Positions 1 through 33,370 of a stretch of DNA of 33,370 nt are shown here, piece after piece. The notes below the pieces were generated by a model, which ran no database searches, was not told the origin of the DNA, and saw only the letters and a list, made by a program, of their open reading frames with translations. The stretch is from Methylococcales bacterium OPU3_GD_OMZ (lineage in GTDB: Bacteria; Pseudomonadota; Gammaproteobacteria; Methylococcales; Methylomonadaceae), in the NCBI GenBank assembly GCA_001901525.1, contig MPSY01000007.1, forward strand, positions 1 to 33,370, given 5' to 3'. Both the position numbers and the translations under genes were made by a program. Each line of letters begins with the position of its first letter. Within the stretch, counting starts at the first letter, position 1.

Positions 1-22
1 CCCTTATTTACATTAAAAGTCG

Positions 23-430
23 TTATATTTGAGCCTTGTTCACGAATTCTGGGGCCCCGTAGCTAAATATGTCAAAAGGGCCATGATCGCCTGGGTATTG
101 ATAGTGATATTCATTGCCCCAAGCATCTTTAGGTATGAAAGATTTTCGTAAATATGGACCGATCCAATTTCTCACTGTTTCTGGTTTTGCGACCAAAACG
201 TCTAACCCTTGCTCTGTGGATGGATAAACACCCACATCTAACTTGTACATATCTAACGCCAACGACAGATCTTCTATTTGAACTTTTACCGCCTTGGTTT
301 TTGAGGTTCCTAAATGTTTCATCACTTGGGGCCCAACCACCCCCATCAGCAAGGCAATAATGGCTAAAACCACTAACAATTCCAATAAGGTAAACCCTTT
401 TATTGCTGAATTTTTAATACTCTGCATCAT
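23..430 (-). CDS. gspG: Type II secretion major pseudopilin GspG
   Basis: This is the major pseudopilin that polymerises into the periplasmic pseudopilus of the type II secretion system. The 135-residue product has a short basic leader, then the prepilin peptidase site, Gly followed by FTLLELL with Glu at mature position 5, and a hydrophobic helix at about residues 13-33. The C-terminal half has the GspG core, with a YPSTEQGL segment and a WGNEYHYQ strand. Length is close to the family norm, so the gene looks complete. Two ATG codons lie in tandem at the start, behind an AGAGGAATGAG Shine-Dalgarno region. It begins 9 bp after gspF and is the third gene of gspE-F-G. Further pseudopilin genes probably follow beyond the left edge, which is inference from usual gsp order. 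Confidence 0.95.
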   Translation of the reverse strand: MMQSIKNSAIKGFTLLELLVVLAIIALLMGVVGPQVMKHLGTSKTKAVKVQIEDLSLALDMYKLDVGVYPSTEQGLDVLVAKPETVRNWIGPYLRKSFIPKDAWGNEYHYQYPGDHGPFDIFSYGAPEFVNKAQI

Positions 431-439
431 CTCATTCCT

Positions 440-1657
440 CTAAAAAGCTAAATCATTCACACTTAAAATTGCCAATAAAATAGACACGATAATAGTTCCA
501 ATAATTAACCCTAATACCACTATCAATAACGGTTCTACAATTGACAACAGACGTTGTATCGCTATTTGAACTTCGTTTTCATACAACTCAGCAACCCTTG
601 ATAACATTTCATCCAGATTGCCTGTTTCCTCACCCACGCGTATTAATTGCCCTGCCATAATCGGAAACCAATCACTGGCCATTAATGTTTCAGATAATTT
701 ACCGCCCTCTTTTAACTGCCCGATGGTTTGCTTTACCAAGTCAGCCATCAGACTGTGACTAACCGTGTCTTTCACTAACCTCAATGCCTTGTCGATGTGG
801 ACCCCGTTGACTAATAAGGTTTCAAGACTTCGACTAAAAGCAGCCACTTCCTTATTAATAATAATCTCCCCTAACAATGGGGTTTTCAGTAACCGCCGCT
901 CCCATCTTGACTGCCCTTTCGGGTCTTTTAATTGCATACCGATAACGCCAACTAACACCATGACAAACGGCACCATAACCCACCCGTAATGTAGTGTTGC
1001 ATCGGCTACGGCTAACACTATTTGCGTTAAGAGTGGTAATGCCTGGTCGGCATTTTCAAACATTTGTTTAAATTGAGGGACCACGAAAACCAACATCACC
1101 GCCATAGAAATAACCGACATGATGACCAAAATAACCGGATAAATAATTGCTGAGACGACGGTCTGCTTAATCTCTTGGGTTTTCTTTAAATGGCCTGTCA
1201 AACTGTTCAAAGAGCCGCCTAAATCACCGCCCATCTCACCAGCTTTTAGCATACTTAAATAAAATGAATTAAATGACTCGGGTTGATTTCCCATCGCCTC
1301 TGATAACGGCAGCCCGGTGTTGATATCATCCACTAATTGCAGCACTTGAGCATTTAACTGTTCATCTTGCTCGGTTAATTGCGCTACGATTAACAACGAC
1401 TGATCTAACGGTAACCCTGACTGGACTAACACTGTGAGTTCACTGGTAAATAACAATAACTGCCTTAAATTCAAACGTGGGCTTTGACGTGAACCCTTTA
1501 ACGCCAGCCATCCAGGTTCACGAACCACCTTAAGCTCTAATGGAATACACCCTTTTCGCTGTAAGGCCTCTACGATAACCGCTTCTCCTTTAGCATGCCG
1601 AGTTCCTGTTTCTACTTCGCCTCGACCATTAATGAGTTTATAAGAATAAAATGGCAT
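440..1657 (-). CDS. gspF: Type II secretion inner-membrane protein GspF
   Basis: This is the polytopic inner-membrane platform protein of the type II secretion system, which connects the GspE ATPase to the pseudopilus. The 405-residue length is typical. It has the two repeated cytoplasmic T2SF helical domains, one at about residues 65-190 and one at about 270-390. Hydrophobic segments lie near 165-195, 210-240 and 370-400. The N-terminus (MPFYSYKLINGRGEVETG) is characteristic of GspF rather than PilC. It starts 2 bp after the gspE stop, so the two are very probably translationally coupled. Confidence 0.94.
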   Translation of the reverse strand: MPFYSYKLINGRGEVETGTRHAKGEAVIVEALQRKGCIPLELKVVREPGWLALKGSRQSPRLNLRQLLLFTSELTVLVQSGLPLDQSLLIVAQLTEQDEQLNAQVLQLVDDINTGLPLSEAMGNQPESFNSFYLSMLKAGEMGGDLGGSLNSLTGHLKKTQEIKQTVVSAIIYPVILVIMSVISMAVMLVFVVPQFKQMFENADQALPLLTQIVLAVADATLHYGWVMVPFVMVLVGVIGMQLKDPKGQSRWERRLLKTPLLGEIIINKEVAAFSRSLETLLVNGVHIDKALRLVKDTVSHSLMADLVKQTIGQLKEGGKLSETLMASDWFPIMAGQLIRVGEETGNLDEMLSRVAELYENEVQIAIQRLLSIVEPLLIVVLGLIIGTIIVSILLAILSVNDLAF

Positions 1658-1659
1658 CG

Positions 1660-3357
1660 CTAACTATCGCTGATGACTCTCAAGACTTCTTCCACGGTGG
1701 TTATACCTAGCCGTGCTTTTGCCATACCATCGAGATACATCGATTGCATGCCTTCTTTAATGGCTTGCTCTTGAATTTGACGTTCAGAGCCATGTTCTAA
1801 CAGCAGATGGGCAATTGATTCTGACATTTTCAAAAACTCAAAAATAGCCATGCGGCCTTGGTAACCGACGCCATGACATTCAGAACAGCCGCGCGCACGG
1901 TATAAGGTGCTCACCGCCTCTTTTGAACCATCAGTTACATCCACATAGCCGTTCATTTCAATAGAACCTTCGTAAGGCTCTTTACATTCGGGGCATAATT
2001 TTCGGACTAATCGCTGCGCCAAAATGCCATTGATTGTCGACGTGAGTAGATACCGTTCTAAGCCCATATCTATTAATCGTGTCACCGCTGCACTGGCATT
2101 ATTGGTATGTAAGGTTGATAACACCAAGTGTCCGGTTAATGCTGATTGCACGGCTATCTGCGCCGTTTCTACATCACGCATTTCACCGACCATAATGACA
2201 TCTGGGTCCTGTCGAAGAATGGCTCTTAATGCTTTTGCAAAACTCAAGCCAATTTTTGATTGCACTTGAATTTGATTGATCCCTTGGAGTTGATATTCAA
2301 TCGGATCTTCTACTGTCACAATTTTTCGTGCCGCATTATTTAATCGTTTTAATGCGCTATAGAGCGTGGTTGACTTACCACTTCCGGTAGGCCCTGTTAT
2401 CAACACAATTCCATTAGGTTCTGTTAACGTTTCAATAAACCGTTGAGCATGATTATCATTAAAACCCAATACCGAAAACTCCAGTGCGACCGCCGATTGA
2501 CTCAAAACCCGAATGACAATACTTTCACCAAACAAGGTCGGTATCGTTGAAACTCGAAGATCTAATTCTTTTCCCTGCACCTGAAATTTAATGCGCCCAT
2601 CTTGAGGTAAACGCCTTTCTGCGATATTCATTTTGGCCATTAATTTAATGCGTGATAAAACGGCCGCGGACGACACAGAAATCAAATCTTCTACTTCAAA
2701 TAACACCCCATCAATACGCATACGAATTTTTAATACCCGCTCGAAGGGTTCAAAATGAATATCTGAAGCCCGGTCTTCAACCGCCTTTTGCAAAATATGA
2801 TTTACCGTTTTTATAACCGGCGCCTCACTTGCCAAATCCTTTAAATGTTCTAAATCATCGTCATTGAGGTTCACAACATCGACATGACTTTGTTCAATGT
2901 CCTCAGCATCTGCAGGGTGATTAAATTGTTTTTGCAAAAATACATCGATCTCTGACAACCGGGCAATTTTCTTAGTGATTTTCTTGCCCGTCAGCAAATG
3001 TAATGCGTTATCGATATAATCACTGCCCCCTTCACAAACCGCAATGGTAATAGATTCGCGGTCCGCCGCTAAACCGGCAACATGATGATGTTTTAGAAAA
3101 TCTACCGAAACTTCACAATCTGTGAAGTCATACCCGGAAAAATCAGCGGTATTCACTACCGGTAAGTCCAACACCTTAGACCATGTCTTAGCTACCCCAT
3201 CATCAGAACACAAGCCTAACTTAATCAACCAGTGTGATAAAGAATGATCCAAGGTCCGGGCCTGCATATTACACGCCTTAGCCAAATCAGCGTTGGACAA
3301 CGTTCCTGACTGTTTTAACTGCTCTAAAAAATACGATTCTAAATCCTTCATGACCAC
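1660..3357 (-). CDS. gspE: Type II secretion ATPase GspE
   Basis: This is the cytoplasmic ATPase that drives pseudopilus assembly in type II secretion. The 565-residue product has an N-terminal GspE/PilB winged domain (about 1-150). It has the arginine-rich RASDIHFEP block at about 196, a Walker A GPTGSGKST at 322-330, and a Walker B region with PDVIMVGEMRD at 385-395. The His box is near 410. A tetracysteine zinc site is formed by Cys 455/458 (CPEC) and 491/494 (CSEC), as in GspE and PilB. The pairing with gspF and gspG identifies it as GspE. The start is uncertain: a GTG is at 3357 and an ATG two codons later at 3351, and neither has a clear Shine-Dalgarno. Confidence 0.94.
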   Translation of the reverse strand: MVMKDLESYFLEQLKQSGTLSNADLAKACNMQARTLDHSLSHWLIKLGLCSDDGVAKTWSKVLDLPVVNTADFSGYDFTDCEVSVDFLKHHHVAGLAADRESITIAVCEGGSDYIDNALHLLTGKKITKKIARLSEIDVFLQKQFNHPADAEDIEQSHVDVVNLNDDDLEHLKDLASEAPVIKTVNHILQKAVEDRASDIHFEPFERVLKIRMRIDGVLFEVEDLISVSSAAVLSRIKLMAKMNIAERRLPQDGRIKFQVQGKELDLRVSTIPTLFGESIVIRVLSQSAVALEFSVLGFNDNHAQRFIETLTEPNGIVLITGPTGSGKSTTLYSALKRLNNAARKIVTVEDPIEYQLQGINQIQVQSKIGLSFAKALRAILRQDPDVIMVGEMRDVETAQIAVQSALTGHLVLSTLHTNNASAAVTRLIDMGLERYLLTSTINGILAQRLVRKLCPECKEPYEGSIEMNGYVDVTDGSKEAVSTLYRARGCSECHGVGYQGRMAIFEFLKMSESIAHLLLEHGSERQIQEQAIKEGMQSMYLDGMAKARLGITTVEEVLRVISDS

Positions 3358-3366
3358 ATTAAAATT

Positions 3367-3381
3367 ACGCCCTGTGGGCGT
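3367..3381 (-). promoter_or_regulatory. Hairpin in the gspE leader
   Basis: A perfect 6-bp inverted repeat, ACGCCC-TGT-GGGCGT on the plus strand, lies 10 bp upstream of the gspE start. In the minus-strand transcript it would form a GC-rich hairpin followed by AATTTTAAT just before the start codon. It could limit ribosome access or act as an attenuator-like element. Function is inferred only from position. Confidence 0.35.
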
Positions 3382-3593
3382 TAAGATTAAATAAAATATG
3401 ACCCTGACAAGGTAATAAGCTTTAGGTCAACTTGTTGAGAAGCGTAGTCTAGAAATCAGCAAAGCCAATTTTACTGTCGCGTTAACTACGTGTTAAGCCA
3501 CCGGACACCAGACCCCATAACAAGCATTCATCCTGGGTATGACCCCATTCCTACGTGTGGTTGTTAGCACTATGATTGACAACATTTCTGATA

Positions 3594-3611
3594 CCTAAAA
3601 CTACTTTTAGG
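3594..3611 (-). terminator. Possible stem-loop behind lapG
   Basis: The sequence CCTAAAA-CTAC-TTTTAGG is a 7-bp inverted repeat starting 4 bp beyond the lapG stop. No U-run follows on the minus strand and the stem is AT-rich, so it is a weak terminator at best. It could also be an mRNA 3'-end stabilising hairpin. Confidence 0.3.
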
Positions 3612-3615
3612 AAAC

Positions 3616-4257
3616 CTAAAAACTAACCTTTTCCATGCGAGCATTTAAATCACGCCATAAATTGACTCGACTTGACTGACCCACTTTTTTACCGCGCCCT
3701 TGGGCTTTTGCCAACCACAAACCGGTACCGTTAAAACTGTAAACCGGTAATAAATCTTTTCGTTGTAATGCCGGTTTAATAGCGGTATCTAAATTATCCA
3801 AAACCAATGGCACTGAACGCGGTGTTTCAAAATACGTTAACACCATATGTGCTTGATTTAATTTAAGCGCCTTGACATAGGTTAAACGCATTTTTTTATC
3901 GTCAACCCCTAACGCCTTCAAGGTAAAATATTTAGCAATGGCATAATCTTCACAATCACCGGCCCCTTTCACTAGAAACTCCAAGGGCGTCGCCCAATAA
4001 TCCTTAACATTCCAGAGTTTACTATCGTCTACAAATTGAGTGCGTTGATTAAAAAAGTCATTAACCCTCGTTAATTTTTCGTGCTCTGTTTGCGTTGATT
4101 TAACAGCCATTAAATCCCGCCAGGTGACCACTCTCTTTGCCGCTTGAGCGCCAAATTTTTTTTCTATGCGTTGAATGAATTGAGCGGTTAAATCTATTTG
4201 TGCCGCAACACTGAGGCCATAAAATAACACCGCCCCTATTAATAATCGTAAAACCAC
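3616..4257 (-). CDS. lapG: LapG-type periplasmic cysteine protease
   Basis: This belongs to the bacterial transglutaminase-like cysteine protease family (Peptidase C93). LapG clips the N-terminal retention region of LapA-type surface adhesins and so releases cells from biofilms. A hydrophobic N-terminal stretch ending at AAQ near residue 20 looks like a signal peptide. The catalytic triad is visible as Cys102 (GDCEDYA), His137 (QAHMVL) and Asp154 (LVLDNLD). The Cys-His spacing of 35 and His-Asp spacing of 17 match my recollection of characterised LapG proteins. The likely start is GTG at 4257. It lies 35 bp behind lapD in the same direction, the usual pairing. No adhesin gene is in the window, so its substrate must be encoded elsewhere. 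Confidence 0.92.
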   Translation of the reverse strand: MVLRLLIGAVLFYGLSVAAQIDLTAQFIQRIEKKFGAQAAKRVVTWRDLMAVKSTQTEHEKLTRVNDFFNQRTQFVDDSKLWNVKDYWATPLEFLVKGAGDCEDYAIAKYFTLKALGVDDKKMRLTYVKALKLNQAHMVLTYFETPRSVPLVLDNLDTAIKPALQRKDLLPVYSFNGTGLWLAKAQGRGKKVGQSSRVNLWRDLNARMEKVSF

Positions 4258-4292
4258 TTGAGAGAACCTACTCTGAAAACAATCAATAACAG

Positions 4293-6212
4293 TTAAGCAT
4301 TTAGGTGACTCAAACTAACCCCGGCAAACCCTACTTTTTTGAAATAGCTAATATCACGATGATCGCTAACACTTTCGGCCAACACAACGACCCCGAGTAA
4401 ATGCCCTAATTCCTGCATCGACTGAATAAACTGTTGTTTGCCTGAATCATTATGAACGTCATTACTTAAATCTCTCGACAAGCGGATATAATCCGGTTTT
4501 AAATCTTTAACCCCTTCAATAGACATGGAGTGGGTTTCAAAACGCTTTAACATGACTAACCCGTTATGATCATGAATAAAGGATACAAACGATTCATAAG
4601 TCTTAATATCTTTGACGATGGAAAATGTTGAAACACTAAAAACAAGCTGTTGATGTAACTGCTTATTCTTTGTCATCAATTGTTTAAGCCAGTTTCTAAA
4701 ATCAACATCCTGAATAGACGCTAACGATAAATTAACCGCCACCGGATGCTTTTTCGGATTACTGTTGTATTGACTGATAACGGTATTAATTACCCCTTTG
4801 TCGAGCTCCGTAATTAAATTAAATTTCTCTGCAATGGAGACAAATATACGCGCCGGTATCAACTCTCCAGATTCTGTTTGTGCCTGAATCGACGCCTCTT
4901 CTAAAATAGCGTTATTACCCTTTAACGCTTTCACTTGCTGGATATAATCGACATGATAGCGACTCTTGCTAATAATTTCTGCCACTAAGCTATGCCACTG
5001 CTCAACGTTTCTGGCTTGTTCACTCCGCTCTCTTAAGCAAAACTCATTAACCCCAATTAATTTTGCTTCTTCAAAAGCTTCGCCTGCTGCATTCAATACA
5101 TCATCATTGGTATCTAAAAAATTAAATGGCGTAATACCCATATGCGCCACCGCTGCTTTGTTATATTTTTGGCCTAATGTATGAAAATCATCTTGTAGCT
5201 GTTTTGCCAAGTCTAAGGCTTGGCTCTCGGCAATTGCTTTAACTAACAACGCAAACTCCCCCCCATAAAAACGATAGGCTGATACTGAGAACTGTGCTGA
5301 ATCTTGAGTCTTTTCTGCTAATACATTAGCAAAATCTTTTAACAGAAGGTCTGTTGTTGCCATACCCTGCTGCTCTACGAAACCGGCTAAATCATCCACC
5401 TTAATCAGCATGACAAAACCATTAACGTCATGTGAAATCAATTGTTTTAACGCGGTATCAAAACCATTTTTCTTGATTAACCCGGTCAATTCATCGTGTT
5501 GAATAGCCTCCCCAATGCGTTTTAATTTACTGTTTAAATTATCCATCATGCCCTTAACCTTACTGGACATTAGGTTCATGGCGATCACCACATTTTTAAA
5601 CTCAGTGGTTCGTGGCAATTTTTCTATACGGCCAAAATGGCCTTTAGCAATCGCCAAAGATAACTGCTCCATATTCTTCAATGGCAATAAAATATATTTC
5701 AAGATAAAAAATAAAATACCGACCGATACCACAAACATCGCTAAAGACAACGTCCCCGCATGTTGTGCTTGCTCATAAAGCTTTAAATAAGCAACGCCTG
5801 GATTAATAGCCACTTGCACTACACCGGCCAAGACCCAACCGGCACTCATTTCACTTTCAGCAACCGCTGTTTCCATGGCCAATAACGCAACAAACCATGA
5901 CGGTACGCCTTCTATGGGCTGGTCATTTTTCAGTGCCACAATTGTTTCACCGTCAGGACCGAGTAAATTAATTTCTTTATAATAACCCCGGTCAAAAATA
6001 GAGTTCATCATGGTCTCTACGACCGAGACATCCTCTGCTACAAGATGTGGGCTTAATGACAACCCCAAGGATGTCGCCGTGTCTTGCGCATGAATCTTTG
6101 ACTCAACCTCTAAATATTCCATGGTGTTATGAACACTCACGGCATAATTAACACTAAAGATCATGCAAAATAAACACGAAACCAATACCAATAATTGTTT
6201 ATATAAAGACAT
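4293..6212 (-). CDS. lapD: LapD-type c-di-GMP receptor (degenerate GGDEF-EAL)
   Basis: This is an inner-membrane c-di-GMP receptor that sequesters LapG when it binds the nucleotide. Counting from an upstream GTG at 6230, it has a transmembrane segment at about 12-30 and a LapD/MoxY periplasmic domain at about 31-158. A second transmembrane segment lies at 160-180, a HAMP at 181-235, a GGDEF-like domain at 245-400 and an EAL-like domain at 410-645. Both enzyme motifs are broken: the GGDEF position reads YGGEF (322-326), EAL reads EAS (445-447), and the DFG-type loop is replaced. This fits a binding-only receptor. The start is set at ATG 6212, which places six residues before the first transmembrane helix; GTG at 6230 is the alternative. 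It forms an operon with lapG. Confidence 0.9.
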   Translation of the reverse strand: MSLYKQLLVLVSCLFCMIFSVNYAVSVHNTMEYLEVESKIHAQDTATSLGLSLSPHLVAEDVSVVETMMNSIFDRGYYKEINLLGPDGETIVALKNDQPIEGVPSWFVALLAMETAVAESEMSAGWVLAGVVQVAINPGVAYLKLYEQAQHAGTLSLAMFVVSVGILFFILKYILLPLKNMEQLSLAIAKGHFGRIEKLPRTTEFKNVVIAMNLMSSKVKGMMDNLNSKLKRIGEAIQHDELTGLIKKNGFDTALKQLISHDVNGFVMLIKVDDLAGFVEQQGMATTDLLLKDFANVLAEKTQDSAQFSVSAYRFYGGEFALLVKAIAESQALDLAKQLQDDFHTLGQKYNKAAVAHMGITPFNFLDTNDDVLNAAGEAFEEAKLIGVNEFCLRERSEQARNVEQWHSLVAEIISKSRYHVDYIQQVKALKGNNAILEEASIQAQTESGELIPARIFVSIAEKFNLITELDKGVINTVISQYNSNPKKHPVAVNLSLASIQDVDFRNWLKQLMTKNKQLHQQLVFSVSTFSIVKDIKTYESFVSFIHDHNGLVMLKRFETHSMSIEGVKDLKPDYIRLSRDLSNDVHNDSGKQQFIQSMQELGHLLGVVVLAESVSDHRDISYFKKVGFAGVSLSHLNA

Positions 6213-6429
6213 ACCTAACCCCAAAGACACTTTGACTCACAACACTAAGAGCGGTATTTATTCATGATGAATGCTGACTATGTGCACGACCTTCAAAACG
6301 ATACAGCCACCCGCTCAACTTGTTGTTAGTCTAGGTGGCTCTTGTGGCGTTACAATTGTCCGGCGCATAATAAACTGACTTAAATGATGTGCTGGGTATA
6401 ACGGCTATTAGAATCTTCTTTACTCTTTG

Positions 6430-6912
6430 CTATCTGTCAGCAAGGCTGACGATTTTAGCACCACGTTTTATCTCACCCGCTGTTATCACCGTGGCGGTAA
6501 TTCCACCGTGACCACGCATGGCATTATAACCACCGTATCCTAAGACTTCTTCCATACGCGAACAAGGATGGCACAAGCCTGTCATTTGTAAAATCACCCC
6601 GTCAATTTCAAAGTGTTTTTTGGCTAAGGACAATAAATTAAAGCCTTCAACAACGATATTCCTACGTAATTGTTCAGGGGTAATGTCACGATCTAAAAAA
6701 GAATTAAGTGCGGTAATATGTTCTGCTTGAATCAAAGTAACTTGGCGCTTCTTACTGTTGGCACTGTAATGATCCCCGACTAAACCTTGCTCAGGATTAA
6801 CCTCAACCACCGAACAACTTTGCAACGGTTTCTTTTTACCCGGCCGAATACCCATCCAACTGACAGTGCCTGCCTTGGCATCATTTTCCATTAAATTTTT
6901 AATCATTTTCAT
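6430..6912 (-). CDS. MOSC domain protein
   Basis: MOSC domains, named from Moco sulfurase C-terminal, bind and relay sulfur or process modified bases and N-oxidised substrates (the YiiM group). The 160-residue product is essentially only this domain. It has GLVGDHYS near the N-terminus, LRRNIVVEG in the middle, and a conserved cysteine in the GLCHPCSRME segment, with a GHGGITATVI strand after it. Its start overlaps the 3' end of the radical SAM gene: ATGs lie at 6912 and 6906, and that gene stops at 6899. This implies translational coupling and a shared pathway. The substrate is unknown. Confidence 0.82.
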   Translation of the reverse strand: MKMIKNLMENDAKAGTVSWMGIRPGKKKPLQSCSVVEVNPEQGLVGDHYSANSKKRQVTLIQAEHITALNSFLDRDITPEQLRRNIVVEGFNLLSLAKKHFEIDGVILQMTGLCHPCSRMEEVLGYGGYNAMRGHGGITATVITAGEIKRGAKIVSLADR

Positions 6913-8839
6913 AGGAATTTTGTATCGGTTCAATCAATGCAATTGCCTGTGCTATCAAATCGGATGGTACCGTGGTCTTATTGACCGGTGTTTCAAACCA
7001 CGTTTCTACCGGATAATCAAAGCCTATTCCGTGCATATAGTTATAAAGGGCTTTTTTCAAACCCAGGCCTAAACGGGGATGATCGGTATTAACCGGATCC
7101 TGATACTGAATATCATTTTCGGCAAACAACACATTCTCATTTGGGATTAAGGTAATCTGGTAGTCTTCTGGTTGCTGCCCCACAGGGCTGTGAATCGTTG
7201 CAGCAAAACGATGCCAATAGGCAGAATGAATACAATTTTGCGCCATTAATTGCCTAACGCGTTCTAATGAATCTACAGTTTCTTGTTCTGTTTGTGTTGG
7301 AAAGCCATACATCAAATACGCATGAACCAAAATACCGGCATTGGCAAAACCTTTGGTCACTCTTGCAACCTGTTCTACGGTGACGCCTTTTTTCATTAAG
7401 GTTAATAAACGATCTGAAGCCACTTCAAGACCGCCACTAATCGCAATACACCCCGAGTCTGCTAATAACTGACATTTTTCCGGCGTAAATGTTTTTTCAA
7501 ATCGGATATTACCCCACCAACTAATCACTAAATTCTTCTCAATCAACCGCTTGGCTAAAGCAAACATCACTTTAGGCGGAGCGGCTTCATCGACAAAATG
7601 AAACCCCGTTACCCCGGTTTCAGCCATTAAGGCCTCAATACGCTCAATAATAATATCGGCACCAGCTTCATCGTATTGGCCAATATAATTTAAACTAATA
7701 TCACAAAAACTACATTGTGCCCAATAACAGCCATGCGCTAGGGTTAGTTTATTCCAACGTCCATCACTCCAGATCCTGTGCATCGGATTTAACATTTCAC
7801 ACAAGGATAAATAACGCTTTAAGGGTAAGCCCTCATAACTCGGTGTCCCGACTGATTTATGGGGAATATCATGCAAACTTAGGTTCTGATTAAAATGGAC
7901 TTGTGCGTTTTTTAAATAAAAAGTACGTACTAACTCGGATTCTTGACGATCACCTTGTAAATACTCTAACAGGGTTAATAACGGCCGCTCGCCGTCATCT
8001 AAACAAATATAATCGACATATTCAAAAAGCCGCGACTCCTTGAGCTGCCGCAGTTCCGTATTGACAAAACCACCGCCTAAAACAATTTTAATAGTGGGGT
8101 CTTTTAATCGACAAAAATGAGCAATTTTTAATGCCCCCAACATATTCCCCGGAAAAGGTACGGTAATACCCACCACACTGGGCTGTTCTTGCTCTAGGGC
8201 TTCATTAACTAATCCTTCCATGAGACCGTCTAAATAACCGGACCCATTCTGCAACTCGCGATAAAGATCATCGAACTGCGGATTAGAGGCGGCCAGTTGC
8301 TCACCGTAACGCGTCACCTCAAAAAAGGGGTCTACGCCCTCTTGAATAACGGCACATAAATCATCAATAAATAACGTTGCTAAGAACTTAGCTCTATCTT
8401 GAACACCCAGTTGACCAAATGCGGCCCCTAGAACGTCTCCTTGCGTAGACTCCATATCCTCTATAACATCAAATCGAGGTCCTTCGGGTAAAAAAGTTCT
8501 GGATGCAATACGTATCGCTAAACTCGGGTCTTGGCCTTGTAAAAAACGAACAACGGGCTCAACACCATTCACATAACGCTGAAAATCAGCCAAAAAAGCA
8601 TAAATAACGTCTGGCAATTGCTCATCATCAATCGCTTCAAAGCGCTGCTCAATAAGCTCATAAATCGTCAACAGCCCGGATCGCGTTAATACCTTTAATA
8701 ATAGCTCAATGGCTACATCACGCTGGGCGACTTGATAGTTCTGTGCCTTTAAAAAACCCGTTAAATACGCCGTTGCCGGATATGGCGTATTCAGTTGGGT
8801 CATCGGCGGTGTCATTAATAACAATTTCATGACCGCCAT
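6899..8839 (-). CDS. B12-binding domain radical SAM protein
   Basis: This is a predicted cobalamin-dependent radical SAM enzyme. Residues are counted from an upstream codon at 8860. An N-terminal helical extension covers about 40-225. A B12-binding-like Rossmann fold covers about 226-305, with VVGITVPFP and LGGGFVN. The radical SAM core (370-600) has the cluster site Cys378, Cys383 and Cys386 in HGCYWAQCSFCD. This is CX4CX2C rather than the classic CX3CX2C. A GGLEVASDR segment at about 476 and YGFPTQTEQE at about 525 are typical of the B12/radical SAM superfamily. ATG at 8839 is preferred, with AGG seven bases upstream; ATG 8830 is possible. It is coupled to the MOSC gene and divergent from a HemF-like gene. 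The reaction is unknown. Confidence 0.85.
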   Translation of the reverse strand: MAVMKLLLMTPPMTQLNTPYPATAYLTGFLKAQNYQVAQRDVAIELLLKVLTRSGLLTIYELIEQRFEAIDDEQLPDVIYAFLADFQRYVNGVEPVVRFLQGQDPSLAIRIASRTFLPEGPRFDVIEDMESTQGDVLGAAFGQLGVQDRAKFLATLFIDDLCAVIQEGVDPFFEVTRYGEQLAASNPQFDDLYRELQNGSGYLDGLMEGLVNEALEQEQPSVVGITVPFPGNMLGALKIAHFCRLKDPTIKIVLGGGFVNTELRQLKESRLFEYVDYICLDDGERPLLTLLEYLQGDRQESELVRTFYLKNAQVHFNQNLSLHDIPHKSVGTPSYEGLPLKRYLSLCEMLNPMHRIWSDGRWNKLTLAHGCYWAQCSFCDISLNYIGQYDEAGADIIIERIEALMAETGVTGFHFVDEAAPPKVMFALAKRLIEKNLVISWWGNIRFEKTFTPEKCQLLADSGCIAISGGLEVASDRLLTLMKKGVTVEQVARVTKGFANAGILVHAYLMYGFPTQTEQETVDSLERVRQLMAQNCIHSAYWHRFAATIHSPVGQQPEDYQITLIPNENVLFAENDIQYQDPVNTDHPRLGLGLKKALYNYMHGIGFDYPVETWFETPVNKTTVPSDLIAQAIALIEPIQNSYEND

Positions 8840-8952
8840 AATAAGACCTAAAAGGGTCACGTGACAAATAATCGTTACCTGACCTGATTTTATTATCGGG
8901 GTTAAAACCTAACCAGCAAACTCAATGCGCGTTTGATTTATTAGCCAGCGCA

Positions 8953-8969
8953 CTATCAATCACTGATAG
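8953..8969. promoter_or_regulatory. Inverted repeat between divergent radical SAM and HemF-like genes
   Basis: The sequence CTATCA-ATCAC-TGATAG is a perfect 6-bp dyad with a 5-bp spacer, located 43 bp upstream of the HemF-like start in the divergent intergenic region. Its half-sites resemble TetR-family operators, but the spacing differs from tetO. It could be a regulator site serving both directions. No regulator gene is adjacent. Confidence 0.3.
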
Positions 8970-9011
8970 AATAACGCTTTACCCTGACAGGAAATAATTT
9001 CGGTCCAACTT

Positions 9012-10052
9012 ATGTCTGAACTAGTCTACTCAAATTCTCACGCTGCAGGCGATGCTTATCGTCTCGTTTCACGGCTACAATTAACTTTTGTAAACGGCCT
9101 TGAAACTGTCGCTCGGTCTGTTGGAATACCGTGTGAAATGCATAATTCTGAATGGTTTCGTGACCAGGGTAGCCACGGCGGCGGCAACCGCTTTGGTTTA
9201 ACCGGTCCGCTTTTTAATCGAAGTTCTGTCAATATTTCCCAAGTACATTATGATGATTTACCCGGCAAAAAACTCGGTTCAGCAACGGCCCTTTCAACGA
9301 TTATTCACCCCAACAATCCATTGGCCCCTTCTTTACATTTGCACCTTAGTTGGACTGAATTTAAAAACAAAACGGGGTTTTGGCGGTTGATGGCCGATTT
9401 AAACCCGGCAATTGAAGACAATCATGCAACACAGACCTTTAATAACTGCCTTAAAACCGTCGCTTCCAAAAGTTATTTAGAGGCTAGTTTACAAGGAGAC
9501 CGGTATTTTTATATTCCGGTACTCAAACGCCACCGCGGCGTTGCGCATTTTTACCTTGAAGGTTATCAAACAGAACGCCCTGAGTCGGATAGCCAGTTTG
9601 CCGGTGCTTTCGGGCAAGCGGTCATTCGTTGTTACTTAACACTACTAAAACAAGCCGTCACACGATCGGGCGTCATCACCGAAGCACACTACCAACAACA
9701 ACTGGATTATCACACCTTATATTTTCTGCAAGTTTTAACACTGGATCGCGGCACAACTTCAGGATTACTCATCCATAACCAAAACGATATTGGCATTTTA
9801 GCGTCACTGCCAGCCAACATTAATAAACCCTTACTGACAATGTGGCAGAAAAAATTACCACCGCCTCAAAACCAGCTATTAGCTAACATTCTCGCCGTTT
9901 TACCCGAACAGAGCCTCTGCCCTATAGACGATCACACTAAAAAGATGATTGCTACGACTGTCCGTTGTCATTATCAAAACCATCCGGAAGCCATTGATCT
10001 TCAGGCTAACGCTGCAAAAACAACACACACGGTTGCCAATCACCGCGGTTAA
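9012..10052 (+). CDS. Divergent coproporphyrinogen III oxidase (HemF)-like protein
   Basis: The 346-residue product shows the fold signature of oxygen-dependent coproporphyrinogen oxidase (HemF/CPOX). It has GGGNRF at about 56-61, SVNISQVH at 72-79, the IIHPNNPLAPSLHLHL block at 97-112, MADLNPAIED at 127-136, and VLTLDRGTTSGLL at 241-253. Against human CPOX recalled from memory, His258 and Asp282 appear kept (His109, Asp129). The DRG near the C-terminus is also kept. The position of Arg262 is Ser113, and the usual GGxFFDDL motif reads VAHFYLEGY (177-185). So it may act on a different tetrapyrrole or have lost activity. It may pair with the divergent radical SAM/MOSC genes. No good Shine-Dalgarno is seen before the ATG. 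Confidence 0.75.
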   Translation: MSELVYSNSHAAGDAYRLVSRLQLTFVNGLETVARSVGIPCEMHNSEWFRDQGSHGGGNRFGLTGPLFNRSSVNISQVHYDDLPGKKLGSATALSTIIHPNNPLAPSLHLHLSWTEFKNKTGFWRLMADLNPAIEDNHATQTFNNCLKTVASKSYLEASLQGDRYFYIPVLKRHRGVAHFYLEGYQTERPESDSQFAGAFGQAVIRCYLTLLKQAVTRSGVITEAHYQQQLDYHTLYFLQVLTLDRGTTSGLLIHNQNDIGILASLPANINKPLLTMWQKKLPPPQNQLLANILAVLPEQSLCPIDDHTKKMIATTVRCHYQNHPEAIDLQANAAKTTHTVANHRG

Positions 10053-10080
10053 CCCTCGGTTTAAATCACCGTGTGTTTTA
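10025..10080. terminator. Hairpin between convergent HemF-like and nhaD genes
   Basis: ACACACGGT (10025-10033) and ACCGTGTGT (10068-10076) form a 9-bp stem, followed by TTTT on the plus strand. A self-complementary ACCGCGGT lies inside the loop. The left arm is in the last codons of the HemF-like gene and the U-run abuts the nhaD stop. This makes a plausible terminator for the plus-strand gene. Confidence 0.45.
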
Positions 10081-11460
10081 TCCGTTGATCAAAAGATGGG
10101 TATAAATACTGGCTATGTACCCTAAAGCAATTGCCCAACTCCAGCGCATATGACCAAAGAAAGTGTAGTTTCCTTTAGATTGTCCCATTAAGGCTACACC
10201 TGCTGCAGACCCGACTGACAATAAACTACCGCCCACTCCAGCCGTTAACGTCACCAATAACCACTGTGAAACATCCATTTCAGGCGACATCGATAAAATA
10301 GCGAACATCACCGGAATATTATCGACCACAGCAGAAAATAAACCGGCCACAATATTGGCTACCGTCGGCCCCCAACCACCATAAACCATTTCAGACACTT
10401 CGGCTAAATAACCCATGGTGCCTAAACCACCGACACAAAAAATGACCCCAAAAAAGAAAAACAAGGTATCCCACTCGGCCTGGGCCACTTTATTAAAAAT
10501 ATTGAATTCACTAATACCAGGATTCTCTTTTTTATCGTGTAATTTAAGATAATAAGAAAAGAAAAATAAATAAGACAGGCCAGTCATCATCCCCAAAAAT
10601 GGCGGTAGATGTAATAACTGCTCAAAACAAACCGCCGTGGCAATGGTCGCAACAAATAACCCACACACAACAAATCCGCCTTTCTTAACCGCTACCGCTG
10701 CACTACTGCTCTCAGGCAAACCAGTAGGAATTGCAAAAACCATAATCAATGCAGGCACCAAGAAATTAACTACGCTAGGAATAAAAAGAGCAAAAAAACC
10801 AAAAAAGTCTACGTGACCTGACTGCCAGACCATTAAGGTTGTAATATCACCAAAGGGACTAAACGCACCCCCCGCATTTGCTGCAACAACAATATTAATA
10901 AACGAAAGGGAGACGAACTTAGGCTTATCAGAACCTACTGCCAGCACCACTGAGCCCATCAAAAGGGCTGTGGTTAAGTTATCGGCAATCGGTGAGATAA
11001 AAAAGGCTAGAAAACCGGTAATCCAAAATAATTTTCGGTAACTGTAGCCTTTCTTAATTAACCAACTCCGAAGCGCTTCAAAAATACCCCGCTCGGTCAT
11101 CGCATTGACATATATCATGGCTGTTAATAAAAACAGCAATAATGCGGAATACTCCAAAAGATTATGATTGAGTGCTGCCTCTACAATTTCATTACCGTGT
11201 TCAACCTGATTACCCAATAATGCAACCAACACCCAAATGGCACCTGCTGCGAGCAAAACCGGCTTGGATTTTCTTAGATGAATAAACTCCTCAGCAATAA
11301 CCAACCCATAAGCAATAACAAAAATAACAATTGCTACCACGCCTAAAGATGACTCTGTTGAATGCAAATTTGTTAACGACGACTCAGACGCTGCTACCGG
11401 CAGTGAAAATATGACCGACATCAACCCTAACAACCAGGCACTATAATACGATTTAACCAA
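10078..11460 (-). CDS. nhaD: NhaD-type Na+/H+ antiporter
   Basis: This is an inner-membrane sodium/proton antiporter of the NhaD family (ArsB/NhaD superfamily), which exports Na+ and Li+. The roughly 460-residue product has a predicted signal-like first segment and about 12 hydrophobic helices. Family motifs are present: SPIADNLTTAL near 158, NAGGAFSPFGDITT near 197 and VVDNIPVMFA near 382. The start is non-ATG. A TTG at 11460 lies 8 nt behind AGGAG, while the TTG two codons upstream (11466) is only 2 nt from it, so 11460 is preferred. It stands alone and is divergent from the hydrolase gene at 11751. The 290-bp gap upstream shows no motif I can name. Confidence 0.93.
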   Translation of the reverse strand: MVKSYYSAWLLGLMSVIFSLPVAASESSLTNLHSTESSLGVVAIVIFVIAYGLVIAEEFIHLRKSKPVLLAAGAIWVLVALLGNQVEHGNEIVEAALNHNLLEYSALLLFLLTAMIYVNAMTERGIFEALRSWLIKKGYSYRKLFWITGFLAFFISPIADNLTTALLMGSVVLAVGSDKPKFVSLSFINIVVAANAGGAFSPFGDITTLMVWQSGHVDFFGFFALFIPSVVNFLVPALIMVFAIPTGLPESSSAAVAVKKGGFVVCGLFVATIATAVCFEQLLHLPPFLGMMTGLSYLFFFSYYLKLHDKKENPGISEFNIFNKVAQAEWDTLFFFFGVIFCVGGLGTMGYLAEVSEMVYGGWGPTVANIVAGLFSAVVDNIPVMFAILSMSPEMDVSQWLLVTLTAGVGGSLLSVGSAAGVALMGQSKGNYTFFGHMRWSWAIALGYIASIYTHLLING

Positions 11461-11750
11461 CTTCAAAACTCCTCAAATTAACAAATACAACGCTCTAAAA
11501 CACACCTCCAGATGAAGTGCTCGTCATATAGAAATAACTTTTATAAATACAACAGAAAAATCATGCGCTACGGCACAATTGACAAAAACTTTGAACTAAA
11601 TTACTCAAAAAGAGATGACTACAAAAAAAACCATGGCTATTATATCAAGAAAACATCAAGATTTTACGCTATAAAATCAATAACATCCTGATAAACAAAG
11701 ATCCTTTCTAGCATTAAAGCCATTATGCTCACATTTAAAGTATTCAAATT

Positions 11751-12278
11751 ATGCGAAAAATAATGATTTACAACCACGGGAAAGACAGTCAACCCTATAG
11801 CGCTAAAACAAACGTGTTCACCCAAATTGCCGAAAAACAGGGCTATGAAACCCAAAGTATTGATTACCGTAACCAAAACGACCCTGACACACGCGTTTTA
11901 CAATTATTGGCCAATGATTGGTCTGAATTTGATGAAATCGTCTTAGTCGGCTCGAGCATGGGCGCTTATGTCTGTGCCGTGGCCGCTGAAACCTTGAACC
12001 CGCAAGGACTTTTTTTACTGGCACCGGCTTTCTATTTACCGGGTTATCAACGAAGCACTTTTAATATACCCACCCGTGCAATAACGGTCGTTCACGGCTG
12101 GCAAGATACCGTTGTTCCCCCTGAAAACAGTTGGAAATTTTGCCAACATCACTCCGCCGACCTTACTGTTTGTAACGCTGACCACCGACTCATGACCGTT
12201 TTACCTTTTTTAACCGGAGCATTTAACCGGTTCCTGACCAATCTCAATGCGACCGAGCCCGCCAATAATTTAACATGA
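11751..12278 (+). CDS. Small alpha/beta hydrolase (YqiA/YcfP-like)
   Basis: The 175-residue product resembles the small esterase-like UPF0227/YqiA group of alpha/beta hydrolases. The nucleophile elbow is GSSMGAY with Ser69. The acid is likely Asp119 in VVHGWQDTVVP, and the base is His145 in ADHRL. The N-terminal IYNHGKDS segment supplies the oxyanion strand. There is no signal peptide, so it is probably cytoplasmic. The natural substrate cannot be told. ATG 11751 is chosen because MRKIMIYNHG begins the first strand; the Shine-Dalgarno is poor. Confidence 0.8.
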   Translation: MRKIMIYNHGKDSQPYSAKTNVFTQIAEKQGYETQSIDYRNQNDPDTRVLQLLANDWSEFDEIVLVGSSMGAYVCAVAAETLNPQGLFLLAPAFYLPGYQRSTFNIPTRAITVVHGWQDTVVPPENSWKFCQHHSADLTVCNADHRLMTVLPFLTGAFNRFLTNLNATEPANNLT

Positions 12279-12298
12279 CTCCCAAATAACCAGAGCCC

Positions 12299-13297
12299 TT
12301 ATGCCCTCACATAACCGTGTGCCTGTATAATTTTACATTTGAATGGGCCTTCCATTTCCGATACCGATTCCATAATCTCAGTTTTACCTAACGGCAATAA
12401 ATACATCTGTAATTTAACACTGACAAAACGCTTTTCCTGTTCCAACGCTAACTGTAAAAACACTTTAGTAATGGTTACAGTACGGTTCTTATTAACCATT
12501 CCCCCCACTACAAAGAAGCGTCCTTCTCTATTTACAAATTGCAGAGAAACTGACAACTGCTCTACCTCTTCATCTTGAAGCCTTTCAAACTTAATATCTT
12601 CTGAATCGTCAGGAAATTTAGCACGCACTTGCGCTATCTCATCAGCACATTGTGCTTTAATCCTAAGTTGTTCAGATTCAACGCGTATACGTCCGTCTAA
12701 GTATTCTTTTATTAATAAAATAATGACAATACTCAAAGTGAGAATACCCCAGAATAAAACACTCCCACCTACCTCCAGAAACTCTATTAACAATAAAATG
12801 GTTATAAAAGTAAATAAGCAATACTTCCAAACAGATGGTTCATAATAGGTTGCTTCCAACATGATTTTATAGCGCTTCTTAATATTTTGCTCAGCATAAA
12901 AACCTTGAGCACCAATATAACTCCGCCACTCCTGAACTTCCTGAACACTGGCAAGGTTACGCTCTTCATCAGAGAGGCTCTTATCGACATCACTGCCGTC
13001 ATTACCTGTGGATCTATCCTCATCCTTTTGTAAATTACTCAATAAAAATATGACTTGCGAGACATTACGTCGATACCAACCCTTACCGGCATCAAAAACA
13101 GCCAGTTGTTCTTTAAGACCTCGAAAAGTTTGCGGGACTGTGATTAAAAACTTGTGTTCAATCACAAAAGGAAAAGGCAAGTCATCTGTATCTTGGTTCA
13201 ATGCTAATTCTTTGGCTTCTGGTTGTTGATTGCTCAACTCTACTTTCACTAAGCCCGGCATAGCCAGGTTCGTGATAATATAAATCCAACCCTTCAT
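12299..13297 (-). CDS. Membrane protein with degenerate GIY-YIG/T5orf172-like N-terminus
   Basis: The first ~90 of 332 residues (GWIYIITN, MPGLVKVEL, ELALNQ, PFPFVIEHKF, GWYRRNVSQ) follow the strand pattern of the T5orf172/MUG113 branch of GIY-YIG domains. The usual VKIG-T...R segment reads VKVELSNQQPEAKEL, so the catalytic arginine appears to be missing. A linker of acidic and charged residues (90-150) leads to two hydrophobic helices at about 157-177 and 178-197. A coiled-coil-prone cytoplasmic stretch (200-240) and a beta-rich C-terminal domain of unknown type (245-332) follow. The domain call is from pattern recognition. A non-nuclease sensing or scaffold role at the membrane is inference. 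The neighbours are unrelated. Confidence 0.6.
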   Translation of the reverse strand: MKGWIYIITNLAMPGLVKVELSNQQPEAKELALNQDTDDLPFPFVIEHKFLITVPQTFRGLKEQLAVFDAGKGWYRRNVSQVIFLLSNLQKDEDRSTGNDGSDVDKSLSDEERNLASVQEVQEWRSYIGAQGFYAEQNIKKRYKIMLEATYYEPSVWKYCLFTFITILLLIEFLEVGGSVLFWGILTLSIVIILLIKEYLDGRIRVESEQLRIKAQCADEIAQVRAKFPDDSEDIKFERLQDEEVEQLSVSLQFVNREGRFFVVGGMVNKNRTVTITKVFLQLALEQEKRFVSVKLQMYLLPLGKTEIMESVSEMEGPFKCKIIQAHGYVRA

Positions 13298-13331
13298 AAG
13301 TACACTCGACCCCTAAGATACTACTGATTTA

Positions 13332-13347
13332 GTTTAGTTCACTAAAC
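13332..13347. promoter_or_regulatory. Short dyad upstream of the GIY-YIG-like gene
   Basis: GTTTAGT-TC-ACTAAAC is a perfect 7-bp inverted repeat 35 bp upstream of the 13297 start, in the 147-bp gap behind the histidine kinase gene. It may be an operator or a small hairpin. No regulator can be assigned. Confidence 0.25.
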
Positions 13348-13444
13348 AAAGAATACACTCACTTAAAAGACTCTGATATTAATGCCTTATTAACCCTTAA
13401 ATAAGCTGGCCCGTGAGCTACTAAAAACAAAGTACTATTACGCT

Positions 13445-15481
13445 TTAAAGAGCCGAAATAACCCCATCCAGCTTTTTCCAATCAACAGGTAACTCCAAGT
13501 AATAACTAAATACATCAGATCTTAACCGGTGTGACTCAGATTCATTATTACTTGCATTTTCTAAAGCAACCACTGGCATTATAGGTTTCTTTGTATCCAA
13601 AAACAGCTTTAATCGATCTTCTTGACTGGTCTGATATAAATGTAAATTTATTATCATCAAATCATAATCTTTTAATTGGAGCTTTTCAAATGCTCCAACA
13701 CAGGTATCTATAGCATCCACATAATAGCCTTTTTTTTGTAAAATACTTTTCAACCAATGTGTGTTGACAACAATATCATCAACAACCAAGACCCTAATTA
13801 CTTTGTCCTTATTTTCAAAGACCTCTGCTTTAAATTGATACCCCCCCAACCAATCAATTGCTAAATGCTGTTGCAAACAATTAAATAATGCTTCCAGGCT
13901 CACTGGTTTCGTTAAAAATCCTGCACCTCCTGCAACTGTAAAAGCGGCTTTACCTTCCTTTGAGGCACTGGCAGACATAGCGATAACAATCCCATGATTA
14001 TTATTTTCATTTAATTTTTCAGTCGTCTCAATACCATTCAAACCCGGCATTTTCAAATCCATAAAAATAAGGTCCGGTTTAACACTGTTAACAGACGCCA
14101 AACATTGCTCACCACTTGCTACTGAAAAAACATTAAAGCCTTTTTCAAACAAGAGATCTTCCATAAAAAGTCGATTTGCTAAATTATCATCCACTACCAT
14201 AATCGTTTGTTCCAATCCCTTATAACCAAGGGGCATTACCGCCGCCGACTCCTCAACAGTCAATTGATTCACCGATTCAAGCACAAGCGTAAATTCAAAA
14301 ATACTGCCTTCATTAACGACAGAATTTACCCTAATCTCTGAATCTAAAATCTCTATGATTTTTTTACAAATAGAAAGCCCTAAACCCATCCCCGGGTTAG
14401 CTTTCAAGGAAAACGACTGATAGTACGGGTCAAAAATACTTTCCATATCAACCACAGATATTCCCCTCCCCGTATCCTCAACTTGAAAACAAAATTGATT
14501 ATCGTTCTGGTAAACCCTTAAATAAACAATACCGACTTCAGTAAACTTGACCGCATTAGTGACTAAATTAATTAATAACTGTCTAAGTAATTTCGCATCT
14601 CCTAAAACATATTTCGGTAAGTCATTTAATAGTGCTAATTTAAATTCAATCTGTTTTTCCTGACATTGTTGTATTGCAATTTGCTCTACCCCAGATAACA
14701 ACTCTAGCAAATTAAATTTTTTATAAACGACATCAATCGCATCCTTATCATGCACCCCGATTGCCAATAGGTCATCGATCATTAATAATAGCGAATCACC
14801 GCATTGGTGAATAATAGCCAATTTTTCCTTTTGCGCAGCCGTTAACTTTTGGTCATCTTCTAAGAGTTGGGTAAACCCTAACAAGCCGTGTAATGGTGTC
14901 TTTAATTCATGACTAACATGCGCTATAAACTCACTTTTTACATTGTCAGACCTTTTTAACTTCAACGTTCTTTGTTCTACCTCTTGGTCTAAATTGGCAG
15001 TAAGTTCGATTAATTGTTCTTTCGTTGCTTCATGCACTGAAATTTCATTTATTAAATGCTTATTCAATTCAACTAAGTCATCTGCAGAAGGAACTTTCAA
15101 CAATCTAGGTAACAATGGCCAAAGCATAACGGCTGTAACCGCTGAAACTAAAGCAGTAAAAACCTTGATCCATGCTGATAATTCATAAATCGGTGTCCAA
15201 ACCGTGACGGCTGATAATGCATGCGTTGCACCACAGGCAAAGATAAACAGACTAAATGCCAAGATTACACGATTAAAACTAATATCTTGACGTTTAAAAA
15301 CGAATAATGCCAAAGAAGATGCAATTGAAATATAAGCTAAGGTGATCACAATATCTGATATAACAAACATCGATAAAATATCATTTTGCCATTGAAAACA
15401 CATACCATGCGGCATATAAGACTTAGTATCGAATAGCGATCGAAAGAATGCTAACATAATTAAACCATTACTTTTAGTCAA
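13445..15481 (-). CDS. Hybrid histidine kinase with ethylene-receptor-like sensor
   Basis: Three N-terminal transmembrane helices (about 35-60, 70-90, 100-125) match the ethylene-binding domain of plant ETR1. Asp43, Cys83 and His87 (in CGATH) correspond to ETR1 Asp25, Cys65 and His69 with identical spacing. In ETR1 the Cys and His hold the copper that binds ethylene. A coiled coil (150-178) leads to HisKA with phospho-acceptor His191 (HVSHELKTP). The ATPase domain has an N-box LINLVTNAVKF (303-313), G1 EDTGRG and G2 GMGLGL. Receiver 1 (426-540) has Asp475 and Lys525. Receiver 2 (563-678) has Asn612 where the phospho-Asp should be. The first codon is TTG; ATG at 15457 is an alternative. It is second in a cassette, 82 bp behind the Cache-REC-Hpt gene. 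Confidence 0.85.
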   Translation of the reverse strand: MTKSNGLIMLAFFRSLFDTKSYMPHGMCFQWQNDILSMFVISDIVITLAYISIASSLALFVFKRQDISFNRVILAFSLFIFACGATHALSAVTVWTPIYELSAWIKVFTALVSAVTAVMLWPLLPRLLKVPSADDLVELNKHLINEISVHEATKEQLIELTANLDQEVEQRTLKLKRSDNVKSEFIAHVSHELKTPLHGLLGFTQLLEDDQKLTAAQKEKLAIIHQCGDSLLLMIDDLLAIGVHDKDAIDVVYKKFNLLELLSGVEQIAIQQCQEKQIEFKLALLNDLPKYVLGDAKLLRQLLINLVTNAVKFTEVGIVYLRVYQNDNQFCFQVEDTGRGISVVDMESIFDPYYQSFSLKANPGMGLGLSICKKIIEILDSEIRVNSVVNEGSIFEFTLVLESVNQLTVEESAAVMPLGYKGLEQTIMVVDDNLANRLFMEDLLFEKGFNVFSVASGEQCLASVNSVKPDLIFMDLKMPGLNGIETTEKLNENNNHGIVIAMSASASKEGKAAFTVAGGAGFLTKPVSLEALFNCLQQHLAIDWLGGYQFKAEVFENKDKVIRVLVVDDIVVNTHWLKSILQKKGYYVDAIDTCVGAFEKLQLKDYDLMIINLHLYQTSQEDRLKLFLDTKKPIMPVVALENASNNESESHRLRSDVFSYYLELPVDWKKLDGVISAL

Positions 15482-15563
15482 TCAAAACCAATATCTAAAT
15501 ACTGGTACCTTTTAGTTTTTTACTACTTTTTGTACTGTTTTCGCCCGTATAACAGAAAACAAA

Positions 15564-17873
15564 CTAGTCCTCAGCCATCACCTCACTATTAATAGCGGCT
15601 AACACGGCCTGTAATTCTTTCTCAACCACCCCAAGTCCCGCTTCTAAAACGGTTACCGAAATTTGATCTTGCCGACAAAAATTAGCTAACTCCTGCGTTT
15701 TTAACGCCAGCTTTTCAGCGCCAATAATAATTGCACTTGTTTCCAAATTATGTACCTGTTTTATTAACTGATCCTTCTGACCCGTACTCAAAGAAACCTT
15801 GATTAAGTCTCCAAAATATTCAAATTGTTCCCTAAAAGTAGCTAATAATAATTGAAATATTTCCCTATCGCCATGGCAGTAAGCAATTCCTCGCGTACCA
15901 TTCAAAGATTGCTGTTTCGTTAACGGAATATTTGAAAATTGTAGAATATCAGCCTCGACAAGGTTATCTTTTTTATCAGTACCCAACGGCTCAGAAAACC
16001 ATGTGGCAAGCAAAAAAAATAATTGTTCAAACGGTTGCCCTTTATTAAAACAGCCACAAAAAGTGTCGCCTGTGAAGGGTATCGTTTCACTGTTTAAATT
16101 TGAGGCTGAGATAATAACAATAGGTAATCGTTTTAAATTTGCTTGTGTCCTAATGCTCTCTCTTAACGTCCAACCATCCGTGTCGGGTAAATTCAAATCC
16201 AACAGCACAGCATCAAAACTATGTGTTTCCAACTGTACCCACATCTCACCACCTGAACCTGCACCTACCGAAATCAAGCCGTAACTCTCACAAACTTCAT
16301 GCAATAATTTACGACTGACAATATCGTCTTCAACAAGTAATACTTTTCGACCTCTCAGTTGCGATCTAACGACGCTCATATCTTGACCCTGTTCAAACTC
16401 TGAAGAACATAAACAGGAATGTCCATAGTCCTCCACACCTAATGCACTCGCCTGCGCTAAACCATCCTTCACTACCTTGTCGTGATAATTATCATTTAAT
16501 AATTCCATCGCATGTTTTAGGTATTGGTCACGTCTAAGTAACTCTTCAGATATGCGAGCGATAACATCCTTCTGCTCTTTGTTAGAGTTGTCAGCGACAA
16601 AAGAATTATCTGCTAAAAATTTTGAGAACTCACCATCCAAAGTTTTGTATTCAACAAGCTGATTATCAATAAGTCTTAATGGCTTTAAGATGTAACGATT
16701 AATGTGCCAATAAACAAATGCAATAAAAATCAACACAATACTAATTTGCAACTGATTAATATTGCTAAAAAATGTAGAAACAGAAAAAAGATCAGAGCGA
16801 TCTACTGAAATAACGATAGTCCATTGCAAAGACGGAATCAGCTGAGAAAAAACCAACATTGGACCGGATGCCTCTGCATCTATTAGTAACGGTTCCAGCA
16901 AATGCAAAGATGAAACCTTACTCTTTTTAACTTGTAAACTACTGGCAATGAGCAAACCTTCTTCAAAAGTTATCTCACCACTATTATTACTCATTTCCAT
17001 TGCTAATCGCCTGATTTCTGGTTGCTGTTTTACCGCATCAATTCGTTGTTTACGGTGCGTCTCCAACACTGCGCTAACTTGTCTAAACTCAACATTATGA
17101 AAAAAACCATCGGTCACCGGCATTTCATTTTCTAATGAATCAATAGCAGGCATAGCAATTAATTGCAGATTCCGGTCAACAAAAAAGACATGTCTACGGT
17201 AGCGATCCTTGATAGCTTTTAATAATTCACTCAACCCTTCAAGTTTGACATCAACCGTTGAAACCCCAATAAATTTTCCGTCATTAATAATGGGTGCCGT
17301 CGCTGTTACCATCGGTTGCATCGAGTAAGGGTCCGTATAAGATTTTGACCAATACACTTCACCCGGTTCTTTATAACGTGCCGGTACATACCACTCCTGA
17401 TGATGATAGCCGGGACCGTCTATTAAATTATAATCATCATAAAAAATTAATTGATTATTTTTATCTCGCCCCCAAAAATAGCTATCCCGCTCTTTTTCAA
17501 TATTAAACTGAAAAGGCTCCGGCCAGATACCTCCGCCGGCAATTAAATATTCTGACCCGGGCGTTTCCATGATTGACTTAATAATCGGTTTGATGATGCG
17601 ACTCTGTTCAGTGGAAACAGCGGGCATTAATTTAGCCGCATTTGCAAGGGACTGAGCGGTAGTAGCTGCGCGCTCCAAATGCTCATTTATTGCAAGTACG
17701 ATACGGTTCATTTCCTTAGAGGCACTTTTTCTTAACTCTTCGTCTCTTTCTGGCTCAATCCAAAATTTTAAAGCCAGTACAAACAACAGTGTGCCCACCA
17801 TTGTAAAAACCAAAAAAGTTAATATTACTCGAACACGTTGTTTGTGTGAGCCCACTTGAAACACTTTATTCAT
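15564..17873 (-). CDS. Cache-sensor membrane protein with receiver and Hpt domains
   Basis: The 769-residue product has transmembrane helices at about 16-38 and 374-392 flanking a large periplasmic dCache-like sensor. That sensor carries WYVPARYKEPGEVYWSKSY at 161-179 and a TATAPI strand at 190-195. A linker leads to a receiver domain (508-625) with acidic pocket Glu515/Asp516/Asp517, phospho-acceptor Asp559 (LLDLNLPD) and Lys611. A C-terminal Hpt domain (about 655-765) has His708 in QVHNLETSA. No histidine kinase or output domain is present, which is unusual for a Cache-anchored protein. It probably takes part in a phosphorelay with the adjacent hybrid kinase. AGAGG precedes the ATG. The ligand is unknown; Cache domains often bind small organic molecules. 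Confidence 0.85.
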   Translation of the reverse strand: MNKVFQVGSHKQRVRVILTFLVFTMVGTLLFVLALKFWIEPERDEELRKSASKEMNRIVLAINEHLERAATTAQSLANAAKLMPAVSTEQSRIIKPIIKSIMETPGSEYLIAGGGIWPEPFQFNIEKERDSYFWGRDKNNQLIFYDDYNLIDGPGYHHQEWYVPARYKEPGEVYWSKSYTDPYSMQPMVTATAPIINDGKFIGVSTVDVKLEGLSELLKAIKDRYRRHVFFVDRNLQLIAMPAIDSLENEMPVTDGFFHNVEFRQVSAVLETHRKQRIDAVKQQPEIRRLAMEMSNNSGEITFEEGLLIASSLQVKKSKVSSLHLLEPLLIDAEASGPMLVFSQLIPSLQWTIVISVDRSDLFSVSTFFSNINQLQISIVLIFIAFVYWHINRYILKPLRLIDNQLVEYKTLDGEFSKFLADNSFVADNSNKEQKDVIARISEELLRRDQYLKHAMELLNDNYHDKVVKDGLAQASALGVEDYGHSCLCSSEFEQGQDMSVVRSQLRGRKVLLVEDDIVSRKLLHEVCESYGLISVGAGSGGEMWVQLETHSFDAVLLDLNLPDTDGWTLRESIRTQANLKRLPIVIISASNLNSETIPFTGDTFCGCFNKGQPFEQLFFLLATWFSEPLGTDKKDNLVEADILQFSNIPLTKQQSLNGTRGIAYCHGDREIFQLLLATFREQFEYFGDLIKVSLSTGQKDQLIKQVHNLETSAIIIGAEKLALKTQELANFCRQDQISVTVLEAGLGVVEKELQAVLAAINSEVMAED

Positions 17874-18000
17874 AAGCGCCTCTACTGATAATCATCCGTT
17901 TAGTTATCATAAAAAAACCTGTTAATTTAAATAGTCACTCAGCCTTTAAAAAAACTAACTCTTCCCTAAGCTCCAACACCTATCTTATCGTCTCACAAAG

Positions 18001-18780
18001 TCAACAGCTTTTCCCTGTTAACTTATACACACCACGTCCTAACCATTCTTTAACTGCTATTTTTAATTGTCTAAGGTGCTCTGCCAAATCCCAATCGACA
18101 GACCAGAAATTTTCAGGCAATGTGGCGAAATCAACAGGGTAAGGAATAACATTCCATCCAACCTGACAAAAAGCACCCGCCGCACGAGGCATATGCCAGC
18201 CTGTGGTAATCAAGACCCACTTTTCACCCCGCTTTGGCTGCACTAAGCGCTTACTGAGATAAGCATTCTCCCAGGTGTTACGCGACTCCGACTCAAAAAT
18301 GATTCTCGTCAAATCTAAACCCTGTTCCTTAAAGAGTCTTCGAGCGACATCAGCCGCCTTAAAATCCTGAGCAAACAACTTTCCAGAGCCCCCCGTAAAA
18401 ACTAACTGAGCCTTTGGGAATTTTCGTGCCAATGCCATAAATGCCAAATCCCTCTCTGCAGCCTCCCCTAGATTAACACTATCCCATAACGCCGTTTTTT
18501 GGCTCTGCTCTGCACCACTCAACACCACAATACCATCAATATCAATCAATTCTGGATGAGTGGGATAACGAATTTCCAAAGGGTACAATAACCAACTTCC
18601 CACTGGAAACAGCGTTATAAAAACAATGATGCCTAACAATACTGTTAAAAATCGTCTCGCTGACTTAACACGACCGAAAGTCCACAGACCCATCCCCAAA
18701 GCAAAAGCAATAACCAACAAACCATCTGGCGAAACGATTCCCCAAAACAATTTAGAACACCAAAAAAATATATCGGCCAT
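18001..18780 (-). CDS. DUF218/YdcF-ElyC family membrane protein
   Basis: Two hydrophobic segments lie near residues 20-35 and 43-68, followed by a DUF218 domain (about 80-245). That domain starts IDGIVVLSGAEQ and contains LVFTGGSG, FESESRNTWENA and VLITTGWHMPRA. This is the pattern of ElyC/SanA/YdcF proteins, which act on envelope or lipid carrier homeostasis in enterobacteria. The exact role here is unknown. The gene starts divergently from the glutamine cyclotransferase gene with a very short shared upstream region, and lies 127 bp before the Cache-REC-Hpt gene. Confidence 0.85.
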   Translation of the reverse strand: MADIFFWCSKLFWGIVSPDGLLVIAFALGMGLWTFGRVKSARRFLTVLLGIIVFITLFPVGSWLLYPLEIRYPTHPELIDIDGIVVLSGAEQSQKTALWDSVNLGEAAERDLAFMALARKFPKAQLVFTGGSGKLFAQDFKAADVARRLFKEQGLDLTRIIFESESRNTWENAYLSKRLVQPKRGEKWVLITTGWHMPRAAGAFCQVGWNVIPYPVDFATLPENFWSVDWDLAEHLRQLKIAVKEWLGRGVYKLTGKSC

Positions 18781-18805
18781 CCGCGCTAAACCCCTACTAT
18801 TTTTG

Positions 18806-18811
18806 TATACT
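18806..18811 (+). promoter_or_regulatory. Possible -10 element of the glutamine cyclotransferase gene
   Basis: TATACT lies just after the divergent DUF218 start, with transcription expected near 18818. No convincing -35 box is seen. If it is used, the start codon at 18866 is favoured over 18818. Confidence 0.3.
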
Positions 18812-18865
18812 GAGATAATGTTTAATCAAAAACATAACTGTTATTCATATCAATCCAATCTGAAC

Positions 18866-19684
18866 ATGTACCGAACCCATCACCACTGTATTCGCTTAAA
18901 GATTAAATACCTTTTTGATCGTCTGCTAATCCTTTTATTTTTAACCGTCTACCCACTGACTATATATAGTGCAACGACTCCTGAAACACCCTATGAAATC
19001 ATTAAGATACTGCCACATAATAAATCACTCTTTACCCAAGGACTAGAGATTAAGGCCGGTATCTTATATGAGTCTGCCGGGCACTACGGTCATTCAACAA
19101 TCAATAAAATTAATCTTTCCACTGGCGTGATTCAACAACAATTACAACTGGATAATACACTTTTTGCTGAGGGACTCACCCATCTTAACCACATCTTAAT
19201 ACTGTTAACCTGGAAATCTGAAACGGCTTTACTGATTGATGCCGACACTTTCAAGATTATCGGTTCTCACACTTATACCGGAGAAGGTTGGGGGATTTGT
19301 TATGACGGAGAGTCTTTAGTCACCTCTAATGGCAGTAACCAGCTCACTTTTCGTAATCCCAACGATTTTCGGATTACCCGCACAATCAGTATTATGTTCA
19401 ATAACCAACCCCTAGGTAATATTAATGAACTGGAATGCACTCATGGCCTTATTTATGCCAACGTCTGGGGTCAAGATATCATTGCAATCATCAACCCAAG
19501 CAGTGGCGAAGTTGTCAGTTTCATTGATTTATACGCCCTCTATGATCTAACTGCCCGCAATCATAATGAGGTTTTAAATGGCATCGCCTATAGTTCATCG
19601 GAAAATGCGTTCTGGGTCACCGGTAAAAATTGGTCCAATCTCTACCTTATTAAACTAAACCCCAACGACCCTCACTCACAGTAA
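18866..19684 (+). CDS. Glutamine cyclotransferase family protein (beta-propeller)
   Basis: This resembles plant-type glutaminyl-peptide cyclotransferase (Glu_cyclase_2), a five-bladed beta-propeller secreted to the periplasm. A hydrophobic signal-like segment (FDRLLILLFLTVYPLTIYSA) precedes the domain. Family motifs follow: FTQGLEI, LYESAGHYGHS, FAEGLTHL, YTGEGWGICYDG, INELECTHGLIYANVW and VLNGIAY. The product would cyclise N-terminal Gln to pyroglutamate or be an enzyme-like propeller. The reading frame is open far upstream into the antisense of the DUF218 gene, which is spurious. Candidate starts are ATG 18818 and ATG 18866. The latter is chosen because it gives the shorter leader and lies behind the possible -10 element. 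Confidence 0.85.
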   Translation: MYRTHHHCIRLKIKYLFDRLLILLFLTVYPLTIYSATTPETPYEIIKILPHNKSLFTQGLEIKAGILYESAGHYGHSTINKINLSTGVIQQQLQLDNTLFAEGLTHLNHILILLTWKSETALLIDADTFKIIGSHTYTGEGWGICYDGESLVTSNGSNQLTFRNPNDFRITRTISIMFNNQPLGNINELECTHGLIYANVWGQDIIAIINPSSGEVVSFIDLYALYDLTARNHNEVLNGIAYSSSENAFWVTGKNWSNLYLIKLNPNDPHSQ

Positions 19685-19693
19685 TGGCACGCA

Positions 19694-20128
19694 TTATCGC
19701 AGTGGCGTCACCCGCCCTGAAATAACAAATTCATGATAATCCTCTAGTACCTTTGCATGATCAAATGCTAATACTTCTGGTATCGTGTTAAAGGTAAACA
19801 CCCCACAGTCTTTAGCATCATCTGCTGCAACTGGAAATCCTTGCGCCTCGGCTACATAGACTGCTGTCACGGTATGGTTTCTAGGGTCTCGACTGGGGTC
19901 TGAATACAGGCCTAACAAAGCGGTTAATCTAACCGATAACCCTGTCTCTTCTGCTGCTTCACGCATGGCTGCCATTTCCATGGTTTCACCCAGATCAACA
20001 AAGCCACCCGGGATAGCCCAACCCAACGGCTCAAAAGCACGTTCAATAAGCACAAAAGGTCGATCAGGAAAATCAACCAACTCAATAATCGTATCTGCGG
20101 CTACTAGTGGTGTCACCGGTTTTGCCAT
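19694..20128 (-). CDS. Nudix hydrolase
   Basis: The 144-residue product carries a full Nudix box at about residues 41-63: GGFVDLGET, then REAAEETGL. This gives the GX5EX7REUXEEXGU pattern with all catalytic glutamates. The preceding GWAIPGG strand is typical of ADP-ribose or nucleoside-diphosphate pyrophosphatases of this size. The substrate is not determinable. A strong Shine-Dalgarno (GGGAGGAAG) precedes the ATG. It converges with the glutamine cyclotransferase gene with only 9 bp between stops. Confidence 0.92.
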   Translation of the reverse strand: MAKPVTPLVAADTIIELVDFPDRPFVLIERAFEPLGWAIPGGFVDLGETMEMAAMREAAEETGLSVRLTALLGLYSDPSRDPRNHTVTAVYVAEAQGFPVAADDAKDCGVFTFNTIPEVLAFDHAKVLEDYHEFVISGRVTPLR

Positions 20129-20200
20129 TGCACTTCCTCCCGTATTTTAACGCTAAAACTGACATGCAAATATTGATCATACGCTATTTAACGCCGCCTC

Positions 20201-21106
20201 TCATCGAACGAATAAAACCGATAGATCCAATGACAATAGGTATTTAGTGAATCGATACAACCCATATAAAATCACCACCGGAAAAATAACCGCATGTAAA
20301 ATAAATACAACAATAAGTTCTAATAAATGTTCCACAACATCATTAGCTGCTGTCTTTAACTGTATCAACCGTTGTTCTATCTGTGTTTTTAATTTCGCCA
20401 CCTGCAGTTGCACATAAGCCTTAATATCTAATGTGTTCTTAACACGACTCCACAAGGTGTAATCATCCATTGGCTGCTGTTGCTTTTGCATTTTAAGGGT
20501 TATCGACTGATAGTCTTGTCCTAAATCCTCAATATTTTTATGGGTCTGTTTAATAACTAAAATAGACTGATTATATTGCGCCCCCAAAAATCGTTCATAG
20601 ACCTGTGCATTCAAAATAAAAACAACAGGAATACTAAACTGTAAAAACACCACAATAATAGAAGCCTTAATCCAAAGAACCTTATACTTTATCGAAACTT
20701 TCCCCGACCAGATAAACAAAACCGTTAACACCAAAAAGCTGCTATAAATTGCTTTGATAACTGGCCAGGCACTTATCGCCATGCCTACTTTTTCAATACC
20801 AATGGCACTTGTACTCGCCAACATTACCCAAGAAAACTGCTCGACCAGATCATTGACTGGATCCAAAATTTGTCCTGGCGTCAACGTCACTCCTACACCT
20901 AATGGCACCATCGCCAATTCAGTCCCTTGTACCACCGAAATAACCGCATTCAGCGCACGAGCCACAACAAAGGTGGTTGATGCAACATTAAAAGAATTAT
21001 TAATGTGGTGCTGCCCCATGGCATCTATCGCACCGGTGTAATTTAAAGTTACCGCAACCAATAACATCACCGTAACAACTCCTTTAACCCACGTATTTCT
21101 TTTCAT
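20201..21106 (-). CDS. Conserved membrane protein of unknown function
   Basis: The 301-residue product has about five hydrophobic segments: 8-24, a moderately hydrophobic one near 90-110, 117-135, 145-167 and 258-285. Between the last two lies a long helical, charged region (180-255) that could form a coiled coil. A conserved-looking TPGQILDPVNDLVEQFSWVM segment (76-95) recalls a family of gammaproteobacterial membrane proteins, but I cannot name it. It is a single gene, 72 bp before the Nudix gene in the same direction and divergent from relA. No Shine-Dalgarno is obvious. Confidence 0.7.
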   Translation of the reverse strand: MKRNTWVKGVVTVMLLVAVTLNYTGAIDAMGQHHINNSFNVASTTFVVARALNAVISVVQGTELAMVPLGVGVTLTPGQILDPVNDLVEQFSWVMLASTSAIGIEKVGMAISAWPVIKAIYSSFLVLTVLFIWSGKVSIKYKVLWIKASIIVVFLQFSIPVVFILNAQVYERFLGAQYNQSILVIKQTHKNIEDLGQDYQSITLKMQKQQQPMDDYTLWSRVKNTLDIKAYVQLQVAKLKTQIEQRLIQLKTAANDVVEHLLELIVVFILHAVIFPVVILYGLYRFTKYLLSLDLSVLFVR

Positions 21107-21155
21107 TTAAGTGATTCCAAAAAATATAACCTTACTGACTGTAATCATTTAATCG

Positions 21156-21183
21156 CTGCCAACTATTTAAGCTAAGGTATACT
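21156..21183 (+). promoter_or_regulatory. Candidate relA promoter
   Basis: CTGCCA (21156-21161) and TATACT (21178-21183) are separated by 16 bp and fit a sigma-70 promoter moderately well. The first transcribed bases would be an AT-rich dyad, GAAAAA-AATA-TTTTTC at 21184-21199. The leader to the relA start would be about 125 nt. Confidence 0.4.
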
Positions 21184-21315
21184 GAAAAAAATATTTTTCA
21201 ACAGATGATTAAACTAACCATTGCTACTGGAAGTCTACACCGGTAAGAACATCGACTGTTTGAAATTTATTCATGACACAGTTCTCATTTAATGGCGCAT
21301 TACTAAAACGCATTT

Positions 21316-23328
21316 ATGACCTTAGCTACTGAATCAGTATTACTGACATCATTTCCTAAAAAAGAACAAGAACAAATTCAATACCTCATAAGGCAATTAT
21401 TAGCACTGAAAGACAGTGGCCCCAATAGACGCCCTAAGGCCACCGATGTCATAAAAATCTTATATCCCCTTCATGTTGATAGCCATTGTATATTAGCGAC
21501 TTTATTGAGCGATTCACGCTTCGAAGAAAAATATAATGCTGATCAGATCACCGCTCGCTATGGCAAAGTCGTGACTCATTTAGTTCAGGATATCCACTGG
21601 CTAAACCATCTGGCTGTTTATTCACCCACAACACATTCCAGACCGCATCAAGCTGAAACACTGCGTCGCATGGTATTAGCCATGACTCAGGATATTCGGT
21701 CGATCATGATTAAATTCGCTTACCGAATTCAACGTCTGCGAAACCTCTCGCATGAAGATAAAAAAGTACAATACATTATTGCCCATGAAACGCTTGAAAT
21801 CTATGCGCCATTAGCCAACCGTCTTGGCATTAATCAATTCAAATGGGAATTAGAAGACCTGGCTTTTCGCCATTTAGAGAGCAAACATTATCACGCTATT
21901 GCCGACTCACTGGCCAACAACCGAAATCAACGCGAAACCATCATACAAACCAATATTCAGGCATTAACTAAATTATTAGCCCAAGAAAATATTACCGCAA
22001 CCCTTTACGGTAGGCCTAAACACATCTATAGCATCTGGAATAAGATGCAAAAAAAACACCTTGAATTTGAAGAACTCTATGATTTGCTCGCCATTCGTAT
22101 CATCGTTGCTAATACAACAGACTGCTACACCGTTTTAGGATTAGCACATAGCCATTGGCAATATGTCCCTAAAGAATTTGATGATTATATTGCCAATCCT
22201 AAAGAAAATGGGTATCAATCATTACACTCCGTTATTCTCGATCACACGGGTAACCGTATTGAATTACAAATACGAACACAAGACATGCATGAACAAGCGG
22301 AGCTAGGCGTTGCTGCCCACTGGCACTATAAAGAAGGGAAAGCTATTAACAAAACCACTAAAAATAATATTAGCGCACTACGTAAACTTATTGACGATCA
22401 TGATTCTCAAACTGATTTACTGGAAAACTTTAAATCTAAATTGTTTTCAGATCGAATTTTCGTGCGCACACCCGCCGGTGATATTATTGATTTAATCAAA
22501 GGAGCCACACCGTTAGATTTTGCCTATACCATTCATACTGATATTGGTCATCGCTGCCGGGGCGCAAAAATAAATGGCTTGATAAAGCCATTAACACAAC
22601 CACTTCAATCGGGTGATAAAGTTGAAATCATAACAGTAAAACAGGCTATCCCAAATTACAACTGGACTCAGTTACACCTTGGCTTTTTAAAAACCCCCCG
22701 CGCACTTCGAAAGGTCAGAAGTTGGTTTAAGCAACAAAGTCAGCCCCTTAACACTAAAAAAAAACCCTCACAGAAAACACCGACTCCCACCCCCATTACA
22801 CCTTCAGTTTTAACCGACCAGCATCCTTCAGAAAAATTTGACCTGACACCTTTACTGCCCCCTTCACAGCGACATAACTATAAATCGGATGTTATTGTTT
22901 CAGAGCTTGATAATGTCTTAACCTCACTCGCTCACTGTTGTTCACCGGCTAAAGGTGACCCTATTATTGGTTTTATTTCAGTAAAAAAAGGAATTACGGT
23001 CCATCGCCAAGGCTGCCGTAATATCTCCGCCTTGACGCTGGAACAACAATCGCGTCTTCTGGAGGTGAATTGGAGCCACACAAACACTAAGCCTTATGCG
23101 GTTCCAATTATCATTACAGCAAGCAGCAACGATCATTTGCTTAATAATATTATGCAATTTTTTTTAACCCAAAAAGTACATATTTCAAATGTCACTTTGC
23201 ATACTGCTTCTGATTCAACCGCAACGTTACTGTTATCCGTTCATATTACCGATACCCAACAACTTGAATCACTCTTAGAGAAAACCCTTCAACTCACGGG
23301 TATCATCAGTGCTACTCGGCAAAAATAA
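21316..23328 (+). CDS. relA: (p)ppGpp synthetase RelA
   Basis: This is the ribosome-associated stringent-response synthetase. The N-terminal HD region (about 40-150) lacks the hydrolase residues: the HDxxED position reads LSDSRFEE, and KLADR reads KFAYR. The synthetase domain (about 225-340) is intact, with GRPKHIYSIWNKM, the RelA-type EFDD motif at 287-290, NPKENGYQSLH, and QIRTQDMHEQAELGVAAHW. TGS (about 445-505 in the DRIFVRTPAGD region onward), a zinc-finger CC..H..C segment (AHCCSPAKGD...HRQGCRN) and a C-terminal ACT domain follow. EFDD plus the dead HD makes it RelA rather than bifunctional SpoT. At 670 residues it is somewhat shorter than E. coli RelA. No clear Shine-Dalgarno lies before ATG 21316. 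Confidence 0.93.
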   Translation: MTLATESVLLTSFPKKEQEQIQYLIRQLLALKDSGPNRRPKATDVIKILYPLHVDSHCILATLLSDSRFEEKYNADQITARYGKVVTHLVQDIHWLNHLAVYSPTTHSRPHQAETLRRMVLAMTQDIRSIMIKFAYRIQRLRNLSHEDKKVQYIIAHETLEIYAPLANRLGINQFKWELEDLAFRHLESKHYHAIADSLANNRNQRETIIQTNIQALTKLLAQENITATLYGRPKHIYSIWNKMQKKHLEFEELYDLLAIRIIVANTTDCYTVLGLAHSHWQYVPKEFDDYIANPKENGYQSLHSVILDHTGNRIELQIRTQDMHEQAELGVAAHWHYKEGKAINKTTKNNISALRKLIDDHDSQTDLLENFKSKLFSDRIFVRTPAGDIIDLIKGATPLDFAYTIHTDIGHRCRGAKINGLIKPLTQPLQSGDKVEIITVKQAIPNYNWTQLHLGFLKTPRALRKVRSWFKQQSQPLNTKKKPSQKTPTPTPITPSVLTDQHPSEKFDLTPLLPPSQRHNYKSDVIVSELDNVLTSLAHCCSPAKGDPIIGFISVKKGITVHRQGCRNISALTLEQQSRLLEVNWSHTNTKPYAVPIIITASSNDHLLNNIMQFFLTQKVHISNVTLHTASDSTATLLLSVHITDTQQLESLLEKTLQLTGIISATRQK

Positions 23329-23347
23329 AGTTACCCTAACTGTAACT
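23329..23347. terminator. Stem-loop between relA and bioA
   Basis: AGTTAC-CCTAACT-GTAACT is a perfect 6-bp stem immediately after the relA stop, in the 32-bp gap between convergent genes. There is no U-run, so intrinsic termination is uncertain. Confidence 0.4.
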
Positions 23348-23360
23348 CCCCATAACAACG

Positions 23361-24632
23361 TTATGCCGACAAGACTGTTACCACCGCATCCGTGAGCGTT
23401 TCAAGATCAGTTTCACTAATAATATAAGGCGGCATTAAATAAACAAGACGATTAAAGGGTCGCAACCAAACACCGTTTTCAACGAATAACGGCTGTAATG
23501 TTTCCATGACTATAGGTTCATGCATTTCCACCACGCCAATAGCCCCTAGCACCCGCACGTCTTTAACCTGTGCCAACTTGCTACACGGCGCTAACCCCGC
23601 CACTAAGCTTGCTGAAATTCTCTCAATACGTTGCTGCCAAGGCGAATCCAATAATAGTTTTAAACTCGCTAAGCCTGCACAACACGCTAAGGGATTAGCC
23701 ATAAACGTGGGGCCGTGCATAAATACACCGGGATCACCCGCACTGATTGTTGTGGCTATTTTTTGATCGACAAGGGTCGCTGCCAAGGTCAAATAACCGC
23801 CTGTCAGCGCCTTCCCAAGACACAAAATATCTGGAATAACCGGCCCATGTTCAAGCGCAAATAATTTACCGGTCCGCCCAAATCCTGTAGCAATCTCATC
23901 GAATATTAACAACACATCATAACGATTACACAGTGCGCGTACCGCCGACAAATAACGGGGCGAATAGAAGCGCATGCCCCCTGCCCCCTGAACAATAGGT
24001 TCCAAAATAAAAGCGGCAATCTGTGCATGATGCTTTTCCAAGATCGCTTCGACCGATGCTGTGTCTTGGTCTGAATAAGTGTCATCAAAACCACATTGAG
24101 GTGCATCAGCAAAAAATTGTGAGACTAAACCCTGTGCAAACAAGCCATGCATCCCATTAACAGGATCACTCACCGACATCGCCCCAAAAGTATCGCCGTG
24201 GTAACCCTGACGAATGGTTAACATCTTACTTTTATTCGGTTGCCCTTGTGCGTACCAATATTGGATGGCCATTTTCATAGCAACTTCTACCGCCACAGAA
24301 CCGGAATCTGAAAAAAACACAGTCGTTAAAGACGCCGGTGTAATCGCTACTAACTGTGTGGCTAAATCAACAGCCGGTTGATGCGTTAGGCCGCCAAACA
24401 TGACATGCGACAACGTTTGAATTTGTTTATTTAATGCGGCATTAATCTGAGGATGATTGTAGCCATGAATCGCACTCCACCACGATGACATCCCATCGAT
24501 CAATTCAGAGCCGTCCATCAACTTCAACCTAACACCCGCAGCGGAGGCAACGGGGTAAATAGGTGCCGCTGTTCCAATGGCACTGTAGGGGTGCCAAAGC
24601 ACCTGACGATCTTGCTTTATTATCGTTTCCAA
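23361..24632 (-). CDS. bioA: Adenosylmethionine-8-amino-7-oxononanoate aminotransferase (BioA)
   Basis: This is the PLP-dependent class III aminotransferase that makes 7,8-diaminopelargonic acid in biotin synthesis, using S-adenosylmethionine as amino donor. The 423-residue product has LWHPYSAIG near the N-terminus and DGMSSWWSAIHGYNHP at 46-61. The PLP lysine is Lys274 in CLGKALTGGY, with IFDEIATGFGRTG at 243-255 and an LRPFNRLVYLMPPY tail. The Trp pair and Lys274 match my memory of E. coli BioA. The start codon is TTG, five bases behind GAGGTG. It begins 15 bp after three consecutive in-frame stops of the SCO/peroxidase gene, so it is probably co-transcribed with the methanethiol oxidase locus. 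No other bio gene is in the window. Confidence 0.94.
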   Translation of the reverse strand: METIIKQDRQVLWHPYSAIGTAAPIYPVASAAGVRLKLMDGSELIDGMSSWWSAIHGYNHPQINAALNKQIQTLSHVMFGGLTHQPAVDLATQLVAITPASLTTVFFSDSGSVAVEVAMKMAIQYWYAQGQPNKSKMLTIRQGYHGDTFGAMSVSDPVNGMHGLFAQGLVSQFFADAPQCGFDDTYSDQDTASVEAILEKHHAQIAAFILEPIVQGAGGMRFYSPRYLSAVRALCNRYDVLLIFDEIATGFGRTGKLFALEHGPVIPDILCLGKALTGGYLTLAATLVDQKIATTISAGDPGVFMHGPTFMANPLACCAGLASLKLLLDSPWQQRIERISASLVAGLAPCSKLAQVKDVRVLGAIGVVEMHEPIVMETLQPLFVENGVWLRPFNRLVYLMPPYIISETDLETLTDAVVTVLSA

Positions 24633-24647
24633 AAAAACACCTCATTA

Positions 24648-26549
24648 TTATTGTGCATCCGCCACCGGTGCCGAAATACCATCTAAAACGAGCGATGCCA
24701 CAGTAGAACCCGTTAATGCTTCTAAAAAATATACCAACGCCTTTTTCTCTTGTCCGGTTAAATGCAAAGGCACAATAAGCGGATCTAGATCTGGGTTTTC
24801 AATCCCCCCCTGATCATAAAAATTTACCACTTGTTGCAAGGTGGAAAACTGACCATTATGCATATAAGGGGCAGTCAGTGAAATATTTCGTAACGACGGC
24901 GTTCGATAACGCCATTTATCTTTCGGGTCTTGCGTGACTTCATAACGCCCCAAATCGCTTACCTTTTGCTCGCTTACCGTAGCAATCAAAGCACTGTCTA
25001 CCGTGACAAACTGTCCTGGCGCTAACTGAACCCGTTGCTGACTGGGTTTAGACTTAAGAGCCTCTTGATAACCCAAACCGGTATTATGCCACTGCTCATC
25101 GGTAAATAATGCCGTTTGGTCGGTCAGCCGGTGACAATTTGCACAGCGCGCCTTTCCTACAAACAATCGATACCCTTGTTGCGCTAAAGGGGTTAAAGCA
25201 TCCTTCTGGTCGTCAAAAAACCAACGATCAAAGCGAGAATCAGCCGCGTTCAAGGTACGCTCATAACTGGCAATCGCCATAGCGACCGTTTCCATGCTGA
25301 CACCGCGCTTAAAAGCGCGTTGAAATAAACCCGCATAATCAGCACTTACCTTTATTTTTTCAACCACATAACCAATGGAAGGATTCGCCATTTCATTAGC
25401 CGCTAACAACGGCCCCCAAACCTGATTTTCCAAACTGGTTTCCCGCCCGTCATGAAATAACGTGACATTAAAGGCAACATTAAAAAGACTCGGTGCATTA
25501 CGCCTGACGGTACGACCTTCAAAACCAACCGCTGTTTTCAGTTGATTATTAGTGAAGCCCTGCTCAGGAATATGACACATGGCACATGAAAAAGTATTAT
25601 TTAACGAGAGGCGTCGATCATAAAACAACTTCCGCCCTAACTGTACTTTGTCTTTAGTTAGCGGATTATTAGCGGGTACCGGAATAGCCGGTAACCCTAA
25701 CGGGGGCTGTTTGACGGTACTGAGTAAGTCAAACGGTTGCTCCATACCGTCAATCAAAGCATCAAATTCTTGTTGAAAAGGTATTTTTTCATTGTCAGCA
25801 AATGTCTGAAGTCTTGTCTGGCGCCATAACGCCTCACGCTTTAGAAGACTACCAAAACGCTCACTCTCCTTCGCAACAGCGCTAAGCACCGTTTTAACAT
25901 CATTGATGACGGTTTCTGGATGTAAAAAGGCAACACTATAGATATTTCTGATCCGTTTGGTTCGATCAATTAAAAAAACGCGTAATTGATGGGAAAAGGT
26001 CCCCGTGAATAGCCCCTGTTGATCATAATTCTTTTTTACCGACTGCCCATAGCCATCTAGTATAGGGGTTAACTGATCATCAGACCTTGTCGTTAAAAAC
26101 TGCCAATCAATCCCCTGCCCCTGAAACCCCTGACTATACTGCTGCATTTTCTCCGGCGTATCGTACTGCGGATTAAAACTCAATGTTAATAACCGTAGCT
26201 GTTGGCTGATTTCCGGTGCTTTTGCCAATTGACGTTTTATTTTATGAAAAACGGCTGTGGCTAACGGGCAACCATTAACATCGCCACAAGTCGAATAAAT
26301 AAAACTCAGTAAAACAATTTTATCCCCCATGAGTTGATGCAATGACAACGCATCCCCTTGGCTATTGAGGATGGAGCCATCAGTAGCACGGCCCAAGGCA
26401 GGTAAACGATAGCTCCCCGGTGCCGGCGCTGGGTAATGTAAGGCCCGATAACCCGGGGCCAGTACTTCAGAGCGGCCCGAATCACCTTGTACCGGAGCAC
26501 TCAACACACAAGCTGTGAGTACCAGCCCCCAGAGTTGAACTGTTGTCAT
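24648..26549 (-). CDS. SCO1/SenC - di-haem cytochrome c peroxidase (MauG-like) fusion
   Basis: A signal peptide (about 1-22) precedes a SCO1/SenC thioredoxin-like copper-handling domain (about 50-225). Its cysteines are Cys88 and Cys94 (STCGDVNGCP), a CX5C instead of the usual CX3C, and the distal His is His187. A di-haem peroxidase domain (about 270-620) follows, with haem sites CAMCH (322-326) and CANCH (469-473) and a PYMHNGQF segment near 560. It lies 70 bp behind the methanethiol oxidase gene. SCO and MauG-like functions are known companions of that enzyme and are thought to help its copper loading or maturation. Here the two are one polypeptide. It is periplasmic, and probably the second gene of a three-gene operon. 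Confidence 0.88.
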   Translation of the reverse strand: MTTVQLWGLVLTACVLSAPVQGDSGRSEVLAPGYRALHYPAPAPGSYRLPALGRATDGSILNSQGDALSLHQLMGDKIVLLSFIYSTCGDVNGCPLATAVFHKIKRQLAKAPEISQQLRLLTLSFNPQYDTPEKMQQYSQGFQGQGIDWQFLTTRSDDQLTPILDGYGQSVKKNYDQQGLFTGTFSHQLRVFLIDRTKRIRNIYSVAFLHPETVINDVKTVLSAVAKESERFGSLLKREALWRQTRLQTFADNEKIPFQQEFDALIDGMEQPFDLLSTVKQPPLGLPAIPVPANNPLTKDKVQLGRKLFYDRRLSLNNTFSCAMCHIPEQGFTNNQLKTAVGFEGRTVRRNAPSLFNVAFNVTLFHDGRETSLENQVWGPLLAANEMANPSIGYVVEKIKVSADYAGLFQRAFKRGVSMETVAMAIASYERTLNAADSRFDRWFFDDQKDALTPLAQQGYRLFVGKARCANCHRLTDQTALFTDEQWHNTGLGYQEALKSKPSQQRVQLAPGQFVTVDSALIATVSEQKVSDLGRYEVTQDPKDKWRYRTPSLRNISLTAPYMHNGQFSTLQQVVNFYDQGGIENPDLDPLIVPLHLTGQEKKALVYFLEALTGSTVASLVLDGISAPVADAQ

Positions 26550-26619
26550 TTTTTCTTATATACACTCATGGTTAACTTAAGCACCGTAGTTCTGGGTGTA
26601 CGATGCAAGCACACGGACG

Positions 26620-27957
26620 CTAACGATACAATGAAAAAGCCCCAAACCGCATCTGGTGTGGGCGACCTAATTTTTCTTGCGTAAAATCAATAGCAAACTG
26701 TTGTTTCAATGCGCTACCATCCCAATGATAAAGCTTTAGAAACTGTTCATTATCTTGCCCTTTTTTATCCCAGTTGGCGAGCAATGAGGAAGTATAATAA
26801 AGACGTTTTCCATCCCAACTTGATGACACCATATTGACTTGTGCACCAATCTTCTTTTCATAAATTTGCTTGGGATTAAAGGGATCCGAAATATCAAAAC
26901 CTCGAGTCTTGCCATCCATAAAGGTATTAACCCATAACAGTTGATCATCACTCTGAATTGAAATATCAACCGGCAACGGTATTTTGGAAGGATCACCGAT
27001 ATCAGCAACTTCTTTGCTTTGCCACTGGCCCTGAGCATCTTCATAAATTAACCATATTTTTGATGTTAACGCTGTCGAGGTAAAACAATAATTATGCTCA
27101 GGTTTTAAAGCACAACGAATTTCCAAGGGAGCCCCTGGAACATCAAAAACTTTAACCGGCTGACGCGTCTTCAAATTCCATTGCACCATCGTGGAACCAA
27201 ACTGTTTCATCGCCGTTTGATCACTTAACATCTTGCCAAAATCCATCATATAATTGGACCATCCGGTAAACGATGAAGTCAGCATAAGATTGCGCCGAGG
27301 CAGTACCCGTACGTCGTAATTATAACCATCCGCATACTGACCGGTTTTCACCGCACCATTCAATTGACTATCTGTTGGCACCCAATGCGTTGCAATATAG
27401 TCACCACTGTTTGTATATTCAACTAACGCACCACGACCACCATGATCCTTATTATTAGATAACGCCGTCATCATCATCCGGCCCGGCAACGCATAAGTAG
27501 TATGCGGCCCAACGGCTCCACCACTTTTAGCCACAAAATCAGTAATGACTTTATGCAACTTAGGCTTGGCTGGATTAGAGTACACATCAAAAATAAAGAT
27601 CTTACTGGTGTCTAAGCCTGCCGCCCAAAGATAACGACGGTCATCGGTAAAACCTGAGTGATGGGCTTCATTGCGCCCCCCGACCGAACGCGTATGAATC
27701 ACTTTGCCGTAGTTATCTGAACTCGGTCTCACATCAACCGTCACTAATTTATCCTGTTCATCACCCACCCCTTTAACCCCTAGGGTCCATACATACACAA
27801 AATCTTCTTGTCCTGAAATCTTTGCCATATACGGTGACTGACAGGTTTCATCTGCCTGGGTCACGGTTGGTAACACCCCTAATAACAAAAAAATGCTAAT
27901 ACTGGCTGAAAATACACCCAACCTTCTCATACTATTTTTCTTAAAAAAGACTTTCAT
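26620..27957 (-). CDS. mtoX: Methanethiol oxidase, selenium-binding protein 56 family
   Basis: The roughly 445-residue product belongs to the SBP56 family. Bacterial MtoX converts methanethiol with O2 and water to formaldehyde, H2S and H2O2 and is a periplasmic copper enzyme. A signal peptide (MRRLGVFSASISIFLLLGVL...) is present near the N-terminus. Family segments include GGRNEAHHSGFTDDRRYLWA with paired histidines, GPHTTYALPGRMMMTALSN, SFTGWSNYMMDFGKML, and near the end KLGRPHQMRFG. The start is put at ATG 27957 behind GTGAGGTC; an in-frame GTG exists at 27969. Linkage to a SCO/MauG protein strengthens the call over other SBP56 roles. It is divergent from a GlxA-type regulator. The formaldehyde product would suit a methylotroph. 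Confidence 0.88.
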   Translation of the reverse strand: MKVFFKKNSMRRLGVFSASISIFLLLGVLPTVTQADETCQSPYMAKISGQEDFVYVWTLGVKGVGDEQDKLVTVDVRPSSDNYGKVIHTRSVGGRNEAHHSGFTDDRRYLWAAGLDTSKIFIFDVYSNPAKPKLHKVITDFVAKSGGAVGPHTTYALPGRMMMTALSNNKDHGGRGALVEYTNSGDYIATHWVPTDSQLNGAVKTGQYADGYNYDVRVLPRRNLMLTSSFTGWSNYMMDFGKMLSDQTAMKQFGSTMVQWNLKTRQPVKVFDVPGAPLEIRCALKPEHNYCFTSTALTSKIWLIYEDAQGQWQSKEVADIGDPSKIPLPVDISIQSDDQLLWVNTFMDGKTRGFDISDPFNPKQIYEKKIGAQVNMVSSSWDGKRLYYTSSLLANWDKKGQDNEQFLKLYHWDGSALKQQFAIDFTQEKLGRPHQMRFGAFSLYR

Positions 27958-28062
27958 CACTGACCTCACAGCTAATTAACTAAAAAAACAGCTCTTTATT
28001 ATTCAACATTAATCATTTCAGACCGCACCTTAATAGGCTGCCATATGCTATCGCACCATGCA

Positions 28063-28146
28063 GTCTTAAAAATCACGCAAACCCCATTTCTCTCAATTAC
28101 TACATCTTGTCATCATAGAACAAAACACGTAAGGTCTTAAAAAGAC
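28063..28146. promoter_or_regulatory. Paired GTCTTAAAAA repeats in the mtoX/regulator gap
   Basis: GTCTTAAAAA occurs at 28063-28072 and 28134-28143, 71 bp apart and in the same orientation. The second copy extends to a dyad, GTCTT-AAA-AAGAC. The gap is shared by the divergent mtoX operon and the GlxA-type regulator. AraC-family proteins often bind direct repeats, so these are candidate binding sites. Confidence 0.3.
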
Positions 28147-28183
28147 AATTTAGTGCTATTTATGCCAAATATTTGATTTTATT

Positions 28184-29194
28184 ATGAAATCGCTATCCAT
28201 CTCCATTCTCGCTATCGAAGAAACCATGGTCTATACCTTAGCTGGACCCCATGATATTTTTTCTTCCATCAACCTTTTTAATAAATCATCCCAAGTCGAT
28301 AAAAATTACTTTACCAGTTCAACCCATATTGTTGGTCCTCGAAAAGGATTAATTACTTGTTATAACGGCTTAGCGATAAACTGCCAGAAAAGTCTTGAGG
28401 AGGTTAATCATACCGATTTAATTATTATTCCTTCCTTAGAATTACTCGATGAACCGATACTGCATAAATATCCTAAACTCAAAAATTGGCTTATAAATCA
28501 TTACCGTCAGGGCGCAACCATTGCCTGCATTTGTCTGGGCTCATTTTTATTAGCTGAAACCGGATTGCTCGACCATAAAATCTGTACGACTCATTGGGCT
28601 TTTACACAAAGGATGCAAGCCACATTTCCCACCCTTGAAATACATAGCGACAAAATCATTACCGAACAAAACAATTTAATTTGTTCAGGAGGAGCAACAT
28701 CTTGGCAAGACCTGACTTCTTACTTACTAAAAAAATTCACAAACGCAGAAAAAACCCGTGAAATTAATAACTTTTTCTTATTAAACTCACATGAAGACGG
28801 CCAAACCCCCTTTACAGACCTATTAAATATTTCTGTTGCTAATGATTTAGTTATTCAAAAAACATGCGATTGGATCAATAACAATCTAAATAACCCTGAC
28901 TTGCTCCGTACTTCAATTCAATTATCCGCTTTAACAGAACGAACCTATAAACGCCGCTTCAAACAGGCGACGGGGTTGTCGCCCCTTGAATATATACAAA
29001 ATATTCGAATTGAACACGCCAAAAAACAGCTAGAAAACACACAAAAGAACATCCAAACCATTTCTGAGGAAATCAACTATACCGATGGCAGTTATTTTCG
29101 CCGTCTATTCAAACGTAAAACAGGAATGACAGCCCAAACCTACCGAAAACGATTTTCAACACTAAATCCAGCTAAAAATCATTTAAAAAAATGA
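28184..29194 (+). CDS. GlxA family AraC-type transcriptional regulator
   Basis: The 336-residue product has a DJ-1/PfpI-like N-terminal domain (about 5-190). Its nucleophile-elbow cysteine is likely Cys117 in ACICLGSFLLAETGLLD, and it has the family's TTHW segment at 135-138. A C-terminal AraC double helix-turn-helix domain (about 222-325) follows, with SALTERTYKRRFKQATGLSPLEYIQ and YTDGSYFRRLFKRKTGMTAQTYRKRF. Such regulators sense small metabolites and activate catabolic operons. Divergence from mtoX across about 225 bp suggests it controls that operon. This is inference. The start ATG is preceded by AT-rich sequence with no clear Shine-Dalgarno. Confidence 0.9.
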   Translation: MKSLSISILAIEETMVYTLAGPHDIFSSINLFNKSSQVDKNYFTSSTHIVGPRKGLITCYNGLAINCQKSLEEVNHTDLIIIPSLELLDEPILHKYPKLKNWLINHYRQGATIACICLGSFLLAETGLLDHKICTTHWAFTQRMQATFPTLEIHSDKIITEQNNLICSGGATSWQDLTSYLLKKFTNAEKTREINNFFLLNSHEDGQTPFTDLLNISVANDLVIQKTCDWINNNLNNPDLLRTSIQLSALTERTYKRRFKQATGLSPLEYIQNIRIEHAKKQLENTQKNIQTISEEINYTDGSYFRRLFKRKTGMTAQTYRKRFSTLNPAKNHLKK

Positions 29195-29211
29195 ATTATT
29201 TGAATTTTTTT

Positions 29212-29241
29212 TTGACTACAAAAAAGCATTAACTCTATAAT
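29212..29241 (+). promoter_or_regulatory. Strong sigma-70 promoter of the cold-shock gene
   Basis: TTGACT (29212-29217) and a perfect TATAAT (29236-29241) are separated by 18 bp. The expected transcript start near 29248 gives a leader of about 150 nt, in line with the long untranslated leaders of cspA-type genes. Confidence 0.75.
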
Positions 29242-29251
29242 GGTACTGTTA

Positions 29252-29286
29252 TTGAAAATAACAAAATGATTATCATTTATTTTCAA
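29252..29286 (+). promoter_or_regulatory. 5'-terminal hairpin / Fur-box-like palindrome in the csp leader
   Basis: TTGAAAATAA (29252-29261) pairs with TTATTTTCAA (29277-29286). Inside lies the palindrome AAATGAT-T-ATCATTT (29264-29278). As RNA this is a long hairpin at the 5' end of the csp transcript, possibly a temperature-responsive or stabilising element. As DNA, the core ATGAT-N-ATCAT matches the centre of the Fur box consensus and lies right behind the promoter. The two readings cannot be separated by eye. Confidence 0.5.
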
Positions 29287-29397
29287 ATAATTACAATGCA
29301 TTTTATTAAGCATTTTTTCAGGACAAACCAACCTTTTTTTAAAAAATTGTCCCCAATAATTTGCAACTATTTTTGATTTTTTACAGAGGTAATTTAG

Positions 29398-29601
29398 ATG
29401 GCAACAGGCACAGTAAAGTGGTTTAACGCATCCAAAGGTTTTGGATTTATTTCTCCTGATGATGGCGGTGAAGATGTCTTTGTTCACTTCTCAGCAATTA
29501 AAGATGATGGTTTTCGTACCCTTAATGAGGGCCAAAAAGTCAACTTTGAAGTAGAAAATGGTCCTAAAGGGCTACAAGCTACGGAAGTTAACGGGCAGTA
29601 A
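29398..29601 (+). CDS. Cold-shock domain protein (CspA family)
   Basis: The 67-residue single cold-shock domain has RNP1 KGFGFI (residues 13-18) and RNP2 VFVHF (27-31), with the standard TGTVKWFN start. Such proteins bind single-stranded RNA and DNA and melt mRNA structure. AGAGGT lies 7 nt upstream of the ATG. The long leader, strong promoter and downstream hairpin are typical of the family. Whether it is cold-induced cannot be seen. Confidence 0.96.
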
Positions 29602-29615
29602 ATAGAATTGATATC

Positions 29616-29645
29616 AAACGACCCTGAGTCTCACCAGGGTCGTTT
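29616..29645 (+). terminator. Rho-independent-type terminator of the csp gene
   Basis: AAACGACCCTG-AGTCTCAC-CAGGGTCGTTT is a perfect 11-bp stem with an 8-nt loop, 14 bp behind the csp stop. The U-run is short (TTT, then A's) but the stem is strong. Confidence 0.75.
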
Positions 29646-30055
29646 AAAACGACGTAAAAAAATAACTGAGTCGCTCCGCCACATCCTGTGGCAGAGCTAT
29701 GATGTCGCTTTAATAAGATTACCTTGAGTGTTCATTCCTTTGGCAAGTCCCTTTGCTATCTAAAAAAAGAAATCCATGCCTTTTTCCAGCGACAATTACA
29801 TTATCACTTACAAAAAACAATCTACACAAGTGGTAAAAAACCATCAATTTATGTAAGTAATTGCTTACCACCGGCATCAAGTTATACAACTCCCCCCCTT
29901 GGTTAGCGGTTTTCGCCTTTTTTGCTATTAAAACGCAAGCGACACAAAAAAAGACTTTAATTTTTTTTGTTAAAAGAAACTTTTAAAAAAATAAGATGTC
30001 AACGAAACCAGAAGGCAGAGGACATAGAAAGCCTAACTTCCTTCCAGTCATCATC
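29646..30055. other. Intergenic stretch behind csp, no gene seen
   Basis: About 410 bp between the csp terminator and the SD hairpin at 30056. The short open frames here have atypical composition and no ribosome site. It contains the imperfect dyad at 29673-29697, long A and T runs near 29945-29990, and a small dyad AAAAG-AAA-CTTTT. The AT-rich run could hold a promoter for the small ORF at 30082, but no clear box pair is seen. Confidence 0.4.
29673..29697. repeat. Imperfect 11-bp inverted repeat (REP-like)
   Basis: GCTCCGCCACA-TCC-TGTGGCAGAGC is an 11-bp dyad with one mismatch and a 3-nt loop, just behind the csp terminator. No U-run follows on either strand. It may be a dispersed REP-like palindrome or a second mRNA hairpin. 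Confidence 0.4.
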
Positions 30056-30076
30056 CCTCTTGCTTTTCGCAAGAGG
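30056..30076 (+). promoter_or_regulatory. Hairpin sequestering a Shine-Dalgarno
   Basis: CCTCTTGC (30056-30063) pairs perfectly with GCAAGAGG (30069-30076) around a TTTTC loop. The right arm holds the AGAGG of the Shine-Dalgarno for the ATG at 30082. When folded, the ribosome site would be hidden, as in RNA thermometers or protein-controlled switches. Confidence 0.5.
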
Positions 30077-30081
30077 AAAGT

Positions 30082-30231
30082 ATGGGTATTTTCGGAGATG
30101 GTTATACTTATACGCTCTTTGCTCCTTTGGTCATGGAGACCAAAGGAGCAAAACTTAATAATGCTAATCAACCATTACACGTTACCTCACGTAATACATA
30201 TACTGTAGACGAAGCACTGACTACATTATAA
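30082..30231 (+). CDS. Hidden small ORF, 49 residues, unknown function
   Basis: An ATG follows AGAGGAAAGT, one of the better Shine-Dalgarno sites in the window. The frame runs 49 codons to TAA. The product begins MGIFGDGYTYTLFAPLV and ends NTYTVDEALTTL. It is rather polar, rich in Thr, Asn, Leu and Gly, with no transmembrane segment or signal peptide. I do not recognise a family. The codons look ordinary for the neighbourhood. The ribosome site sits in a hairpin (30056-30076) and codons 13-24 contain a perfect 15-bp inverted repeat. It could be a real small protein under translational control or a chance frame across a structured RNA gene. It lies between csp and the 128-residue membrane protein gene, 25 bp before the latter. 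Confidence 0.45.
   Translation: MGIFGDGYTYTLFAPLVMETKGAKLNNANQPLHVTSRNTYTVDEALTTL
30118..30152. repeat. Perfect 15-bp inverted repeat
   Basis: TTTGCTCCTTTGGTC (30118-30132) and its exact complement (30138-30152) flank an ATGGA loop. No U-run follows on either strand, so it is not a standard terminator. It lies inside the small ORF at 30082 and is the most stable hairpin I see in the window. It may be the core of a small RNA, an mRNA stability element, or a recoding/attenuation structure. Confidence 0.7.
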
Positions 30232-30256
30232 AATATGTAGCATTATCCTTATTTCA

Positions 30257-30643
30257 ATGCCTAACATGGTACTGCAGTGCACCGAACAATCAGATCTTTT
30301 ACTTAACAAGCGTTCTGTAGCAATGGGGTGGCTGATACCTCTCGGATTAATGTTGCTTTCAAGAATGCTTTTTTCTCAAATTCAAGTTGTAGGTCTTGTT
30401 TGGACAATAGCATTCGCTTGGATGGGATGGGCTTGTTTTATTAATGCTAAACAATGTCAACGTATACATTGTTTTTTTACCGCACCGTTGTTCTTTCTGT
30501 TGTCCGTGATTACTCTGGGAATTACACGGGATTGGCCGATTGTCAATCAACTGTCTCTTGATTTATTAGGTTTAATAGCAGTTATAACGACCGCTTTACT
30601 GTGGGTTCTCTCTGAAAAGTACGCAAATCGTTACCAACGATGA
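30257..30643 (+). CDS. Small conserved membrane protein
   Basis: The 128-residue product has about four hydrophobic segments (about 22-40, 43-60, 73-90 and 100-120). It has a cysteine/histidine motif, CFINAKQCQRIHCFFTAPLF, at 60-79, which recalls a family of small membrane proteins with an RCGRxHCxxTGPxFL-like signature. I cannot give it a function. The paired Cys and His suggest metal or thiol chemistry, which is inference. ATG 30257 or 30266 is the start; neither has a strong ribosome site. Confidence 0.65.
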   Translation: MPNMVLQCTEQSDLLLNKRSVAMGWLIPLGLMLLSRMLFSQIQVVGLVWTIAFAWMGWACFINAKQCQRIHCFFTAPLFFLLSVITLGITRDWPIVNQLSLDLLGLIAVITTALLWVLSEKYANRYQR

Positions 30644-30700
30644 TTCTCGACAATATAAAATAACTCGGTTAAACGTTATTCTCTTTGCTCATTATCTTTT

Positions 30701-30737
30701 AAAATAAAAAAAGGTGAACATGATTATGTTCACCTTT
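30701..30737 (-). terminator. Terminator behind the carbonic anhydrase gene
   Basis: AAAGGTGAACAT-GATT-ATGTTCACCTTT (30710-30737) is a perfect 12-bp stem. On the minus strand it is followed by a T-rich tail (complement of the A-run 30701-30709), giving a good intrinsic terminator about 65 bp behind the carbonic anhydrase stop. Confidence 0.75.
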
Positions 30738-30745
30738 GAGCAATG

Positions 30746-30761
30746 TAACCCTAACGGGTTA
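30746..30761 (+). terminator. Small hairpin between convergent genes
   Basis: TAACCC-TAAC-GGGTTA is a 6-bp stem followed by TTTGATAA on the plus strand, about 100 bp behind the membrane protein gene. It is a weak candidate terminator for plus-strand transcription. Confidence 0.35.
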
Positions 30762-30801
30762 TTTGATAATAGTGCTGTTTAAGACACTTTTTTCGTTATT
30801 A

Positions 30802-31383
30802 TTAACTGGCTTGTCCGGCCTCAGTCGCGGCGGGAACTTCTATTAATCTTCCTGACTTACAGTCATAAATATAGCCATAAACCGGAATATCTGAAGGTAC
30901 CATAGAACTGGCTTTAATACGGGCAACATCTTCTAAAACACTTTCCGTTTGCTCTTTGATAGTGAGCCAGTTAATGTATTTTCCTTCCGTTGAACCCGGT
31001 CCTTCACAGCAATCATGCCAGCCATCTGCATCAACGGAAGCCGTTTTTAGACTACTGCTTAATAAGTCGCTCATGATTTCGTTATTAAAGTATTCCATTC
31101 CACAATCAGTGTGATGGATGACAAACCATTCGCGGGTACCCAGTAATTTGTAGGAGATAACCAGTGAGCGTATCGCGTCATCACTGGCGCGTCCTCCGGC
31201 ATTGCGAATAACGTGCGCATCACCTTCCGCTAATCCGGCATATTTAGCAGGATCTAAACGTGCATCCATACAAGTCAGAATTGCAAAATTACGCCCTGGA
31301 GGCATGGGTAATTCGCCTTTATCACCAAAATCATCGACATAATCTCTATTAGCACTTAAAACATCATTTAAAATATCACTCAT
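30802..31383 (-). CDS. Beta-class carbonic anhydrase
   Basis: The 193-residue product interconverts CO2 and bicarbonate. Zinc ligands are visible as Cys38 in TCMDARLDP, with the Asp40-Arg42 dyad, and His91 and Cys94 in HHTDCG. The [17 protein letters not shown] block is the classical beta-CA signature. The [15 protein letters not shown] pattern and size resemble the Rv1284-like branch. ATG 31383 is chosen because AAGGGAATT precedes it and MSDIL is a typical beginning. The frame stays open upstream to 31491, but that part looks noncoding. A strong terminator lies downstream. It may supply bicarbonate to carboxylases, but no partner gene is adjacent. Confidence 0.93.
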
Positions 31384-31491
31384 AATTAATTCCCTTACTA
31401 TTAATGCATTATTGTTATCGATAGGATCTAACCATTCAATTATACGACACGTTAATGTATCTAAAAGCATATATAAGTTTAAAGATAACAA

Positions 31492-31931
31492 ACTTAAAGT
31501 TTACTATTTAGGTTAATTAGCTGGGTAATTTGAGCCCGTATTATTTAGCGACGGCATGCTATTTAGGATCAAATTCTTTAACGTGGATGGAAAAACAGGT
31601 TATAGGGCTGTATTTATTTTTAATTATTGACCCTAACTGTCTAGAGGTGTGGTGCTTTTATGCCGCGCGTCAATTTGACACGCTTTCACTTCGTCTGGTT
31701 AACGATAAACTCATTATAACTTTTGCTTGTTCCTTACGAAGACAATCAAATGAGAGTTTAAGTGAGGGTAACTAGTCGCTCTCGCGTATCTTCACGCCTC
31801 CTCGAACCACTGACGGTCTCATTTTTTTCGCATAAATGCTCTAATATTCTTTACGTTGAATAACTTTTTAACAAAGTTTTAACTGACGACAGTAAACTAT
31901 TTCGATCGACTATTTCTCACAGAGGTTTTTT
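31492..31931. other. Intergenic region, carbonic anhydrase to SemiSWEET
   Basis: This divergent gap of about 550 bp, counted from the chosen carbonic anhydrase start, should carry promoters for both genes. A 13-bp palindrome AAACTTAAAGTTT (31490-31502) is a possible operator. An open frame at 31530-31775 begins with TTG, lacks a ribosome site and resembles no family I know. I make no gene call here. Confidence 0.4.
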
Positions 31932-32204
31932 ATGGCTATTGAGCCCGAAATTATTGGCTATCTGGCTGCTTTATGCACCACTATTTCCTTCTTACCGCAG
32001 GCGTATTTAACGCTTAAAACGCGTGATACTGAGTCTTTATCCTTAGGGATGTACAGTACTTTTACCGTGGGTGTTTTGTTATGGCTACTGTATGGTTTAT
32101 TTATTGCTGATAAGGCGATTGTTTTTTCGAATGCGATTACCTTTGTTTTATCGGTTACTATTCTGGCTTTTAAGATTCATCATACCTTGACCCGTGCCCA
32201 GTAA
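31932..32204 (+). CDS. SemiSWEET family transporter
   Basis: The 90-residue, three-helix membrane protein of the SWEET/PQ-loop superfamily acts as a dimer to move sugars or related small solutes. Helices lie at about 7-27, 40-60 and 65-83. The PQ motif is Pro22-Gln23 in SFLPQAYLTLKTR, followed by ESLSLGMY, both hallmarks of SemiSWEETs. AGAGG precedes the ATG. The substrate is not known. Confidence 0.93.
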   Translation: MAIEPEIIGYLAALCTTISFLPQAYLTLKTRDTESLSLGMYSTFTVGVLLWLLYGLFIADKAIVFSNAITFVLSVTILAFKIHHTLTRAQ

Positions 32205-32274
32205 AAAAAGCGGGACTGTTTTCAAGGTCAATAAAGAAATACAACTCGGGGTTATAGATTTCACCCGAATACCC

Positions 32275-32280
32275 TATAAT
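32275..32280 (+). promoter_or_regulatory. Possible -10 box of the HAD phosphatase gene
   Basis: A perfect TATAAT lies 69 bp before the start of the HAD phosphatase gene. The -35 position (TTATAG, 17 bp upstream) is weak, so an activator may be needed. Confidence 0.35.
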
Positions 32281-32296
32281 GCAACCTTTGTAAAAA

Positions 32297-32316
32297 GTAA
32301 GAGCCCTTGTAAGAGC
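32297..32316 (+). repeat. Tandem GTAAGAGC repeat in the HAD leader
   Basis: GTAAGAGC occurs at 32297-32304 and 32309-32316, separated by CCTT, giving a 12-bp period directly behind the -10 box. It may be a regulator site or chance. Confidence 0.3.
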
Positions 32317-32348
32317 GCATTTAAACCCTTAATTAGGTACACTCAGAA

Positions 32349-33146
32349 ATGATTAAAGATAAACAAGAGATCATCGAAAAAATACGTGGTAAGAAAGGCA
32401 TTATTTCTGATATGGATGGGGTTATCTACCACGGTAATAAGTTATTACCTGGCGCCAAAAAATTCGTGGAATGGTTGAAAAATGAAAATAAATCATTTGT
32501 TTTTTTAACTAATGCCAGTGAGCGCACACCGAGGGAGTTACAGGAAAAATTATCTCGCTTAGGGATTGAGGTCGGGCACGAGCACTTTTATACCAGTGCA
32601 CTTGCGACGGCAACTTTTTTAGCCTCTCAAAAAGAAAACGGCAGTGCTTATATTATTGGTGAAGCTGGGATTATTAATGCGCTCTATGATGTAGGTTATT
32701 CGATGAATAATATAAACCCTGATTATGTTGTTATTGGTGATACCCATTCATACAATTATGAAAAAGTAGTGACGGCTTCGCGTTTAGTCCGTGATGGTGC
32801 CAAACTCATTGGTACTAATCCTGATATTACCGGTCCTTCTGAGCAAGGTATTATCCCAGCCACTAAAGCGCTAGTGGCGCCGATTGAACTCGCAACGGGA
32901 AAACCAGCGTATTATATCGGGAAGCCTAATCCACTAATGATGAGAATTGCGCTAAAGAAATTAGGACAACAAAGAGAAGATACATTAATTATAGGCGATA
33001 GAATGGATACCGATATCATTGCCGGTATTGAGTCTGAAATTGAGACTTGTCTTGTGCTTTCAGGTTGCGAGACCGAAGCATCAATTAATAATTATCCCTA
33101 TTCGCCTAATTTTGTTCTTAATGGTGTGCTTGACATCACCTCATAA
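32349..33146 (+). CDS. HAD-IIA phosphatase (NagD/UmpH-like)
   Basis: The 265-residue product is a haloacid dehalogenase superfamily phosphatase of subfamily IIA. Motif I is DMDGVIY with Asp21 as nucleophile and Asp23 as acid. Motif II is FLTNASERT near 52-60. The C2 cap follows. Motif III is the GKPNPLMM lysine, and motif IV is IIGDRMDTDI near 218-227. NagD and UmpH dephosphorylate nucleoside monophosphates such as UMP, but substrates in this group vary. TTAGG lies well upstream of the ATG, so translation may be modest. It is the last gene before a small terminator. Confidence 0.9.
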   Translation: MIKDKQEIIEKIRGKKGIISDMDGVIYHGNKLLPGAKKFVEWLKNENKSFVFLTNASERTPRELQEKLSRLGIEVGHEHFYTSALATATFLASQKENGSAYIIGEAGIINALYDVGYSMNNINPDYVVIGDTHSYNYEKVVTASRLVRDGAKLIGTNPDITGPSEQGIIPATKALVAPIELATGKPAYYIGKPNPLMMRIALKKLGQQREDTLIIGDRMDTDIIAGIESEIETCLVLSGCETEASINNYPYSPNFVLNGVLDITS

Positions 33147-33229
33147 ATCATAACTGTAATCACAAAAGAGAATTAAACGATTATCGAGTACTGACCAATA
33201 ATCGCTGCTGACAAAACCCATGTCACATT

Positions 33230-33245
33230 AAACCCGTGGGGTTTT
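33230..33245 (+). terminator. Terminator behind the HAD phosphatase gene
   Basis: AAACCC-GTG-GGGTTT followed by T is a 6-bp stem with a 3-nt loop and short U-run, about 85 bp behind the stop. It is a modest intrinsic terminator. Confidence 0.5.
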
Positions 33246-33370
33246 CTAGTTTGAATGGGTACAACGGTAAAAAAAGACATTATGTTTAGACGGTTTTTTT
33301 TGGACGAATAATTGATTGCGGCCATTTTTTTAAGATGATTATTAATCATGTTTAGAGTAACGCGTAAAAT

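Follow-up and report, generated by a model that had tools for sequence, protein, structure and literature searches.

An ETR1-type hybrid histidine kinase with alanine at a pocket proline position, predicted in a Methylococcales methanotroph

Introduction

Could a methane-oxidizing bacterium perceive ethylene? The question is raised by a gene in a 33,370-nucleotide stretch of the genome of Methylococcales bacterium OPU3_GD_OMZ (contig MPSY01000007.1, positions 1 to 33,370); this whole stretch is called the window below. The N-terminus of the encoded histidine kinase resembles that of the plant ethylene receptor ETR1. The host genome comprises 2.1 Mb in 304 contigs and carries pmoA. Methane monooxygenase co-oxidises ethylene to epoxyethane, and ppm levels of the gas are inhibitory to methanotrophs (PMC11507031, 2024). 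That 2024 study mentions no receptor, and a literature search on methanotrophs and ethylene receptors returned nothing on topic by title or abstract. Domains of the ETR1 type are known in many proteobacteria and in cyanobacteria (PMC7700396, PMC11819568), and two bacterial members, SynEtr1 and AzoEtr1, have been reported as ethylene receptors (PMC11819568). By its sequence, the protein of the window is a bacterial sensor kinase of the ethylene-receptor type; it belongs to a known kind, of which it is a somewhat unusual member.

Results and Discussion

The open reading frame occupies positions 13445-15481 of the minus strand and encodes 678 amino acid residues from a TTG codon; the plus strand across the same positions contains many stops. 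The start is most likely the ATG at 15457 rather than the TTG at 15481, because the orthologues of the genus begin with MLAFFQSI.DTKS in register with M9 of the TTG numbering. The hybrid histidine kinase gene is given here as 13445..15457 (minus strand), which corresponds to 670 residues. Residue numbers count from the ATG, and the TTG numbering is higher by eight (D35 = D43, C75 = C83, H79 = H87). The order of the Pfam domains is ETR1_N, HisKA, HATPase and two receivers. The first-pass annotation had called the protein a histidine kinase, and with HisKA, HATPase_c and both receivers matched it is of the hybrid type.

The three-helix membrane sensor domain ETR1_N is located at 15092..15379 (minus strand; Pfam PF25487, E 7.9e-31), and a second scan gave the same coordinates. 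The match spans residues 27-122 and reaches 106.6 bits, compared with a curated cut-off of 27. Over about 130 residues the domain is 40-53% identical to ETR1_N relatives from many phyla. This identity and the E-value place the likeness to ETR1 far beyond chance. The N-terminus had previously been aligned with ETR1 by eye; the Pfam match, which is independent of that alignment, bears it out and assigns the domain to ETR1_N and to no unrelated sensor family. A prediction of the three helices had also been suggested, and AlphaFold2 with 41 homologues gave three long helices at residues 25-55, 62-85 and 91-121 (mean pLDDT 88.6, helices mostly above 90). Among solved structures the sequence matched none by phmmer or profile search, and Foldseek returned none under E 0.001. 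The missing structural template says nothing against membership of ETR1_N.

It is important to compare the binding residues with those of ETR1. Seven residues of ETR1 are reportedly needed for ethylene binding, in work of Wang et al. from 2006: D25, Y32, I35, P36, I62, C65 and H69. In an alignment with the Arabidopsis ETR1 sequence, the window domain keeps six of these seven, and the equivalents of K91, T94, S98, A102 and P110 are kept as well. The codons lie on the minus strand: the Asp corresponding to D25 at 15353..15355 (D35; D43 from the TTG), the Cys and His corresponding to the copper ligands C65 and H69 at 15233..15235 (C75; C83) and 15221..15223 (H79; H87), and the deviating residue, an Ala at the position of P36, at 15320..15322 (A46; A54). 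The residues listed by the first-pass annotation (Asp43, Tyr50, Ile53, Cys83 and His87, now D35, Y42, I45, C75 and H79) are all present at the ETR1 spacing. That list was incomplete, as I62 is also kept (I72) and the change of P36 to Ala had been missed.

The deviation at P36 is unusual. Of 100 domains compared, 94 have Pro at this position, five have Ser and one, from an incomplete row, has Phe; none has Ala. The sample was gathered partly by C..H motif patterns, which biases the counts of Cys and His; P36, however, figured in no search pattern. One source counts ETR1 P36 as essential for the binding of ethylene (PMC6586836), and another states that binding requires seven ETR1 residues (PMC11819568). 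The substitution P36L in tomato ETR3 leads to ethylene insensitivity (PMC6727826). No published report of a change of P36 to Ala was found. Judged from these residues, copper binding by the window domain is likely, and ethylene binding is doubtful.

The known receptors help to define the protein further. Plant ETR1 has the same three-helix domain with the residues named above. The window protein differs from it in the Ala at P36, in its bacterial membrane location, in the lack of a GAF domain and in having two receivers instead of one. AzoEtr1 of Azospirillum is likewise a bacterial histidine kinase, whose N-terminal ETR1_N domain bears the Cys and His ligands (PMC11819568), and the domain of A. 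brasilense ATCC 49958 (L106) is approximately 42-44% identical to that of the window. However, AzoEtr1 has all seven binding residues (as seen in L106), a PAS domain, no receivers and demonstrated ethylene binding, while the window protein has the Ala at P36, no PAS domain and two receivers. SynEtr1 (Synechocystis slr1212) is likewise described as an ETR1-type domain on a histidine kinase that signals by phosphorelay (PMC11819568). It differs in that it is also light-sensing and found in a phototroph.

The kinase part appears complete. The HisKA dimerisation and phospho-acceptor domain with His183 is found at 14762..14938 (Pfam E 2.3e-17) and the HATPase_c catalytic domain, with N and G boxes, at 14279..14602 (E 5.4e-23), both on the minus strand. 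The motifs are intact: H183, the N box at 294, DTGRG at 328, GMGLG at 356, D467 and TKP at 516. The first receiver (Response_reg, 13877..14203, minus strand) has its DD, phospho-Asp and Lys. In the second receiver-like domain (a second Response_reg stretch, 13448..13795, minus strand), Asn replaces the phospho-Asp in the motif IINLHL, and this domain is probably not phosphorylated. The residue at this position is Asp in the orthologues of G001, G002 and G004, three of the four other genomes of the genus (G001-G004).

The upstream gene at 15564..17873 (minus strand) encodes a dCache sensor, a membrane helix, a receiver (Pfam dCache_1 and Response_reg) and a C-terminal Hpt-like segment, HNLETSA, recognized by eye. 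It is separated from the kinase gene by about 100 bases and likely belongs to the same operon. The C-terminus of this Cache protein reads HNLETSAIIIGAEKL and has no Pfam Hpt match. In the alignment the window and G003 retain the Hpt His, which G001 and G004 lack. A family-wide search found full-length matches to this Cache-REC-Hpt protein only within the host genus. Outside the genus a related Cache region occurs in only three sampled genomes of the family; in one of these (G062) it is located on a complete kinase. On the other side of the kinase gene, the downstream gene at 12299-13297 (minus strand) has no Pfam match; by eye it shows a GIY-YIG-like start and membrane-like stretches. G003 has this gene, which G001 and G004 lack at the corresponding position.

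The observed domain identity, residues, operon-like layout and conservation allow us to propose, at roughly even confidence, that the window protein is a membrane Cu(I) sensor of the ethylene type whose signal enters a phosphorelay shared with the neighbouring Cache-REC-Hpt protein. Within the three N-terminal membrane helices, Cys75 and His79 would hold Cu(I). The copper would bind a small unsaturated molecule, most likely ethylene, though probably less tightly than in ETR1 because the residue at P36 is Ala. Binding of the ligand would shift helix 3 and alter the autophosphorylation of His183. The phosphate may then pass to the first receiver and from there probably on to the Hpt-like end of the Cache-REC-Hpt protein, and one relay would thus join a gas or copper signal with a periplasmic Cache signal. 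Such a sensor could be of use to a methanotroph, whose methane monooxygenase co-oxidises ethylene to a toxic epoxide. This reading is backed by the ETR1_N match and the kinase and receiver domains, six of the seven binding residues, the three-helix prediction, pmoA in the genome, the enrichment of ETR1_N in the family, the toxicity of ethylene to methanotrophs and the two reported bacterial receptors. Counting against it are the Ala at P36, the copper site lost from the orthologues, the H-box deletion or interrupted frames of G002 and G003, the second receiver without its Asp and the Hpt His missing in G001 and G004.

The orthologues deserve closer description. The kinase gene is present in all five genomes of the genus and lies at the same locus as in the window in G001, G003 and G004. 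The four orthologues represent the same gene by kinase similarity and, in these three genomes, also by gene order. Their kinase region (residues 125-540) is 60-78% identical to that of the window, compared with 33-41% for the N-terminal 124 residues, and the sensor domains of G001, G003 and G004 fall below the Pfam cut-off (20-25 bits). All four lack the Cys ligand and the CG-x-TH motif, have Lys for Y32 and an added PAS domain, and show Ala, Thr or Ser, never Pro, at the P36 position. The alignment is uncertain by three residues over helix 2, and no placement yields a Cys. In the tree the four orthologue sensors form one fully supported clade on a long stem, with the window attached beside it at mixed support.

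The synonymous distances suggest recombination. Between the window and G003, dS is 0.36 for the kinase and 1.07 for the sensor, while between G003 and G001 or G004 it is 0.43-0.55 for the sensor and 1.36-1.39 for the kinase. Since the sensor of G003 is close to those of G001 and G004 and its kinase is close to that of the window, the copper-less sensor of G003 and its PAS domain were most likely acquired by recombination, and the window sensor was most likely inherited together with its kinase. A domain swap restoring a canonical sensor in the window lineage was considered and rejected on this G003 pattern; against G001 both the sensor and the kinase of the window are near saturation. The window genes for NhaD and coproporphyrinogen oxidase (9012-11466) have diverged less from G004 (dS 0.16 and 0.22) than from G003. 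The ydcF gene, the Cache gene and the kinase gene of the window are closer to G003 than to G004. These gene-by-gene differences in dS indicate a mosaic ancestry within the genus.

The kinase gene of G003 (L035:7584-9961) is interrupted twice, once in the PAS region and once within the second receiver. The G002 orthologue lacks seven residues of the H-box; each of these lesions was seen in a single assembly. Together with the loss of P36 from the window protein and from every one of its four orthologues, of the Cys ligand from all four orthologues and of the Hpt His from G001 and G004, they speak for a receptor in decay, which would retain the look of ETR1 but have lost its ligand. The two-gene module would then be in the course of loss or re-use in a genus of small genomes, and the kinase, if working, would now serve the Cache signal of the partner protein. 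The evolutionary rates point partly in the same direction. In comparisons with the window, dN/dS is 0.34-0.56 for the Cache partner against 0.07-0.20 for the neighbours ydcF, hemF and NhaD, and the end branch of the window is 1.03 against a median of 0.32. However, the kinase region has a dN/dS of only 0.15-0.31, and the window copy has an open frame, six of the seven binding residues, the K91, T94, S98, A102 and P110 equivalents and all kinase motifs. Decay appears a rather unlikely explanation for the window protein.

In a further explanation the Cys-His site would bind Cu(I), and the signal would be copper itself or a ligand such as CO or acetylene, the pocket having been altered by the change from Pro to Ala. 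The domain retains both copper ligands and the Asp but not the pocket Pro, and the host genome carries pmoA; methanotrophs rely on copper for pMMO. However, no ETR1_N protein is known to sense copper, and the kinase gene has no copper-homeostasis gene next to it; the SCO1-MauG fusion and the methanethiol oxidase gene are some 9-11 kb away. We regard a copper or other-gas sensor as unlikely, more so than decay. The first-pass annotation had pointed to a copper-handling methanethiol oxidase locus near the sensor. The gene at 26620-27969 is clearly a methanethiol oxidase gene, but 11 kb and eight other genes separate it from the kinase gene. The oxidase is 96-98% identical in the three genomes of the genus where it was found, and the sensors of all three lack the Cys ligand; a functional tie is not supported. 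Adjoining the oxidase gene, at 24648-26549 (minus strand), a SCO1/SenC domain is fused to a MauG/MbnH-like di-haem enzyme. At other methanethiol oxidase loci these two are known as separate genes. An unrelated membrane sensor resembling ETR1 by chance is ruled out for practical purposes by an ETR1_N score about four times the curated cut-off and by the identity over the full domain, and no evidence for it was found.

The proposal of an ethylene-type sensor also gains from the distribution of the domain. The novelty once claimed for a working ethylene-receptor domain at this locus has to be given up, since ETR1_N is already widely known and occurs in 28 of 61 relatives from the order of the host. 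It is found in 18 of 32 genomes from other genera of the host family and in five of six from family f4. Genomes sampled from six further families of the order yielded no copy. An even sample of the phylum has it in 22 of 298 genomes (23 of 299 with the host genome), and the excess in the family over this sample corresponds to a Fisher p of about 1e-10, uncorrected for genome size or relatedness. A scan of genome contigs gave more than 570 relatives, the best 80 of which span many phyla. ETR1_N is not rare in the host family.

The host genome contains a second ETR1_N protein, G000:C247 (L002:1510-3379). Its domain is 43% identical to that of the window and, unlike it, keeps all seven binding residues. 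The gene directly precedes a GGDEF-EAL frame, across an assembly gap. Among the other genomes of the genus a copy occurs only in G001, where it is ended by the contig end. Because all seven residues are kept, G000:C247 is, as far as sequence can tell, a better candidate for an ethylene receptor than the window kinase.

Conclusions

An ETR1-type kinase in a methanotroph is a known kind of protein in a setting where the physiology makes sense. Ethylene is a recognised inhibitor of soil methane oxidation, and its perception by methanotrophs is undescribed in the literature searched. As a tentative idea, to which we give less than even weight, methanotrophs as a group may sense ethylene by ETR1-type receptors, and this genus may show the stepwise loss of the copper site of one. 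The pocket Pro would have gone first and the Cys-His site next, a PAS domain would have been gained, and in one genome the copper-less sensor would have arrived by recombination. For the window protein itself the ethylene-receptor reading is weakened by the change of P36 to Ala and by the state of the orthologues with their lost copper site. Better candidates are the paralogue in the same genome and the Pro-keeping proteins of Methylomonas, Methylobacter and Methyloprofundus. The wide occurrence of ETR1_N in the host family and in the Methylococcus family makes the question of ethylene perception directly testable, and within the genus the receptors form a natural series in which the pocket Pro and the copper ligands are present or absent.

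Follow-up and report, generated by a model that had tools for sequence, protein, structure and literature searches.

A conserved run of four hairpins behind a cold-shock gene in one genus of Methylococcales, probably a structured non-coding RNA

Does the intergenic stretch behind the cold-shock gene csp of Methylococcales bacterium OPU3_GD_OMZ encode a small protein whose start is hidden in RNA structure, or is the structure itself what has been kept? The window, i. e. the whole stretch of DNA analysed here, comprises 33,370 nucleotides of contig MPSY01000007.1 and belongs to a genome of 2.1 Mb in 304 contigs. A sequence-only reading of the locus had proposed a small protein or a dual-function RNA, switched by temperature or by the cold-shock protein: a 49-codon open reading frame (ORF) with its Shine-Dalgarno (SD) sequence and ATG fully enclosed in a perfect 8-bp hairpin, and with a perfect 15-bp inverted repeat inside the frame. 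The ORF is indeed present on the plus strand, and so is the repeat, which corresponds to hairpin H3 with its arms at 30118-30132 and 30138-30152 (see the table). We find that sequence, structure and synteny are conserved at this locus without conservation of the frame. Judged from comparison and folding predictions, the stretch is probably a structured non-coding RNA: over about 150 nt it is predicted to form four hairpins in series, and it occurs in a single genus, where it keeps its place behind csp. The hairpins are real; so is the reading frame, but it is probably incidental.

Features of the locus between the csp gene and the end of the 49-codon ORF (positions in the window)
Feature	Position	Strand	Remarks
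cspA-type thermoregulator, Rfam RF01766	29292-29647	over csp gene	Rfam match
candidate pairing site AACTATTTTTGA in csp 5'UTR	29365-29376	+	33 nt before csp ATG (window)
csp gene, cold-shock domain, 67 aa	29398-29601	+	Pfam PF00313, E 6.1e-32
promoter-like stretch GAAACTTTTAA...ATGTCAA	29976-30002	+	conserved; putative sigmaE/ECF layout AACTT-N16-TCA at 29978-30001
hairpin H0	30011-30044	+	outer stem GAAGG 30011-30015 / CCTTC 30040-30044, interior variable
hairpin H1	30056-30076	+	8 bp perfect, CCTCTTGC 30056-30063 / GCAAGAGG 30069-30076; SD-like AAGAGG in 3' arm
hairpin H2	30080-30113	+	arms 30080-30089 / 30104-30113; ORF ATG within stem
49-codon ORF, judged incidental	30082-30231	+	frame and length not conserved
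H2 apical segment TCGGAGATGGTT	30092-30103	+	complementary, G-U included, to csp 5'UTR 29365-29376
hairpin H3	30118-30152	+	perfect 15 bp in window; probable 3' boundary of element

Structure, conservation and genomic setting of the element

Within the element (about 30006-30157), the stretch 30009-30157 is predicted to fold into the hairpins H0 to H3. On the plus strand the z-scores range from -4.5 to -5.9 among the four genomes that carry it, and the same four-hairpin fold was obtained independently for the window and for the congener G002. For positions 30004-30160 of the window the z-score is -5.46, and none of 200 shuffles folded as well. The window has two perfect inverted repeats of at least 12 bp with a loop of at most 10, H3 and 30710-30737, whereas 20 dinucleotide shuffles of it gave none. 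By comparison, when the intergenic region was shuffled 2000 times, 11.8% of the shuffles contained an SD-led ATG ORF of 25 codons or more and 2.5% one of 49 codons or more. Given these frequencies, chance accounts for the ORF far more easily than for the hairpins.

In the four-way alignment, the window and G002 agree at 32 of the 34 positions of H2, 31 of 39 in H3, 17 of 22 in H1 and 22 of 36 in H0; outside the element the figures are 35 of 105 for the variable spacer (29871-29975) and 40 of 117 for the sequence past H3, directly after which homology between the clades drops to 33-34%. The first 28 nt of H2 (30080-30107) as well as its 12-nt loop are identical in the four genomes, the four outer pairs of H0 are invariant, and all 12 consensus pairs of H3 are kept in every genome. 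H1 is likewise kept in all four, without its basal pair in G003 and with changes in G002 and G004. The stems persist next to csp in all three congeners, which supports this part of the sequence-only reading. So that the test would not be circular, the structure found for one clade was scored on the sequence of the other, with random placement of the same changes as the null: The G002 structure keeps 38 of its 41 pairs on the window (29.6 expected; none of 5000 placements as good) and the G004 structure 37 of 41 on G003 (P 0.0002), while the window structure keeps 39 of 49 pairs on G002 (P 0.047) and 40 of 49 on G004 (P 0.028). Invariant columns make up 71 of the 76 paired and 37 of the 72 unpaired consensus positions, a contrast for which Fisher's test is biased since the structure stems from the same alignment. 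None of the 38 consensus pairs is changed on both sides among the four genomes. The compensatory changes that the sequence-only reading had named as a check are thus absent, and the support consists in stem conservation and not in covariation; the comparison covers four sequences in two clades only.

The block containing the element was found in four of the five genomes of the genus. A DNA query with 29700-30260 retrieves the locus in G003 (90%), G002 (69%) and G004 (67%); in the fifth genome, G001, which is 65% complete, neither the block nor, at E 1e-30, an araC gene was matched. In all four, csp lies upstream, preceded by an araC-type gene (28184-29194 in the window), which in G003 is divided between contig ends. 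The downstream side is different: the window and G003 share a gene for a 128-aa protein, followed in the window by a carbonic anhydrase gene, whereas G002 has an ftsH-like gene (so named from inspection of the sequence by eye) that starts about 620 bp farther downstream; the downstream sequence of G004 resembles that of G002. Since the downstream genes differ between the clades, the element is not the leader of the following gene. None of 22 loci with araC homologues in other genera adjoins a csp gene within the flank of at most 1500 bp available per locus. With up to three mismatches, the 28-nt core of H2 is present in four of 311 genomes of the order, all from this genus, and absent from the other 307; in the window's genome it has a single match. 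A covariance model (R1) run against 247 genomes gave matches in 19 at E <=10, with strong scores of 165-170 bits only in the four congeners, and its best match outside the genus had an E value of 0.09. No Rfam family matched the element above the gathering score. As would be expected of a small regulatory RNA, the element is a conserved, structured intergenic sequence without a conserved frame. Against such an assignment, neither a U-tract nor an intrinsic terminator was called at H3, in line with the lack of terminator features that the sequence-only reading had described.

Several neighbouring features were seen in passing. The 128-aa gene (30257-30643) encodes a probable membrane protein with no Pfam or NCBIfam match that is kept in G003. 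It is convergent with the carbonic anhydrase gene, and between the two lies the second of the repeats, a perfect 12-bp palindrome with an A-run at 30710-30737 that looks like a terminator on the minus strand. On the other side of the locus and divergent from the araC-type gene, 24648-27969 holds a methanethiol oxidase gene, mtoX (NF052453, 774 bits), beside a gene for a fused di-heme protein with an SCO-like and an MbnH-like part.

The promoter-like stretch and a possible relation to csp

Directly before the element, GAAACTTTTAA-N-ATGTCAA is found at fixed spacing in all four genomes; the 27 positions of this stretch match the window at 25 in G003 and at 21 each in G002 and G004. It fits a sigmaE-like layout. 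A similar layout stands before rpoE in the window's genome (G000) and G003 and not in G002 and G004, i. e. in two versus two of the element-bearing genomes, and among six loci the rpoE upstream motif was present in L051 and L056 only. The pattern GRAACTTTT-N12-15-TCAA has two matches in the genome versus one for the control, and AACTT-N16-TCA occurs three times in the window. We propose that the element would be transcribed from this putative promoter and that the transcript would end at or just after H3. As a separate observation, a second sigma factor resembling RpoE (L058) scores above the family cut-off in G003.

Alternatively, the element may form the distal part of the csp 3'UTR and have no promoter of its own: read-through past a hairpin at about 29616-29645 would then carry the structured RNA of this element and of a further block (block A, 29670-29790), which would stabilise the csp transcript or be cut from it. 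This would agree with the position of the element behind csp in all four genomes, with the conservation of block A (102 of 121 positions identical between the window and G002), and with the fact that no sigma-70 promoter was called just before the element. However, the two conserved blocks are separated by the variable spacer, in which the window shares only 24-35 of 105 positions with the other clade, and it is directly before the element that the promoter-like stretch is conserved. We therefore regard the 3'UTR as an unlikely explanation. Block A itself (29674-29796) can form a hairpin GCTC.GCCAC...GTGGC.GAGC with a GTCGC/GCGAC closing stem and has no Rfam match; it may be another structured RNA or else belong to the csp 3'UTR. 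Next to it, the stretch 29791-29870 is identical between the window and G003 at all 80 positions, as compared to 40 of 43 in the last part of csp and 91 of 106 in the spacer 29871-29975.

For the separate small RNA that we favour, the csp 5'UTR is a candidate pairing target of the H2 loop. In each of the four genomes, the apical segment of H2 can form 12 uninterrupted pairs, G-U included, with a site that precedes the csp ATG by 33 or 34 nt; in G003, one of the G-U pairs has become G-C through a U to C change in the site. Among 20000 shuffled H2 loops, 0.50% matched the 5'UTR of the window and 0.19% those of all four genomes. This test was made after the fact, and 13 of 150 shuffled whole elements reach at least 12 pairs with the csp 5'UTR; the target is thus suggestive, no more than a lead. 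Moreover, G002 has a longer run of 14 pairs elsewhere, the window contains 11 sites for the H2 loop on its two strands, and the duplex energy stands out in G003 only (5% of mononucleotide shuffles as good, versus 23-34% in the others). Across the five genomes of the genus, the complement of the H2 loop with at most one mismatch was found at 17 places, four of them the element's own, versus 71 for the reversed control, i. e. with no genus-wide excess. The H0-H1 linker of the window has a site inside csp that is better than those of 100 out of 100 shuffles, and this site is not kept in G002.

A link between the element and csp is possible. With lower confidence than its transcription, we suggest that the H2 apical loop would pair with the csp mRNA in its 5'UTR, ahead of the ribosome site, and would thereby tune csp translation or mRNA stability. 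One may even speculate that a small RNA encoded next to csp controls this gene, its own upstream neighbour, with the H2 loop shifting the fold of the thermoregulator and thus providing a second, RNA-based input, possibly for envelope stress in view of the sigmaE-like promoter; this scheme we consider rather unlikely as it stands. If the pairing is true, a temperature-sensing mRNA leader would be joined with a small RNA encoded next door.

The reading frame, the second strand and the proposed hidden start

The ORF could nevertheless be translated, as a small-protein gene or as part of a dual-function RNA, with H1 and H2 hiding its start and with the sequence MGIFGDGYT as the active part or as a leader peptide. 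Indeed, an SD-like AAGAG(G) and the ATG are kept in the four genomes, the first nine residues are identical, and the ORF stays open for at least 25 codons in each. However, beyond about codon 12 the frame is shifted by a 1-nt indel between H2 and H3, the ORF lengths are 49, 34, 25 and 25 codons, and agreement between the clades is limited to MGIFGDGYT and to scattered residues as far as about codon 13. The nine shared codons contain no synonymous change, whereas csp differs between the window and the other clade at 18 or 19 of its 67 codons; this fits constraint on the RNA. The SD is locked in a predicted stem in three of the four genomes, and the product has no Pfam or NCBIfam match. As a query against 101 genomes, the 49-aa sequence found matches in 20 at E <=1: those in the window's genome, G003, G002 and G004 are this locus, and the remainder are either weak or part of long frames, many of which have about 720 to 744 aa. 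Against the wider genome contigs, one locus was found (DTSI01000057.1). Each of the other frames over H0 to H3 is broken in at least one genome, as read by eye from the alignment. The small protein was thus abandoned, and a translated ORF is in our view decidedly improbable; the ORF is probably a by-product of stop-poor hairpin sequence. More generally, the locus illustrates that an RNA rich in hairpins can look like a small gene whose ribosome site is concealed.

It may also be asked whether the palindromes act at the level of DNA, as sites for a protein or by folding as single strands, and give rise to no RNA. H3 is nearly symmetric, and both strands fold almost equally well, with z-scores slightly better on the plus strand in three of the four genomes; the strand is therefore weakly set. 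By our own count on the alignment, four one-sided changes are kept through G-U pairs on the plus strand versus two on the minus strand, so that the plus strand is the more likely one for the element. This slight excess speaks against an element acting as DNA, and so do its single copy (one H2 core match and no other strong model match) and the series of four hairpins with a promoter-like stretch, which is atypical for binding sites. We consider this explanation very unlikely.

Finally, a thermometer or a switch melted by the cold-shock protein, acting on the small ORF, is hardly tenable: the SD core does lie within an 8-bp hairpin and csp adjoins, yet in three of the four genomes this core is predicted to stay almost fully paired even at 60 C, and there is no conserved protein to switch. 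In the window, G002 and G004, the predicted unpaired probability of the SD is 0.000-0.015 from 5 to 60 C (at least 99% paired from 5 to 45 C and at least 98.5% at 60 C); in G003, where the outermost pair of H1 is lost, predicted accessibility is flat with temperature at 0.17 to 0.21. The proposed enclosure of the start in one hairpin was also only partly correct: the 8-bp stem is perfect, but it contains only the SD core AAGAGG, the AAAGT spacer lies outside it, and the ATG falls in the 5' arm of H2, a hairpin that had been overlooked.

Comparison with known RNAs

Other known classes were considered and rejected. A CsrA sponge of the CsrB/RsmZ type does not fit, with only the GGA of the H2 loop kept in a loop in all four genomes; csrA is present. 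For 6S RNA, the window has no RF00013 match, and the genome's 6S RNA lies on another contig. The cspA thermoregulator RF01766 was found over the adjacent csp in all four genomes and is the csp mRNA itself; its match ends at 29647, before the element, and the arrangement is the same in the three relatives. Methylococcales small RNAs are little described: no title on that subject was found in the open paper library, and titles and the openings of abstracts held nothing on this element.

Some RNA thermometers hide the SD in a hairpin. The element shares with them an SD core placed in a stem; it differs in that no melting is predicted at physiological temperatures and that no conserved gene follows. 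SgrS is a dual-function small RNA, a structured RNA with a short ORF, and the element is likewise structured and contains a short ORF, which in this case is conserved neither in frame nor in length. The closest likeness in description is offered by GspR of Sinorhizobium, a small RNA that has been shown experimentally to act on a csp mRNA, cspA5, through a stem-loop (PMC5928217). GspR has three predicted stem-loops with single-stranded loops that pair with mRNAs including the cold-shock cspA5, much as we suggest for the H2 loop and the csp 5'UTR; GspR is alphaproteobacterial and is described there as trans-encoded (PMC5928217), and the likeness of the two RNAs is one of description.
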